From: Gammaproteobacteria bacterium
GTDB lineage: Bacteria; Pseudomonadota; Gammaproteobacteria; Pseudomonadales; Azotimanducaceae
Reading direction: 5' to 3'
DNA length: 64,000 nucleotides
Assembly (NCBI GenBank): GCA_009841635.1
Contig: VXLJ01000042.1
Location: 124,001-188,000, forward strand
The notes under the pieces were generated by a model, which ran no database searches, had not been told where the DNA came from, and saw only the letters and a list, made by a program, of their open reading frames with translations. Position 1 is the stretch's first letter; each line of letters opens with the position of its first letter. The translations under genes were made by a program, and so were the position numbers. This document shows positions 1-64,000 of the stretch, one piece after another.

Positions 1-1
1 G

Positions 2-931
2 CGCGGTCGCATAAGCACTGCAAAAGAGATGCAGCGCACGACGCAACTGTCAGGTCGCACCGAAAATAAGCGAACCGTGCAAGTGCGAGCTGAAGTTGGC
101 GGGCTCGTTGTTCAGCGTGCGGTAGAACTTGGTGTGCAAGTCAGCAAAGGCGACGCATTGTGTGTGCTTGAGCAAGAAGAGCGCGAAGCGCGAGTCCGTG
201 AAGCCAAGGACATGTTCCGCGAAGCCCAGTTGGAATACGCTGGACAGACATCGTTGCGGGCGAGTGGCCTGCAAATTGAACGCCAAATCGCAGCGGCCAA
301 GGCCCGCGTGACACAGGCGGAAACGATGAAGTTGCAACGCGAAAAAGAGTTGGCACGAGCCACGATCAAAGCGCCTTTTGACGGCTTTATCGAGGAAGTT
401 CATGCAGAAATAGGTGACCTTCTGCAACCTGGCGCGGCTTGTGTCACCCTTATCGATCTCGACCCCATGAAGGTTGTGGCGAAGGCGAGCGAAAAGGAAA
501 TCCATAACTTCACGCTCGATGCAGAAGCGCAAGCCCGCTTGCCGTCCGGCGACATCATTGCCGGAACCATCTCTTTCATTGGCCAGCAATCCGATCAAAA
601 AACGCGCTCGTTCACCATCGAAATGTTGGTCGACAATCCAGACTTTGCCATTCGCTCGGGTTTGACGGCCGAGCTGCTCATTCCTCTAGATAGCTATGAA
701 GCACACAAAATTCCCGTCGCTCTACTCGGGCTCATGGATAACGGTGACATAGGCGTCCGCATCGTGGGTGATCGTGACCGCGTTGAGTTTCTACCAATAA
801 ACATCGTTACTGAAGATACCGATGGCGTGTGGGTAACGGGCCTGCCAGAGGTATCTACGCTAATCACCGTTGGGCAAGAATTTGTCGTGGTCGGCGAAAC
901 GGTGGAAGTCACATTTGAAGAAGACAGCTAA
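2..931 (+). CDS. RND efflux periplasmic adaptor (HlyD/MFP family), 5' end outside window
   Basis: The reading frame is open back to the first bases of the window, so the true start and the export signal lie upstream; the ATG at 29 is only an internal methionine. The visible part has the usual adaptor layout. A first half-lipoyl strand set (VRAEVGGLVV, then a V-K-G-D turn) leads into a helical hairpin rich in Ala, Arg and Glu. The returning lipoyl half (ATIKAPFDGFIEEV, G-D-L) and a beta-barrel with a membrane-proximal domain follow. It ends 12 bases before the pump gene, so the two are very probably co-transcribed. In the family, this protein links the inner-membrane pump to an outer-membrane channel; no channel gene is visible here. 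The substrate cannot be predicted. Confidence 0.9.
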   Translation, partial: RGRISTAKEMQRTTQLSGRTENKRTVQVRAEVGGLVVQRAVELGVQVSKGDALCVLEQEEREARVREAKDMFREAQLEYAGQTSLRASGLQIERQIAAAKARVTQAETMKLQREKELARATIKAPFDGFIEEVHAEIGDLLQPGAACVTLIDLDPMKVVAKASEKEIHNFTLDAEAQARLPSGDIIAGTISFIGQQSDQKTRSFTIEMLVDNPDFAIRSGLTAELLIPLDSYEAHKIPVALLGLMDNGDIGVRIVGDRDRVEFLPINIVTEDTDGVWVTGLPEVSTLITVGQEFVVVGETVEVTFEEDS

Positions 932-943
932 AGAGCTGAACCG

Positions 944-3900
944 ATGCGTGACGCCCTAATCGATCAAACGCTTGGTCGCAAGCGGACCACTATGTTGCTC
1001 ATGGTGGTGTTGGTGGCATTTGGGTTGGTCGCGCGTTTTTCAATTTCGATCGAAGCCAATCCACAAATCGATGTGCCGGTTTTCGTCATCTCGGTAGTTC
1101 ACGAAGGCATATCGCCAGAAGACGCGACCCAACTTCTTATCCTGCCTTTGGAGAGCGAACTTTCATCGATTGAAGGCATTGATGAGATTCACGCCTATGG
1201 CAGCGAGGGCGCTGCCACTGTGATGGCTGAGTTCGATGTCGACGCGAATCTAAATGAGGCGTTGTTAGATGTTCGCGAAGCTGTAGACCGGGCAAAAGTG
1301 AAGTTCCCCGCGACAGCAGAAGAACCGATCGTATCCGAACAAAGCACCAGCGACTTCCCAATACTGCAAATCAATATCACGGCGAAAGGCGCGTCTGAGC
1401 GCATGCTCTATTCACTTGCCAAGGATCTCCAATCCCAGTTAGAACCCATCCCGTTGATTCTCGAAGCAGAAATTAGAGGTAATCGGGAAGACCTGCTAGA
1501 AATCACGATTGATCCGTCTGAACTGGATGCTTATGAGATCACATTGGATCAACTGATGGGTACGTTGCAGCGCAACACCCGTTTGATTCCGGCAGGGTCG
1601 TTGGAATCTGGCGAAGGTCGCATATCGGTCAAAATCCCCTCCGTCATTGAGGAAGCGCAAGATCTCTGGGAACTGCCGGTCAAAGTAGATGGTGACGTTG
1701 TTGTCACCCTGAAAGACGTGGCCAAAGTCGCGCGAGCGTTCAAAGATCGCGACAACATCGCGCGCGTCAATGGCGTCGATTCAATCACGCTCAATATATA
1801 CAAACGACTGACTGCAAATGAAATCGATACCGCCAATGCAGCAAAGGCGGTCGTCGACGAATGGCGAGTGACTGCGCCTAAGCAGGTCAATGTCTTCTAT
1901 AGCCAAGACCAAGCGCCCTACGCGTTAAGGCAAGTCCGCGAGCTCGAAGGCAACGTGCTCACCGCGCTCGTGATCGTCATGGTGTTGGTCGTCGGCAGCA
2001 TGGGCTTGCGCAGCGGCATCATTGTCGGCGCAGCGATTCCAGTCTCGTTTTTGTTCTCGCTGATCATCGTCTGGCTCATGGGTTTGACGTTCAACTTCAT
2101 GGTGCTATTCGGCATGCTGCTTGGGTTAGGCATGCTCATCGACGGCGCTATCGTGATCACCGAATATGCCGATCGCAAAATGGTCGAAGGACACAGTCGC
2201 GACGAAGCCTATGCCCTGGCGGCGAAACGCATGTTCTGGCCCGTGACAGCTTCGGTTGCAACGACGCTTGCAGCGTTCTTCCCATTGATGTTCTGGCCTG
2301 GCGTTTCAGGCAAGTTCATGAGCTATCTACCGATTACGGTGTTTGCGGTTTTAAGCGGTAGCTTGCTATATGCGCTCTGCTTTGGACCGGTGCTTGGCTC
2401 CATATTTGGCAAGGCTGGGACGCTCACCGAAAGGTCAAAAGAACGCATGTATGTGCTGGAGTACAGTGATCCGACCAAACTTAAATCGATCACGGGTTGG
2501 TACGCCCGCCTGGTGCGCATTTCAACGAAGTACGCCTGGTTGACCGTCGCCCTGACGGTATTTGCACTAGTAGTTTCCTTTGCGATGTACAACGCCAAGC
2601 AACTCGGCATGATTTTCTTCGACTCGGATCCCACGTTCGCGCGCGTCTTAATTCATGCACGCGGCAACCTAACCATCGAGCAGTCGTCAGATTTAGTTCG
2701 AGAGATCGAATCTCGCATCGTGCACGTCCCCGGCGTGGAGAGCATGAACTCCTACTCTAACGTAGGCTATGTTGGTTTCTTTGGTCCGTCAACCACTGCG
2801 CAAGACGTCATTGGAACCATATTTGTGGAGCTCGCAGATCAAGCTGAACGCAAGCTTACAGGCAGCGAAACTCTCGAGGTCATTCGCGAGCGGACCGCCG
2901 ATGTCGTCGGGGTCGTCATCGAAGTGAACGAAATGGAGCAAGGACCACCCGTCGGGAAGCCGGTTCAGCTCGAGTTTTCATCAAGTTATCGCGAGCTTAT
3001 TCCACCTGTGCTCAATGTAGTTCGTGCATACATAGACACCGAAATGAATGGTCTTCGGGACGTGGAAGATTCGCGCGCAATTCGAGGCGTACAGTGGAAG
3101 ATCGCGGTCGACCGCGCACAAGCGGCCATATTCAACGCAGACGTCACGCTCGTCGGGATGGCTGTGCAGCTCGTGACCAACGGCATTTTCATGGGTGAAT
3201 ATCGACCTGATGACGTCGACGAAGCGGTAGACATCCGAGTACGTTATCCCGCGGAGAAGCGCGGCTTGAATCGCCTCGATGAGATGCGTATTCCAACGTC
3301 GCAAGGTCTGGTGCCGATGTCAAATTTCGTCAGGCGCGAACCTGTCGACAACGTGCCACAGATTCAACGACGCGATCGTAAGCATGTGTTTGAGATTCAG
3401 GCCAATGTCGAAGAAGGCGTCCTGGCCGACGCGAAAGTACGCGAACTCAGCGCGTGGCTAGCGACGCAACAATTCGATCCGCGCGTCGACATTCGTTTTC
3501 GCGGCGCTAATGAGGAACAACAAAACTCGATCGCTTTCGTGATTCAAGCATTTCTTTTCGCGCTGTGCTTGATGTTCGTGCTGTTGGTTACTCAGTTCAA
3601 CAGTCTGTATCAGAGTTTCTTGATTCTGTTCAGCGTCGTCATGTCCACGGCTGGTGTGCTGCTCGGTCTCGTCATAACTAATGAACCGTTCAGCGCTATT
3701 TTGACTGGTATCGGCATCGTCGCGCTTGCCGGTATTGTGGTCAATAACAACATCGTGCTAATCGATACGTACAACCAGCTACGCAGAGATCACCCTGAAC
3801 TCGACTATTTATCGCTCATCGTGCGTACAGGTGCACAAAGGTTCAGACCTGTGATGCTCACAACATGCACCACCGTGATGGGATTGCTGCCTCTCGCGAC

Positions 3901-4135
3901 CAACATATCGATGGATTTTGTAAATGGTGAGGTGATCGTAAATAGCACAGTATCGAGTTTTTGGGTGCCGTTGGCCCAAGCTATCGTATTTGGCTTGACG
4001 TTCGCGACATTGCTAACACTGGTCTGTACGCCAGCGATGCTCGCATTCCCTCATCAGTTCAAAAATCTCGGCCGCCTGATCGCGGCGCGTTGGCGTGCGC
4101 GCTCAGCAAGGGAACCGGAAGTCGCACCCACGTAA
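944..4135 (+). CDS. RND efflux pump, inner-membrane permease (HAE1/AcrB family)
   Basis: The length of 1063 residues is typical for AcrB-type proton-driven pumps. TM1 lies near residues 15-36, a large periplasmic loop follows, and a bundle of membrane segments begins near residue 336. A second periplasmic domain and a second membrane bundle start near 862. The TM4 region reads GMLIDGAIVITE around residue 400. It keeps one acidic residue of the proton relay but has Gly where AcrB has a second Asp; many single-Asp homologues exist. The GIVVNNNIVLID segment near residue 925 is the matching motif of the second half. It sits directly behind the adaptor gene in one operon. The exported substrate is unknown. 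Confidence 0.93.
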   Translation: MRDALIDQTLGRKRTTMLLMVVLVAFGLVARFSISIEANPQIDVPVFVISVVHEGISPEDATQLLILPLESELSSIEGIDEIHAYGSEGAATVMAEFDVDANLNEALLDVREAVDRAKVKFPATAEEPIVSEQSTSDFPILQINITAKGASERMLYSLAKDLQSQLEPIPLILEAEIRGNREDLLEITIDPSELDAYEITLDQLMGTLQRNTRLIPAGSLESGEGRISVKIPSVIEEAQDLWELPVKVDGDVVVTLKDVAKVARAFKDRDNIARVNGVDSITLNIYKRLTANEIDTANAAKAVVDEWRVTAPKQVNVFYSQDQAPYALRQVRELEGNVLTALVIVMVLVVGSMGLRSGIIVGAAIPVSFLFSLIIVWLMGLTFNFMVLFGMLLGLGMLIDGAIVITEYADRKMVEGHSRDEAYALAAKRMFWPVTASVATTLAAFFPLMFWPGVSGKFMSYLPITVFAVLSGSLLYALCFGPVLGSIFGKAGTLTERSKERMYVLEYSDPTKLKSITGWYARLVRISTKYAWLTVALTVFALVVSFAMYNAKQLGMIFFDSDPTFARVLIHARGNLTIEQSSDLVREIESRIVHVPGVESMNSYSNVGYVGFFGPSTTAQDVIGTIFVELADQAERKLTGSETLEVIRERTADVVGVVIEVNEMEQGPPVGKPVQLEFSSSYRELIPPVLNVVRAYIDTEMNGLRDVEDSRAIRGVQWKIAVDRAQAAIFNADVTLVGMAVQLVTNGIFMGEYRPDDVDEAVDIRVRYPAEKRGLNRLDEMRIPTSQGLVPMSNFVRREPVDNVPQIQRRDRKHVFEIQANVEEGVLADAKVRELSAWLATQQFDPRVDIRFRGANEEQQNSIAFVIQAFLFALCLMFVLLVTQFNSLYQSFLILFSVVMSTAGVLLGLVITNEPFSAILTGIGIVALAGIVVNNNIVLIDTYNQLRRDHPELDYLSLIVRTGAQRFRPVMLTTCTTVMGLLPLATNISMDFVNGEVIVNSTVSSFWVPLAQAIVFGLTFATLLTLVCTPAMLAFPHQFKNLGRLIAARWRARSAREPEVAPT

Positions 4136-4482
4136 TCGAACGATTTTGCGGCGACCAATCAAGGTAGATTCTTAGTCCCTCAAGGTCAGCCCATCGTACG
4201 CAGGTAATCACTAGCAGCCGCTTAAGTGTTACCGGCTTGTCTCAAGAACTCAGCGATTGGTGCGTTCCCGTCGTACGTACTGGATGAATCAGGCTGTCTC
4301 TAAGTAGGCCGGCGTGATACAGCAGTTCTTTATCGAGCCAGCGCAGCGGATCAGGAACTAACTCAAGTCCGCGATTCGTCTAGACGCAACGTCGGCCGCG
4401 TCTACATCTGACACAGCCTGGAAAATATCGGTGAATGCTCTTTTTCCAGCGTTTTCGAGCCGCGTCTTGCTGAATCTGACGT

Positions 4483-4511
4483 AAAAAAAACCGCCGCGAA
4501 AGCGACGGTTT
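4483..4511 (-). terminator. Intrinsic terminator, leftward, with no gene in front of it
   Basis: The arms 4488-4497 and 4502-4511 pair over 10 bp with one mismatch around a GAAA tetraloop. On the minus strand the hairpin is followed by an unbroken run of eight T (A-run at 4483-4490 on the plus strand, partly inside the stem). On the plus strand there is no T-run, so it should stop leftward transcripts. No minus-strand gene ends here. Confidence 0.65.
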
Positions 4512-5169
4512 GCGATCAAGGCTAAGTTCAGAAACTTCTCGGTGCCTGTTATATAGTTAGTGTTAATGACAGCGACGGGTTGACCCCCTCGTCACTCGCG
4601 GCTTTCGCGCAAGGTCTGGGAACACCAATTCCCTATCTGAACGGTCGCAGTTGGGACAGCACGTCGCACTCCTGTTGGAGGGCTCGCATGCAGTTTTCAC
4701 CTGATGCAACCGACATTCGTCAAATTGCACCGCAGGCTACACAGACTGTTGTCGTATCGAGCTATAGAGCGTCAGTGAAGTAGCAATGCTGAATCGACAT
4801 CGCGGCGAAAAAGATGAATTCACGCTCCTGCGCGACAACCTCAGGAATTCCTAGTTGTCCTCTCCGCAATTTACCGTGCGGCGCGGTTTGTCAAATGAAA
4901 TTGAAATTTAGCGGATTTTGCTTTTCTCGTTGCAGAAAACCAATGCAACGGATGGATAAGTTATGGCGTCAATCCAGTCGTCGCGTTGAACGGAATGAGC
5001 TAGACTAAATCCATGCTCCCGCAAGTGAGAGAAGCGGCGCGTACAGGTCCTTTGGCCTAACCAGGCATCCGTAGAAAACGTACAACGCTACAGCGTATGT
5101 ATGGCGCTAGGAGTGCAATGCCAATGAAGGCCCGAGCCAAGGCGAGTGCCCAGCTTTTGTTCGCCCATC

Positions 5170-5192
5170 AAGTGATAACCGGGTTATCACTT
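5170..5192. repeat. Perfect 11-bp inverted repeat (operator-like)
   Basis: AAGTGATAACC, one central base, then its exact reverse complement GGTTATCACTT. It lies about 250 bases upstream of the hydrolase gene at 5446. There is no T-run on either side, so a terminator is unlikely; a dimeric regulator site or a remnant mobile-element end are possible. Function is inference only. Confidence 0.5.
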
Positions 5193-5445
5193 AGCCTGCT
5201 TTACGCTAGAACGAAGCAAATCTTAGGTAATCACGCGTGAATCCCTGCAAAAACTACAACAACCCATGACTTGGTTTTCGGCCACAAATGTCCAACTCAT
5301 ATGCTAGTAAAGTACCTACAACGCACCCTAGTAATTTCCTCATCAAAACCTTTCGTGATTCGTGTGCGAATGGCTAGGGTTAGCTTCTAAAATCCGCGTC
5401 CGAATTTGGCTCAGTTAGCGATCGTAGGCTAAAACCCGCTTAAGC

Positions 5446-6339
5446 ATGCCTGTGTTACGCGCGCCGGAAGGCGATATCTATTTTGAACAGCGTGGTTCAC
5501 GCGCAGCCCCGCCGGTCTTGCTCATTCATGGCGTTGGGTGCCAACTAATTCACTGGCCAGAGTCATTCCTGAATCGCTTGGTCGACGCAGATCTGCGCGT
5601 CATCTATTTCGATAACCGCGATTGCGGCTTGTCGTTCGAATTCGCTGCGACATCCCCGTCAATCATCGAGCTTATTGCAGCGCGAGAAAACCCAAGTGAG
5701 CTCACGCCACCATACTCGTTATCTGATATGGCAACTGATGCCGTGCACCTCTTGAATCACATTGGCCAGTCTGGCGCACATGTCATCGGGGTCTCGATGG
5801 GAGGCATGATCGCACAACGCATGCTATGCGAGCATCCCGAACGTGTATTCAGTCTCACCTCAATCATGAGCACGACGGGCAACCCCGAAGTTGGCCAGCC
5901 ACAACCAGAAGCAATCGCAGGCTTAGCGAGCAACTTTGTAGAAATGGATCGCGACGCGGCCTTAGCAAATTCGCGAACGGTTCACAATCTTTTAGGTGGT
6001 ACCCACTTCGTTAGTACCGAAGTTGGCATGGGACGTATAGCAGAACTCGCCTATGATCGTGCATTGCGTCCCACAGGCACGCTACGTCAATTCGCAGCCA
6101 TCGTGACAGATGGCGATCGGCGCGAAGAGCTAAGTAAAACCCGAACGCCAGTGCTTGCCATTCACGGCAATATGGATCCACTAGTCGATCTGGACGGTAG
6201 TGAAGACCTAGTCAATACTGTGCCAAATGGCAAGCTGTTGGTGATGGACCAAATGGGTCACGATGTGCCGGAACCGTTAATTCCGGAAATGGCCGATGCC
6301 ATCATTGAGCATATTCGCCGTTGCGAGGCGAAACGCTAA
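5446..6339 (+). CDS. Alpha/beta-fold hydrolase
   Basis: The 297-residue protein has the full alpha/beta hydrolase set: the oxyanion-hole HG motif in LLIHGVG (residues 25-31), the nucleophile elbow G-V-S-M-G-G with Ser117, an acid in the AIHGNMDPLV segment near 240, and a His in MGHD near 270. It has no signal peptide, so it is cytoplasmic. The general form resembles esterases, lactonases and haloperoxidase-like hydrolases of the 3-oxoadipate enol-lactonase type; the substrate cannot be set from sequence. It is transcribed alone and convergent with the luciferase-like gene, with 12 bases between the stops. Confidence 0.85.
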   Translation: MPVLRAPEGDIYFEQRGSRAAPPVLLIHGVGCQLIHWPESFLNRLVDADLRVIYFDNRDCGLSFEFAATSPSIIELIAARENPSELTPPYSLSDMATDAVHLLNHIGQSGAHVIGVSMGGMIAQRMLCEHPERVFSLTSIMSTTGNPEVGQPQPEAIAGLASNFVEMDRDAALANSRTVHNLLGGTHFVSTEVGMGRIAELAYDRALRPTGTLRQFAAIVTDGDRREELSKTRTPVLAIHGNMDPLVDLDGSEDLVNTVPNGKLLVMDQMGHDVPEPLIPEMADAIIEHIRRCEAKR

Positions 6340-6351
6340 GTCATTAACCCG

Positions 6352-7404
6352 TTAGGCGGACGCTAGCGAATGAATCAGGTCCATGGTACGCCCGAGCGTA
6401 GTCAGCTGCTCCTCTAGCGTACCACCAGCAGGCGACGCACGAAACGTCGTAACCCCGGCATCGCGGTAAATTTTTAAGCGCTCTAGGACTTTCGCTTCGT
6501 CACCAATCAAGTTGGATTGCTCGACCATGGTGTCCGGCACACGGGCTCGCGCCTCATCACGTCGACCAGCAACCCATAAACGTTGCACTTCGCGTGCGTC
6601 TTCGTCAAATCCGCCGCGCTTGTATGCGTCGTTGTAAAAATTGGTTTTCGCTGAACCCATCGCGCCAAGCGTGAAGGCTAAGCCGGACTTTAACTGGTCG
6701 ATCACGCGCTGTGGTTCGTCCGTGAAAATCACTGAACCCCCAGCTTGAATGTCAATATCTTGAACGGATCGGTCTGCGCGTCGAGCGCCAGCTGCGATGT
6801 GGTCCATATGCGCAACGGCGTGATCCGGCGTGTACGAAGTTGCCAACCAACCATCTGCCGCCTCCCCTGTGTATTCCAACGCTCGCGGTCCAAGCGTAGC
6901 GAGATAGATTGGAATCGAATCAACAGGTGGTTGCGACAGTCGAAGCGCTTTACCTTCACCGCCTGGCAACGGCAACACGTGATGTTTTCCTTCGTATTGG
7001 ATTTTCTCACCTCGAAAAGCCATCCTTACTATTTCTACCGTCTCTCTGAGTCGGGTCAAAGGCGCGGCGAAACGTTGCCCCTGCAATCCTTCGACTACTT
7101 GTGGCCCTGAGACCCCCAATCCCAACATAAATCGATCGTTCGAAATCGCAGCCATGGTCATAGCGGTCATCGCCGTCATCGAAGGCGTGCGCGCGCTAAT
7201 TTGCGCGATACCGGTACCGAGTCTTATGCGGCTGGTTCGAGCGGCAAGAAACGCAAGTGGCGCAATGGCGTCTTGCCCCCACGCTTCCGCCGACCAAACG
7301 TCGGACACACCTAGCTTTTCCGCCTCGACCACAAAATCTGCGACGGGTTCAAAATTGCGTGAACCGCCAGAAGCTGGACCGCCAATGCCTATGCTGACCT
7401 TCAT
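6352..7404 (-). CDS. Luciferase-like (LLM) oxidoreductase, probably F420-dependent
   Basis: The 350-residue protein is a luciferase-like TIM barrel. It starts with a beta strand ending in a Gly-rich turn (IGIGGPASGG), then shows segments typical of F420-dependent LLM enzymes: LGTGIAQISARTPSMTAMTA, LGLGVSGPQVVEG, and PIYLATLGPRALEYTGEAADGW. Family members use either FMNH2 or reduced F420. The F420 biosynthesis cluster 4.7 kb downstream supports F420 here, which is inference from context. It lies on the opposite strand to the F420 genes and diverges from the methyltransferase gene at 7482, with 77 bases between starts, so a shared control region is possible. The substrate is unknown. Confidence 0.82.
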   Translation of the reverse strand: MKVSIGIGGPASGGSRNFEPVADFVVEAEKLGVSDVWSAEAWGQDAIAPLAFLAARTSRIRLGTGIAQISARTPSMTAMTAMTMAAISNDRFMLGLGVSGPQVVEGLQGQRFAAPLTRLRETVEIVRMAFRGEKIQYEGKHHVLPLPGGEGKALRLSQPPVDSIPIYLATLGPRALEYTGEAADGWLATSYTPDHAVAHMDHIAAGARRADRSVQDIDIQAGGSVIFTDEPQRVIDQLKSGLAFTLGAMGSAKTNFYNDAYKRGGFDEDAREVQRLWVAGRRDEARARVPDTMVEQSNLIGDEAKVLERLKIYRDAGVTTFRASPAGGTLEEQLTTLGRTMDLIHSLASA

Positions 7405-7481
7405 AGTTGCCCCTGTGTGTCCTAAGTTAGTTTGAGCGCAACATTAAACTTCAACGCTGTCGCGTTAAACCCTCAGCTCGA

Positions 7482-8663
7482 ATGAGCTTCGCCGATCGCC
7501 TTTTTCAAGATCGCATTAAAAATGGCGCACTTTGCCTAGTCGATCATCTAGGAAATCGATCGTGCTACGGCGACGGCGACCAGCCTATTGTGGTCAAGCT
7601 CCATAAAAAGCGGACGTTGCTTCACATCCTTCGCAACCCTATGTTGCATCTCGGCGAGTGCTACATGGATGGCGAGCTTGATGTTCAAGAAGGCTCGCTA
7701 ACCGATCTGTTGCGTCTATTGCGTAGCAATTTGACGGAATACGCCACGTCGAAGCAGTCCCCTTTATTGCCTTGGCTCACAAAGCTCACGCAATCGTGGA
7801 ACACGGTGCAAGCCAGTCTGCGCAACGTTTCGTTTCATTACAACCTCGATGATTTGCTATATCGCGGTTTTCTCGACGATGACATGCACTACTCGTGTGC
7901 ATATTTCGAGCGCGCCCACGATACGCTCGAAAGCGCGCAACAGGCAAAGTGTCGGCATTTGATGAAAAAATTGTGCCTGAAACCCGGGCAGCGCGTGTTG
8001 GATATTGGGTCTGGTTGGGGTTCGCTAGCCATGTATTTGGCCGAGCACGCCGAGGTAGAAGTAACCGGCGTCACGCTTTCGTCCTCGCAATTACGCGTCG
8101 CTAACGAACGAGCCGCTGAGCGCAATCTAGGCAATCAGGTGCGTTTCCTGCTCGAGGACTATCGCGAACATAAAGGGCAGTACGATGCCGTGGTTTCTGT
8201 TGGCATGTTCGAACACGTGGGTCGACGCAACTACCCTGTCTATTTTGAGCGCGTCCGTGACATGCTCAACGACGATGGAATCGCCGTGATTCACACCATC
8301 GGCAGTGCGGTGGAACCAACCCCCACCAATCCTTGGATTAAACGGTATATCTTTCCTGGTGGTTACATCCCTTCCTTGTCAGAAGTAGCACAAGCCATCG
8401 AATCCAAAGATTTGTTCATTTGTGATCTTGAAGTGTGGCGCCGCCATTACGCGAAAACTCTGAGTGCTTGGAATGAGCGTTTTCAAGCAATTCGCAACGA
8501 TGTCAAGGAAAAGCAAGGCGAACGATTCTGCCGTCTGTGGGAGTTTTATCTCTGTGCATGCCAGACTGCTTTCGAAGCTGATTCACTCGTTGTGTTTCAG
8601 CTGCAATTGGCCCACAAGAACGATGTCGCACCACTAACTCGCGATTACTTGTACGCTTCTTGA
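7482..8663 (+). CDS. Cyclopropane-fatty-acid synthase-like SAM methyltransferase
   Basis: The 393-residue protein has an N-terminal lipid-facing domain and a Rossmann methyltransferase domain with SAM motif I, VLDIGSGWGSLAMYLAE, from about residue 173. Hallmarks of Cfa-type enzymes follow: HYNLDDLLYRGFLDDDMHYS before the SAM site, SVGMFEHVG in the active-site region, FPGGYIPS, and a late RRHYAKTLSAWNERF segment. The family transfers a methyl or methylene group to unsaturated acyl chains of membrane phospholipids. It heads a long plus-strand run, and its TGA stop shares two bases with the TTG start of the next gene. A role in making a specialised lipid is possible but not shown. Confidence 0.86.
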   Translation: MSFADRLFQDRIKNGALCLVDHLGNRSCYGDGDQPIVVKLHKKRTLLHILRNPMLHLGECYMDGELDVQEGSLTDLLRLLRSNLTEYATSKQSPLLPWLTKLTQSWNTVQASLRNVSFHYNLDDLLYRGFLDDDMHYSCAYFERAHDTLESAQQAKCRHLMKKLCLKPGQRVLDIGSGWGSLAMYLAEHAEVEVTGVTLSSSQLRVANERAAERNLGNQVRFLLEDYREHKGQYDAVVSVGMFEHVGRRNYPVYFERVRDMLNDDGIAVIHTIGSAVEPTPTNPWIKRYIFPGGYIPSLSEVAQAIESKDLFICDLEVWRRHYAKTLSAWNERFQAIRNDVKEKQGERFCRLWEFYLCACQTAFEADSLVVFQLQLAHKNDVAPLTRDYLYAS

Positions 8664-10222
8664 AACGTTTTTGCCACCGGCTCGCGGTTGGTTCTGTCTT
8701 TGCTTTAGCAGGTATTTGTAGCGCAGGTCCCGATACCGCAGTGCTCAACATCGGCAACTCTGCAGAACCAGGCACACTCGACCCCCACCGCTATTTCTCT
8801 AACGCCGAAGAGCACATTCTCAAAGATTTATTCATGGGTCTCACAACCATGGGGCCAGGCGCGGAAGTTTTGCCAGGCGTCGCCAAAAGTTGGGAAGTCT
8901 CAGAAGACGGCTTGCAGTGGCGATTCAAGCTTGACCCAACTGCAACCTGGAGCGACGGCCATCCTCTCACTGCTCATGATTTCGTGTTCGGTTTGCAACG
9001 CCATCAGGACCCGACAACAGCCGCGCCTCTCGCCAGTTTTCTGTACTGCATAAAGAACGCTCGCGCAGTTAACGATGGCTCGCTACCGCCGTCCGAACTT
9101 GGCGTTGGTGCAGTAGACGATCACACGCTATTAATCGAGTTGGCACACCCGTTTCCATTTCTGCCTGAACGTCTTTTGTATCCAATTGGCTATCCCATCC
9201 CTAAGCACGTCGTCGATGAACACGCCGATCAATGGGTAAAGGCGCAAAACTGGGTTTCCAATGGCGCATACGTGCTTGACGAGTGGCGTCCGCGCGAATA
9301 TGTCGCGCTGAAACGCAATGAGCATTTCAAGCGCGAACCTGCAGCAGCAATTGGCAAGGTTCGCTACTACCCACTATCCGAACCAGCCACCGCCTACAAC
9401 CGTTTTGTCGCGGGTGACATGGACATCGTGCATGGGTACCCACACAATCTAATCGACAAAGTACGACGTGAACGACCACACGAAGTTCACAATGTCCCAC
9501 TTCAATCCATCATGTACCTTGTCTTCAATACGAAGAAAGCGCCGTTTGATCGCGTACGTGTGCGCAAAGCTCTCAGCTTGGCAATTGACAAGCGGCGGTT
9601 AGTCGAGTCCATCCTCGGGGCTGGTGAACAAGCAAGCGCATCCTTTGCGCCACCGATCGTCGCACATTACGCGACGCGCATCGCCCCGCATGTGCCTTCG
9701 ACAAAGGAAGCACTGACGTTGCTTGAAAGTGCTGGATTTAACGAGGCCAATCCATTGAAACTCACGCTTCGATACATTTCAAGTGAAGAAAACAAGCGGG
9801 TCTACGTTGCCATCGCTGCCATGTGGAAGGCTGCAGGCATTGCAACAACGCTGCACCAAGCAAATCTCGCCACGCACTTCAGCGATTTGCAGAGTGGCGA
9901 CTTTGAAGTCGCCCAAGCGGGGTGGTTCGGTGAAAATAACCCTGAGCATTACCTTGAGTTACTCTGGTCCAAAATCGGACCAGCTAATTACGGCTCCTAT
10001 GCATCGAAGGAATTCGACAGCCTGTTCGAAAAAGCGCGGGCCACTGCAAACGTACACGCAAGAGTTGCGACCCTAGCCGAAGCAGAGCGAATCGCATTGC
10101 AGGAACATCCAGTGATTCCGTTATACGTGAACGTAACTTTGAACCTCGTCAAAGCCCACGTCGCTGGGTGGACACCTAATGGGCGTAACCTGCACCCAGT
10201 CCGCTTTTTGCACTGGCAATAA
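8660..10222 (+). CDS. Oligopeptide-type ABC importer, periplasmic binding protein (SBP family 5)
   Basis: The 520-residue protein starts with a Sec signal (KRFCHRLAVGSVFALAGICSAG) and matches OppA/DppA-type binding proteins. Visible features are NSAEPGTLDPHRYFSNAEEH, DLFMGLTTMGPGAEVLPGVA, the WSDGHPLTAHDFVFGLQR stretch, and the DRVRVRKALSLAIDKRRLV motif common to the family. The chosen start is a TTG overlapping the TGA of the upstream gene (TTGA), suggesting translational coupling. Two permease genes follow, but no ATPase gene does. The ligand may be a peptide or another amphiphilic solute; the family is too broad to say more. Confidence 0.87.
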   Translation: MKRFCHRLAVGSVFALAGICSAGPDTAVLNIGNSAEPGTLDPHRYFSNAEEHILKDLFMGLTTMGPGAEVLPGVAKSWEVSEDGLQWRFKLDPTATWSDGHPLTAHDFVFGLQRHQDPTTAAPLASFLYCIKNARAVNDGSLPPSELGVGAVDDHTLLIELAHPFPFLPERLLYPIGYPIPKHVVDEHADQWVKAQNWVSNGAYVLDEWRPREYVALKRNEHFKREPAAAIGKVRYYPLSEPATAYNRFVAGDMDIVHGYPHNLIDKVRRERPHEVHNVPLQSIMYLVFNTKKAPFDRVRVRKALSLAIDKRRLVESILGAGEQASASFAPPIVAHYATRIAPHVPSTKEALTLLESAGFNEANPLKLTLRYISSEENKRVYVAIAAMWKAAGIATTLHQANLATHFSDLQSGDFEVAQAGWFGENNPEHYLELLWSKIGPANYGSYASKEFDSLFEKARATANVHARVATLAEAERIALQEHPVIPLYVNVTLNLVKAHVAGWTPNGRNLHPVRFLHWQ

Positions 10223-10293
10223 CAACAAAAGCCGAGTACTACCCTCACCGACATGCCGCAGACTGAGCTCCCTTAGCATGGTGAGTTAGCGCG

Positions 10294-11211
10294 ATGCTCC
10301 GTTACGTCATCAGACGTACGCTCTTCATGGTCTCAACCATTTGGGTCGTCGTTACGCTCACGTTTTTTCTATTGCGCGCGGCGCCAGGTGGTCCATTCGA
10401 CACCGAACGCGCGGTTTCGGCCGCCGTCGAAGCGAATCTTCGGGCGGCATATAACCTAGATGCTCCGCTCCTAGAGCAGTACGGCAGTTACTTGGCAGAT
10501 CTGTTGCGCGGCGATCTCGGTCCGTCGTACAAACAGAAAGATTTCAATGTTGCGGAACTGTTGTTGCATGGCTTGCCCATCAGTTTGCTCATCGGCGGTT
10601 TAGCACTAGCCATAGCCGTTGTGCTCGGTTTAGCGTTCGGCGCGACGATGGCGCGCTATCGAAATCGTATTATCGATTCAGCGCTTGAAAGCTTTGTGAC
10701 CTGCGGTCTTGCGCTACCACCTTTGGTGGCCGCGCCATTGTTGGTGCTGCTATTTGCGGTGGTCTTGCAGTGGTTGCCGGCCGGCGGCTTGGATTCAGGT
10801 TGGCATTTCATACTGCCGGTTATCTCACTTTGTATCCCGTATATTGCGGCATTTGCGAGGTTGAGCCGAAGTAGTTGCCTCGAAGCTCTTAACCAACCGT
10901 TTACCACGGCCGCGCAGGCGAAAGGCGTCAATACATGGCGACTGCTCTGGCACCATGTGTTACCTTCCGCGTTCGTACCGGTTCTCTCTTTCGTTGGTCC
11001 TGCGGCCGCCACGTTGCTCGCAGGATCCATGGTTGTAGAAGTGTTCTTCGCAATTCCCGGTATCGGACACTATTTCGTGCAAGGCGCGCTCGACCGGGAC
11101 TACACGCTCGTCCTAGGAGCGGTACTGGTCTATACCAGTTCTATTTTGGTGCTGAACTTCATCATCGATCTTGCACTGCTGCGACTTGATCCGCGGATTC
11201 GCTTGACATGA
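10294..11211 (+). CDS. ABC importer permease, OppB/DppB type
   Basis: This 305-residue membrane protein has the start typical of OppB-type permeases (MLRYVIRRTLFMVSTIWVVV), the GGPFDTERA region, and several membrane segments. The cytoplasmic coupling loop reads AAQAKGVNTWRLLWHHVLP near residues 208-226, the EAA-type motif that contacts the ATPase. It lies 71 bases after the binding-protein gene and overlaps the second permease by ATGA. Confidence 0.9.
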   Translation: MLRYVIRRTLFMVSTIWVVVTLTFFLLRAAPGGPFDTERAVSAAVEANLRAAYNLDAPLLEQYGSYLADLLRGDLGPSYKQKDFNVAELLLHGLPISLLIGGLALAIAVVLGLAFGATMARYRNRIIDSALESFVTCGLALPPLVAAPLLVLLFAVVLQWLPAGGLDSGWHFILPVISLCIPYIAAFARLSRSSCLEALNQPFTTAAQAKGVNTWRLLWHHVLPSAFVPVLSFVGPAAATLLAGSMVVEVFFAIPGIGHYFVQGALDRDYTLVLGAVLVYTSSILVLNFIIDLALLRLDPRIRLT

Positions 11212-12059
11212 GCGAATCCATCAAAACCTCGGCGTGGCAAGCGTTTTTCGCCCCACTGCAGATCAAGATCAGTTGCAGTCTATTGGTGGTCGTGCTGCTT
11301 GCAGTGCTCATTGGTCCGCACCTAGCAGCGTGGGAATACGACGTCATTCATTGGGACGCCATTGGCGGTGCGCCATCGAAAGAGCATTGGTTTGGCACCG
11401 ACAACGTCGGCCGCGATATATTCGCAAGAACGATGATGGGTGGGCGGGTGAGTTTGCTCATCGCCATTTTGGCCACGACCGTGAGTTTTTGCATTGGTGT
11501 GCCGTGGGGCGCAGTTTCTGGCTATGTCGGCGGGTCCACTGATCAATTCATGATGCGCGTCGTCGACGGCATGTACGCGATTCCTTACGTTCTGATCGTC
11601 ATCGTGCTAGTCGTTATCTTGGGTCGCAATATCTATTTGCTTTTTATTGCGATTGGGGCAGTGTCTTGGCTAGATGTCTCGCGCATCGTACGCGGTCAAG
11701 CGCTGGTCTTGAAAGCCGCGCCGTTCATAGCGTCGGCGCGAGCCATGGGTCTATCCGAATTTCGGATCGTGACCCGGCATGTTGTGCCCAACGTACTCGG
11801 CACATCCATCGTGTTCGCAACGCTAATGATTCCCGGGGTCATCATTTCGGAGAGCTTCATCAGCTTTCTTGGTTTAGGCGTTCAAGAACCCATGACGAGC
11901 CTTGGCGTCCTGATCGCCGACGGCAGTAAAAATATCCATAGTTCGCCTTGGCAGCTAGGGTTTCCTACGGGATTTTTGACGATTCTGTTGTTATTGATGA
12001 CTACCTTGGGTGAACGCTTACGACGCTTGGTTGTTGGTGCTGAACGTTCGCTCCTATGA
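11208..12059 (+). CDS. ABC importer permease, OppC/DppC type
   Basis: The 283-residue permease has the OppC signature GTDNVGRDIFARTMMGGRVS near residues 64-83 and the coupling loop SARAMGLSEFRIVTRHVVPN near 175-195, followed by FISFLGLGVQEPMTSLG. It starts inside the stop of the OppB-type gene (ATGA). The ATPase subunits that normally follow (OppD, OppF) are missing; the next gene, 91 bases on, belongs to F420 metabolism. The permease pair must borrow ATPases encoded elsewhere. Confidence 0.9.
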   Translation: MSESIKTSAWQAFFAPLQIKISCSLLVVVLLAVLIGPHLAAWEYDVIHWDAIGGAPSKEHWFGTDNVGRDIFARTMMGGRVSLLIAILATTVSFCIGVPWGAVSGYVGGSTDQFMMRVVDGMYAIPYVLIVIVLVVILGRNIYLLFIAIGAVSWLDVSRIVRGQALVLKAAPFIASARAMGLSEFRIVTRHVVPNVLGTSIVFATLMIPGVIISESFISFLGLGVQEPMTSLGVLIADGSKNIHSSPWQLGFPTGFLTILLLLMTTLGERLRRLVVGAERSLL

Positions 12060-12150
12060 GTCCAACATTCAGCTCGCCTCCCTATTCAATCAAAAGCGTA
12101 CGTAACTAGCCGTGCCGATAATTGCCCACTTCTTGCGCCGATGGTTTCGC

Positions 12151-12816
12151 ATGAGCGAATCGGAAAAAATCGCTATTTTGGGTGGTACCGGAGATTTAGG
12201 TACCGGTCTTGCTATACGCTGGGCAAAGGCGGGACACGAAATCATCATCGGATCCAGAACCCTTGCGAAAGCGCAAAACGCCGTCGCCAATCTTCACAAA
12301 ATCAGCCCGGAAACGCCTGCCCAAGCGATGGAGAACCCGGCCGCGGCGGCGGCTGGCACCATTGTGGTGCTCACGGTACCAGCAGAACATCAGATTTCAA
12401 CACTCGATTCGGTCAAGGACGGTTTAGCTGGTAAGATTTTGATCGACGTGACGGTACCTCTCGTACCCCCTCGCGTCGGCACTGTGCAGCTACCTTCCGA
12501 GGGGAGTGCTGGGAAACGTGCGCAAGATTTCTTAGGGAACAGCGTGTCGGTCGTTACGGCGTTCCAAAACGTCGCCGCGCACTTGCTACAGACGGACGTA
12601 CAGATTGAGTGCGACGTGCTGGTGTGCGGTAACAAGCGGGCGGCGCGCCAAAAGGTCATCGCTTTGGCTGAGCAAGCCGGCATGCGGGCGTGGCACGCGG
12701 GTCCGGTTGAAAATTCTGCTGCGGCCGAGAGCTTAACCAGTGCGCTCATCCAAATAAATCGCCGTCACGATATATCGCATTCAGGCATAAAAATCGTCGG
12801 ACAAGACGACCACTAA
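12151..12816 (+). CDS. npdG: F420H2:NADP+ oxidoreductase
   Basis: The 221-residue protein has an NADP-binding Rossmann start, KIAILGGTGDLGTGLAIRWA, then IGSR, the VVLTVPAEHQ strand, and the conserved DVTVPLVPP segment and late GPVENSAAAESLTSALIQIN stretch of the NpdG/Fno family. It moves hydride between NADPH and coenzyme F420. A longer frame opens with GTG at 12112, but the ATG at 12151 puts the nucleotide-binding strand at the usual distance from the N-terminus, so I chose it. The next gene, cofE, starts 4 bases after its stop. Placement in front of three F420-synthesis genes supports the assignment strongly. Confidence 0.88.
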   Translation: MSESEKIAILGGTGDLGTGLAIRWAKAGHEIIIGSRTLAKAQNAVANLHKISPETPAQAMENPAAAAAGTIVVLTVPAEHQISTLDSVKDGLAGKILIDVTVPLVPPRVGTVQLPSEGSAGKRAQDFLGNSVSVVTAFQNVAAHLLQTDVQIECDVLVCGNKRAARQKVIALAEQAGMRAWHAGPVENSAAAESLTSALIQINRRHDISHSGIKIVGQDDH

Positions 12817-12820
12817 ACCC

Positions 12821-13579
12821 GTGACCTTCGAGATTCTGCCCATCGAAGGCTTACCCCTATTCCAGAAGGATGATGATCTCGCGGGAATGCTTCTGGCCCA
12901 CCTGCACACTAGTCAATTCGAACTCGCCGACGGCGATATCGTCGCGATCGCGCAAAAAGTTATTTCTAAGGTTGAAGGTCGCTTAGTTGATCTTGACACA
13001 GTAGAACCAAGTGCAAAGGCAGAGACTCTTGCCGCCGAAGTAGATAAAGATCCTCGAATCGTTGAATTGATCTTGCAAGAATCGACCGATATCGTGCGCC
13101 AAAAAGAAGGTGTGCTAATCGTTCGACATCGTCTCGGTCACGTTGGCGCGAACGCAGGCATCGATCAATCCAACATCCACCACAGCAAAGATGGTTCTGC
13201 GTTGCTGTTGCCGGTAGATCCCGACAAGAGCGCGGCGGATATTCAACAACGCATCGCAAGCGCGACAGGCAAACGCATCGGCGTGCTCATTACGGACTCA
13301 GCCAATCGACCTTGGCGGTTAGGTACGGTGGGGATCGCTATTGGCGCCAGTCATATGACCGTTCTTGATGATCGACGTGGTGGCTTTGACCTGCACGGTC
13401 GCGAACTAAAAATCACCATAATCAATCGGGCCGACAGCATTGCCGCGATGGCGACACTAGCGATGGGCGAGACCGATGAGAAGATTCCCATAGTTATCGT
13501 CCGTGGTGCACAAGCAGGCTACACGGATCAAAAAACAGCCGACATGATTCGTCCGCTTGAAGACGACTTATTTCGATGA
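12821..13579 (+). CDS. cofE: Coenzyme F420-0:L-glutamate ligase
   Basis: This 252-residue stand-alone CofE/FbiB N-domain adds gamma-linked glutamates to F420-0 using GTP. Diagnostic stretches are the DIVAIAQKVISKVEGRLVDL segment near residues 38-57, the metal/GTP region HVGANAGIDQSN near 107-118, and TDSANRPWRLGTVGIAIG near 155-172. The last motif reads Asn-Arg-Pro-Trp-Arg where most homologues have Gly-Arg-Pro-Trp-Arg. It lacks the C-terminal nitroreductase-like domain found in actinobacterial FbiB. It begins with GTG and overlaps cofD by ATGA. Confidence 0.92.
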   Translation: MTFEILPIEGLPLFQKDDDLAGMLLAHLHTSQFELADGDIVAIAQKVISKVEGRLVDLDTVEPSAKAETLAAEVDKDPRIVELILQESTDIVRQKEGVLIVRHRLGHVGANAGIDQSNIHHSKDGSALLLPVDPDKSAADIQQRIASATGKRIGVLITDSANRPWRLGTVGIAIGASHMTVLDDRRGGFDLHGRELKITIINRADSIAAMATLAMGETDEKIPIVIVRGAQAGYTDQKTADMIRPLEDDLFR

Positions 13580-14505
13580 AAATCCTCGCACTTACCGGTG
13601 GAATCGGTGGCGCTAAGTTATGTCTTGGACTTGCGAACGTGCTTGCGCCCGATCGCGTCATTTTCGCCGTCAATGTCGGCGATGATTTTGAACATTTGGG
13701 TCTATACATATCACCCGATCTTGACACTCTAACCTATACGCTGGCTAATGAAGTCAACCCCGAAACCGGTTGGGGTAGAAGTGAAGAATCATGGCAGTGC
13801 ATCACCGAACTGGAACGGTTTGGCGCACCTACTTGGTTTCGTTTAGGTGATCGAGATTTAGCGTTGCACCTCGTTCGATCGCAAAAGTTACGAGGCGGGG
13901 CGACGCTATCGGAAGTTACGCAATCGCTCTGTGAAGGCTTAGGCGTTCAACATGCCGTTGTACCAATCAGCGATGATCCTATCCGTACCCATGTCGACAC
14001 GGAACAGGGGTTGCTGAGCTTTCAAGACTATTTCGTACGGCGCCGCTGCGAGCCTAAGGTTCGAGCAGTTGAATTTCGCCAACCCCAACGCGCAAGACTA
14101 AATCCACGCATTGACTTGAACGCTATCGATGCGGTATTGATTTGCCCATCCAACCCCTTCTTATCGATTGACCCGTTATTGGCCGTCGATGACCTGACTG
14201 ACTTTTTGAAAATGGGTCGGGTGCCCGTCGTTGCGGTGTCGCCAATCGTTGGCAACCGTGCCATTAAAGGTCCTACGGCAAAAATGATGCAAGAGCTGGA
14301 TATGCCTTCGACATCGCTGCGGGTCGCGAAGTACTATGAAGAAATCGTGAACGGTTTCGTAGTCGATTCCTGTGATGCGGCGAGCAAGCAAGCACTTGAA
14401 GGACTCGGCATGCAAGTCGTCGTAACGCCAACGATCATGAATTCATTGCACGACAAGATAGCCTTGGCCAAAGCGTGTTGCGAATTCTTGTCTGAGCTCA
14501 GCTAA
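13576..14505 (+). CDS. cofD: 2-phospho-L-lactate transferase (F420-0 or dehydro-F420-0 formation)
   Basis: The 309-residue protein has the hallmark start LTGGIGGAKLCLGLA, the NVGDDFEHLGLYISPDLDTL region, GWGRSEESW, RLGDRDLALHLVR and PISDDPIRTHV. The family moves the phospho-acyl part of a GDP-activated donor onto the deazaflavin FO. It overlaps cofE by four bases and is followed by cofC after four bases, so the three are one translation-coupled unit. The donor (lactyl, enolpyruvyl or 3-phosphoglyceryl) is set mainly by CofC and is not evident from this sequence. Confidence 0.93.
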   Translation: MKILALTGGIGGAKLCLGLANVLAPDRVIFAVNVGDDFEHLGLYISPDLDTLTYTLANEVNPETGWGRSEESWQCITELERFGAPTWFRLGDRDLALHLVRSQKLRGGATLSEVTQSLCEGLGVQHAVVPISDDPIRTHVDTEQGLLSFQDYFVRRRCEPKVRAVEFRQPQRARLNPRIDLNAIDAVLICPSNPFLSIDPLLAVDDLTDFLKMGRVPVVAVSPIVGNRAIKGPTAKMMQELDMPSTSLRVAKYYEEIVNGFVVDSCDAASKQALEGLGMQVVVTPTIMNSLHDKIALAKACCEFLSELS

Positions 14506-14509
14506 CTAA

Positions 14510-15196
14510 ATGAGCATATGGGCCATCGTGCCCTTCAAAGGGGCGCAAAACGCCAAGCGACGCTTAGCGCCAAAGCTGCAAGCCGACGCACGTTCGCGTT
14601 TGGCTATGGCGATGCTGAATGACGTGCTAGAAGCACTGGTGCACGCCAAGTCAGTCGACGGCATTTTGCTGGTTTCAAGAGCAGAAGAAGCCCGCCGCCT
14701 TGCACAGGAGTGGCATATCACCCTCTACCGCGATACGGCCCATACACTGGTGGATGCTCTAATTGAGGCCGGTGACAAGGTTAAACACGATCACCATGCC
14801 ACCACCGCGGTCATCGTTCCGGGTGATGTGCCATTGATTTCGAGCGACGACGTCGACTATGTGCTCCACTATCACGCAGATGTAACGATCGTGCCAGATG
14901 CCCACAAAATCGGCACCAATGCGCTGGTTTGCACGCCACCCAACGCGTTCCCGCTCGTATTCGATGGTCGCAGTTACCAGCCACACATTGACGCAGCTAT
15001 TCGCAAGGGTCTGCAAGTGCGAGCGGTGCAATCGGATTCTTTTGCGGTGGATGTGGACACCGTCGAAGACCTCAAACACGTGGAGGCCAGCGCGAAAGTA
15101 TCGCGCACGCGAACGCTGCTTCGCACGGATCCTGCATTCAGCGAACTGATTGACCGCAAGACTACCAACTCACTAGATTGTGCTGAAGGCTGCTAG
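14510..15196 (+). CDS. cofC: Phospholactate/phosphoglycerate/PEP guanylyltransferase for F420 synthesis
   Basis: This 228-residue nucleotidyltransferase has the GT-A-like start WAIVPFKGAQNAKRRLAPKL. Further family segments are VIVPGDVPLISSDDVDYVL, the GTNALVCTPPNAFPLVFDG stretch, and the final DSFAVDVDTVEDL. CofC/FbiD enzymes activate 2-phospholactate, phosphoenolpyruvate or 3-phosphoglycerate with GTP for CofD. Members from proteobacteria are known that prefer 3-phosphoglycerate. It is the last gene of the F420 unit; a 139-base gap separates it from the Rieske gene. Confidence 0.9.
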   Translation: MSIWAIVPFKGAQNAKRRLAPKLQADARSRLAMAMLNDVLEALVHAKSVDGILLVSRAEEARRLAQEWHITLYRDTAHTLVDALIEAGDKVKHDHHATTAVIVPGDVPLISSDDVDYVLHYHADVTIVPDAHKIGTNALVCTPPNAFPLVFDGRSYQPHIDAAIRKGLQVRAVQSDSFAVDVDTVEDLKHVEASAKVSRTRTLLRTDPAFSELIDRKTTNSLDCAEGC

Positions 15197-15335
15197 GCAG
15201 GACCTTAGGTGGGTCTACGGAAGTACGATCGCATTCGACAAAATTCAATCCGAATCACGATCTAGGCGAACCAAAGCTAGACAACGATTACCTCAGAATT
15301 TACTATTCAAGTGCTAATTAGTTGGGAAAGTTGAT

Positions 15336-16667
15336 GTGCTCAGTGCCGCAGACAATGAGAAGCTAACGCGCACGGGCCCCAACTCGCCAATGGGGCGTAC
15401 ATTTAGACAATACTGGATGCCTGCGTTGCTTTCGCGTGAGTTGCCAGAACCAGACGGTCCGCCGATACGGTTGAAGCTGCTGGGTGAAGAATTCGTGGCA
15501 TTTCGTGATACCGAAGGTAAAGTCGGCATCGTAGAACCGAGATGTCCGCATCGCGGCGCGCATCTCTTTTTCGGTCGCAACGAGCAATGCGGATTGCGCT
15601 GCATTTACCACGGTTGGAAATTCGATCGTCATGGCAATTGCACAGACATTCCTAACGCAACGCCCGATGTAGCGGCCAATTTGAGGCCACGTGCGGGCAT
15701 CAAGGCCTTGAGCATCGCAGAACAAGGCGACGTGATTTGGGCGAACTTCTCGGCGACACCGCCGCCATTACCCGAATTTGAGTACTTGTGCGTACCTGAC
15801 GCGCAACGATTTGTTTCGAAGAAATTTCAACAGTGCAATTGGGCACAAGCGGTTGAAGGCGGTCTAGACACCGCTCACTTCTCATACCTACACGCTGGCG
15901 TATTTGAAGGCCAGAAAGCCAGTATGTTGGACGGTGGCAAGCAAGCTACAGTCAGAGGTCAAAACGAACCTCAAAGTCAGGCTCGAATGCGGTGGTTGAT
16001 CGAAGACGGTGCGCCGCGATTCACAGTTTTAGAACATGACGCGGGATTGTTGCTATGTGCAGCACGGACCGCAGACGACGATTGCACTTACTGGCGCATG
16101 ACGCAATATCTACTGCCAAATCACTCGCTAACACCTGGCAATTTCCCAGAAAACACCAGTTTGATGAATACGTGGGTCCCCTACGATGATGAATCTTGCT
16201 GGATTTTCTGCTATGCGTGGCACCCTGAGCGTGAGATTTCGCAGAGCGAGCGCGAGCGTTACCTGCGTGGCGTTGGACTGTTTGCGGCGGTGGACGATGA
16301 CTTCGTGCCACTGCGCCGCCGCGAAAACGACTATTTGCTTGACCGCGAACAGCAACGCACAACCAGCTACACGGGGATTCCTAACATATCGGAACAAGAT
16401 CAGGCCGTTGCCGATAGTCAAGGCTTGATTGCGGATAGAACTCACGAGAAGCTTGTGCAAACGGACCTTGGCGTTGTGCGATTTCGAGCTACGATTCTCC
16501 AAGCGTGCAAGGATGTTGAGGCTGGCAAACGGCCGAAAGCGCTGGGCAATGCCGAGGCATTTCACGTTCGATCTGGCGACTATGTCGCCGAGCCAGGTGA
16601 AAGCTTGCTTGACGTAGTTCAAGCACGATTTGGTGAATTTAGCGGCAGCAACATCGTCTTTCCTTAG
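15336..16667 (+). CDS. Rieske non-heme iron oxygenase, large subunit
   Basis: The 443-residue protein has a textbook Rieske cluster motif, C70-x-H72-x16-C89-x2-H92 (inside CPHRGAHL and CIYHGW). It also has the mononuclear iron motif D178-x2-H181-x4-H186 (DTAHFSYLH). The start RTFRQYWMPALLSRELP and the overall form recall phthalate 4,5-dioxygenase and related ring-hydroxylating or O-demethylating oxygenases. The chosen start is GTG at 15336, behind TTGGGAAAG. No ferredoxin or reductase partner is encoded nearby, so electrons must come from proteins encoded elsewhere. The substrate is unknown; the aromatic-type neighbours (F420 genes, questin-oxidase-like gene) suggest an aromatic compound. Confidence 0.9.
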   Translation: MLSAADNEKLTRTGPNSPMGRTFRQYWMPALLSRELPEPDGPPIRLKLLGEEFVAFRDTEGKVGIVEPRCPHRGAHLFFGRNEQCGLRCIYHGWKFDRHGNCTDIPNATPDVAANLRPRAGIKALSIAEQGDVIWANFSATPPPLPEFEYLCVPDAQRFVSKKFQQCNWAQAVEGGLDTAHFSYLHAGVFEGQKASMLDGGKQATVRGQNEPQSQARMRWLIEDGAPRFTVLEHDAGLLLCAARTADDDCTYWRMTQYLLPNHSLTPGNFPENTSLMNTWVPYDDESCWIFCYAWHPEREISQSERERYLRGVGLFAAVDDDFVPLRRRENDYLLDREQQRTTSYTGIPNISEQDQAVADSQGLIADRTHEKLVQTDLGVVRFRATILQACKDVEAGKRPKALGNAEAFHVRSGDYVAEPGESLLDVVQARFGEFSGSNIVFP

Positions 16668-16705
16668 CTGCAACTCAACATTTAGTAACGAACTGCGTTA
16701 GACGT

Positions 16706-17875
16706 GTGATACGACAACAACTCAGGACTTACACACAATCGCTATGGCTGGCAATGACAGCCTTCCTGTTCGTAGGATGTGGCGGGGGAGGTGGGGATTC
16801 AACGCCTGCACCGCCGCCACCAACGGTACAACCACCAACGGCACCACCACCGTCGACCGGTTGTTCAATAGACGTCGCAGACGGACCTTTCGAATTAGCT
16901 TGGCCCGGTGAAGATTGGGAAACACGAACGGCCGAATCTCAAGGCTTGTGCTCGGACGAGCTCGAGGACGCGTCGGAATATGCATTTGCTGCCGGAAACG
17001 GGACCGGTGCGGTGTTAATCATTAAAAACGGCTACATCGTATTTGAACGGTACGTCGAAGATCGCGGTATAGGCGACATGGCAACCAGTTGGTCCGTTGC
17101 CAAAAGCATCACAAGCGCACTACTTGGCATTGCGCTTGAAGAAGAACGTATGTCTAGCTTAGATCAAAGCGTAGGGCAATTCGTGGCCGGCTGGGACGAA
17201 GGGCCAAAGTCAGAAATCAGCATCGATCACATGATGACGCTGCGGACCGCACTCACAGAACCAGACGCTGGCTTGCTGTATATCGCGTCAGACCAGCTTG
17301 AGCTTTCGGTGGAACGCGATTTAGTCGGCACACCGGGAGAGCAGCATGTTGGTTATTCAAACGCTGACGTTATGGTCGCAGCAGAAGTCATTCGAAACGC
17401 CACCGGTATGGATGCGCAGGAATACTTCGACTTGCGTATCGGCCGAAGCATTGGATTATTTGGCGAATGGTGGCGCGACGAGAACGACAACGTATTAACC
17501 TATTGTTGCATGGATGCGACGCCCAGGGACTTCGCACGCTTCGGCCTGCTATTTGCTCGGGACGGCATGTGGCAGGAAGAATCCATCGTACCTAGTTCCT
17601 GGGTTCAGTTCAGCACGGCCCCAGCACGCGAGGCATCTGAATACAGGTATTACTGGTGGCCTGTCGCGCGGGGAGGGTATGGCGCATTCGGCTTGCAAGG
17701 GCAGATGATCGTGGTCTACCCTGAATTCGACCTAGTGGTTCTCCGCTTTACCCGCTATATTCGGCAAGGAGACGGTCGCGCCGTCAAAACAACCACCAAC
17801 TACCACGACACACCAGCACCGCAAAACTTCGATAACGGAACTTTCCTTTCCCTCGCACGGGACTCAGTACCTTAA
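16706..17875 (+). CDS. Lipoprotein serine hydrolase (class C beta-lactamase/DD-peptidase-like)
   Basis: The 389-residue protein starts with GTG and has a signal peptide ending in a lipobox with Cys25 (LFVGC). A Gly-rich and then Pro-rich linker reaches to about residue 50. The catalytic S-x-x-K is S130-V-A-K133 in SWSVAKS, and the Tyr motif is G-Y-S-N near 215. The family includes esterases, beta-lactamases and DD-peptidases (serine hydrolase, 6-aminohexanoate-dimer-hydrolase-like group). It is anchored in the envelope, probably facing the periplasm. It lies 38 bases after the Rieske gene on the same strand and may share its transcript. Not evidence of antibiotic resistance by itself. Confidence 0.85.
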   Translation: MIRQQLRTYTQSLWLAMTAFLFVGCGGGGGDSTPAPPPPTVQPPTAPPPSTGCSIDVADGPFELAWPGEDWETRTAESQGLCSDELEDASEYAFAAGNGTGAVLIIKNGYIVFERYVEDRGIGDMATSWSVAKSITSALLGIALEEERMSSLDQSVGQFVAGWDEGPKSEISIDHMMTLRTALTEPDAGLLYIASDQLELSVERDLVGTPGEQHVGYSNADVMVAAEVIRNATGMDAQEYFDLRIGRSIGLFGEWWRDENDNVLTYCCMDATPRDFARFGLLFARDGMWQEESIVPSSWVQFSTAPAREASEYRYYWWPVARGGYGAFGLQGQMIVVYPEFDLVVLRFTRYIRQGDGRAVKTTTNYHDTPAPQNFDNGTFLSLARDSVP

Positions 17876-17924
17876 AACTGCTTGGCGCAAGCAACAGTGG
17901 TGCCTCAAAGTTCTGGTTGCGTCT

Positions 17925-18875
17925 CTAGCTGAAAGCTTGATCGTAGGTCGCGTACGCCTCGACATAACGCTCACTGCCTAATCGTCCCGCTTGATCGGCA
18001 CATGAGAAAGCCACCTTAACTTCGTGAGCGAAGTCCATGCGAAGGGGGCGTGGCTGTGCATTTGGGCTAAAGTTCGGTGCACCGACAGCAAGATACGTAG
18101 CGGCTAGACCGGCGTTCATGAGACCATCTACGTTTGCACCGATGGCATCTGCGCATATCCCCATGGCGTGGGTTCCCGTGACCATGTGCAAGGCGAAAAA
18201 GTTCTGGGTGTGGTTGAACAAGCTGAGAACATCTTCCGCCACTTGACGTTCGTTGTCCGGCAAAACGTGGGTATGAATCGCAAACGTATCTGCGACCATT
18301 GCTTCCTCGTACTGTGAATCGAAGCGTGAAGTCGTAATGTCAATGGCCGGCGGCCAGACAAATCGCTGCGCAGGTGTGGCATGGCGGGCGATGTGCGCTA
18401 AGCGATCATCTGAACCTGCACAGGTTTGATAAGCGAGCCCCGCACTGATTTCCGAGGCTACGTTGAAACGAATGCCGTAAGCAAGCCGAATAGTGCCGTG
18501 AAAGGCGTGACGCACCCAGCCACTATGAATTTTTGGTAGATATGTTTTAAGTGTTTGTTCGACACCTTTCTCGGCCACCTCAGCGTCGAAAAACCGCACT
18601 AGCGATCGATACGCCGAATCGTCGCCTAAGACGCTCTCGACATCGCTGATTGCCACAATCTCCGCGCGCACAGCAGGAGTCAATCGACGAATATAGTTGG
18701 TGTGAACCTTTTCAATGCTATCGCGTGATGCACCAAGTCCATGCATCGCCAACAACATCATCGGTAAGTGGTCAGTTAGTGAGCGCGCGTAAGTTGGTTC
18801 AAATGCGTCTCGATGGCTCTGCAATAGCTGTTGAAGCCAGGTGGGGGCGGTTAGGCGCAATCTCGGTTTCTTCAA
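17925..18875 (-). CDS. Questin-oxidase-like protein (DUF4243 family)
   Basis: The protein of about 316 residues carries segments I recognise from the questin oxidase/AflY family: LTDHLPMMLLAMHGLGAS near the N-terminus, SGWVRHAFHGTIRLAYGI in the middle, and FFALHMVTGTHAM late. Several His residues in these segments are candidate catalytic or metal-binding positions. Fungal members open anthraquinone rings in a Baeyer-Villiger-like oxidation; bacterial members are mostly uncharacterised. The open frame begins with TTG at 18899, but a strong Shine-Dalgarno sequence at 18881-18890 fits the second TTG at 18875. Convergent with the serine hydrolase gene. Confidence 0.72.
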   Translation of the reverse strand: MKKPRLRLTAPTWLQQLLQSHRDAFEPTYARSLTDHLPMMLLAMHGLGASRDSIEKVHTNYIRRLTPAVRAEIVAISDVESVLGDDSAYRSLVRFFDAEVAEKGVEQTLKTYLPKIHSGWVRHAFHGTIRLAYGIRFNVASEISAGLAYQTCAGSDDRLAHIARHATPAQRFVWPPAIDITTSRFDSQYEEAMVADTFAIHTHVLPDNERQVAEDVLSLFNHTQNFFALHMVTGTHAMGICADAIGANVDGLMNAGLAATYLAVGAPNFSPNAQPRPLRMDFAHEVKVAFSCADQAGRLGSERYVEAYATYDQAFS

Positions 18876-18880
18876 CCCAA

Positions 18881-18890
18881 TTTCCTCCCT
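18881..18890 (-). promoter_or_regulatory. Ribosome binding site that decides the TTG start at 18875
   Basis: On the minus strand the bases read AGGGAGGAAA, followed by six bases and then TTG at 18875. The GGAGG core lies about 8 bases from that codon, an optimal spacing, and inside the open frame that begins at 18899. This places the start of the questin-oxidase-like gene at 18875. Confidence 0.6.
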
Positions 18891-18939
18891 TTCATGCAAC
18901 CGTTACAACCCTGCTTATTGCTGAGCGATGCAATCTCGG

Positions 18940-20568
18940 CTAGCCAGCGCCTTCCTTAATCGTGACTATCTGATTCGCTTGGAGCTCAGCAAGTTGCCGC
19001 TCCTCCCCACTGATCCAGCGAACCCGAACATTCGTGACTTTATCGTCAGACCCAAGTCCGAAGTGAATTCTGGGGTCTCTCGCTGATAAATAGCTGCTGG
19101 CAGATTGCACGACTCTGGTTTGGGTGCGCTCGTTCACATCCACTGACACCGTCGCACCAAGTGCCGGTCGATCCAGTGCGTCACGAATATCCAATAACAA
19201 CCAACCGCTATTGCCAGGCGATTGATTCATTAACAGTCTTATAGGCTGATCACGATCTACTACAACCATGTCCAGCTTGCCGTCGTCGTCAAGATCGCCT
19301 ATTGCAGTGCCGCGACTGGTAAACACAGCTTCCGTGTATTCAAGCAGTTCAAATCGACCGTCCGGCGTACCTTTGTAAAACGCGTTCGGCGTTGCAAATT
19401 TGTCACCGTCGATCGGTGACGAGTCGCGTGTTACACGACCATTGGCTTCGAAGATATCTAACCAGCCATCGTTGTCCAAATCATCGACAGCAAGCCCAAA
19501 CCGCGTGTAACGTTGACTGTGAATATTGAGTCCAACCGATGCGGTGATATCACGAAAGTAATCACCTTCATTGCTAAACACGTAGTTTGGCTCAGTCTCT
19601 ATGTGTACGATGACTAAATCCTGGTCCGCGTCGTCGTCCAAATCCGTTGCGACGATGCCCATACCGGCGCGTGCTACACCGTGCTGGTCCACCGCGCTAT
19701 TCCAAATCGCAGCTTTGTTCTTAAACCGAAAGTTACCCTGATTGAGCCACAGGTGATTTGGCGACGAATCGTTGGCGACGTACACGTCAATCAAGTTGTC
19801 ATCGTTGAAATCCGAAATAACGATGCCTAACCCGTTGCCTCGCGTACCCATAACGCCCGCTTGTGGCGTAACGTCCTCAAATCTCCCCGAACCATCATTT
19901 CGAAACACACGATCTTGAGCAGGCGCTTTGTAATGTGACGGTGAACAGTAATCACGGCTGCCAAGCATGTTTTGATAACACTCAGGCTCCATCGATTCAC
20001 TCCAATCGATGTAGTTAACAACCCATAGGTCCAGGTCACCATCTAAATCAAAATCTGCAAATGCGGTTGCGGTAGACCAATCTTCCAAGCGAAATCCAGC
20101 GTCTTTAGTGACATTGACAAATCTGTTATCGCCAGCGTTACGCAAGAGCACATTTGCGCCTAACTGAGTGATAAATAGGTCCGGCAATGCGTCGTTATCA
20201 ATGTCGCCTACCGCCACCCCCATGCCAAATCCGAGATTCGCCGAAGCATCACCAGCGGGTGTAAGGACAAACTGTGCTGAACCGTCATTCACGAATAACG
20301 CGTTGCCATGCTCGGTTGGTTGTTCATCAAGCGAACCGCTCTGTACGATGTAAACATCCAAATCGCCATCGCGATCGGAATCGAAGAACGCTACACCACC
20401 ACCCATGATTTCTGGCAAGCGATGTTTCTCGGTGCCACCAGAGAGATAGGTGAAGGTCAGGCCGCGCTCTTCGCTTTCATCGACAAACCGAATGGACTTG
20501 GCGCTGTCTTCGAGCCATGTACACGATGTGACCAACGCGACCACCAGTGTCGAGGCAAGATACCTCAT
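18940..20568 (-). CDS. CRTAC1/ASPIC-UnbV family beta-propeller lipoprotein (pair A)
   Basis: This 542-residue exported protein has a lipobox with Cys16 (VTSC). It consists of FG-GAP/VCBS-type repeats with calcium-loop-like motifs (DSDRDGDLDVY, DIDNDALPDLF, DFDLDGDLDLW, DLDNDGWLDIF, DLDDDGKLDMV), which predict a seven-bladed propeller-like fold. A conserved Cys pair sits in the middle (C-x10-C-S-P). The C-terminus is an ASPIC/UnbV domain (SSYLSARDPRIHFGLG). It overlaps the stop of the TPR gene upstream by ATGA, so the two are coupled. The molecular function of the family in bacteria is not established; extracellular binding or assembly is the usual guess. Confidence 0.85.
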   Translation of the reverse strand: MRYLASTLVVALVTSCTWLEDSAKSIRFVDESEERGLTFTYLSGGTEKHRLPEIMGGGVAFFDSDRDGDLDVYIVQSGSLDEQPTEHGNALFVNDGSAQFVLTPAGDASANLGFGMGVAVGDIDNDALPDLFITQLGANVLLRNAGDNRFVNVTKDAGFRLEDWSTATAFADFDLDGDLDLWVVNYIDWSESMEPECYQNMLGSRDYCSPSHYKAPAQDRVFRNDGSGRFEDVTPQAGVMGTRGNGLGIVISDFNDDNLIDVYVANDSSPNHLWLNQGNFRFKNKAAIWNSAVDQHGVARAGMGIVATDLDDDADQDLVIVHIETEPNYVFSNEGDYFRDITASVGLNIHSQRYTRFGLAVDDLDNDGWLDIFEANGRVTRDSSPIDGDKFATPNAFYKGTPDGRFELLEYTEAVFTSRGTAIGDLDDDGKLDMVVVDRDQPIRLLMNQSPGNSGWLLLDIRDALDRPALGATVSVDVNERTQTRVVQSASSYLSARDPRIHFGLGSDDKVTNVRVRWISGEERQLAELQANQIVTIKEGAG

Positions 20569-22118
20569 TGGCGCACGGTGTTGATCTGCATGCGTTTGAT
20601 TTGATCGCGTTGGCGCTCGACTGAGGCAATCATGGCTTGCGACGCGCCGTAGTTCTGTGCAGCCGTAAGCGCTTTCACGGCTTCGTCTTCATTTTGCAGA
20701 ATGGTCTCCGCGCGAGCGAGATTGATGTAACTCGGCACATGCGCGACATCGATCGAAATCGCCACACGATACAGATTGGCAGCCTCGGGCCAACGATCCA
20801 TAAATCCCAAACAAATGCCTAAATAGGTGTACAAGTCTGGATCATCGTCCTTCAAACCGATCGCCTGATCAAGTAGATGGCTAGCTGACAACCACTGTTT
20901 CTGTTCCATCAGTATCTGGGCTTTTTGCGAATACGCCCAATGGAGTTTTGGATCAATCTCAATAGCAGCGTCAAGATGCTTTATGGCCGCAGAAACATCA
21001 CCAAATTCCTTAAAAATACTCGCGGCCGCCGTGCGAAAAACGTAAAACCCTGGATGATGTGACATGCCTTCGACGTACACGTTGAGCGCTTGCTGCTTGT
21101 CACCACGGCCTTCATACACGGTGCCCAAGAGATGCATCACGTGCTTGTTGGTGGGGGATTCGACCCGCAAATCGGCGAGTATCTGCAACGCAGACTCGTA
21201 TGCCTGAGCACGAACCAAGCGAACCACCTTCATCAATCTGGTTCCAAAGTGATCGACTGAATGCTCCTGCTTGGCTTGAGCAACCGGATCATCCCAACGA
21301 ATCGAGGTCGCCGAACCTAGTCCCTCAAGCAGTTTTGACCCCTCCTCTCTGCGGCCCATTCGCAATAACGCGGTCCCTCGCAAGCGTTGCACGTTTTCGT
21401 GATTGGCAAGGGAAGCCATTTGATTTAGCGAAGCTAACGCATCCTCAGGCCGATTCAACTCCAATAAAGCCAGTGCTTGACCGAGATGCGCATAGGGATC
21501 CGCTGTGAGTGATTGCGCGTGTACGAATGTTTCAAGCGCTTTTTCAAATTCGCTGTTATCTAAAAGATACTCGCCTTTCTGTAGCCACGCCGGTGCGTAG
21601 TCGGAATCTCGCGCAAGCGCGATATCAATCTTCTCTAGCGCTATATCAAGATCGAATCGTGCCGCCAATAAGATCGCGTGATAGTAAGGCCAGCGCATTT
21701 CATCAGGTTGCAGTTCGGTGGCAAGTTCATACGCTTCTAATGCTTCTTCCGAATAGCCGTGAATTTCGTAGGTTATCCCCAAATTGCCAATGTGCTCGCC
21801 GTTTAACGGGTCTTCTTTCACTCGCCGTTGGTAGTCAGCGAGGCGCGCTTGAACTTCCTCACTCGCTTCAGCCGTATCGACGCTGACGAGCGCATTAATG
21901 CGAGATTCCGGACTCTCTGCACAACCAACAAGTAACAATCCCACGGCCAGCGCTAAACTCACACCGAGCGTTGGTAGCGCAACGAACTTGATCGTGATTT
22001 CGCGGCATTCGTTGCCTACTGACCGTCCACCACCCAACCAGTGAACGCAACAACGCGGGATAGTTTTGTGGTGACTCACTGAGATTGAAGAGCGCAAGAT
22101 AGGGACCCGGTATACCAC
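20565..22118 (-). CDS. TPR repeat lipoprotein (pair A)
   Basis: The protein of up to 517 residues has a hydrophobic signal ending in LLLVGC near residue 66, then about ten TPR units (for example EEALEAYELATELQPDEMRW, IKHLDAAIEIDPKLHWAYSQ, EAANLYRVAISIDVAHVPSY). The ATG at 22118 gives an unusually long N-terminal tail before the signal; a TTG at 22037 would shorten it, and the real start is open. TPR solenoids bind peptides or partner proteins; here the partner is probably the CRTAC1-like protein encoded by the overlapping next gene. The layout matches four other TPR genes in this window. Confidence 0.82.
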   Translation of the reverse strand: MVYRVPILRSSISVSHHKTIPRCCVHWLGGGRSVGNECREITIKFVALPTLGVSLALAVGLLLVGCAESPESRINALVSVDTAEASEEVQARLADYQRRVKEDPLNGEHIGNLGITYEIHGYSEEALEAYELATELQPDEMRWPYYHAILLAARFDLDIALEKIDIALARDSDYAPAWLQKGEYLLDNSEFEKALETFVHAQSLTADPYAHLGQALALLELNRPEDALASLNQMASLANHENVQRLRGTALLRMGRREEGSKLLEGLGSATSIRWDDPVAQAKQEHSVDHFGTRLMKVVRLVRAQAYESALQILADLRVESPTNKHVMHLLGTVYEGRGDKQQALNVYVEGMSHHPGFYVFRTAAASIFKEFGDVSAAIKHLDAAIEIDPKLHWAYSQKAQILMEQKQWLSASHLLDQAIGLKDDDPDLYTYLGICLGFMDRWPEAANLYRVAISIDVAHVPSYINLARAETILQNEDEAVKALTAAQNYGASQAMIASVERQRDQIKRMQINTVRQ

Positions 22119-22210
22119 TCACCTGTCATGGACGTAATTGCTAAACCGACAAATGGCGGGAAAGGGAATTAAATCTAAAAAGATGAGATTGCTGATTCCA
22201 AAATCTTCGC

Positions 22211-23632
22211 CTAAAACGCCTCTAGCACGTCATTCGCAACAAGCGTCTCAACGGCACGTTGAACCGTTGGATCGTTAGGTGCAAGCTTTCGAGCACTTTG
22301 AATCGCTGCAAATGCATCCTCAATTCGACCCATTTCACTCAAACTCAACGCAAGGCTTGCGTGAGCGCTCGCACTATCAGGTCGTAACTCAATTGCTTGC
22401 GTGAAATGATCGATGGATTGGAGCCATTCACCTTCACCGCCAAACAATACGCCGAGCAAGTAGTGCGTCTCTGCATCTGGTGAACGCAACTTCAACGAGG
22501 CTTCGAGGGTTTCTCGCGCCGCTTGGTTTGCATTCTGATTGATAAGCAAAGTCGCTTTCGCGTCATAGGCTTGAACAAAACTGGGTTCGATCGCCAACGT
22601 TCTGTCAAATTGGCGAAGCGCTTCATCCGTGCGTTGGGCTGTTACATACAACAATCCCAGATTGAAGTGCAGTAGATGCTCGCCTTTGAACTCACCGATG
22701 CCAGTCTCCAGCACCTCGATCGCTTCTGCGTGACGGTCTAGTTCTACTAAAGCGGCGCTATGTAGTTCAAGCAGATGCGCTTCGGCGGGGTACTGCGATC
22801 GCAATGAGCGGATCAGCGGTAGGCCATCCGCTGCGCGGCTACCATCGATCAACTTTTGTGCTAGCAACGATTCACCGCTCAGGCCACGCGTGAATTCGAC
22901 GACCGCGCCTGCTACCGGATCTGACCAACTTAACGGTTTACTGTTTGTTTGGTTCAACATGGGTATTTCTACACGCTCGTTTTGTCGAGTCCTTAGGACC
23001 CTGTCACGAACTTGCAAGGCATACGGCGGTAAATCTGAGTTAGGCAGCTCGGCCAATAGCTGGCGAGCCTGCTCGTCATCCCCGAGTTCGAAATGACACT
23101 GAATTAGCCCAAGTACGAGAGGCAGTTTGAATTGTGATGTGCTCTTTACTGTTTCAGATGTTCTGAAATTCTCACAGGCTTCCTGATGCCGACCTAAATC
23201 AAGCAACCAATAGCCTTTTGCGAGGTAACTAGGTAAATAGGTTGGATCTAAGCGTATGGCTTGTTCCATTAGTTGAACGGCGCTTTCTATATTGCCTTGC
23301 TGCGAGTTTGCAAGCGCTTGCAAATAAGGCCAGCGCATCTCACGTGGGTCAAGCGAGGCTGCTTGCGCATAGGTAGCAACTGCAGCCTCGCTAAACCCAT
23401 TTGCGTCATAGGCCATCGCCAACCGACCACGATTTGTCGCTGATGAAGGATCTGCCTTCGCCTGCGAATCAAGCCGCGCCAAAAATCTGCGCAAATCCGC
23501 ATCGTCCGTTGCTGGTATGGATACCACGCTTAGGTCTAGCTTCGAAGCGGGATCCTTCCCGCAGCTAACAAGCAGCGCGACTAGAGCAACAACAGAACAT
23601 ATACATGCATATAGCTGTTGCTTGGCGGACAT
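22211..23632 (-). CDS. TPR repeat lipoprotein without a CRTAC1 partner
   Basis: I place the start at the ATG at 23632. It gives a clean lipoprotein signal (SAKQQLYACICSVVALVALLVSC), whereas the longer frame from 23719 adds 29 residues in front of it. The 473-residue protein is a paralogue of the next gene. It shares the RGRLAMAYDANGFSEAA segment, the MRWPYLQAL turn and the AVQLMEQAIRLDPTYLPSYL repeat, followed by C-terminal TPRs. It lies 92 bases upstream of the pair A TPR gene on the same strand and looks like a tandem duplication of the TPR half only. Confidence 0.83.
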   Translation of the reverse strand: MSAKQQLYACICSVVALVALLVSCGKDPASKLDLSVVSIPATDDADLRRFLARLDSQAKADPSSATNRGRLAMAYDANGFSEAAVATYAQAASLDPREMRWPYLQALANSQQGNIESAVQLMEQAIRLDPTYLPSYLAKGYWLLDLGRHQEACENFRTSETVKSTSQFKLPLVLGLIQCHFELGDDEQARQLLAELPNSDLPPYALQVRDRVLRTRQNERVEIPMLNQTNSKPLSWSDPVAGAVVEFTRGLSGESLLAQKLIDGSRAADGLPLIRSLRSQYPAEAHLLELHSAALVELDRHAEAIEVLETGIGEFKGEHLLHFNLGLLYVTAQRTDEALRQFDRTLAIEPSFVQAYDAKATLLINQNANQAARETLEASLKLRSPDAETHYLLGVLFGGEGEWLQSIDHFTQAIELRPDSASAHASLALSLSEMGRIEDAFAAIQSARKLAPNDPTVQRAVETLVANDVLEAF

Positions 23633-23791
23633 TTTGATAACTCGAAAAAAGTGATCTAAAGCGCTGATCAGCGAGAACTCATTGTGATAAAGCACTAGAG
23701 AGTATTTTGAGCAAGACAATCTAGACGCTTCACGTTAAGGCCTACAAGGCACCTTAAGTTTGTTTTGTAGCACCGAGCTAGGTTTATGCAG

Positions 23792-24715
23792 TCACTTTCT
23801 ATGCGTATACGTTCGACCTTTTGAAGTCAGGCGATAGCGACCGCTTTTGCTTTCTTCACCGTACTGGCGTTCGAATACCTTCAATCCGTCTTTACCTAGC
23901 GTGTTTCTATTTAGCACTTTTCGAATCGAATGCGGCCAATTAGCTCTGACGAACTGAAGCCCCGCTGCAACTGCCACGCGCCAGGCTTCCGCTTCGATCT
24001 CTCGTAAAGAAAAAAAGCCGTCGGTTGCATTCGAACTTAATAATTGCAGCGCTCGAATGACGCATTCAACTTGCGTGGCGACTTGCCAGTTCGCAGCCTG
24101 GGTCGGCTGCCTGAGTTCAACAAAGAGAGCTTGCAAATCATTGCTTACCTTCGGTGAACGTTCACGTGTTAGATGAACGGCTCGCTCGTATTTGGCGATC
24201 CATTCCCCGTCCGGTTTGATCAATGCATCATCGTTCTCGATACGCCTAAACGATTCAAAACATGCTTGAATCAACGGCGAACTCGTTCTGTCGTCAATGA
24301 TGCAGTTGCACTCAGTGTTTTTCTCTAACCCTGCGTTCGTAAGGTTCGAAGAACCCACTATGGCATAACTTTTACCGATTGAGTTAGACATCAAATACAA
24401 CTTGCTATGGAATCTACCCGACGCTAAGAACTCTTCATCAAAAAACACACCGTAGGACATCGCACTACCATGATTCATTTGTAGAGCAGCGAGCCTCTTC
24501 ATCGCACCTGCGTCCGTAATGTGGAGATCTGCGCCATGCACAAGCCTCACGTTGCCGCCAGTCTCAAGAATCCGATTCAACGGCTCGTCGACAAATTGGA
24601 GACCGCTGGAGTTTAAGAAAGCAGAGGCAATGGATGCCGAATTCGATTTCTGCAGCGTGTCGCTCAGAATTGGCCCAAGTGGTTGGGTTTGATTGTCAAT
24701 CACTCTAACGCCCAC
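23792..24715 (-). CDS. Phospholipase-D-like (HKD) domain protein
   Basis: The 307-residue cytoplasmic protein starts with GTG. It has one HKD-type motif: H103-S-K105 in GRFHSKLYLMS, then GSSNLTNAGL at 121-130, followed by N-x-E-C-N. That form is typical of the PLD-like nuclease group (Nuc/BfiI/restriction-associated enzymes), which acts as a dimer, rather than of phospholipases. Residues 190-307 form a second, unrecognised region, possibly a winged-helix-like DNA binder near the C-terminus. It sits alone among envelope genes and has no restriction or helicase partner. Nuclease activity is inference. Confidence 0.68.
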   Translation of the reverse strand: MGVRVIDNQTQPLGPILSDTLQKSNSASIASAFLNSSGLQFVDEPLNRILETGGNVRLVHGADLHITDAGAMKRLAALQMNHGSAMSYGVFFDEEFLASGRFHSKLYLMSNSIGKSYAIVGSSNLTNAGLEKNTECNCIIDDRTSSPLIQACFESFRRIENDDALIKPDGEWIAKYERAVHLTRERSPKVSNDLQALFVELRQPTQAANWQVATQVECVIRALQLLSSNATDGFFSLREIEAEAWRVAVAAGLQFVRANWPHSIRKVLNRNTLGKDGLKVFERQYGEESKSGRYRLTSKGRTYTHRK

Positions 24716-24880
24716 GCTCGGCCACTCTCTGCTGGAAATTACTGGCTAGATATCAGGTCGTAAACGATTCTATTACATAAATAAAAAGGTATGAGAATAG
24801 CCAAGCGGATACCCAATGAAATTTGGCTAAATATTCAAATATCACGTGTTTCGACGTTTATATACCGAAACAAGTGACAT

Positions 24881-24912
24881 AAAAAAGCCGGTGATGGCAA
24901 ACCATCACCGGC
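24881..24912 (-). terminator. Intrinsic terminator behind the giant TonB-dependent receptor
   Basis: The arms 24887-24897 and 24902-24912 form a perfect 11-bp GC-rich stem (GCCGGTGATGG and its complement) with a 4-base loop. On the minus strand a run of six T follows (A-run 24881-24886). It lies 21 bases after the receptor stop codon and is the clearest terminator in the window. Confidence 0.92.
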
Positions 24913-24933
24913 CCTTGTGTTAGAAAGAAGGAA

Positions 24934-27900
24934 CTAGAAGGAGAACGTCACCGACGTGTATCCCTGCCGGCCCATGATGTTGTCAAGATAGGCCTCGTGT
25001 CCTTGCTGCCGTAGCGCAAGGTCAGGATAGGTGTCAAAGAGGTTCCGCACTGCGACGTTCACTTGCATTTCGCTGAATCCTAGGGTGTCAGGTCGACGAT
25101 ATGTGTAGCTCATGTCCCAATAGTGCCGCGAATCGATCTTGCACTGTGGCCAGATCCATCGGTGTGCACATGCGTCCTTTTCAGGAATTGGTCCTAATCC
25201 TTCATCAGGGTTAGCTCGACCCGAAATTACACCGGCTTCCACCGCTTCATCCCAACCAGCATTGACCGTCGTCACACTGTCGTGCCATCGGCCGCTGAAC
25301 TGCAGGATGTGGTCGTTGTAAAACCAACGTAGTCCGAGATTCACGCGAAACTCTGGTGCAGGTGCAAGTGTCTCCATCATGGCGGCGGAGCCACCATCGT
25401 TGTAACCACCAATCGTGAACGAGCCGCCACCTTGGTTGTGGTTACCAACACCTTCGATTTCCACCCCTGCCAACGGATGTTGGAGGTCATCAGGAATATC
25501 AGGCTCTTTCTGATAGAGCTCATTTCGCATGCTTAACAACTGCGTTGCGCTCATGTTCAAACCGAACGAGCCATAGTCACCACCGATAAACGGAATATCT
25601 TCGGCATCGAAGCTATATCGCATAGCGTAAATAACGGTCTCAGTCGTTTGTTCTCCAAGCTGTAGCCATGGACGGTCTACGTCAGTCAGACCCAAGCCCG
25701 TCGCGCCGCGATTTCGAATAACACGTGCGTTGCCGATACCTTTGCCTTGCTCACCTTGGCCACCTTTCGCTCCGGTGTGTACCCAGTCGATTGCAGCTTG
25801 CACTTTACAGGATGCTTCTTCTGGATATAGCTCAACGTAGGTTCGCGGTGAAATCAAGCGTTGCGCACCCGGTCGAGATGGATCATCTTCAAACAACCAA
25901 GGATGCTCTTCTGGCGTTACGTTGGTCGGATCAAACCACTTAAGCGGCGTCCCAGGTCCTGGACAAGCCCTCGACCGATACCACTCTTCAAGTCCGATCT
26001 CGTTTACGTTCACGTTACGTTCCGCGGTCGCTTGCTCTGACTTACCAGAGAAGACCACGTTGGTGTAGTCAACGTCAATAACCATTTGACCGTCAAGCAG
26101 CTTGAACGAGAATCCTGCGTTCCAAAGGTCTGAGAACTCCGCCCCAAGATCCGAGTTCGGTCCCGCAAACGTGTTCACGTTCGGCGCAGTGACAGACATG
26201 CCTTCTAATTGACATGTTGGGTCGTCACCCGTGCCAAGCTCTGGGAAGTTGTAGCACAAGTAGTCGCCAACGGTAGCCGGTGCTGGTGTGCCAATGGCGC
26301 GCTGACCACCATACTGACCTGGTTCGCCAAATAGTGCATAGAGACCAGGTGTTACGAAACCTTCAGTCAAGCTGGCACGTACCGCCAACCAGTCGGTCGG
26401 TGAATAGCGCATAGCAACCTTTGGGATCGTCGTAGTAAATGTCACGCTGCCGGGCTGACCAATCACACCATAGGTGTAAATTTCGGCATAACGACCGGCA
26501 ATCTGCACTTCCATATCACCTAAGACGTCGTCTTGGATCAGCGGCAATTGCAATTCCGCATAGAAGGCCGAAGAGCGTTGACCACTTACTCGAAAACCAC
26601 GCTTACCACCACCAAGTGCCGATTGGTTGATCACACTAGAGCGGTACTCTTCTGTTTCCTCACGCCAGTGCGTACCAATCGCAAAGCCGACCGGTGCGTC
26701 GTTGTAGGGTAGTGAGAACAAGTTCGAGTTCGAAGCGGTTAGGTCAAATAAGTCCATACCCAACGTCTGCAAGTTGTATTCAATGTGAATACCAGCATTC
26801 CGGTTTTCAAACTCGGTGTTGGTCGCTGGATGATCAGCCGGAGTCCAACCTGGATCGTCATTGTCTGGGAACTTATTGGTCGGGTCGCCAGTGAATTGAC
26901 CATCAGGCGTATGCGCCAAATATGAGGTGCTGAATGGGTTCCAGCACGCCTGCAAGTTCTGGTCGTCACCGCCACCTTGGCAACGTAGCGAATCAACCAT
27001 TAGCCACCATTGTGGTTCTGGATACTGTCGCTCTCGCTTACCACGTGCATAGACGTAATCTGAGTTGACAATCCAAGTCGTATCAGGAATTTGAACTTCC
27101 GTGCCAAGACGGAATCGGATGTTGTCGCGTTGCGCACGACGTTGGTACCAACCTGTGCCTTGTTCGTCAAGGTCAACCCATTCGATATTTAGACCGTGAA
27201 TTTGCTTTGGATGAACATTGAGGTCACCGTCGGGCATGCGAACGTCTTCGAACAAACGAATACCGCCACTTCCCATTTCTGCAAAGTCACCATCAAATCG
27301 GTCTGGAATACCGTCTTGGTCAGAATCTGTCTCGGTACTTAGCAGAATGACTCGGGCCTCAGGCATGCGCTGCGCATTGTGATCTGCATCCGGAATACCA
27401 TCTGGCAGTGGGTCGCCGTTTTCATCGACGCTACCGTCAAGGCTTGTTTCATCGGACATGTCCCAAGTTCGATCTGGAATGCCGTCGCCATTTTCGTCTT
27501 GCGCGAAGACATACAGCTCGCCAGGCTCTTCTAGATAGTCATAGACGCCGTTGCCGTTTAGGTCAACCCAGCTAAGACCTTTAAGGTCCGTTGTAAACGC
27601 TGGGTGAGCTCGAGCTTCGGCCGGAATCGAAGCTCCAGAACCGTAGCTAGCACCCGTTGCAGGGTCATACCAAGTGTTTTGAGCAACTGCACGGAATGGA
27701 TTGCCGGGGTTTGAACCAATGGCGACCGGAACACGGCGTCCGAACCAAACACCAGACGGCGTTTCGTCGAATGCACCCGTGACGTCACGTGTGTAGTAGT
27801 CCAGTACGGTTAACCCAATTTCACCATGGATGCTCACATAGTCATTGAATTCATGCTCGAAGAACGCATACCCTTTGTACTGGTCCGTCTCCGCTTGCAT

Positions 27901-29121
27901 ATCTTGTGCATCTGAAATGATGTTTCGACAGTTGCCCGTGCCGCCCCAAGGGGTCACGATGCCGTTTAAGAAACTGCCTTGCTTGTCGTAATCATTCTTG
28001 ACCCAACTCCAGTTCTGCGGCACGCGCTCACCGGTTCGAGAGTCAATCACTTCAACGTCCGCACCATCAAGAACGACGCGTTCGCCGACGGTACCGTTAT
28101 CGTCATAGCCTGCACCAAAGCCATAGCCACAACCTGGGTCTGGGAACAAGTTTGACCATTCGCCAGAATCAAGTTGACGCCAATCATCACCTAGTGATCC
28201 CATCGAGTCCGCTAATCTATTGCCTGCGCCGTAGAGCGGATCGGCTGGCGGTGGGTTGAAGTTCCGTTCACCAAGACTGTTGCGTTGGGGAACACGCCAG
28301 TCAGACGGATTACTACGACTGCCAGAATCGGACCATCCAGGAGCAATGCGTCGGTTCCATGGGTTTTCCAAGCCGACGATGTATTCGGGTCGCTGGGTGT
28401 GCGCCATTTGTCCAACATCTCGCAGTTCGAGCGAGAAGACCGCTTTGGTTCGCTCGCCTTGTGCACCAGCGATCATCGAAATGCCTTGGTTTGGCGCGCC
28501 ACCACGTAGTGCCATCAGGTTGTTGTAGTTAATGCGCAAGCCATCGAAGTCTTTGTTCGGGATGATGTTGATTACCCCGGCGACAGCTTCTGCACCATAC
28601 AACGCCGATGCACCATCAAGGATGGTTTCGACTCGACCGATTGCAATCTGCGGATACGTGTTGGTGACGTCAACGCCCGTTCGTCGTCCCCACGTGTTGG
28701 TATCTGCAGGAAGTCGATGCGAATCCATCATCGTCATCGTTGCACGAGCGCCCAAGCCACGGATGTTGGCCCAAACCTCCGAGCCTTGGTTCCATTGCTG
28801 GTCGTCTGCAGCGTCTCCTTCAAACGGTGCCGCGTTGGCATTCACGCCAAATTGGAACGTTTGGTCGAAGATGATGTCTCCCATATCGGGTGTGCCGGCG
28901 AGCTCGATATCAAGCTCGTCTGTCACGTGCATAGGCGACGGTAGGTCGAAGTTATCGCGACGGATAAATGAGCCCGTTACGATGAGTTCTTCAACGTCTT
29001 CCGCTTCCTCGTCTTCCTCCTCGTCTGCATCATCGGCAGCTTGTTGCCCGAAGGCAGCCGACGACCAGAAGAGGCACGCAACAGCAACAAGCGACACCCA
29101 CTTGTTGAAGTGTTTATGCAT
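24934..29121 (-). CDS. Giant TonB-dependent outer-membrane receptor with calcium-loop-like inserts
   Basis: The 1395-residue protein has a Sec signal (residues 1-25), a very acidic linker, a TonB-box-like EELIVTGSFIRR, and a plug domain with LDGASALYGAEAVAGVINII. The barrel is far longer than the usual 700-1000 residues. Around residues 515-625 it carries several D-x-N-x-D-G loops (DLNGNGVYDY, QDENGDGIPDR, DSDQDGIPDRFDGD) like those of thrombospondin type 3 or EF-hand repeats. It ends in an aromatic beta-strand signature (YTSVTFSF), as outer-membrane barrels do. The gene stands alone with its own promoter and terminator, between two TPR/CRTAC1 pairs. Its ligand is unknown; size and Ca-type loops point to a large or carbohydrate/peptide-like substrate, which is inference. 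Confidence 0.9.
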   Translation of the reverse strand: MHKHFNKWVSLVAVACLFWSSAAFGQQAADDADEEEDEEAEDVEELIVTGSFIRRDNFDLPSPMHVTDELDIELAGTPDMGDIIFDQTFQFGVNANAAPFEGDAADDQQWNQGSEVWANIRGLGARATMTMMDSHRLPADTNTWGRRTGVDVTNTYPQIAIGRVETILDGASALYGAEAVAGVINIIPNKDFDGLRINYNNLMALRGGAPNQGISMIAGAQGERTKAVFSLELRDVGQMAHTQRPEYIVGLENPWNRRIAPGWSDSGSRSNPSDWRVPQRNSLGERNFNPPPADPLYGAGNRLADSMGSLGDDWRQLDSGEWSNLFPDPGCGYGFGAGYDDNGTVGERVVLDGADVEVIDSRTGERVPQNWSWVKNDYDKQGSFLNGIVTPWGGTGNCRNIISDAQDMQAETDQYKGYAFFEHEFNDYVSIHGEIGLTVLDYYTRDVTGAFDETPSGVWFGRRVPVAIGSNPGNPFRAVAQNTWYDPATGASYGSGASIPAEARAHPAFTTDLKGLSWVDLNGNGVYDYLEEPGELYVFAQDENGDGIPDRTWDMSDETSLDGSVDENGDPLPDGIPDADHNAQRMPEARVILLSTETDSDQDGIPDRFDGDFAEMGSGGIRLFEDVRMPDGDLNVHPKQIHGLNIEWVDLDEQGTGWYQRRAQRDNIRFRLGTEVQIPDTTWIVNSDYVYARGKRERQYPEPQWWLMVDSLRCQGGGDDQNLQACWNPFSTSYLAHTPDGQFTGDPTNKFPDNDDPGWTPADHPATNTEFENRNAGIHIEYNLQTLGMDLFDLTASNSNLFSLPYNDAPVGFAIGTHWREETEEYRSSVINQSALGGGKRGFRVSGQRSSAFYAELQLPLIQDDVLGDMEVQIAGRYAEIYTYGVIGQPGSVTFTTTIPKVAMRYSPTDWLAVRASLTEGFVTPGLYALFGEPGQYGGQRAIGTPAPATVGDYLCYNFPELGTGDDPTCQLEGMSVTAPNVNTFAGPNSDLGAEFSDLWNAGFSFKLLDGQMVIDVDYTNVVFSGKSEQATAERNVNVNEIGLEEWYRSRACPGPGTPLKWFDPTNVTPEEHPWLFEDDPSRPGAQRLISPRTYVELYPEEASCKVQAAIDWVHTGAKGGQGEQGKGIGNARVIRNRGATGLGLTDVDRPWLQLGEQTTETVIYAMRYSFDAEDIPFIGGDYGSFGLNMSATQLLSMRNELYQKEPDIPDDLQHPLAGVEIEGVGNHNQGGGSFTIGGYNDGGSAAMMETLAPAPEFRVNLGLRWFYNDHILQFSGRWHDSVTTVNAGWDEAVEAGVISGRANPDEGLGPIPEKDACAHRWIWPQCKIDSRHYWDMSYTYRRPDTLGFSEMQVNVAVRNLFDTYPDLALRQQGHEAYLDNIMGRQGYTSVTFSF

Positions 29122-29221
29122 GGGTTCCTCCCCTCATTTCAGCCCTCACAGACGCAAGGGCATACACCAAATACGTACGACCTTCCCAGCTCGTCCACGT
29201 ATTTAGGGTTTTGCAGTGGTG

Positions 29222-29250
29222 TTTCTAAATGTTTCACCCTCATTTGTCAA
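29222..29250 (-). promoter_or_regulatory. Sigma70-type promoter for the giant receptor gene
   Basis: On the minus strand there is a perfect -35 box TTGACA (29250-29245), exactly 17 bases of spacer, and a -10 box TAGAAA (29227-29222, four of six matches). The predicted start near 29215 gives a leader of about 95 bases. An AT-rich tract upstream could act as an UP element. Confidence 0.6.
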
Positions 29251-29404
29251 GTGAAAAATTGATTTTTTTTCATTATTCAAATGGCCTGCAGCCTAGGAAT
29301 AAGACGTATTGCACGCCAATCTGCGCGATCCTTCGTGCGTTCCTACACCTTTGCTAGACACAACACCGAATTTCTAACCAAGCATTGGCGCGCAATACTT
29401 GTCC

Positions 29405-29432
29405 TTGTTAATACGTGAATCCATCCTAAAAC
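29405..29432 (+). promoter_or_regulatory. Candidate promoter for TPR/CRTAC1 pair B
   Basis: TTGTTA (29405-29410), a 16-base spacer, then TAAAAC (29427-29432); each box has four of six consensus matches. It lies about 75 bases before the TPR gene start. Weak evidence. Confidence 0.3.
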
Positions 29433-29506
29433 GGCTACAGAATCGTGCTTTTCTACAATGCCGTGCGCTTTTGTCCTATCGCTTTCAAAACTTCATTGAC
29501 TAAGTC

Positions 29507-30847
29507 ATGTTGAAGCAATTGTCACGGACGACCCATCATGCAATCGCCGCGTTGGCGTCGCTCATGTTGGTTGCCAACGGCTGCGCCAAAGACGCGACCA
29601 ACGCCATTGGCAATGCAGATGTTCATGAATCTAGAAGCGCGACGCTTGCCGTTATCTCGCAGATTCGAGACACAGAGCTACGCGACTTCATTCAAACGCT
29701 AGCAACTGCAGCCGAACCCGGTGATCCTAACGACTTGGGTCGCCTCGCCATGGCGTTTGACGCTAACGGCTTCGACACAGCCGCTGAATTAATCTATCGG
29801 CAAACCAGCACCGCTGCGCCCGCCAATGCGAGATGGCGTTATTTATTGGCAAATCGATTGCACAAGAATGGCAAGCTCGATGAGGCGATCGCCCAAGCGC
29901 AGGAAGCAGCGGCGCACAACCCAGGCTACGCGCCAATCCACATGCGCTTAGGCGACTGGCAGCTTGAGCGCCACGATATTGCTGAAGCTCGTGTCGCATA
30001 TGAAATGGCAAAAACGCTTGGTGCTGGTCCCGCGGCCGAACTTGGGATTGCTCAAGCCGCTTTGAAATCCAATGACTTTCGTGACGTGGTCGAACGATTG
30101 AATGGGCTCGTTACGAATACGCAGCACCCCGTCGCGTTGCGGCTGCTAAGCGATGCATGGCGCGCATTAGGCGACGAATCGAAAGCTCGGCAGCTGCTCA
30201 CGAATGCCGCGCAATCAAGGGGCGTTTGGTTTGACGATCCGTGGCTCACGCAGGTTCGCGAATACGCCCGCGGAAAAGGTGCGCGCCTTCACGATGTTGA
30301 GCTCATGCTTGGCAGTGGTTTGACCGAAGATGCGCTACTCGTATTAGAAAAGCTAGCAACCGGTGCAGCGCCAGACTTCAACGTTGAATATCACTTCGCC
30401 CTCGCATACTTCCAAGCGCAGAAATTTGTGCTCGCAAAAAGACATCTCGAGGCCGCTATTCAGCTCGAACCCATCCACTATCCGTCGCATCTGTTGCTAG
30501 CCTCGCTATACCAACGAGACGACGACAACGGTGGCGCCGTGGCGCACCTCCAACACGTAGTGCGTATTTACCCAACATTGCAGATTGCCCACCAAGAGCT
30601 AGGGTTTGTGCAATTACGTCTTGGCGATACGAGTGGCGCGTTTGAGAGTTTCAAAACCGCGATTGCGCTAGATTCCGTCGCGCCCAACGTTCACTATTAC
30701 AGCGGGGTCATTCTTGGCGAACGCGGCATGTGCCGCGAAGCTATAGAGCATTTTGAGACAACTCTGACACTAGACCCGGCGCATGAACGAGCTAGGCTCG
30801 GCCTGCAGACTTGCGAACAATTTCTGCTTAACCGAACGAGCCGTTGA
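29507..30847 (+). CDS. TPR repeat lipoprotein (pair B)
   Basis: The 446-residue protein has a lipoprotein signal ending in ANGC (Cys26). TPR-type repeats cover most of its length (for example DEAIAQAQEAAAHNPGYAPI, AKRHLEAAIQLEPIHYPSHL, AFESFKTAIALDSVAPNVHY, AIEHFETTLTLDPAHERARL). The LGRLAMAFDANGFDTAA segment is almost the same as in the protein at 22211-23632, showing recent common descent. Its TGA stop overlaps the TTG start of the CRTAC1 gene, so the pair is coupled. Divergent from the giant receptor. Confidence 0.86.
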   Translation: MLKQLSRTTHHAIAALASLMLVANGCAKDATNAIGNADVHESRSATLAVISQIRDTELRDFIQTLATAAEPGDPNDLGRLAMAFDANGFDTAAELIYRQTSTAAPANARWRYLLANRLHKNGKLDEAIAQAQEAAAHNPGYAPIHMRLGDWQLERHDIAEARVAYEMAKTLGAGPAAELGIAQAALKSNDFRDVVERLNGLVTNTQHPVALRLLSDAWRALGDESKARQLLTNAAQSRGVWFDDPWLTQVREYARGKGARLHDVELMLGSGLTEDALLVLEKLATGAAPDFNVEYHFALAYFQAQKFVLAKRHLEAAIQLEPIHYPSHLLLASLYQRDDDNGGAVAHLQHVVRIYPTLQIAHQELGFVQLRLGDTSGAFESFKTAIALDSVAPNVHYYSGVILGERGMCREAIEHFETTLTLDPAHERARLGLQTCEQFLLNRTSR

Positions 30848-32523
30848 GACACAGGATCTTTCGAACCGCCGTACTGGCCTGGTGTCTGTGGCTGGTCGCG
30901 TGTGAACGCCCTCCTGAACGGAATGAAACGTCCGAGTCGGTCTGGTTTGAAGAAGCCGCGGTTGCTCGTGGCCTAACTTTCACGCATGTAAGCGGCGCAA
31001 GCGGCGAGTTCGAATTGCCTGAGATAACTGGCGGCGGAGTCGCGCTACTCGACGTGGAGAACGACGGTGATCTCGATGTCTATTTCATTCAAAGCGGTAT
31101 ACGTCTCGCACAAGTGGACGATTCGCGTCGCAACGAGCTCTTTCTCAACCATGGCGACGGTACGTTCATCAAGTCGACTCAAGATGGCGACCATGCCGCG
31201 GCTGGCTATGGCATGGGAGTTGCAACTGCGGATTACGACAACGACGGCGATGTCGACATATACGTAACCAATATCGGCCCAAATGCCTTACTTCGCAACG
31301 ATGGTTCAGGACGTTTTACCAACGTTGCGATTGCTGCTGGTGTCGCTGACGATAGCTGGGGCACGGCGGCTTCCTTTGCCGATTTTGATCGCGATGGTGA
31401 TTTGGATCTATATGTTGTGAATTACTTGCATTGGGACCCGTCAACCGCACTCGATTGTTACGCCACGAACGTTCAAACGTACTGCGTGCCATTGCACAAC
31501 TATGCGGCTATGGACCGTATTTACGAAAACCAAGGTGATGGCACTTTTCGCAACCGAACACTTGAGGCTGGATTAGCTTCCGCATTTGGTAACGGTCTCG
31601 GCGTTGTGAGCGTGGACGTCAATGACGATGGCTGGGTCGATGTTTTTGTCGCCAATGACTCCATGGTCAATCAACTGTGGATGAACCAAGGCAATTTCAC
31701 GTTCATCGATGACGCCTGGTACTGGAGCGCGGCAATGGATGATCACGGCATTGAAAAAGCAGGTATGGGCATCGTCACGCAGGATTTTGACGAGGATGGC
31801 GATTTCGATGTGTTGGTCGTGAACATCGAAGAACAGACGGATTCCTATTTCCGCAATGAAGGCAATTACTTCGTTGACGCTACAGGAGGCGTGGGACTCC
31901 GTTCACATAGTCGGCGATTCACGCGTTTCGGTTTGCTTGCGACGGACTTTAACCACGACGCTTGCATGGATATTTATCAAGCAAACGGCAGTGTTTATCA
32001 CGACGAAGAAGATCTCGGTAAACCAGACTATTTCGCAGAACCCAATACGCTGTACGCGGGTGACTGTTTGGGTGGTTACACGCTCGTGCAACCTGAAGGC
32101 GGCACCATGCCAATGGAAGAACGTACGAGCCGTGCTGCAGCCGTAGGAGACCTAAACGGCGACGGCTTTCAAGACGTGGTCGTTGTAAACAAGGATGGAC
32201 CTGCTTCACTTTTTATCAATCAAACAGCCACCAATAGCAAGGGTGGCTTCATTCGATTTAGAGTCATCGATCAAAACGGTCGTGACGCTTACAACGCGCG
32301 TTTGGCAGTCAAACTAGGTGAACGTTCATTGACTTTTCGAGTGCAAACAGACGGTAGTTATCTTGCGGCGCACGACCCGCATGTTCATGTCGGTATGAAC
32401 AACCATTCAACGCTAACTGACGTCGTGGTTCAGTGGCTTGGCGGGGAACGGGAGGCCTTTGGTGAGTTCGAAGCAAATGCAACCTATACCTTGCGGCAAG
32501 GTGAAGGCGATCAAGTTCACTAA
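30844..32523 (+). CDS. CRTAC1/ASPIC-UnbV family beta-propeller lipoprotein (pair B)
   Basis: The 559-residue protein starts with TTG overlapping the preceding TGA and has a lipobox with Cys20 (LVAC). Propeller repeats show calcium-loop motifs (DVENDGDLDVYF, DYDNDGDVDIYV, DFDRDGDLDLYV, DVNDDGWVDVFV, DFDEDGDFDVLV, DLNGDGFQDVVV). A Cys pair sits in C-x8-C-V-P. An ASPIC/UnbV domain closes the protein (DGSYLAAHDPHVHVGM). It is clearly the sister of the protein at 18940-20568: both share the RGLTFTHVSG-type start, the LPEI-x-GGGVA segment and the AGMGIV repeat. Confidence 0.87.
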   Translation: MRHRIFRTAVLAWCLWLVACERPPERNETSESVWFEEAAVARGLTFTHVSGASGEFELPEITGGGVALLDVENDGDLDVYFIQSGIRLAQVDDSRRNELFLNHGDGTFIKSTQDGDHAAAGYGMGVATADYDNDGDVDIYVTNIGPNALLRNDGSGRFTNVAIAAGVADDSWGTAASFADFDRDGDLDLYVVNYLHWDPSTALDCYATNVQTYCVPLHNYAAMDRIYENQGDGTFRNRTLEAGLASAFGNGLGVVSVDVNDDGWVDVFVANDSMVNQLWMNQGNFTFIDDAWYWSAAMDDHGIEKAGMGIVTQDFDEDGDFDVLVVNIEEQTDSYFRNEGNYFVDATGGVGLRSHSRRFTRFGLLATDFNHDACMDIYQANGSVYHDEEDLGKPDYFAEPNTLYAGDCLGGYTLVQPEGGTMPMEERTSRAAAVGDLNGDGFQDVVVVNKDGPASLFINQTATNSKGGFIRFRVIDQNGRDAYNARLAVKLGERSLTFRVQTDGSYLAAHDPHVHVGMNNHSTLTDVVVQWLGGEREAFGEFEANATYTLRQGEGDQVH

Positions 32524-32629
32524 CGGCTTAGGATCTTTACCGTGCTCAGGCCGACCAATAGATTCGTGAACGCGAAGTTGATCCGCCTACGCAACGAACC
32601 GTTGAACGCAATCGACCGAGCTGGATGGG

Positions 32630-34183
32630 TTAGTTAATCAACTCAGGCGGAATCCACCAACTAGAACCTTCTGCAAAAAGTCGATCTGGCGAGGTTTCGG
32701 TGGCGATCGCATCCATAACCATCTGCGCGTCTGGATCCGGCAACAACGGTTCAGCCAGCAGCTGTGCGTTTTGCGCATCGCCCATTAGTAGCGACACGTA
32801 GGCTTGCGCTGCTTGGATATCGCGGTCTGCCGCCGCTTTAGCCAAAGCATCAAGTCGCGTCGCCGCCGCATCGACATCGCCGCAATATGCATCGGCGCGA
32901 GCTAATGCGACGTGAGCTTCTCCCCAATCTCGCCTTAACGAGATGGCTCTCTGCAAGGCTTCACGACCATCGCAGTGTTTTTCAGCTAAGCGGGCCAGCG
33001 CAAACCAGTAGTAAAAGTAGGGATTAGAAGGATTGCGTTCTACCAGCTGCATGTAGTACTCCTGCGCGTGGCCATAGAGTGAGACATGCAACGACATGGC
33101 AGCGGCTAAGGTACGGTAAAGATCCTCATCGTTGTCGAGCTCAATCGCTTTTTGAGCGGCGACTAGTCCTTGTAGGTATTTCTCGCCGGCATCTGAAACC
33201 CTGAGCAAACGAGCAAGAAAATACCATGCGTTTGCCGCATCTTCACGCAATGCAAGGACGCGTTTGATCTCTGACTCAGCCGCGTCTAATTCGCCTACAA
33301 GCTCGAGAAACGCTGCATATTTCGTTGCGAATTCCACGTTTTCAGGTTCGAGCTGAGTCGCCTGCTGCAAAGCTTCCCGAGCTGCGTCGCGGTCGCCGCG
33401 TTCGAATGCCCAATCAGCCGCTCGCATAAAGAATCGGCCATTACGGCTCAGTCCGGCAAGCTCCACCATGAGTGGGTCAGTAAGCGGTGGCGGCTGTGCT
33501 GCAGCGTTCGCATATGGTAATAATGCGTCTACTTTCTCTTCGTTGCCGACTTCCCGATAGGCTGTGACGAGTTTATAGGCGATCTGCCCATTGCCTGGCT
33601 CAAACACCGCGGCTTTTTCGAGAATCTGAATAGCATCTTCCCACTGTTCTCTTGCGATAAATACATCCCCAATGCCCACCATGATCGCAGCCGAATCTGC
33701 ATAAATCGTTTGCGCGTTTTGAAAAGCAGATTCAGCGCCATCGATATCACCTCGTAGCAACTTTAGCTGACCGAGTCGGTACCAAGCAGGAACGTAGTCA
33801 TGCTTAGAGACCACCACCTGATCTAGGTGGGCTATCGCTTCTTCACTATCGCCTCGTTGCAGGACAATGATCGCAAGCAAATAGCGAAAGGCATAGACCT
33901 CATAGTTATCTAAAGCTTGCTTGTACGCTGCTTCCGCGGCTTGCAGCATTTGCTGGGCGTGGTAGATGAACGCAAGCTGGCCGATGATTTCTGCACGCTT
34001 AACCGGGTCAGCCTCTGTTTCGAGTTGCGCGTTCGAATGTTCCTGCAGGCGGCGAATGTCATCCGCCAGCTCCGGCGGTAGCGCTTGCAGATCGAGTTCG
34101 ATATCTGCCAATACAACACTCGCCGCAAAGCAAGAAACACCTAATAAAGCGGCGATCATATGACGTGCCAAAATTCGTCTCAA
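32630..34183 (-). CDS. Periplasmic TPR protein (pair C)
   Basis: The protein of up to 517 residues has a cleavable signal (MRRILARHMIAALLGVSCFA, cleavage after VVLA) and no lipobox at the right place, so it is soluble in the periplasm. TPR units run through the rest (EAAYKQALDNYEVYAFRYL, AIQILEKAAVFEPGNGQIAY, REALQQATQLEPENVEFATK). The start is TTG at 34183, with ATG at 34159 as an alternative that would cut off the basic part of the signal. It follows the CRTAC1 gene after 7 bases. The LAFIYHAQQMLQAAEAAY segment aligns with the other four TPR proteins here. Confidence 0.83.
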   Translation of the reverse strand: MRRILARHMIAALLGVSCFAASVVLADIELDLQALPPELADDIRRLQEHSNAQLETEADPVKRAEIIGQLAFIYHAQQMLQAAEAAYKQALDNYEVYAFRYLLAIIVLQRGDSEEAIAHLDQVVVSKHDYVPAWYRLGQLKLLRGDIDGAESAFQNAQTIYADSAAIMVGIGDVFIAREQWEDAIQILEKAAVFEPGNGQIAYKLVTAYREVGNEEKVDALLPYANAAAQPPPLTDPLMVELAGLSRNGRFFMRAADWAFERGDRDAAREALQQATQLEPENVEFATKYAAFLELVGELDAAESEIKRVLALREDAANAWYFLARLLRVSDAGEKYLQGLVAAQKAIELDNDEDLYRTLAAAMSLHVSLYGHAQEYYMQLVERNPSNPYFYYWFALARLAEKHCDGREALQRAISLRRDWGEAHVALARADAYCGDVDAAATRLDALAKAAADRDIQAAQAYVSLLMGDAQNAQLLAEPLLPDPDAQMVMDAIATETSPDRLFAEGSSWWIPPELIN

Positions 34184-34190
34184 ATTGCTT

Positions 34191-35831
34191 CTATCGCTCC
34201 AATAGGTGATAACGGTCTATCGCCAACGGTCCATACGTGCTCGTTGTCCCATCAGGCCAGGTGACGCTTAATTTTTGTTTGGCGCCATTTTTGCCAAGTC
34301 CGAACACGACTCGATGGTCGTTTGCCGACGCGTAGCTGCCGTCCGTGCGAACGATCCTGCTCGTACAAGGTCGGGAAGTTAGGTTAACTACGGCATGGTG
34401 TGCTACCACGCCTTTAGCCAATACCGTCGCGCCAATCCAGTGATTTTTAGCCATGGACATGTTTTCATAAACGCGCAGTGGCCCGTCGTTGTTCGCCACA
34501 AGCAGGTCTACGGCGCCATCGTTGTCTAGATCAGCAATAGCTGCACCTCGACTGGTTTCTGACACTGTCACGAGCTCTTCGTTCATGTGCTCAACGAATG
34601 ATCCCGCACCGTCATTGAGCCAAAGCTGATTGCGCTGACTCAACCTGTGTAAGTCGCTACCCCGCGATTCATTTGCGACCAGTGAAACTGCGCCGTTGGC
34701 AACGAATATATCCAAGTCACCATCATGGTCTATGTCAATCCAACCTGTACCGAAACCAGTAAATGGCAAACTCGATGCACCGAGACCGGCACGATTCGTC
34801 ACATCTGTAAACCAACCTTTACCCGAATTTCGTAGCAAGGTGTTGGTTTCCGCTGTCAGGTTTGTCATGAATAAATCGACGTCACAATCTTGATCGTAAT
34901 CCGCCGCAACCAATCCCATGCTCGCTTCCGTTTTACCATCGCCATTCGCGGCCGCAGCAGTACTCATAGCGACGTCGTGAAATATCGACTCACCTTCGTT
35001 ACGCCACAAGAAGTTCGCTGTCGGGTCATTTGCGACATACAAATCCAATAAGCCGTCGTCATCAAGATCCGCGCTGATTGAACCCAACCCACCGCCAGCT
35101 ATGGACTGGACACCTGCCACTTTTGATACATCGTCAAACGTGCCGTCGCCTTGATTTAAATATAGGCGATCTTTCGAAGCTTGATATGCCGTTGGTGCGC
35201 AGTAATCGGCTAGGTGCGAAATCCCAAGGCATTCTTTGTGAGTTTCTACTGAGAAATCTACGTAGTTCACAACATAGAGGTCTAGTGCGCCATCGCGATT
35301 GACGTCCACAAACGACGCCGCCACGGACCATTCATGCGATTGGAAACGAGCAAAAGACTGATCCAGCTCAAATGTCCCGTTACCTCTATTCATCCACAGT
35401 TGATTTGGGCCAAAGTTTGCGAGAAAGACATCCATATAGCCGTCGGCATTTACGTCCCCTGTGGCAACACCCATGCCATACTCAGTCGCGCTTACAAGCA
35501 TCGCTTCGGTGACGCGTTCAAAGCGCAATCGGCCGTTCTTTGACACATTCCTGTATAGTTCATCTGACGGCAGGTCACCCGTGCGATTGACAAGCGGTCC
35601 ACCCTGTACAAGCCAAATGTCAAGCAAACCGTCGTTATCGAAATCCAGCGTACCCACACCCGCACCAAGAATTTCGGCTAGATGCAATTGACCGGTGGCA
35701 CCATTGACATGAATGAAAGACACACCGGCAGAGTTCGTTCTATCTTGAAAGTGCGCTGTTTGGGCAATCACCATGTGAGGAAGAATTACTGCGACAAGCA
35801 GTATTGACCGCAACCCAGCCAGACTCGACAT
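34191..35831 (-). CDS. Periplasmic CRTAC1/ASPIC-UnbV family protein (pair C)
   Basis: The 546-residue protein has a cleavable signal (cleavage after HMVIA), not a lipobox. It has propeller repeats with DFDNDGLLDIWLVQGGPL, DVNADGYMDVFLANFGPNQL, DLDDDGLLDLYVANDPTANF, DYDQDCDVDLFMTNL and DLDNDGAVDLLVANN, a Cys pair C-x9-C-A-P, and a C-terminal ASPIC/UnbV domain (DGSYASANDHRVVFGLG). The LVQGGPL...LPSDELYRNVS segment is shared with the pair D protein and absent from pairs A and B. It is the first gene of its pair, the reverse of pairs A and B. Confidence 0.87.
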   Translation of the reverse strand: MSSLAGLRSILLVAVILPHMVIAQTAHFQDRTNSAGVSFIHVNGATGQLHLAEILGAGVGTLDFDNDGLLDIWLVQGGPLVNRTGDLPSDELYRNVSKNGRLRFERVTEAMLVSATEYGMGVATGDVNADGYMDVFLANFGPNQLWMNRGNGTFELDQSFARFQSHEWSVAASFVDVNRDGALDLYVVNYVDFSVETHKECLGISHLADYCAPTAYQASKDRLYLNQGDGTFDDVSKVAGVQSIAGGGLGSISADLDDDGLLDLYVANDPTANFLWRNEGESIFHDVAMSTAAAANGDGKTEASMGLVAADYDQDCDVDLFMTNLTAETNTLLRNSGKGWFTDVTNRAGLGASSLPFTGFGTGWIDIDHDGDLDIFVANGAVSLVANESRGSDLHRLSQRNQLWLNDGAGSFVEHMNEELVTVSETSRGAAIADLDNDGAVDLLVANNDGPLRVYENMSMAKNHWIGATVLAKGVVAHHAVVNLTSRPCTSRIVRTDGSYASANDHRVVFGLGKNGAKQKLSVTWPDGTTSTYGPLAIDRYHLLER

Positions 35832-35926
35832 GCTTGCCTTCTATGTAGGCCCTTGAGAGTCTTGATTTAGTGAGTGCGTCAAGCGACGCAAATACAACGC
35901 GAAACTAATTTACGATTAGTTGTAGG

Positions 35927-36682
35927 TTAGTTGCCACCACCACCGCCTGTCACTGGCGCTGGAATCGGTATGCGTGCGCTCATGTTGTCGAGCCCAGAGA
36001 ACGACGACAGTTGGTCAGGTGGGATGATTTGATCTCGATAGAAATCTTGCATGTCCGCAATCTCTAAAGCTGAAAGCACTGCGAATTCGTATTCAAAATA
36101 ACAGCGGTTTTTTGAAATGAACGTGCTTGCGTGCTTCGCAATTTCGCAAACAACCGTTTGTTCAAAACTGCCATACTTTTCGACGTACTGCTCAACAACC
36201 TTCTTCAGTGCTGCCATGTGGTGAGGTGGCACCGCCGACATGAGTTCGTCATAGCGACGTTGAATGATTGGCGTCGTTTCCCCGTGGGCTGCTACGCCCA
36301 TCCACGCTACGCCTACCACATCATTGCGACGCACGCCACCTAAGCCGTGTAGATACAAATGCGCAAGACGCGCTTGTGCTTCCTTGTAACCGTGTTTGGC
36401 CGACGAAATTAGATATGGGAGTGCTTCATCAAATTTACTCTGGCCATATAGATACATACCGCGCCGATGATCTAGATACGCGCGCCTTTCAGCTTCAGCG
36501 GAATCGTCCACTTCGCCGGTCACGATCATGTGTTCCATGCCATCGTCGGCGCGCGCATCATGAGGCAAATCAAACTCGGTATGACGTTCTACTGCACTCA
36601 CTGCGCAGAAGGCGAAAATGGCGCAAAAAAACGCAGGCGTTTTCAAGTGCGCCACGTGGCGTCGATAGCTTTTGACAAGCAC
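35927..36682 (-). CDS. Exported Sel1-like repeat protein with glycine tail (1 of 3)
   Basis: The 251-residue protein starts with GTG and has a hydrophobic export signal (AFFCAIFAFCAVSA). Two Sel1/TPR-like repeats follow (GQSKFDEALPYLISSAKHGY, then AQARLAHLYLHGLGG). A WMGVAAHGE segment and a C-terminal C-x14-C pair are shared with the next two genes, and the protein ends in GGGGGN. The conserved Cys pair suggests a disulfide in the periplasm. Sel1 proteins usually mediate protein contacts; no catalytic motif is visible. It lies 71 bases from the next member on the same strand. Confidence 0.75.
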   Translation of the reverse strand: MLVKSYRRHVAHLKTPAFFCAIFAFCAVSAVERHTEFDLPHDARADDGMEHMIVTGEVDDSAEAERRAYLDHRRGMYLYGQSKFDEALPYLISSAKHGYKEAQARLAHLYLHGLGGVRRNDVVGVAWMGVAAHGETTPIIQRRYDELMSAVPPHHMAALKKVVEQYVEKYGSFEQTVVCEIAKHASTFISKNRCYFEYEFAVLSALEIADMQDFYRDQIIPPDQLSSFSGLDNMSARIPIPAPVTGGGGGN

Positions 36683-36753
36683 GGCTAGATCACACCAAAC
36701 AACAGGTTTATCTTATCACCGTGACGTTGCGTTGGATAGGGTTGTAACGGGCG

Positions 36754-37458
36754 TCAAAAACCGCCACCACCTCCGCCGCCGCCGAAGCCTCCGCCGCCAC
36801 CGCCACCACCAGTGCCGCCAAAACCAGAGCTGCGGTAGTTTTCAGCATAGTCGGTGATTTGCCCGTCGGCACTGAGCGCGCTATAGGTGTCCGCGTTCAT
36901 TTCATCACGAAACTTATGAAGATCGTCGAATGTGCAAATAAGGCGTGACATGCGTGTGCCCGCTCGTCGAGTTTGTTCACAGGACACCTTTGTCGCTTCC
37001 GGTCCATACTGCTTGATGTAGCCGTCGACCAGACGGTCAATCATGGGTTGTTGCGCCGATGAAATTGCGTCATATACCTGTTGGTATGTCTTGCGATATG
37101 CAGGTTCTGTTTCGCCATGAGCCGCTACACCCAGCCAGCCTACGCCACGCTTTGTGTCTCGTGGAACGCCACTGTCGGGGCCAATCATGCCAAGAAAAAT
37201 TGCACCAAGCTGCGCCTGGGAACGTTTCATGCCGCCCTTCGCTGCAACCTCGAGGTGCTCGACAGCTTCGTCGTATTTCTTTTTACGATAAAGCTGGCCG
37301 CCCGTCACATGCGCGTCCATGATTTTGACCATTTCCGTTGGTCCGGGACCGGCAGCGACGTCGTTAGTACTTTCAGTCACAGCGAGCACACCAGGTGCAA
37401 CGCAAAGACCAAAGCAAAGCACGGCAACTTGCGCAAACCATGTTGGTAGTTTTTTCAT
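36754..37458 (-). CDS. Exported Sel1-like repeat protein with long glycine tail (2 of 3)
   Basis: The 234-residue protein has a signal peptide (cleavage after GVLA near residue 27) and the Sel1-like core GGQLYRKKKYDEAVEHLEVA, then SQAQLGAIFLG. It also has RGVGWLGVAAHGETEP, a Cys pair C-x14-C, and a C-terminal tail of about 23 residues that is almost only glycine with Phe and one Thr, ending in Phe. Paralogous to its two neighbours over the whole core. The tail is the longest of the three and is written in repeated GGN codons. Confidence 0.78.
   Translation of the reverse strand: MKKLPTWFAQVAVLCFGLCVAPGVLAVTESTNDVAAGPGPTEMVKIMDAHVTGGQLYRKKKYDEAVEHLEVAAKGGMKRSQAQLGAIFLGMIGPDSGVPRDTKRGVGWLGVAAHGETEPAYRKTYQQVYDAISSAQQPMIDRLVDGYIKQYGPEATKVSCEQTRRAGTRMSRLICTFDDLHKFRDEMNADTYSALSADGQITDYAENYRSSGFGGTGGGGGGGGFGGGGGGGGF
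36757..36825. repeat. Low-complexity GGN codon repeat encoding the poly-glycine tail
   Basis: About 23 codons reading almost only Gly, seen on the plus strand as GCC/ACC/TCC triplets, directly before the stop of the second Sel1-like gene. The codons vary, so this is not a pure microsatellite; slippage could still change tail length. Confidence 0.7.
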
Positions 37459-37540
37459 GTGGAATTTACCTCAATAGAGATGGGTCACGCAATCTTGCGT
37501 TCTTTGAATGTGATGAACAAATAAGCGAAAAGCAAAGTCG

Positions 37541-38242
37541 TTAAAACGGCGTGCCACCGCCACCACCGCCAACGCTGGTATCAATTTCCACCGAGGGTAT
37601 GCCGAGACTGTCACCGGGATCTCGATACAAGATCTCATCATCGTAGATGCAACGCATATGCGCGATATGCGTCCCCGCAGCACGATTGATATCACAGGTT
37701 ACACCAGTCGCTTCACTACCGTATTTAGACACATACTCGTCAATGATGTCCTCAACTACCGGCATGTTATGTTCAGGAATTTTCGCTTTCAGATCTTTCC
37801 AGTAGTTCATGATTTCTGGGTGCGAGTGCCTTGACGCAGCAACCCCCAGCCAGCCTACTGCTTTAACCCAATCGCGGTCGACACCACCTAATCCTTTTTG
37901 ATATATGTAACCTAGGCGAGCTTGCGACATTTTGAAGCCTTCCTGCGCCGCTTCCAGCAGATACGGGTACGCCTTTTCATACATGCGCAGCTTGTAGTAG
38001 TAGCCACCCATATTGCGTGCGTCGTACCCGCGTAGGATTCGAGTAGCGCTCTTGATCGTGTCGCGCTCCCCTTGCACGATCAATTCTTCTTCAATCCGAT
38101 ACTCGCCGCTTTGGCGTTCTGTTCTGATTGATTCTTCTCTGAGTTGATCATCCGACTGAGCTAACAAGGTGTTACCGACCACAAAACCGAGTAACACTAG
38201 TACAGACTGCAAGCAAGCTGGTGAAAATATGGCCCGACGCAA
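37541..38242 (-). CDS. Exported Sel1-like repeat protein with glycine tail (3 of 3)
   Basis: The 233-residue protein starts with TTG and has a signal peptide (VLVLLGFVVGNTLLA). A Sel1-like core GGYYYKLRMYEKAYPYLLEA leads into SQARLGYIYQKGLGG, KAVGWLGVAASRH, a Cys pair C-x14-C (TCDINRAAGTH to MRC) and the tail GGGGGGTPF. It is the first gene of the three in transcription order, behind a 980-base AT-rich gap that must hold its promoter. Confidence 0.76.
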   Translation of the reverse strand: MRRAIFSPACLQSVLVLLGFVVGNTLLAQSDDQLREESIRTERQSGEYRIEEELIVQGERDTIKSATRILRGYDARNMGGYYYKLRMYEKAYPYLLEAAQEGFKMSQARLGYIYQKGLGGVDRDWVKAVGWLGVAASRHSHPEIMNYWKDLKAKIPEHNMPVVEDIIDEYVSKYGSEATGVTCDINRAAGTHIAHMRCIYDDEILYRDPGDSLGIPSVEIDTSVGGGGGGTPF

Positions 38243-39224
38243 AGCGACTCGTCGTCAATTGACCGTGACGTTGAACTTCTGCGGATTTTAGTTTAAGAGC
38301 ATAACCCACTCTGCTGTCACGCAAGGCGTGGTCTGCAACTTTTTGTCAATGACAGACTAAATCTAAATACACTAGCTGGTTGCAAATTTGCATCGGGCGG
38401 TGACGTGAAGTTTAAAAGTAATACTCAACCAGTCGTTACCTAAGTCGGCGAAATTGCGCAACTAATCGATTACAGTTTTTGAGGCTAGTTGCGATAGGAT
38501 CTAAATATTGAATCAATGTCAATGTGATTATTTAATGATGGTTTTCTTTTGCTCCGGCTCTATGTCAAATCAGGAAATCCAAATTGTCAGTTACCTAAAG
38601 TTGACGTGCATTCTCTAGTAAAAAGTTTGGGTGTAGCGTGATAGATCCAATATTCATTCCTCACTCCGATTCATCTATCCGTCGAAAATACTTCTATCCT
38701 ATCTTTCGATGGACACATTGACGACTAAACGGCTACGAGGGTTAATAACGAATTGGTCACTTCGCTTCTCATACCCAATCTCCATACATTCCGGCGTATT
38801 CAAATCATTGGTATTATCGGAGCATACGTAATTGAAGGAATTTACTGTACGCTCACACGCTACATACTAAAATAACTTCTACGCTGGCTAATTTCGTTTA
38901 ATAGATACGTATCAGATCCGAGAATGCTATAAGCAACGATGATCTAAAAATATCATGTGCATCATAGTAACGCAATCGTTCTTGTTTTGTGATGGTCGGA
39001 ATTGGCAAGACGTGTCACATGAGCGACGAATTCACTAGCAATCTCGCAACATTGATATTTCTTTCAATAAATAGGTGCGTTTTAATAATCCATGTAAAGG
39101 CGGTCAGCGCTAGCTTGGAAACATAATAATTCGATTTGATTTATAAGAGTTACTTTTGCAATTGCGTACCATATTTACGAAACCGAGGAACAGACATGAT
39201 TTTTACATGATAGCAGGTAATTTA
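38243..39224. other. AT-rich 980-base stretch without genes
   Basis: No frame is open for 60 codons. Two sample lines I counted by hand (38521-38580 and 38941-39000) are 35-37% GC, well below the coding surroundings. It separates the Sel1 trio from TPR/CRTAC1 pair D. The promoter for the trio should be at its left end; I cannot name boxes with confidence. It could be an old insertion scar. Confidence 0.6.
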
Positions 39225-40331
39225 CTATTCAGCCGTGGATTTCACGCTGGATTTCAATACACGATCTCTGTAAGCCTTGATGTCGTTGGCTAGAGCTATC
39301 TTCTCGGGTGTGCTCTCGATAGCAAGTGATTTCTGTATGGCTTCATACGCCGCTACATACTTTTCTTGGCGGGCCAGAAGGGTGGCTTGACGTTCCCAAA
39401 CGCCACTAGACTCAGGTGCGTCTCTTATCAGTTCTTTTAGTATGTTCTCAGCTTCCTCATCCCGGTCTAGTAAGAGCAAAAAACTCGCGAAAGTGGTACG
39501 AAAATTGATATTCTTCGGCTCAAGTTCAATAGCGCGACGCATCGCTGCTAATGCTGTCATATTGTCACCACGTTGATACGCTCGGCGGGCCGCCGATTCG
39601 AAAAAAAGGCCGTTCAAGCTTCGCTCGGCTACCATCATAAGTATGGGATCATCGATTGGCGGCGCAAATTGATTCGTTCGCAATTCCAGCCAGCGTTTGC
39701 TCGCCGCTAGATTGCCTAGTTCGCGTTCTACGACTGCGAGACGATATATGACCTGACCTGCATCAGGTGCTAGTTCATGTGCTTTCACGAGCGACTTCTT
39801 GGCTTTCTTGAGTTCATTTCGTGACTTTTCAATGTCAGCTCGAATGACGTAAGCACTTGGAAGGTTCTCATCGAGTGCAATAGCTTGGGTTGCCGCAACG
39901 TGGCTTGCTGCTATATCGCTCTGCTTGTACAGCAACTCTGCCAAACGAAACCAAATGATCGCTGCGCCTGGTCTTCGAAGCGACACCGATCTCATGTCTA
40001 GAGTGGCGTCGTCAATATTCCCTACCTCGTTATGCGAAATACCGCGTAAATAGCGCAGAATGTCGTCTTCTCGGTGTTGAAGTGCGCGAGAATAGGCTTC
40101 GATTGCTTGTTCATAAAGGTTGTGCGATTGCACGAGCATGCCTAGCTCACCCCATGCGTGTGACGCTACTTCGCCACCTAATGCATCGACCTTGTTGGCC
40201 TGCAACAACGCTTCTTCAATAGCAGATTTAAGCGGTTGTTGAATTCCTACGACGTTGATTTCCACTGCGTGCGTCAGGTAGGCGACATAAACCACACCGA
40301 CGACGGCGAAAGCACGAAGCTGGCGGCGCAT
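39225..40331 (-). CDS. Periplasmic TPR protein (pair D)
   Basis: The 368-residue protein has a cleavable signal (RRQLRAFAVVGVVYVAYLTHA). TPR units include YEQAIEAYSRALQHREDDIL, AIALDENLPSAYVIRADIEK and ALAAMRRAIELEPKNINFRT. It matches the pair C TPR protein in the DPI/LMMVAERSLNGLFFESAA block and in the repeats after it, but it is about 150 residues shorter at the C-terminus. It follows its CRTAC1 partner after 8 bases, as in pair C. Confidence 0.85.
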   Translation of the reverse strand: MRRQLRAFAVVGVVYVAYLTHAVEINVVGIQQPLKSAIEEALLQANKVDALGGEVASHAWGELGMLVQSHNLYEQAIEAYSRALQHREDDILRYLRGISHNEVGNIDDATLDMRSVSLRRPGAAIIWFRLAELLYKQSDIAASHVAATQAIALDENLPSAYVIRADIEKSRNELKKAKKSLVKAHELAPDAGQVIYRLAVVERELGNLAASKRWLELRTNQFAPPIDDPILMMVAERSLNGLFFESAARRAYQRGDNMTALAAMRRAIELEPKNINFRTTFASFLLLLDRDEEAENILKELIRDAPESSGVWERQATLLARQEKYVAAYEAIQKSLAIESTPEKIALANDIKAYRDRVLKSSVKSTAE

Positions 40332-40339
40332 GTTGAAAA

Positions 40340-41989
40340 CTACGGTGACCTTTGCAACGTGTGGTATTGATTCACCTTCAAATTGCTAAATTCTTCGTTC
40401 TTACCGTCAGACCAGCGCACGTAGACACGTTGTGGTACTTCTTCAACGCCTAAGCCAAACAACAAGCGTGGGTCACTTGCGGACAAATAACTGCCGTCGG
40501 TTCGAACAACCTTGCGTTCGCCCGTTTGATTTGCCAATGAAACCACCGCGCCAATGGCGTCGCGCGCACCGTCTAGTACGCGCAACCCGAGCCAGTTATT
40601 GCGCTGGCCGTTTGCGTTTCTCGAATCATTTACGTGTATCCGCAGAGGCCCTTCGTTATTGGAAACAAGCAGATCAATGTCACCGTCATTGTCCAGATCC
40701 CCCATCGCCGCGCCACGACTAACTTCTTCGAATTGCGATAGCGAAGTAGAAGCAATTTCATTGAATTTGCCGTCACCGTTATTGACGAACAACTGATTCG
40801 TTTGACGCAAAGGTGGCTCAACTCTGCGGGATATTTGCGCGTCGATCATTGACACTGAGCCATTGGCAACGAAGAGGTCTAAATCCCCGTCGTTTTCGAC
40901 GTCGAAGAACACAGTGCCAAAACCGGTCTTCGACAGACTGGGCGCGGCTAAACCAGTCAACACTGACTGATCGGAAAACCACCCAGGATGCTCATACACG
41001 TACAGCGTGTTGCTCTCTTTTACGTCGTGTGTGAGAAATAGGTCCGGATCGAAGTCCCGGTCCCAATCCGCGACAGCAACACCCATGCTTGCTTCGCGCA
41101 TACCATGCCCATTTACAGCGACACCACTGAATAGTGCATCGTTCTTAAACGTCGAGCTTGCTTCATTTAGCCATAAAAAATTCATCGCCATATCGTTTGC
41201 GACGTAGATGTCAGGTCGTCCGTCCGCATTCAAATCGTCTATAACGACACCCATCGCACGTTCCTTTTCGCTTTGAATGCCGAATTCAGCCGACACATCT
41301 ATGAATGAACCATTTCCATCATTTAAGTAGAGTCGGTCCGCCGTTGGCTCAAAGTTGCTAGGCGCGCAGTACCCAACCCGCATAGACATACGTCGACAAA
41401 CCTTGTATTTCCTTATTGGCGGGAACGCCATGTAGTTGGCGACGTACAGATCCAGCCACCCGTCGTTGTTTAAGTCAGCCATGGAACCGGATAACGACCA
41501 TTCGGTCGGCTTCCCGACTTCGGAATCTTCAACCCATTGAAATTTGGCACCTTCATTTCGAAACAGCTGATTTCTGCCGAAATTCAATGCCACTGCATCG
41601 ACATCGCCGTCATTGTCGATGTCACCGGTCACGATTCCCATCCCATATTCCGTCGCAACCTGCCCAATGGCAACCGTTGCATCTTCGAAGCGCAATTGGC
41701 CATCTTCCGAAACATTACGAAACAAGCGATCGCTCGGTAGCGTTCCAGACCGATCTTTTAGCGGTCCACCTTGGATTACCCAAATGTCCAAACGACCATC
41801 CGCATCGTAATCGAGCAAACCAACACCTGCACCAGTGATTTCCAGTGTCCAACGTTTTCCAATTGCCCCACTTTCATGCGAAAACGGCGCGCCTGCTTCT
41901 TCTGCGATTTCTCTAAACTCAAGATCGGCAAAACTTGCCATCGTCGTAAACGACATGGCAACAACGCTCGTGCCAATGCGCCAATTCAT
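40340..41989 (-). CDS. Periplasmic CRTAC1/ASPIC-UnbV family protein (pair D)
   Basis: From the second start codon (41989) the protein is 549 residues; a 27-base tandem duplication creates an extra in-frame ATG at 42016 that would prepend nine repeated residues. It has a cleavable signal (cleavage after MASFA). Propeller repeats include DYDADGRLDIWVIQGGPL, DIDNDGDVDAVALNFGRNQL, DLNADGRPDIYVANDMAMNF, DVENDGDLDLFVANG and DLDNDGDIDLLVSNN. A Cys pair C-x9-C-A-P and a final ASPIC/UnbV domain (DGSYLSASDPRLLFGLG) follow. It is the sister of the pair C protein. Confidence 0.86.
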   Translation of the reverse strand: MNWRIGTSVVAMSFTTMASFADLEFREIAEEAGAPFSHESGAIGKRWTLEITGAGVGLLDYDADGRLDIWVIQGGPLKDRSGTLPSDRLFRNVSEDGQLRFEDATVAIGQVATEYGMGIVTGDIDNDGDVDAVALNFGRNQLFRNEGAKFQWVEDSEVGKPTEWSLSGSMADLNNDGWLDLYVANYMAFPPIRKYKVCRRMSMRVGYCAPSNFEPTADRLYLNDGNGSFIDVSAEFGIQSEKERAMGVVIDDLNADGRPDIYVANDMAMNFLWLNEASSTFKNDALFSGVAVNGHGMREASMGVAVADWDRDFDPDLFLTHDVKESNTLYVYEHPGWFSDQSVLTGLAAPSLSKTGFGTVFFDVENDGDLDLFVANGSVSMIDAQISRRVEPPLRQTNQLFVNNGDGKFNEIASTSLSQFEEVSRGAAMGDLDNDGDIDLLVSNNEGPLRIHVNDSRNANGQRNNWLGLRVLDGARDAIGAVVSLANQTGERKVVRTDGSYLSASDPRLLFGLGVEEVPQRVYVRWSDGKNEEFSNLKVNQYHTLQRSP

Positions 41990-42016
41990 AACGCTCGTGC
42001 CAATGCGCCAATTCAT
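41963..42016. repeat. Perfect 27-bp tandem duplication at a gene start
   Basis: Two identical 27-base copies, 41963-41989 and 41990-42016, each ending in CAT (ATG on the minus strand). Because 27 is a multiple of three, the frame is kept and the CRTAC1 gene gains a second start codon and nine repeated residues (MNWRIGTSV). Confidence 0.95.
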
Positions 42017-42124
42017 GAGGTCGTCGGTGCGCCGCGGTGCCTGGAATACATGCTTGAATTATTGAGTCGAAAATCACCGTAGTTGATTTGTGCATTCGAT
42101 GTACCACAAACGGGTGTGAATCAG

Positions 42125-42133
42125 TGCTAAAAT
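42125..42133 (+). promoter_or_regulatory. Extended -10 promoter for rho
   Basis: TGC followed by TAAAAT (42128-42133) matches an extended -10 element with five of six -10 bases. No good -35 box lies at the right distance, as is common for extended -10 promoters. The predicted leader is about 120 bases. Confidence 0.45.
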
Positions 42134-42171
42134 CTTCTCTACCGATTGGTGCTTCTGGCACTACACCGCAG

Positions 42172-42192
42172 CAACCGTTGTTCCGACGGTTG
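42172..42192 (+). promoter_or_regulatory. Hairpin in the rho leader
   Basis: A perfect 7-bp stem (CAACCGT at 42172-42178 with ACGGTTG at 42186-42192) around a 7-base loop, followed by a pyrimidine-rich, G-poor stretch up to the rho start. Rho genes are known to be autoregulated in their leaders; a role for this hairpin is inference. Confidence 0.35.
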
Positions 42193-42262
42193 TCATTTCC
42201 TCCTCAACTTCTAAACTCGCGTGGTTTTCCACTGCGCAATCACTTTTCATATCACTTCTAAC

Positions 42263-43537
42263 ATGTTGAATTTATCCGATCTCAAACAGAAACCTATCGA
42301 CGAATTGCTTACGATCGCCGAAGACGTTGGCGTTGAACATTTACATAGAGCTAAACAACCCGAGATCATTCTTGGCATACTCCGCAAACTCACGAAACAA
42401 GGCGAGGACGTGCGGGGTGAAGGCACACTAGAAATTCATGCTGACGGCTATGGGTTTCTGCGTTCACCATTCACCAGCTATCAATCCGGCCCAGACGACA
42501 TTTACGTCTCACACACTCAGATACGCCGGTTAGGTCTTCGTACGGGCGACTCTATTTCAGGCAAGATACGTGCACCTCGCAACGGCAATGGTGAGCGTTA
42601 CTTCGCGCTCATGCGAATCGACAACATCAATCAAGAGCCAGTCGATACCAAGCAACGCAGGCGCCAGATTCTTTTTGAGAACTTAACACCACTCTTTCCA
42701 ACGGAACGCTTGACCTTAGAGCGTGGTAACGGCAGCACGGAAGACCTTTCCGGACGCATTGTCGATTTCATCGCGCCGATCGGCAAAGGGCAACGCGGTT
42801 TGATCGTTTCGCCGCCCAAAGCAGGGAAAACGCTCATGTTGCAGGCCATTGCACAGTCGATCACTGCCAACGACCCGGAGGTAACTCTCATCGTACTGCT
42901 CATTGACGAACGACCTGAAGAAGTGACTGAAATGATGAATCTTGTCAATGCCGAGGTCGTTGCCAGTACATTTGATGAATCGCACAAGCGGCATATTCAA
43001 GTCGCGGAGATGGTGATTGAGAAAGCCAAGCGGCTAGTTGAGCAAAAACGCGATGTGGTGATTTTGCTTGACTCTATAACCCGCCTTGCACGCGCGTACA
43101 ACACTGACATGCCGACAACGGGTCGTGTTTTGACTGGTGGTGTAGATGCGAATGCCCTTGAGCGACCAAAACGCTTTTTCGGGGCAGCGAGAAATATCGA
43201 GGAAGGCGGCAGCTTGACGATCGTCGCGACGGCGTTGGTCGAAACGGGCTCACGTATGGATGAGGTGATTTACGAAGAGTTCAAAGGTACCGGCAACCAA
43301 GAGCTGCACCTAGAGCGTCGCATGGCAGAAAGTCGCGTTTATCCCGCGATCAATATTCGGCGCTCCGGTACAAGGCGAGAGGAGTTGCTCCTCAGCGACG
43401 ATGACCGGCAACGTGTTTGGATTCTGCGCAAACTCGTAGACGAAATGGATGACCTCGACGCGCTCGAGTGGGTCATTAGCAAACTAAAGGAAACGCAGAC
43501 GAACGAACAGTTCTTCGCGTCTATGCAGATTCAATAG
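42263..43537 (+). CDS. rho: Transcription termination factor Rho
   Basis: This 424-residue hexameric RNA helicase is close to the usual 419 residues. The start at 42263 ([16 protein letters not shown]) matches Rho N-termini; the longer frame from 42221 adds 14 residues foreign to the family. Visible parts are the RNA-binding cold-shock-like domain with [20 protein letters not shown], Walker A SPPKAGKT near residue 183, Walker [17 protein letters not shown], the Q-loop/R-loop region, and NPxx-type end replaced by [15 protein letters not shown]. Its stop is 6 bases from the end of the convergent hemY gene, leaving no room for a separate terminator. Confidence 0.97.
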
Positions 43538-43543
43538 ACATAG

Positions 43544-44722
43544 TTAGCGACTGGCAAGTTTTTCTTTAACGTTTGCCATTGCATGCAAGGCGAGTTCACT
43601 CGCGCCTGTCTGCACGTGTAATTCAGCCATTTCAAGTTCTGCATCGATTCCCGCACCATATTGCACGGCTCGTTCTAACTGTTGTGCTGCGACCTCATTG
43701 TTTCCTTGTCGTTTCTGCAAACGACCTAAAGTCAGCGCGAGAACTGCATCGTTTGGATGTTTTGCGAGCCATTTTTCGACTTGCTTGATCTGATGGGTTG
43801 AGTCAAACTCAATTCGACCATAGGTTCCAACCCAAGCACTCCGCCAACTGTGCTTCAGCTGATTCTCAAGTTCACGGCACGCGACGCTTGCTTGATCACT
43901 TGCAATGAGTGCATCTACGTAGACCTCTACCAGTTGAGACTCGTGCCTGAATTCCTTGGGTAGGTTCCGCCATAGGGCCGCTAAACCCTCGGGAGAAGCC
44001 GCTTTCAGCCGACCAATCCAACTACGTAGCGCTAAGTCCTGTGTTTCGTCAGCGGTCACGTATGTAAGACGTTCTAAGATGGCAATGTAATCCTGAGCAG
44101 CAACCCAATCGCCAGAGGCCAGGCAATATTCGATGAGTCGAGCGAGTGCTGGCGCGCAGTGCGGGTGCTGTTCAAGTAATCGCCGCAACTTTCGAATGCC
44201 AACCTGCTTGTCGTCACTATCGAGCGCACTTAGGGCGTTCTGGTACGAGTGGTACACCGGTGCTTTATCGGCACTGAATTCGACAACTTTTGCGCGTAAT
44301 TCCGAAGCTTTTTCGTTCGCACCGATGCGCTCAGCGAGGTCGCATGCGCGCAAGTAGTAAACGATTGGGTTCGGACTTTGCGCACCGGCGGCCATAAGCA
44401 ATCGAATCGCTTCAATGACATTGCCGTTGGCTTCCTCATCCAATGCACGCAAAACTTGCTGATTCGCACTCGCCGCCCTCTTTGCCTGAAACCAAGCTGC
44501 AACTTTCGAGTTGCGCGGCAGCATGATCTTGATCAGTTTGATGACGTACAAGACTGCCACTGTAACCACGACTATCGCCAGAAGAGCCACCCAAATAGAG
44601 GTGCGAAGTTCCCAAGGTCCTACTACGATCGTTAGGTAACCAGGACCGAATGCGATGACGGTGCCTAGCAATGTCGCAATCACAAAAACCAACAGGAGCA
44701 AAGCCACGCGTATCGTGCTCAT
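43544..44722 (-). CDS. hemY: HemY-type inner-membrane TPR protein of heme biosynthesis
   Basis: The 392-residue protein has two N-terminal membrane segments (residues 6-28 and 42-65), then a cytoplasmic TPR-like domain (EANGNVIEAIRLLMAAG, LRRLLEQHPHCAPALARLIEY, TLGRLQKRQGNNEVAAQQLE). This matches the proteobacterial HemY of the hemCDXY operon, which is not the protoporphyrinogen oxidase HemY of Gram-positive bacteria. It may scaffold heme-pathway enzymes. It overlaps hemX by ATGA and is last in the operon. Confidence 0.88.
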   Translation of the reverse strand: MSTIRVALLLLVFVIATLLGTVIAFGPGYLTIVVGPWELRTSIWVALLAIVVVTVAVLYVIKLIKIMLPRNSKVAAWFQAKRAASANQQVLRALDEEANGNVIEAIRLLMAAGAQSPNPIVYYLRACDLAERIGANEKASELRAKVVEFSADKAPVYHSYQNALSALDSDDKQVGIRKLRRLLEQHPHCAPALARLIEYCLASGDWVAAQDYIAILERLTYVTADETQDLALRSWIGRLKAASPEGLAALWRNLPKEFRHESQLVEVYVDALIASDQASVACRELENQLKHSWRSAWVGTYGRIEFDSTHQIKQVEKWLAKHPNDAVLALTLGRLQKRQGNNEVAAQQLERAVQYGAGIDAELEMAELHVQTGASELALHAMANVKEKLASR

Positions 44723-45756
44723 GGCTGGACATCCGTAGGTGGGTTTGCATCCGCAGCATAGCTGTGTTCGAGCTGTTGCATTGCGTCAAGAATGAGATGA
44801 TCCGTAGGCTCAAAAGGTATGGCACGAAGCGAGTCCAGTTTGGTTTTCATGTCGAGCGCGGTTCGATTCTCAGTTGCATAACTAGCGCTTAGGAACTCCT
44901 GTGCACGATCCAATGCACTATGAAATCCTGGCAAGTTATGGATTTGTAGGCTCTGCGCAGCTCGCTCTAAATGCAGCAGCAAATGAATCCTTGAATCATT
45001 CGTTTGCGGCTGGCTTGTGTTAGAAGTAGACGGGTCTTCTACACGCCGGATTGACACGACGTTGTCGAAACTCTGCTTGACCGTATTCAAAAAGCCTTCT
45101 TCTTCGGTAACCACGCCGACATATACGGTGTCGTTTGGTGAATCTACCGCTTGCTCGTCGCGTTGCGGTAACGGCGATGCGATAACGGCACTTGAAAGCC
45201 GTTCGATGCTAAAGAGCGCTTCGTCAACCAGCGCGGCATTTTGCTTCGCGCTGGCCAATGCCGTAACGATGGCGTCTATGGTGCTTGAAGCTCTACCCTG
45301 CGACATCGCATCCTCGTGTGCACGTTCTAAGCTCGCGATGGTGTGTGCTGAACCTAACCTGCTCTGTGAGTGGATAAGCGCAATCAGAAGGTCTCTATCT
45401 GTCGTTTGTATGCGCTCGTATATCGGCTGCCTGTCAAAAGCGATAGCCGCTTCTGAACCTACGCTAATGTCGTCATATTTAGGCGGCCAAGCCTCCGTTT
45501 CGATTTCCGCCACTTGCGGCGTACCAACGTCAATGATTGGCGGTAAGACTTCGTCCGCACGCTGACTAAACGCGGGAGCTTCTAGAAGCTTTTCCTCCCC
45601 GCCGATGATTCCGCGGATCGCCTCCTCCCACATTAGCGCAACGTAGGTCACGAGCATAAACAAACCAAGAATCACTAACGTCACAATCCAACGCAGTCCC
45701 GCTTTGTGTTTAGTTTGTGTGTGAACTGTTTGCGTTGAGTCGTCAGGCATGAGCAT
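44719..45756 (-). CDS. hemX: HemX-type membrane protein of the hem operon
   Basis: This protein of about 345 residues has one N-terminal membrane anchor (WIVTLVILGLFMLVTYVALM) and a mostly helical periplasmic domain. The fit is by position between hemD and hemY and by general form; HemX proteins are often labelled uroporphyrinogen methyltransferase, but the sequence shows no SAM-binding motif, so I do not assign that activity. The open frame extends to 45810, deep into hemD; the ATG at 45756 (or 45750) gives the short overlap usual for this operon. Confidence 0.78.
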   Translation of the reverse strand: MLMPDDSTQTVHTQTKHKAGLRWIVTLVILGLFMLVTYVALMWEEAIRGIIGGEEKLLEAPAFSQRADEVLPPIIDVGTPQVAEIETEAWPPKYDDISVGSEAAIAFDRQPIYERIQTTDRDLLIALIHSQSRLGSAHTIASLERAHEDAMSQGRASSTIDAIVTALASAKQNAALVDEALFSIERLSSAVIASPLPQRDEQAVDSPNDTVYVGVVTEEEGFLNTVKQSFDNVVSIRRVEDPSTSNTSQPQTNDSRIHLLLHLERAAQSLQIHNLPGFHSALDRAQEFLSASYATENRTALDMKTKLDSLRAIPFEPTDHLILDAMQQLEHSYAADANPPTDVQP

Positions 45757-46435
45757 TGAGTCGCGTGAGGGTTCTTGCGAATGACCTTGGCGTCGCGTCT
45801 TTCGCTTCAATCACATGGTCATCACCGAATTTAAGGACATGCGAAGCAATGCGATGACTTGGTACAACCAGTGTCTTGCGCTCGGCATTAAATGATTGGG
45901 ATGTTTCGCAAAGGCGGTGGTATGCATCGAATGCCGAGATACTGCTGAGCTCTATGGCATCGCAAAGTTTTGCCACATGCGGCAAACATCGTGTGACGCG
46001 GCGGCGATACACACAGCATTCCATGACGGTGAAACCTAGATTCCGCAGGCGTCTTGGCAGAAAGTCACGCCCGCCTTCACCGCAAAGCACGGCGATCGAA
46101 GCACCCGGTTGCAATGCGCTTTGGATGTTTGCCAATAATCCTTCCGAACTCGCAAGTCGGGGTATTTCACTTGCGATTGCCCGTTCGGCCAAAGTTCGTC
46201 GGGTTGCCTCGCCAATGGCAAACGACCGTTTCGCGCAAAGTTGGTCCAATGGCGCACATCGAACGGCATGTTGCGATAGATACACGGCCAAATCAACGGA
46301 AACTTTCGGCAATTGAACGGGCGTTTGCTGTATTTCAATGAGTGGTGAGATACTGCACGAAATGCTGTGCATGCGCAAATAGCGCGCGAACCTCGACGCA
46401 CCTGGTTCCGTACGCGTAATCCATACTCTATTCAT
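45743..46435 (-). CDS. hemD: Uroporphyrinogen-III synthase
   Basis: The 230-residue protein starts VWITRTEPGASRFARYLRMH, as HemD proteins do, and has ASIAVLCGEGGRDFLPRRLR and VYRRR in the hinge, where the family shows little conservation. It cyclises hydroxymethylbilane with inversion of ring D. Overlap with hemC by ATGA and position in the hemCDXY order make the assignment firm. Slightly shorter than most (about 250 residues). Confidence 0.88.
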   Translation of the reverse strand: MNRVWITRTEPGASRFARYLRMHSISCSISPLIEIQQTPVQLPKVSVDLAVYLSQHAVRCAPLDQLCAKRSFAIGEATRRTLAERAIASEIPRLASSEGLLANIQSALQPGASIAVLCGEGGRDFLPRRLRNLGFTVMECCVYRRRVTRCLPHVAKLCDAIELSSISAFDAYHRLCETSQSFNAERKTLVVPSHRIASHVLKFGDDHVIEAKDATPRSFARTLTRLNAHA

Positions 46436-47370
46436 GCTTGCCCAAGCAGATCTTTCGCGCCGAGCCTAAGGAGACGGGCAGCTATGGTTTCCGCAGCTTC
46501 GAGCGCATCCTTGCCTTCTGTACGAGCAGCTATCGCATGTTCACCGGAAGCAGTGAGCACAATCGCATTCAATACGAACGCACCGTTCAAGTATTCACAA
46601 TGCGCGCCAAACGCTGCAGCGCAATCAGCCCCAATGCGCGCGGCGACCAATCGCTCAGCTTCGACAGCTCGCTCCACCCATTCAACCTGCTGACCCACTA
46701 AAAGCTCAACAATAGGGTCTCGCTCGCGCATGAACTCGACCGCTAACACCCCCTGCCCCACCGCGGGAATGAACAGATCTCGAGGCAAACGCATTTGAAT
46801 TCGCGAAGCAAGCTCGAGTCTCTCTAAACCCGCGGCCGCAAGAATCAAGCCATCCACCGTCCCATCATCAAGTTTGCGCAAGCGTGTTTGAACATTGCCG
46901 CGAACCGCGACCGTATGCGATCGATTGAATAAATGGCGAAACAATGCGGCGCGACGCGTGCTAGAAGTGCCAAACTTCGCTTCATTAGGCATGTCGTGCA
47001 AACTATGAGCACATACAAGCGCGTCTTCTACAGAACCGCGGGTTCCAATGCTCTGAACCGCGAACTCTCTACCGAGGTGAATGGGCACGTCCTTCATGCT
47101 GTGCACCGCAATGTCCGCTTGCCCTTCTACAAGCGCAGCTTCGAGCTCCTTTAGAAAGACGCCTTTGCCACCTTGATCACGAATCGGCTGATTCTGTGCG
47201 ATATCGCCAGTGGTTGTCATCGGCACCAGCTCGCAAGCTAGCTCCGCTTGCTGCGACTCAAGCAGCTGCTTCACGTGTTCTGCCTGCCAAACCGCCAATG
47301 GACTGCTTCGCGTCGCGATGCGAATGATTTGTTGAGCCAAGCGCAAGTACAGGAAGTTAAACCGTGCCAA
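46432..47370 (-). CDS. hemC: Porphobilinogen deaminase (hydroxymethylbilane synthase)
   Basis: The protein of up to 312 residues joins four porphobilinogen molecules. Diagnostic stretches are RIATRSSPLAVWQAEHVK, GGKGVFLKELEAAL, ADIAVHSMKDVP, VRGNVQTRLRKLDDG and AVGQGVLAVEF. The Cys that carries the dipyrromethane cofactor lies near residue 249 in IGADCAAAFG. The start is uncertain: the frame opens with TTG at 47370, but a TTG at 47340 would give the N-terminus seen in most homologues; neither has a clear ribosome site. First gene of the hem operon and divergent from argH. Confidence 0.94.
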   Translation of the reverse strand: MARFNFLYLRLAQQIIRIATRSSPLAVWQAEHVKQLLESQQAELACELVPMTTTGDIAQNQPIRDQGGKGVFLKELEAALVEGQADIAVHSMKDVPIHLGREFAVQSIGTRGSVEDALVCAHSLHDMPNEAKFGTSSTRRAALFRHLFNRSHTVAVRGNVQTRLRKLDDGTVDGLILAAAGLERLELASRIQMRLPRDLFIPAVGQGVLAVEFMRERDPIVELLVGQQVEWVERAVEAERLVAARIGADCAAAFGAHCEYLNGAFVLNAIVLTASGEHAIAARTEGKDALEAAETIAARLLRLGAKDLLGQA

Positions 47371-47530
47371 TTCAAAGATCGGCGTAGCTAAATTATTTAA
47401 GGCGTAGTGCCCACACCTAACTCAATACCTCATTTCGAAGCTTGAGAAACAACTCAATATGTCACAATCACGTCCTACGACTCTACACTTACGCCGCTAA
47501 AAACCTAGCGAATCGACGTCGCTCAGAACC

Positions 47531-48913
47531 ATGAACACGAAGAAGCCCTGGGGCGGCCGATTTACCGGCACCACTGATGAGTTTGTCGAATCTTTCACCG
47601 CATCGGTGCAATTCGATGCAAGGCTTGGCGAAATCGACGCAAGATGTTCGCAAGCGCATGCGAAAACTCTTCTTCACGCAGAAATCCTGAATCAAGCTGA
47701 ATACGATGCCATTGTTACCGGGCTGAATCAGATCATCGTCGATATTCAAGCAGATCGCTTTCCATGGGATCCTGCGTTAGAAGATGTTCACATGAACATC
47801 GAAGCGCGCCTCACCCAAATGATTGGTGAGCCAGGCAGGAAATTACATACCGCACGTTCACGCAACGACCAGGTTGCGAGCGCGTTCAGAGTGTATTTGT
47901 TAGAGCATGGCGACGCATTGCAACGAGCACTAGTCACCTTGCAAAAAGCGCTGTTGGCCCAAGCCGAGGCGAATATAGATACCATCATGCCTGGATTTAC
48001 CCATCTTCAGAACGCACAGCCGATAACGTTCGGACACCATCTCATGGCCTGGTTTGAGATGGTTGAGCGTGATGTGTCGAGACTCAAAGACTGGCAGCAC
48101 CGCACTAATGTGTCACCAATGGGCAGCGCTGCTCTAGCTGGCACCAGTTTTCCGATAGACCGACAGATATTCAAGGACGCCATGAAGTTCCGCGAGATTT
48201 CTCGCAACTCACTCGACAGCGTTAGCGACAGAGATTTCGTGATTGAACTAGCATCGATTCTCAGTCTGATCATGGTGCATTTGTCGCGCTGGTGCGAGGA
48301 AGTGATACTGTGGATTTCACCTGCGTTCAAGTTCGTAGACCTGCCAGATGAGCTATGCACAGGTTCGAGCATCATGCCGCAAAAGAAGAATCCGGACGTC
48401 GCTGAACTGGTGCGTGGGAAAAGCGGTCGCGTTCTAGGGCATTTGCAGAGTTTGCTTCTACTCATGAAGGGGCAGCCACTCGCTTACAACCGTGACAATC
48501 AAGAAGACAAAGAAGCGGTCTTCGACGCGCTCGACACGACGGCGCAATGTGTGGCAGCGATGCAGCTTTTGATTGAAGGACTCGAGCCTAACCGTGAGAA
48601 GATGCTGGAACTAGCAGCACAAGGACATCCCACAGCGACAGATATGGCCGACTGGTTGGTTAGGCACGACGTGCCTTTCAGGACCGCTCACGAAAGCTGT
48701 GGCAACGCCGTCGCACTAGCAGATTCACGCGGTATTGAGCTTCACGATTTGAAGCTCGCTGAACTCCAAGAAATTAACCCAGCTTTTGACGAATCTATCT
48801 ATGAATGTCTGACGTTGGACGGATCGGTGCGCTCCCGTAGACATCCGGGCGGTACGGCCCCGGAAGCAGTAAAACAAGCGATAGCGCAGGCCAAGCTGCG
48901 GCTGTCCCAGTGA
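47531..48913 (+). CDS. argH: Argininosuccinate lyase
   Basis: The 460-residue enzyme is full length. It starts KKPWGGRFTG and shows VHMNIEARL, the HTARSRNDQ loop, MPGFTHLQNAQPITFGHH with the catalytic His region, and the superfamily signature GSSIMPQKKNPD near residue 277. It splits argininosuccinate into arginine and fumarate in the last step of arginine synthesis. This is the housekeeping copy; a second lyase domain of the same superfamily is fused to a peptidase at 59216-61837. Confidence 0.97.
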   Translation: MNTKKPWGGRFTGTTDEFVESFTASVQFDARLGEIDARCSQAHAKTLLHAEILNQAEYDAIVTGLNQIIVDIQADRFPWDPALEDVHMNIEARLTQMIGEPGRKLHTARSRNDQVASAFRVYLLEHGDALQRALVTLQKALLAQAEANIDTIMPGFTHLQNAQPITFGHHLMAWFEMVERDVSRLKDWQHRTNVSPMGSAALAGTSFPIDRQIFKDAMKFREISRNSLDSVSDRDFVIELASILSLIMVHLSRWCEEVILWISPAFKFVDLPDELCTGSSIMPQKKNPDVAELVRGKSGRVLGHLQSLLLLMKGQPLAYNRDNQEDKEAVFDALDTTAQCVAAMQLLIEGLEPNREKMLELAAQGHPTATDMADWLVRHDVPFRTAHESCGNAVALADSRGIELHDLKLAELQEINPAFDESIYECLTLDGSVRSRRHPGGTAPEAVKQAIAQAKLRLSQ

Positions 48914-48983
48914 CTGCGCACTAGCTTTCTTTGCGGTTATTGGGTGAGTTTTTAGGCGACCCGAACCAATGAATCGATCGCCT

Positions 48984-50541
<1,558 letters not shown>

Positions 50542-50609
50542 CTAACCCCTTTCATTAGCAGTGTGCTTCGGCTATGTTAGACAACAAGGTAGCGTTGTGA
50601 AAGAAGCCA

Positions 50610-51725
50610 TCACGTATTTGCCGCAAACCTTGCTGGCGACAACTCGTCCCTAGATACTAGATCCAAATTGGCGAGTTGGTTGTCCTTCAATATGCTCGCT
50701 GCGATCTTCGCATAGGCAGGCGCGGTTTGAATGCCGAATCCGCCCAAAGCGGCTAGCCAAAAAAACTGATCATCAGCTCGATCGAATCCAATGACGGGCT
50801 GCGCATCGGCCGCGAACGTCCGCAACCCTGCCCACGTACTCACCGGTCGCTGGATATTCAATGTCGTACACTCATTTAGCGTTTCCAGCACCACCGCCAC
50901 ATCGATGTCTTCAGGTTGTGCGTCACATGGCGCAGAATCAGTCGCGTCAGCAGGTGAAACCATGAGATTAGCGCCTTCAGGTTTGAAATAGATGCCACCC
51001 GATGCGCGATAGCACATAGGATGTTCGCTGCAATCTACCGCCGGCTCGACGATAACCCCCGTGCGTCGACGTGGCTGCAAGCCAAGTCGTGGGATGCCAG
51101 CCAATGTAGCGACATCATCTGCCCACGCACCTGCAGCATTAATGAGCATGTCCGCTTCGATACTCTCATCGTCCTGGAACACGACTTGCCAAGCCGATGG
51201 TAATCGTTCGATCTGAATTACCCGCTTCGACCCAACCAGCTTGCCGTTTCGAGCGTTCAACAAACCTCGAAACCCCTGAACGATGGCGTCCACATGAAGT
51301 CGCAATGACCGCGTATCCACCGAACCTACAACGAATTGCTCGCTCAGTAGTGGCGCATGGGCGCGAAGCTCACCAACATCAAGCAAGCGAAGCCACGGAC
51401 ACCGATCAATCCAATCGGCAACGAAAGATTCAACTAAGTCGCGATTCTCGGCTGTATCGAACGCGATGTGGACGATTTCTTCAGCTAATTGACCAAATCC
51501 TGTTGGCGGATTGCGGTAAAACGGCTCCGCCATGCTTGTTAAGCGATGAACGAGGTCGTTTTCAAAGGCAAGATGCAGAACTGCTGCTGAACGCCCGGTG
51601 CTGTGATAGCTAGGTTGAAATTCCTGCTCAACTACGACAACGTCATAACTATCAGCCAATTGCGCGGCAACCGAAATCCCAGCAATCCCGCCACCTATGA
51701 CGACCACTCTTGTAGCACTAGCCAT
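50610..51725 (-). CDS. FAD-dependent D-amino acid dehydrogenase, DauA-like
   Basis: This 371-residue DAO-family flavoprotein has the dinucleotide motif VVIGGGIAGISVAAQLA. From memory it closely follows the D-arginine dehydrogenase DauA of Pseudomonas aeruginosa in HSTGRSAAVLH, in LGLQPRRRTGVIVEP, in STWAGLRTFAADAQPVIGF and in FFWLAALGGFGIQTAPAYAK. D-amino acid or imino-acid oxidation is therefore likely; strict D-arginine use is inference. No DauB or DauR gene is adjacent. Monocistronic by spacing. Confidence 0.82.
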   Translation of the reverse strand: MASATRVVVIGGGIAGISVAAQLADSYDVVVVEQEFQPSYHSTGRSAAVLHLAFENDLVHRLTSMAEPFYRNPPTGFGQLAEEIVHIAFDTAENRDLVESFVADWIDRCPWLRLLDVGELRAHAPLLSEQFVVGSVDTRSLRLHVDAIVQGFRGLLNARNGKLVGSKRVIQIERLPSAWQVVFQDDESIEADMLINAAGAWADDVATLAGIPRLGLQPRRRTGVIVEPAVDCSEHPMCYRASGGIYFKPEGANLMVSPADATDSAPCDAQPEDIDVAVVLETLNECTTLNIQRPVSTWAGLRTFAADAQPVIGFDRADDQFFWLAALGGFGIQTAPAYAKIAASILKDNQLANLDLVSRDELSPARFAANT

Positions 51726-51895
51726 GGATGGTTTCAGGTAAATACTTTGAAATGACGGGTTAGGTTCGCACGAATAATCGCATACACGACGTATTTAGAG
51801 CTAATTGAATATGGTAAGTTCAAGGTTAGTCAAGCGCTAGGCAAACGTACCCATGCATGAGAGTTCGTCGCGCAAACACTTGCACGTTTTGTCAT

Positions 51896-54547
51896 TTACA
51901 ACAAGACTTTGCCTGTTTCGCCGACAATCGTGATCGTTTGGCCATCCTGAATTAGTTCAGTGGCATTCTTGACCCCTAGCACGGCCGGAATGCCAAATTC
52001 TCGAGAGACTATGGATCCGTGCGCGAGTATGCCGCCAATGTCAGTAACCAGCCCGATCACATGCGGAAATAGCACTGTCCACGCAGGCGTCGTCATTGGA
52101 CAAACGAGAATGGTGCCTGGTCGGAATGCAGCAAACTCCTCGACAGCGCGAATGACGCAGGCTTCACCAGTGACTCGTCCTGGGCTGACTGGCGAACCTT
52201 GAAGACCATCGCCGAATTCCTCGTCACTTGTTTTATCCTGCAGCGGCGACCACGGGGGCGGACCAGGGATCAGAAAAGGCGGCGTTAGTTTTTTGCGTCG
52301 ATTTCTCAGCTTGCGCCGATCATTTGCCAACGCAGCGAGTTCGGGGAGCGCGGCACCATCTGGGTAATGTGCTTGTCGATGCGTCGCCGGTAATCGATCA
52401 ATCGCAATCACGCTACGGATCGCACGGCCAAGTTCTTCCGTCGTCAGATAGAACACATCATTGGGTTTAGCTAACGAACCGCAGTCGGTGAGTCGTTGAC
52501 CCAGTTCCAATGCGAGCGGTCGCAATACTGTCCAAGCTCGGCCTAAATGAAACATGGCCGCTTCTCGATAGGGGTAATACCGACGAGCGATCCAAAGTCG
52601 CCACCAAAATCTCAGTTTGAGTTTGCCACGGAAGCAGCGCGAAGCACGTCTTTGCAAATGGCGCTGATTCTGAATAAGGCGTTCGCGTTTGATTTGCGGA
52701 TTGAGAGATGGATCGCACAGATAACCGTGAAGACTGCGAAGCGTGTTCAAACGATCTTCACACTCCGTTGGCTCGACAAAGTCCATCGAACGTAATTGAT
52801 GCCCGAATTGGTCAAAGTAGCTGTCGATGTTGTCTTTTATAGGTTTGACTGCTGGATCTGCATCCAGGAGCTCGAGCACAGATTGCGGTGGGTGTTTCGC
52901 CAGTCTATCTAAAAGCGCCGGTACTCCCCGTATCCGTTCCGCAATGTGAAATAGCGCAACTTGACTTTCGAATGCAGGTGATTTAAGTCCACTTAAAAAC
53001 TGACCGCTGCTGTACTGAGCAGCGCTATGTGCTTGTAGAAAGTTCTGCAATTGCGCTTCTGTGCCACGGCTCATTGCAAACACATGCCAAACGCCGCCGT
53101 TGAACCAGTATGAAGCGTCAGCTTGCGACAACACGCGGATGCCTTTCCATAGTTGCTCGAGCGTAGCGGTTGTGGGGTTTAGCTGCTGCCAATACTGGAT
53201 AACTTTCATATAACGAGGCAATGCAATAAATCGCCACTTCAGCGTCGAAGCAAGGTAGGCTTGAAGTTTTGCTTGGTATCGAGCCCATATCGATGGACGT
53301 TTCGGGGACTTCGGATCAACCGTGCCAGTTCTAGGCGGTTCCCCTACTTGACGATACGCAAACCCATTAACCGTTGTGGTTAAGCAAAAACTAGCTGGCT
53401 GTTGCGTGTCCTCGAAATCGTGATTGCCGCGACGCGTCAAATTGCGTCCCCATGCTTGCTGCAATGAACGACGCATGTGCAGATCTTCGAATAGCGTGCT
53501 CACAGGTTCAGGCACATGCTCAACCCATTGAGTACGTTGTAAATACGCACCAGGCTCCGGTGACTGCCATCGTACATTTACAAGTGGTTCAGCGGGCAAA
53601 CGTGTGATTGCGCGTGATTGCAGAAGCCAGAGTTCACCATCGCTAAGGGCCCACTCTACGTCCTGCGGAACACCATTGAACGACGCCTCAATAGCTAACG
53701 CCTGGCGACCGATTGCCACGCATTGCGCCGAGGAGAGGCTAGTCCGACCAACGGATTCTTCACTTGCATTGCGATCGGATTCAGCCGCTGATCCAAGTGG
53801 CGTGGCAAGATTCTGTTGGCTAGCGAGACGAGAGGACGTGATCGCAAGTGTCGCTCGGTCAAGCCGGAATTCGTCTGGTGTTATCGAGCCGTCGACCAAC
53901 GAATCGCCCATGCCTAGGTTTGCATTGATCACAAGCTCGCCTCTTGCACCCGACACAGGGTTCGCCGTGAATGCAACGCCGGCGACATCCGCGGAAACAA
54001 GGTGTTGAACAACGACGGCCATCGCGACAGCATCGTTTGTCATACCGATCTGGAATCGATAACTTAGAGCTCGCTCTGACCACAGCGATACCCAGCAGTT
54101 CTTCACGGCAAATAGCAGACTATCAAAATCATCGATACTTAGGTGAGTTTCGTGCTGGCCAGCGAACGACTGGCTTGGCTGGTCTTCGGAGATTGCCGAT
54201 GATCGAACTGCCAGCATGCGCTCTTGGCCACCCAAGTCTCGATAAACGCCGTCTATTGTTTCGATAAGTTTGTCGCTCATTTGGCATGCTTCGAACAGTG
54301 CGTTTACGCGCTCTGCCGCGCCGTTGAACTGAAGCTGTCCCGCCTCAATATCGGGCATGGCGGCTGCCAACAATTTCTGCTTTATGCCGTGGTGATGGAC
54401 AAACAAGCGATATGCGTTAGTTGTCAGTATTCGGCTTTGCGGGACGCGATAACCCGCGGCATGCAACCGAGCGAGGGCCTGGCCTTTACCACCCGCAGCT
54501 TCCACCGTGGCTGATCGCGCAAGCGGCAGAACCAAGTCTTCAGTCAT
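51896..54547 (-). CDS. PEP-synthase/rifampin-phosphotransferase-like three-domain enzyme
   Basis: The 883-residue protein has an N-terminal PEP/pyruvate-binding ATP-grasp domain (GGKGQALARLHAAGYRVPQS, AVRSSAISEDQPSQSFAGQH, VAGVAFTANPVSGARGELVI, QDVEWALSDGELWLLQSR). A middle domain of about 450 residues without recognised motifs follows, then a C-terminal swivelling phospho-His domain with GGILAHGSIVSREFGIPAV, His843 being the expected phosphate carrier. This order equals that of rifampin phosphotransferase and related dikinase-like enzymes. The family moves the beta-phosphate of ATP through the His to a substrate bound in the middle domain, which is unlike that of true PEP synthase. The acceptor is unknown; resistance should not be assumed. 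Confidence 0.8.
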   Translation of the reverse strand: MTEDLVLPLARSATVEAAGGKGQALARLHAAGYRVPQSRILTTNAYRLFVHHHGIKQKLLAAAMPDIEAGQLQFNGAAERVNALFEACQMSDKLIETIDGVYRDLGGQERMLAVRSSAISEDQPSQSFAGQHETHLSIDDFDSLLFAVKNCWVSLWSERALSYRFQIGMTNDAVAMAVVVQHLVSADVAGVAFTANPVSGARGELVINANLGMGDSLVDGSITPDEFRLDRATLAITSSRLASQQNLATPLGSAAESDRNASEESVGRTSLSSAQCVAIGRQALAIEASFNGVPQDVEWALSDGELWLLQSRAITRLPAEPLVNVRWQSPEPGAYLQRTQWVEHVPEPVSTLFEDLHMRRSLQQAWGRNLTRRGNHDFEDTQQPASFCLTTTVNGFAYRQVGEPPRTGTVDPKSPKRPSIWARYQAKLQAYLASTLKWRFIALPRYMKVIQYWQQLNPTTATLEQLWKGIRVLSQADASYWFNGGVWHVFAMSRGTEAQLQNFLQAHSAAQYSSGQFLSGLKSPAFESQVALFHIAERIRGVPALLDRLAKHPPQSVLELLDADPAVKPIKDNIDSYFDQFGHQLRSMDFVEPTECEDRLNTLRSLHGYLCDPSLNPQIKRERLIQNQRHLQRRASRCFRGKLKLRFWWRLWIARRYYPYREAAMFHLGRAWTVLRPLALELGQRLTDCGSLAKPNDVFYLTTEELGRAIRSVIAIDRLPATHRQAHYPDGAALPELAALANDRRKLRNRRKKLTPPFLIPGPPPWSPLQDKTSDEEFGDGLQGSPVSPGRVTGEACVIRAVEEFAAFRPGTILVCPMTTPAWTVLFPHVIGLVTDIGGILAHGSIVSREFGIPAVLGVKNATELIQDGQTITIVGETGKVLL

Positions 54548-54813
54548 ATGCGTGTGTCAATGAATGATGAGCGATTGCTATATACCCTTTTACCGAAGGG
54601 TTTTTACGGACTAGTCGTCAGCTCATCACAGTTGGAGAAATCGTGCTACTAGATGCACAGTCGCAAACGTGCCTTGGCGTTATCAGCGACTGGATTGCCA
54701 CTAGGCTCTAATCACGATCAAATAACGTGAATCTAAGCTACCTATTTAAAATTTCCGACAAGGCGAAATCGAAGTCAACTGCGTCAATCGCTCCGAGCCT
54801 GGCTTCGAATAGC

Positions 54814-55470
54814 TCAACCTTGAACGATCTGTTCTACAAACGGCTTGATAGTTGCAATCATCTCTTCAAACACATCGTCCGTTCGTTGCCTTGTCCGTTT
54901 TAGCACCTTATAACCGTGATCTGCGGTGTCCAACCAATGCAACTGCGCGCCAATGCGCTTGACCACGCTTTCCATCAGGTCATGTTGCGCCATACCGTCG
55001 CGTGTTCCAGACAAGAACAGCATTGGTGCTTGAATTGCATCCATGTGCTCAGCACGAGCGATGCCAGGCTTAGTAGGCGTATGCAACGGAAACGAGCAAA
55101 AAATCAAGCCGGCTACATCCAAGTTGTGATCCACAACTGCATGTGATGCCATCCTACCGCCAAAACTGTGTCCGCCAACGAATAGCGGTCCAGTGAGTTT
55201 TTTTGCCGCTAATTGCAATGCAGCCTTGATTGCAAGCGTCGCAATAGGTTGTGAATCTGTGCGGTTCTTACCCGCTTCCATGTACGGAAAATTGAACCGT
55301 AACACCGATATATGCGCTTCGACACACTTCGCCGAAATGGCTTCCAATGTGGCGTGGTGCATCGGTGCGCCTGCGCCATGCGCAAGAACAAGCGATGCTA
55401 TCGCGTCAGGCGCTTTGTCTATGCGTGCGCTAACGTCATAGTCGTCGAATTTGAGTCGAAGATCAGGCAC
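54814..55470 (-). CDS. Small alpha/beta hydrolase (KANL3/Tex30-like)
   Basis: The 218-residue protein starts with GTG; its first base is the last base of the TAG stop of the ClpP-like gene. The nucleophile elbow is G-H-S-F-G-G (FVGGHSFGGRMASHAV), preceded by LVLAHGAGAPMHH with the oxyanion turn; a late DTADHGY holds the catalytic His. This form is that of the KANL3/Tex30 (dienelactone-hydrolase-like) group, common in proteobacteria, with unknown substrates. Likely translated together with the ClpP-like protein. Confidence 0.82.
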   Translation of the reverse strand: MPDLRLKFDDYDVSARIDKAPDAIASLVLAHGAGAPMHHATLEAISAKCVEAHISVLRFNFPYMEAGKNRTDSQPIATLAIKAALQLAAKKLTGPLFVGGHSFGGRMASHAVVDHNLDVAGLIFCSFPLHTPTKPGIARAEHMDAIQAPMLFLSGTRDGMAQHDLMESVVKRIGAQLHWLDTADHGYKVLKRTRQRTDDVFEEMIATIKPFVEQIVQG

Positions 55471-56087
55471 TATTTGCCGTTTGCAATGTCGTCGATCGAA
55501 TTGATGATCTGACCAACGAGACCATACTCGAGCGACTCTTCCGCGCTCATCCAGTAATCACGATCGGTGTCTTTTGCAACTCGTTCGAGCGGCTGGCCAG
55601 TACGATCGGCGATGATGTGATTGATGCGTTCTCGTGTCTTCACGATTTCTCGCGCATGGATTTCAATGTCCACCGCATCACCGCCAAAGCCGGCCGAAGG
55701 TTGGTGAATCAAGAATCTGGTATTTGGTAGACAAAGCCGATCCTCACGTTCCGCCGCAAGATAGATATGCGTCGCAATGCTCCCAACCCAGCCGGTACCG
55801 ATGATTCGGACTTTTGGCTTAATGAACTGAATCACGTCGAATACCGTGTCACCGGATTCGACGTGACCACCAGGCGAACCCAGAAAGAGCGTGATTGGCT
55901 CCTCGTTTTCATAGGCTAATGCCAATAAATCCTCGGCCGTGTTCTGCGCCGAGACGGCATCAATCTCACCAAAAAGAGCCACCGTTCGATTTTCAAAGAG
56001 AATCTTGAAAATATTGCTTGAAGAAGATCTGCGATCCTCGCTCGATTCAGCTTCTTCTTCTTGGCTTAAGCGATTGCGAATACTCAA
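55470..56087 (-). CDS. Atypical ClpP-like serine peptidase
   Basis: The 205-residue protein starts with TTG and has an acidic, Ser-rich N-terminal stretch. The ClpP fold features are present: oxyanion loop GSPGGHVESG (70-79), nucleophile Ser103, His128 in RFLIHQPSAGFGGDAVDIEI, and an Asp in TDRDYWMSAEESLEYGLVG. Around the serine it reads GWVGSIATH, where standard ClpP has G-x-A-A-S-M-G. No clpX, clpA or tig gene is near, so this is not the housekeeping locus. It may be a second ClpP paralogue with its own partner or an ATPase-independent peptidase. Confidence 0.8.
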   Translation of the reverse strand: MSIRNRLSQEEEAESSEDRRSSSSNIFKILFENRTVALFGEIDAVSAQNTAEDLLALAYENEEPITLFLGSPGGHVESGDTVFDVIQFIKPKVRIIGTGWVGSIATHIYLAAEREDRLCLPNTRFLIHQPSAGFGGDAVDIEIHAREIVKTRERINHIIADRTGQPLERVAKDTDRDYWMSAEESLEYGLVGQIINSIDDIANGK

Positions 56088-56114
56088 CGTAAGTCCTATT
56101 TCAAGAGTTGATGA

Positions 56115-59111
56115 TTAGTCGTACGAAAACATGATGTCAGAATAGATGTACCGACCATAGTCGCGATGTGCGTCTGCGAAAAATCCGAAGTAACGATCGG
56201 CTAAAGGCGCACGTTCGTCAAAGAGATTTTTGATGCCAATTCGAACTCGCGTCGGAGTGTCTTGCAGATCGAAGCGATAGTCAAGCCGAACATTCCAGGT
56301 CGACATGGCTCCGAGCCAGTATTTCGTGCCATCGCTAAGGGTGAGCGAATTTTGATACATGTCACCGATGGTGGTCTGGGATAGCGCGCCGCCCCATTGA
56401 TCCTTGCGCCAGGTGGCCAACAGTGTGCCTTTGAACTTCGGATTGCCGTTGCGTTCAACCAGGTCGTCGAAGCCTACCACCGGTATATCGCCGGGCAACA
56501 AGCCTGAGTTTTTTGCCTCGATCAATGTAGCCGCGTCGCCACCTGCTTCCTGTTCGAAGGTGTTCATGAACGTCGCAAGATATCGAACGCTTACATCGCC
56601 AAAGTCAGTGGCTGCTTCCCAGTACACACCCAGATCAAATCCTTTCAATGTCCTGGTGTCAAGGTTGGCATAGCGATCGTCAACGCGAACTGCTTGACCT
56701 GCCGGACATATGCCCGCTGCTTCATATACCGCTATCTCGTCAGCGTTGGTAATGGGATTGCGGACGACCGCGGGGTTGCCCACCAATGCGTCACAGTTCG
56801 AACCACCATGCTGTAGGCGGTAAATGAGATCAAGGACCGTGTGATTTGCTTCACCAAATAAGCCAATCGTGTCTTCTTTGACGATGGACCAATAGTCTGT
56901 GGTTACCGTCAATGAGTCCATGACATCAAAAACGAGACCGATCGAGATGTTGTCGGACCGTTCAGGCACTAACTCTTCGCTGCCGCGAGCCGTGCGTTGA
57001 GTCGAATTGACGCAGTCCACAATGTCTTGGCCCGGATCGCCACCCTGATTTGCCGCATAGATGCAAGCGTAGTCCGTACGGGTGTTCTGACGGGCTACGA
57101 TGCTCTCATTAATCGTTACGAGATTAGGCACTCGAAACGATTCTGACCATGATGCCCGCAAGGTAATTGGGTCTGCAATCTGCCACCCCATCGCGAGTTT
57201 GCCGACGACTGCGTGATCGACATCCGAAAAGTTCTCAAAACGCACAGCAGCTTGCGCTTCAACATTGCTCGCTACTGGAATCGCTAACTCGGCAAACAAC
57301 GAATCGACCCTGCGCGAACCATCGTTATCCGGGGTCGGACTGCTGTTAACCACGTCAGAAACGAATGGAAATGTATCACCCTCGAAATCCGTGAACACAA
57401 TCGTGCCATCCAAACGCGGGTCGCGATCGTCTTTGAACCACTCGCGGCGATGCTCGTACCCTATGAGAGCACCCAACGGACCAGCAGGTAGCGTCATCAC
57501 CTCTGGATTTGAGAATTTCAGATCCATCAGCAACAAACCAGCGTCGTTTTCACGATAAACGTCGATCAACGCGCGTTCAATGTTGTTGTCGACGCCTCCT
57601 GCAAATGGGTTATAGGCCGCAGGCGTTGGATCGCTAAGCGCTTCCGCCATGAGCAAATTTGAAACTCGATTGCCTGTCAAGTCGTAACGTTGGGCAATCG
57701 ACCACACTGCCGCAGTCTCCCAATCCCACTCGCCTCGAACCCCTCGAAGTCCTTGTACAAAGCGGAAAACTGAACCATCGTTACTCACCGAACGCGGCAG
57801 CTCGGCGAATCGGTAGTTATCAACGATTAGCTCTAAGCCTGAGCAAGGCACATCACCTATAACGTTCTCCGGAAGTCGATTTGGTGAATCACAAGGGCCG
57901 AACGGGTTGTAGTAGTGATCCGGCGAAATGCGTAGCTTGATAGAACTGAAAGAGGCCGATGGATGCCGATTCATATGCGATTCAGACTTGTAATACAAAA
58001 CTTCAGTAAAACTCTGAGTCGTGTCGGAAATGTCGTGATTGATAAAGGCGAAAACATTGTTGCGCATCAACTCTGCAGAGAGATCGCGAAACTCGTTTAA
58101 GTTGTATCGATAGGTGCCTTGTCCATCGGGTGCGCCGCATACAGTTGTGCTAATCGCATAAGCACAGCGTGAGTCGCCTGTTGGATAGGTTTCGAATTCG
58201 CCGCTTCTATCCGTCACAGGACCTCGAATGTCTAATCCGCTGACACTACGCACAACGTCGAACTGACCATACAGACTGTTCGCGCTCGTATTACGAAAAC
58301 GTAGATCCCCAGCCCAAGGTGAGTCGTCTGGCACTCGACTTCGGAAGTCGGCATGTGCCCAGCGATCGCTCTCTGAAGCGCTAATCCGATCCCGACTTTG
58401 GGTATCGAACATAAGGCCTACATGCGTTGCACCGTCGTTGAAATAACGTCCCCATTCAACATTGACCTCATAGGATTGCCGCGAAACATGCTCGTACAAC
58501 CCACCACGCATTTTGACGCGCAAGCCTTCGATATCGTTTTTTAAGACCGTATTGACAACGCCAGCTACAGCATCTGCGCCATAGATAGCTGACGCACCGT
58601 CCTTAAGCAGCTCGACGCGCTCGATACCAAAAACGGGTAGCGTGTTTGAGTTAACGGTATTGACTGGGACAAAACTACCGCCTATTTCTTCTGTTTGAAA
58701 GCTAGCAGCATTCACCATGCGGCGACCATTGAGCAACACTAAGGTGTTACCGGTGCCGAGATTGCGTAGATTGAATGCGCCGATATCACCACGAGCAGAG
58801 TTAACGCCACCACTGATGTTTTCTTCCTCGTTAAAGAAGTTTTGCCCTTGTTCTGGCAGCATCTCCATCAATGCATCACCAGAATCGACGCCCATAGCGT
58901 CCACATCGTCGCCATCAATGACCGTTACTGGCAAAAGCCCTGATACGTCGGCACCGCGTATTTGCGTGCCAGTGACCACGACTTCCTCAATAACTTCTTC
59001 TTCAGTTACTTCTTCTTCCTGAGCAAATACGGATAAACTCAAAAATGACGCCATAAGCGCACCAGAGAGCACTGACGACAGAATGCTCGTTAGAGTTGAT
59101 GGCTTGTTCAT
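56115..59111 (-). CDS. TonB-dependent outer-membrane receptor
   Basis: The 998-residue protein has a signal peptide (cleavage after LSVFA), an acidic linker and a TonB-box-like EEVVVTGTQIRG. The plug domain includes FNLRNLGTGNTLVLLNGRR and LLKDGASAIYGADAVAGVVN, and a barrel ends in SDIMFSYD. The form matches the large family of marine and soil gammaproteobacterial receptors for peptides, glycans and other non-siderophore ligands. The gene begins 104 bases behind the stop of the peptidase-lyase fusion on the same strand, so the two are probably one operon and act on the same compound. Confidence 0.9.
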   Translation of the reverse strand: MNKPSTLTSILSSVLSGALMASFLSLSVFAQEEEVTEEEVIEEVVVTGTQIRGADVSGLLPVTVIDGDDVDAMGVDSGDALMEMLPEQGQNFFNEEENISGGVNSARGDIGAFNLRNLGTGNTLVLLNGRRMVNAASFQTEEIGGSFVPVNTVNSNTLPVFGIERVELLKDGASAIYGADAVAGVVNTVLKNDIEGLRVKMRGGLYEHVSRQSYEVNVEWGRYFNDGATHVGLMFDTQSRDRISASESDRWAHADFRSRVPDDSPWAGDLRFRNTSANSLYGQFDVVRSVSGLDIRGPVTDRSGEFETYPTGDSRCAYAISTTVCGAPDGQGTYRYNLNEFRDLSAELMRNNVFAFINHDISDTTQSFTEVLYYKSESHMNRHPSASFSSIKLRISPDHYYNPFGPCDSPNRLPENVIGDVPCSGLELIVDNYRFAELPRSVSNDGSVFRFVQGLRGVRGEWDWETAAVWSIAQRYDLTGNRVSNLLMAEALSDPTPAAYNPFAGGVDNNIERALIDVYRENDAGLLLMDLKFSNPEVMTLPAGPLGALIGYEHRREWFKDDRDPRLDGTIVFTDFEGDTFPFVSDVVNSSPTPDNDGSRRVDSLFAELAIPVASNVEAQAAVRFENFSDVDHAVVGKLAMGWQIADPITLRASWSESFRVPNLVTINESIVARQNTRTDYACIYAANQGGDPGQDIVDCVNSTQRTARGSEELVPERSDNISIGLVFDVMDSLTVTTDYWSIVKEDTIGLFGEANHTVLDLIYRLQHGGSNCDALVGNPAVVRNPITNADEIAVYEAAGICPAGQAVRVDDRYANLDTRTLKGFDLGVYWEAATDFGDVSVRYLATFMNTFEQEAGGDAATLIEAKNSGLLPGDIPVVGFDDLVERNGNPKFKGTLLATWRKDQWGGALSQTTIGDMYQNSLTLSDGTKYWLGAMSTWNVRLDYRFDLQDTPTRVRIGIKNLFDERAPLADRYFGFFADAHRDYGRYIYSDIMFSYD

Positions 59112-59215
59112 TGATTTCCCCTATCGCGCTTGGTATGACTCTACTTGCGCAGTGAAAAAGTCGGGCACGATAACTACACAAGTTTGAATTATCCAACTTG
59201 GTGTCAAAGTTAGCT

Positions 59216-61837
59216 TCAGTCTGACGCGTGCTTTGCGAGTTCGTTCAAACGCACCTCTAAGCGGTATGCCGCGTCATACATACGAGCTCGTTGGGATTGC
59301 AGCCACATTAAGTCACTTGCCAATATTTCACGCTGCTTCACGATCGCATCGCCTACAGCGTCGAAGCCGGGTTCACCGGGATCTGAACGAATTGCGACAA
59401 AATGGCGCGGGTTAATGGCATGGCGAAGCGTTAGCACTGGTATTGCCAATGCATCATCTAGCGTCTCTTCATATATCGAGTGGAACTCCGCGTCTGTGAG
59501 CTCGTTCAACTGTTTCCCGTCATCACGCGCTTGTTCAACAAGCCGTTTTGCATAAGCGTGCGCAGACCTGAAAGGTATACCGACCTCTCGATGCAGCAAG
59601 TCAGCAATCTCCGTTGAGGTCGAGAAACCCCGCGCCAATTCCGCCAATGCTCGTTCTTGATCGACGCGAACACTTCGCACAAGCACACCAAATCGTTCAT
59701 ACACGGATGTTGCGTCTGCCAACATGTCCACAAGTGGATCGACGGTACGATAGTCATGCATCCCGATGTCCACGTTGTGGTTCAAAAGCTGCTGTTCGAA
59801 CGCCATAGCCGTTACATGCGCGGCTAATGTGCGTATGCGGTCAAGCTCACGTGGATTACGCTTTTGCGGCATGATGCTGCTACCGCTGGTCAGGTCTTCA
59901 GCTAAATAGATCCAAGGTCGCGGATTGCGTTGCTGAGCGTGGACGTTCGAAATGAATTTGGTTACGGATGCAATACTTTGGGCGATGACACTCGCGATTT
60001 CAAGTTTGTAGTCTGCAGTAGACAAAAAGTTTGCGTCATAGGAATTCTCGATGGGTCGATCAAAAGCCAGCAAACTCGCCATATGCTCACGATCCAGCGA
60101 AAACCCAGACCCAGAGCCTGCAGCAACTCCGAGCTGACTTTGATTGAGTCGATTGAATGCTGCTTGAATTCTCTCGCTATCGCGGCTCAACGCTGCGTCG
60201 AAAGCCGACAACACATGTGCGTAATTCGTGGGTTGCGATGGCACACCGTGCGTGTAAGCTGGAATGACGACCTCGATGTTCAACTCGGCAGATTCCAACA
60301 ACGCCTTTCGAGTAGCCAGTAACGCGTCATAAAAACCAAGCACGTTTGCTCGCGCGTACATGCGTCGAGCTACACCGTGCAAATCTTGGCGCGATCGACC
60401 GATGTGCACGTTAGATGCTTCAGGACCTAGCTTGTCGATTAAGTGCGCTTCTAACGTGAGATAGTTCTGCCCACCTGGCCATCCTTCTTGTTCTGCTTGT
60501 CGCTTAAACGTCAACTGTTCTCGTGCTATGTGTGCGCCCAACTTCCGCTCAAGTGCCACATCTTTCACCAAGCTAAGCAATGAAGCACCATTGGCGTCCA
60601 CCATAAAACAGAACAATTCAGCGCAAGGTTGCACGTATGGCACTTCGTCGACAAGCTCAAGCGAGCCATAAATCTCTGCTGTAGCGAGGGCGAACTCTTC
60701 AGCGGTTTTTACGACCTCGGCAAGGTCCGATTCGTCGCCAACTTCATAAGTGATTGAAGGAATCCCATAGGTTTTAAAGAAAAAACCTTTGGCGGTGCCT
60801 TGTTCAGTCAAAGGCCTTGGTGCATATTCAGGTAATTTCGCCACACCACGCTGTTCAACGAAGTCAAGCCACTGCACCGCAAAATTTGGCGGATTCGTGA
60901 CGTCGTCCGGCATTTGTGTATACAGAACATCGCGATTGGTGGAATGAAAGTCCAAATGTAAAACAACCTGCTTGCCGTTGCTGACCACTTCGCTTAGGTA
61001 ACGCTGCACAGATTGAATTTCAGGTTGGCTCGCATCGAACCAATCACGGTTCAAATCCTTACCCTGCAGGTTATGTCGCCAATGACCGGCTTGGACGCCA
61101 TCCGGGTTCAATAGTGGAACGAACAATATCGCGTGATGCCTAAAAAAGCGGTCAACGGCTTCGCTGCTTGACTCATCACGTGAGACCTTCATCCTAAGCA
61201 GCGCTTCAACGAATGCCATGAATGCGACCGAACCTGAGACTTCCGGAGGGTGCTGACGACCCAGCAAAACAACGAACCGATCAGCCTCCGGATTTATGAT
61301 CAATGCTTCAATTGGGCGTTTAGCGACAGAAAAACCTATTGTCTTTTGTTGTATAAAAGGAAAGTTTGAACGCAAATTGGCGATCCAATCTACATACATA
61401 CTTTCGTCTAATATTTTCTGTGCCGATATATATCCTTTCGATAATGCCGAAGGTATCGTCATAGTAAGTGTGTAGTCGTCTATTTCTTTTATGTGATTTG
61501 CAGAAAGTTCTTTCCATACTTTTTTATCTTTGCTGAATTTAGGTACATATCGATGCGGCGCTTCATCATATTTCAATATAACTTCGACGTCGGACGAATC
61601 AGCATTTAAGCGTTCAAACCTAAACCCATACCAGGGACTCGGATTGATCGGCGTATCTTCCGGCAAAACATCAAGTTCAAATCGATATTCATCTAATACT
61701 CGACAAGCGTGGTAATTAGCCGTCGGAAAGTCCTTGGCTATCACCATTGTGTTCGAATGGCACGTTTCGTTGGCAGCGTGTATCGAAGCGGTCGCTACCG
61801 CAGCTAATATGACAACTGACCAAATGCCGGCACGCAT
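59216..61837 (-). CDS. Secreted fusion of M14 metallocarboxypeptidase and argininosuccinate-lyase-type C-N lyase
   Basis: The 873-residue protein has a Sec signal (residues 1-21). Residues about 45-165 look like the beta-rich N-domain of cytosolic-carboxypeptidase-type M14 enzymes (PWYGFRFERLNA). Residues 185-395 are an M14 catalytic domain: zinc ligands H196 and E199 in RQHPPE, NPDGVQAGHWR, DLNRDW, third ligand H298 in DFHSTN, and catalytic Glu365 in TYEVGDES. Residues about 405-873 are a lyase domain of argininosuccinate-lyase size. It keeps HIGRSRQD (478-485), YTHGVPSQPTNYAH with His530 and His541, and the signature GSSIMPQKRNP (652-662). Both active sites look intact. No stop or frameshift separates the parts. 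The lyase superfamily is normally cytoplasmic, so an exported copy joined to a peptidase is odd. Confidence 0.88.
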   Translation of the reverse strand: MRAGIWSVVILAAVATASIHAANETCHSNTMVIAKDFPTANYHACRVLDEYRFELDVLPEDTPINPSPWYGFRFERLNADSSDVEVILKYDEAPHRYVPKFSKDKKVWKELSANHIKEIDDYTLTMTIPSALSKGYISAQKILDESMYVDWIANLRSNFPFIQQKTIGFSVAKRPIEALIINPEADRFVVLLGRQHPPEVSGSVAFMAFVEALLRMKVSRDESSSEAVDRFFRHHAILFVPLLNPDGVQAGHWRHNLQGKDLNRDWFDASQPEIQSVQRYLSEVVSNGKQVVLHLDFHSTNRDVLYTQMPDDVTNPPNFAVQWLDFVEQRGVAKLPEYAPRPLTEQGTAKGFFFKTYGIPSITYEVGDESDLAEVVKTAEEFALATAEIYGSLELVDEVPYVQPCAELFCFMVDANGASLLSLVKDVALERKLGAHIAREQLTFKRQAEQEGWPGGQNYLTLEAHLIDKLGPEASNVHIGRSRQDLHGVARRMYARANVLGFYDALLATRKALLESAELNIEVVIPAYTHGVPSQPTNYAHVLSAFDAALSRDSERIQAAFNRLNQSQLGVAAGSGSGFSLDREHMASLLAFDRPIENSYDANFLSTADYKLEIASVIAQSIASVTKFISNVHAQQRNPRPWIYLAEDLTSGSSIMPQKRNPRELDRIRTLAAHVTAMAFEQQLLNHNVDIGMHDYRTVDPLVDMLADATSVYERFGVLVRSVRVDQERALAELARGFSTSTEIADLLHREVGIPFRSAHAYAKRLVEQARDDGKQLNELTDAEFHSIYEETLDDALAIPVLTLRHAINPRHFVAIRSDPGEPGFDAVGDAIVKQREILASDLMWLQSQRARMYDAAYRLEVRLNELAKHASD

Positions 61838-61934
61838 ACCCTTCGCAAACCCTGAAATAAACGCTCAATTTTGCATGTAAGAACCTCGGGTTCACTACGT
61901 ATGATTCCGCCTCTCGTTTGCGAATCTGCTTAAT

Positions 61935-62546
61935 TTGTCGGAGCATTCTCTTGCCGCCATATCGGAACGGCTAATCGAGCATAAACCTGACCTCATACGG
62001 CCAACACAGCGCACAAGGCAAGCAGCGGTAGCTGTCGTGCTACACGAATGCGCACAACCCGAGGTGCTGTTCATCAAGCGCGCCACCGTGGCAGGCGATC
62101 CTTGGTCGGGCCATATGGCGTTTCCTGGCGGTCATAAGGACGATACTGACGACAATCTCGTTGAAGCAGCAATGCGTGAAACAAAAGAAGAAATCGGCTT
62201 GGATCTGACCAATTCACGCTTCATTAGCGCACTATCGCACCAACGCGCTGCACCTCGTGGCAAAACCGTCGATATGCTCGTCGCACCGTATGTGTTCGCG
62301 ATCGATTCCATCCCAAATTTAGATCTAAATCATGAAGTCGATGAAGTCGTGTGGGGTTCCTTCAATGCCATGTATAGCGGCGCAAACCATGACGTGGAAT
62401 ATCGACCTGTCGCCGCGTCTCAAGTCCCCTTTAATGGCTATCGCTTAGCGCAACAACACTTTGTTTGGGGATTAACTTACCGCGCGCTCCAAACGCTCTT
62501 TAAAGCAGTCGATCCCAACTATCAAGTACCCGCAGAACCTGCTTAA
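61935..62546 (+). CDS. Nudix hydrolase, probably CoA pyrophosphatase-like
   Basis: The 203-residue protein starts with TTG. It has the CoA-diphosphatase form: DPWSGHMAFPGGHKDDTDDN leading into AAMRETKEEIGLDL, the Nudix helix, then SHQRAAPRGKTVDMLVAPYV. The NuCoA subgroup splits CoA and its derivatives into 4'-phosphopantetheine and adenosine diphosphate; related members act on other nucleotides. Divergent from the fusion gene (97 bases between starts), with its stop overlapping the stop of the convergent NTF2-like gene. Confidence 0.84.
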   Translation: MSEHSLAAISERLIEHKPDLIRPTQRTRQAAVAVVLHECAQPEVLFIKRATVAGDPWSGHMAFPGGHKDDTDDNLVEAAMRETKEEIGLDLTNSRFISALSHQRAAPRGKTVDMLVAPYVFAIDSIPNLDLNHEVDEVVWGSFNAMYSGANHDVEYRPVAASQVPFNGYRLAQQHFVWGLTYRALQTLFKAVDPNYQVPAEPA

Positions 62547-63010
62547 CCAGCGGCTTCGGCTTCTCGAAGTACAGCTGCTTTTTTACTGAGATGCTTCTTG
62601 ATTCGCACCGCGTCAAAATCCAATTGCGCCAATGCCATGCCCGTATTGAACTGCTCCTCGTAGCGACCAATTAGGTCATGGCTAAACGTGAAGTGCCCTA
62701 TGCCGTCAAACACCACTTGCTTGCCGTTGGCCTCCGGCAAGACGGAGTTGTAACTAAATAGGTACGTCACATACCCTTGATCGTTTGTGAGCGCATGGTT
62801 GGACATACGCCAACGAAAGTCCTTTGCATGCCCCCAAAAGTGATCTTTCAGCATCATTGCGATAGCTTCGCGACCAACAAATGCCCCATAAAAACCGTCC
62901 ACGTACACACCGTCTGGCATAAACAATGCAGCGAGCGCTTCACCATCATTCGCTTCGACGGCTCGCGTGAAACTTAACGTCACCGCATGAAATTGCTCTA
63001 AGTTCTTCAC
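62543..63010 (-). CDS. NTF2/SnoaL-like protein
   Basis: The 155-residue protein starts with GTG and has the cone-shaped NTF2-like fold pattern: AVEANDGEALAALFMPDGVY, then FVGREAIAMMLKDHFWG, RMSNHALTNDQGYVTYLFSY and FDGIGHFTFSHDLIGRYEE. Such proteins are polyketide cyclases, isomerases, hydratases or simple ligand binders. No catalytic assignment is possible. Its stop overlaps that of the Nudix gene (convergent). Confidence 0.78.
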   Translation of the reverse strand: MKNLEQFHAVTLSFTRAVEANDGEALAALFMPDGVYVDGFYGAFVGREAIAMMLKDHFWGHAKDFRWRMSNHALTNDQGYVTYLFSYNSVLPEANGKQVVFDGIGHFTFSHDLIGRYEEQFNTGMALAQLDFDAVRIKKHLSKKAAVLREAEAAG

Positions 63011-63099
63011 GTTTAATCCAAGTTCCTGCAGCTACATTTTTCAGCTTAAGCATTGCCATTACCACCGATCTATTGTGATCTTCGATCGGCCTTAACCGA

Positions 63100-64000
63100 T
63101 TGAACCTCATCAGTCGTTATCCTGCGCTTAGAGAACGTGCGTATGCGCTGTTCTTTGTAGGCTCGTTAGCCGCGGTAGGCGCGACGCAGTTATTGACGTT
63201 TGGCCAGCTATGGCTTGTCTATGAATTGACTGAATCTGCACTCATGCTGGGTTGGCTTGGCGCGGCGATGTCGCTGCCAAATCTCGCCGTCACCTTGCTC
63301 GGCGGTGTGATCGCCGATCGCTACGACAAACGCACGATCCTGCAAGTGACTTCCAGCGGGAACATGTTGCTGAGCGGTATATTGGTGGTGCTCGTTTTGA
63401 GTGGGGATATCGCCGTTTGGCACATACTTCTAATCGCTGGCATATCGTCATTGCTCAACGGTTTCGACTGGCCGACACGGGTAGCCATTTTTCCGCAATT
63501 GGTCGAGCGCGCTGCCTTACCAAGTGCTGTCGCGCTCCACTCGTTCATCTGGCAACTCATGCGCATGACCATTCCCGCCCTCACAGGTTTCCTGCTGTTC
63601 GCCGCAGGCGTTGGCGTTGTATTTGCGGCAGCAGGTATCGGCTATCTCATGATGTGCGTGACCTTGCTGTATTTACCGCTTCGTCCCGCCCTTAGCGCAA
63701 GCAGCTCGGTTGGCGCAGGTGCGCAAATTCTCGAAGGCATCGGCTTCATTCTGCGCAATGACATCTTTAAGTACCTGCTCTTACTAACGTTTGTAGGCAT
63801 GTTTTTTGTGAACTCGCACACCCAGCTCATGCCAATGTTTGCGAGCTTGAATCTAACTGATGAAGTTGGACTTGGCTTTCTGTTGGCCGCAGGTGGGGTT
63901 GGATCGATCGTAGGCACATTGGTGATCGGCGGCATGCGCCAAGACGGCGATTTGACCTACGCCATGTTGCTTAGTGGCGTGCTCGCTGGCGTGGCGACCG
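63100..64000 (+). CDS. MFS transporter, 3' end outside window
   Basis: The open frame runs from the TTG at 63100 off the right edge; a stop at 63076-63078 limits the start, and TTG is the only good start codon before the first membrane segment. The 300 visible residues hold about eight membrane segments and the MFS loop GVIADRYDKRTILQV between TM2 and TM3 (G-x-x-x-D-R-x-x-x-R). LVYELTESALMLGWLGAAMS and FDWPTRVAIFPQLV fit the MFS_3 (enterobactin-exporter-like) group. The substrate is unknown. Confidence 0.83.
   Translation, partial: MNLISRYPALRERAYALFFVGSLAAVGATQLLTFGQLWLVYELTESALMLGWLGAAMSLPNLAVTLLGGVIADRYDKRTILQVTSSGNMLLSGILVVLVLSGDIAVWHILLIAGISSLLNGFDWPTRVAIFPQLVERAALPSAVALHSFIWQLMRMTIPALTGFLLFAAGVGVVFAAAGIGYLMMCVTLLYLPLRPALSASSSVGAGAQILEGIGFILRNDIFKYLLLLTFVGMFFVNSHTQLMPMFASLNLTDEVGLGFLLAAGGVGSIVGTLVIGGMRQDGDLTYAMLLSGVLAGVAT

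Follow-up and report, generated by a model that had tools for sequence, protein, structure and literature searches.

An apparently exported fusion of a CCP-like M14 carboxypeptidase and an argininosuccinate-lyase-type domain, encoded beside a TonB-dependent receptor

The window, the whole stretch of 64,000 nucleotides analyzed here, contains a gene (59216..61837, minus strand; 873 aa) for a single protein: its N-terminus is signal-like, a CCP-like M14 peptidase follows, and the remainder is a domain of the argininosuccinate-lyase type. We see an even chance that this protein works in the periplasm as a bifunctional catabolic enzyme supplied by the TonB-dependent receptor encoded next to it, in which an M14 step would be followed by an elimination carried out by the lyase half.

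The frame runs over 873 codons from an ATG start to the stop codon, with zero internal stops, on the minus strand; the plus-strand frame at 59216-61837 has many stops. A first-pass annotation of this DNA, which gave no strand, had described a single uninterrupted frame of this length, and this description is borne out, as no stop lies within the fusion in any of the 20 genomes found to carry it. Residues 1-21 form the signal-peptide-like N-terminus (61775..61837, minus strand; boundary set by eye from hydropathy). The M14 half follows at residues 30-395 (60653..61750, minus strand), and the lyase half occupies residues 408-870 (59228..60616, minus strand); an extension at its C-terminus can be aligned with EDDS lyase. 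Three Pfam families matched over their cut-offs, namely Peptidase_M14 (E 3.6e-16, residues 149-337), Lyase_1 (E 1.2e-28, residues 472-675) and ASL_C2 (E 2.9e-14, residues 738-808); AstE_AspA_cat, covering part of the M14 half, was also over its cut-off.

A search of 97 related genomes found the fusion in all 18 genomes of the same genus (the window genome included) and in G053, and a profile search of 206 family genomes added G981, which belongs with G053 to one other genus. The combination of M14 and Lyase_1 thus recurs across genomes, and an assembly artefact or chance frame was ruled out by this recurrence in 20 genomes. Nineteen of the 20 fusions make up alignment A1, in which the 18 relatives share 36-59% identity with the window protein; the G012 fusion lacks its N-terminus at a contig end. 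Among 19 species pairs, the ten with unsaturated dS in both halves gave dN/dS values of 0.08-0.13 in each half, the other nine being saturated in one or both halves and one of these lying beyond calculation. These substitution ratios show purifying selection acting on both halves. At one locus (L015) the M14 half is nearest to that of L018 and the lyase half to that of L019, as if recombined between species. A first scan of genome contigs with the single protein as query found no relative; an alignment-based scan found 586 stretches encoding relatives, of which the best 80 entered the analysis. On plasmids, 236 records match in part and none covers 80% of the fusion protein.

The M14 residues were examined in 52 rows, comprising the 20 fusions, 30 M14 proteins without a lyase and two split-gene pieces. 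The zinc ligands H196, E199 and H298, together with R254, N263, R264, T363, E365 and K350, are conserved in every row with a letter at the position (51 of 52 in each case), in agreement with the annotated presence of all zinc and catalytic residues, and NPDG occurs in all 19 rows of A1. The closest solved peptidases of the M14 profile are PaCCP (4a37) and BcCCP (4b6z); profile positions 28-301 align with residues 10-273 of 4a37, so that the alignment takes in the region of the CCP N-domain, which in CCPs is a beta-sandwich. The conserved residues match those named for the Burkholderia cenocepacia enzyme (BcCCP) in the available text of PMC3940198, which also states a His-Pro-Gly-Glu motif for CCPs. 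In its place, 50 of the 51 rows with letters have HPPE and one has HPSE; the label 'CCP-like' is fair but does not extend to HPGE. K350 lies near the position of BcCCP Lys330 (hand alignment, one shifted residue), an S1' lysine that its authors link to acidic substrates (PMC3940198, available text), which suggests an acidic leaving residue. The weak cleavage of a furylacryloyl-glutamate substrate by the same enzyme, described in that text, counts against such a preference, and the substrates of bacterial CCPs are reported there as unknown. We infer from its sequence that the M14 half probably prefers an acidic C-terminal residue, Glu or Asp.

In lyase class I, the catalytic Ser of the SSxMPxKxN loop and a conserved His have established roles. 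The lyase half carries this loop and this His and, by these motifs, belongs to the lyase class I or fumarase-ASL superfamily. Across the 19 rows of A1 there is no variation at T529, H530, S653, K659 and N661, nor at M656, P657 and Q658 of the loop; the catalytic residues are intact, as annotated. The GSSIMPQKRNP signature loop (residues 652-662; 59852..59884, minus strand) holds S653, which by a count along the profile alignment corresponds to Ser280 of EDDS lyase, the catalytic serine of that enzyme. The domain is not an ArgH, and its motifs do not mark it as a strict EDDS lyase. All 20 fusions have RSRQD, within a GRSRQD motif (residues 480-485; 60383..60400, minus strand), where the window ArgH and EDDS lyase have RSRND, and all 20 have a GMHDYR loop (residues 692-697; 59747..59764, minus strand) in place of the QEDK loop, which in ArgH has a role in arginine binding. 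Given the change from Asn to Gln, the acid pocket may differ and may not bind fumarate.

The best NCBIfam model of the fusion is argH (TIGR00838), at 221.7 bits against a cut-off of 279.5, and none of the 18 genus fusions exceeds that cut-off. A true argH does so in ten of the 18 genomes, the same ten in which argG is over its cut-off; that of the window lies at 47531-48910 on the plus strand. The fusion is kept in the other eight, where neither gene is over its cut-off, and this retention counts for a catabolic function. These eight genomes are G002, G005, G007, G008, G010, G011, G012 and G013, of which G012 is 77% complete and the other seven 92-96%. That neither gene exceeds its cut-off in them suggests that part of the genus depends on arginine. 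A role as ArgH in arginine biosynthesis was ruled out by the sub-cut-off scores, RSRQD, the lack of a QEDK loop and the eight genomes without argG and argH over cut-off. That argH is the best model would still fit a displaced or moonlighting argininosuccinate lyase supplying arginine, but the same evidence, together with the signal-like N-terminus and the true argH present in ten genomes, leaves this idea only the slightest chance.

In profile comparison the best solved relative of the lyase half is the EDDS lyase of Chelativorans (PDB 6rx8, 6g3d; E 1.8e-70), with ArgH 1tj7 behind it (E 5e-56), and the alignment with EDDS lyase reaches chain residue 495, that is, the two have a C-terminal extension in common. 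These comparisons bear on another scheme, in which the M14 half frees aspartate and the lyase half deaminates it in the manner of aspartase, yielding fumarate and ammonia. The S1' lysine, suggesting an acidic leaving residue, would suit such a scheme, and aspartase-type models do match the lyase half, although weakly (25.9 bits). The argH model is far better, however, and the best solved relatives, EDDS lyase and the argininosuccinate lyases, act on substituted aspartates, so that we consider direct deamination very unlikely. A tree of 106 lyase domains was built by a quick method, with rows from the best 80 of 586 stretches (L041, which has the same motifs as the G002 copy, was left out). In this tree the 20 fusions and a stand-alone lyase of G022 form one set (support 99), which nests in a set of 44 rows (support 100) apart from ArgH, EDDS lyase and PRK06705-like rows. 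RSRQD is found in 40 of the 44 rows, among the matches listed. The branch of EDDS lyase, which joins ArgH at 83 (not starred), is long, so that this part of the tree gives firm evidence neither of kinship nor of separation. Strict membership among the EDDS lyases or among the CCPs is disfavoured by motifs and tree.

Hydropathy (best 10-residue score) was the sole basis of the signal calls; for DNA outside the window, ORFs came from a simple script. The N-terminus of the window fusion scores 2.74 versus 0.65 for the window ArgH. All 19 fusions that have an N-terminus are signal-like by this measure, in keeping with the signal peptide annotated earlier, with scores of 2.27-3.37 for which the starts of the relatives were picked near a signal-like stretch, several at TTG or GTG, a choice that favours finding a signal. 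At least ten stand-alone lyases of the 44-row set, belonging to Proteobacteria and Acidobacteriota, are likewise signal-like at 2.37-3.13 (L042, L044, L050, L051, L052, L054, L057, L058, L061 and L062), and the G022 lyase scores 2.40. Eight other lyases, taken as not exported, score 0.77-2.18, and seven of them peak at residue 19 or later. Several members of the lyase clade therefore look exported by hydropathy, among the matches listed. The first-pass annotation had held known members of the superfamily to be cytoplasmic, and this needs correction at least for its relatives here, since signal-like N-termini also occur outside the fusion. For the 30 M14 proteins without a lyase, the stretch ahead of the C26 column scores 1.66-3.52; 21 exceed 2.18, and nine lie at 1.66-2.17 and have a thin margin. 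Conservation of C26, C45, C405 and C410 reaches 90% or more in A1, as would suit a protein in an oxidising compartment. The fusion protein is apparently exported, as far as the hydropathy of its N-terminus indicates.

The next gene downstream, after a gap of 104 bases, encodes a TonB-dependent receptor of 998 aa with Pfam plug and barrel domains (56115..59111, minus strand). In all 17 genus loci long enough to show it, this receptor gene follows the fusion in the same orientation; two small predicted ORFs intervene in L021, and in L022 the two genes are about 640 bases apart. The receptor gene adjoins the fusion in G053 as well and is divergent in G981, while the neighbours past the receptor vary within the genus. 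Compared with the window receptor, those encoded near M14 or lyase genes in other genera score 420-1384 bits, the one in the G022 lyase locus reaching 1231 bits. A second receptor in L198 scores 107 bits, and other matches in the window genome reach 114 bits at most (short flanks, some paralogues cut). An ORF family of about 1170 aa (L030:412-3927), with a sub-cut-off match to Golvesin_C, occurs near the fusion in seven genus loci.

M14 proteins outside the fusions were sought by profile (E 1e-80 or 1e-60) in overlapping sets of genomes from the class (369), the phylum (398) and the family (206). An M14 without a lyase was found in 31 genomes, and 30 loci were counted: G049, in which the M14 is split over two contigs, was left out, and G980, in which it is fused to another domain, was included. 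In the fetched neighbourhoods, which span 6.5 to 20 kb and are in some cases cut by contig ends, a receptor like that of the window (E 1e-10 or better) is present in 24 of the 30 stretches. It was not found in the fetched stretches of L129, L164, L165, L167, L201 and L202; L167 has a Pfam TonB-dependent receptor about 2 kb away that is not similar to that of the window at E 1e-10. Conversely, G022 combines its stand-alone signal-like lyase with a window-like receptor, and no M14 was detected there. An Amidohydro_3 (D-aminoacylase-type) protein adjoins the M14 in seven of the 30 loci, the closest solved structure of the L127 protein being D-aminoacylase 1rjp (E 4e-70). In G980, which shares its genus with the lyase fusions of G053 and G981, the M14 is fused to an Amidohydro_3 domain instead of a lyase (L167:5948-8587, minus strand). 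FAD oxidoreductases of the DAO family adjoin the M14 in L127, L128 and L176 and also adjoin the G022 lyase, and the fetched DNA of L166 and L178 contains them too; the L127 protein scores 344.9 bits against the D-amino acid dehydrogenase model, under its cut-off of 383. A sodium:dicarboxylate-type symporter is found near the M14 in L178 and a sulfate/citrate-type carrier in L177. A DUF4886-type gene lies beside or near M14 and receptor in L130, L177, L039 and L127. Among the annotated neighbours of the stand-alone signal-like lyases, only a saccharopine-dehydrogenase-like gene recurs, and such a gene adjoins a same-clade lyase at L058:6264-7706 (Bradyrhizobium) and L181:8854-10293 (G556).

Judging from these partner swaps, it is the second enzyme that varies, whereas the M14 is constant and the receptor is retained in most loci. 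The M14 proteins without a lyase and the G022 lyase without an M14 count against an obligate joint action of the two steps. The M14 proteins that stand without a lyase also raise the question of whether the lyase half could be a non-catalytic scaffold for the peptidase, serving in oligomerisation or ligand binding. The ASL fold has been recruited for a structural role in the delta crystallins, and the replacement of Asn by Gln in RSRND could be taken in the same sense. We nevertheless regard a scaffold as unlikely, because T529, H530, S653, K659 and N661 do not vary in A1, because signal-like N-termini also occur on stand-alone relatives, and because dN/dS in the lyase half is as low as 0.08-0.13 in the unsaturated pairs.

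For the bifunctional catabolic enzyme, the following sequence of events is proposed. The TonB-dependent receptor would bring an acidic peptide-like compound across the outer membrane, and the CCP-like M14 half would cut off the residue at the C-terminus of this compound (probably Glu or Asp). From the N- (or S-) substituted aspartate-type remainder, a dicarboxyethyl-amine, the lyase half would then eliminate fumarate or a close analogue, freeing the amine, and the small acids and the amino acid would be taken up across the inner membrane. We infer both activities, the acidic preference, the order of the steps, fumarate as the product, the cargo of the receptor and the nature of the substrate. 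A periplasmic two-step action had already been suggested in the first-pass annotation; the receptor linkage and the separate, exchangeable partners strengthen it, and the earlier interpretation as a whole is supported in part. The swaps are most simply explained if the second enzyme is matched to whatever caps the N-terminus of the compound, either hydrolysing an acyl group from a D-amino acid or eliminating a dicarboxylate from an amine.

The bond cleaved could instead be C-S, with the M14 half trimming a peptide and the lyase half removing fumarate from S-(2-succino)cysteine peptides. There is precedent in 2SL, a lyase class I enzyme that, according to the available text of PMC9706529, releases fumarate from N-acetyl-S-(2-succino)cysteine and accepts several small thiols, and an M14 half would suit peptide adducts. 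The same text describes 2SL as inactive with glutathione, and a yxe-like gene set was not found among the neighbours run through Pfam; we judge cleavage confined to C-S quite improbable.

More broadly, we tentatively propose, as a possibility rather than an expectation, a receptor-fed uptake route in which a CCP-like peptidase works with an exchangeable periplasmic enzyme, either a fumarate-releasing C-N or C-S lyase or a D-aminoacylase, so that compounds would be cleaved before transport across the inner membrane. What is scavenged would be substituted acidic or D-amino-acid compounds; succinated peptides and aminopolycarboxylate metal ligands are possible examples. If true, this would give the ASL superfamily a periplasmic role. 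The clade with signal-like N-termini, in which one branch is joined to a peptidase and linked with a single kind of receptor, suggests that bacteria may harvest substituted aspartates or acidic D-peptides from an environmental pool. The exchange of lyase for D-aminoacylase within the genus of two of the lyase fusions constrains the chemistry and opens a direct way to the substrate. EDDS lyase itself serves in the synthesis of chiral N-substituted aspartates.

Several known systems can be set beside the fusion. A search of titles and abstract openings yielded, among the matches listed, no description of an M14-lyase fusion or of a periplasmic ASL-type lyase. With 2SL, compared by its description in the available text of PMC9706529, the fusion shares membership in lyase class I and the release of fumarate in a catabolic pathway, the latter as proposed here; 2SL belongs to a yxe locus and is not described in that text as fused. 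Like the bacterial CCPs (4a37, 4b6z), it has the zinc ligands, NPDG, the Asn-Arg pair and the Glu, but it differs from them in HPPE for HPGE, the signal-like N-terminus, the conserved Cys residues and the lyase fused on. Its resemblance to ArgH lies in the fold family by profile and in the RSR, YTH and MPQK motifs; unlike ArgH, it falls below the argH cut-off, lacks QEDK, has a signal-like N-terminus and is present without argG. EDDS lyase, a cytoplasmic enzyme, is its best profile match and shares the C-terminal extension and the SSIMPQK loop, but has RSRND where the fusion has RSRQD and YTQ where it has YTH, and is without the GMHDYR loop. The argininosuccinate lyase fusions of NF002563 (PRK02186), an 890-position model, match residues 413-780 of the fusion protein with their C-terminal part, and their N-terminal partner is an ATP-grasp domain rather than an M14. 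To our knowledge, all characterised lyases of the ASL superfamily are cytoplasmic.
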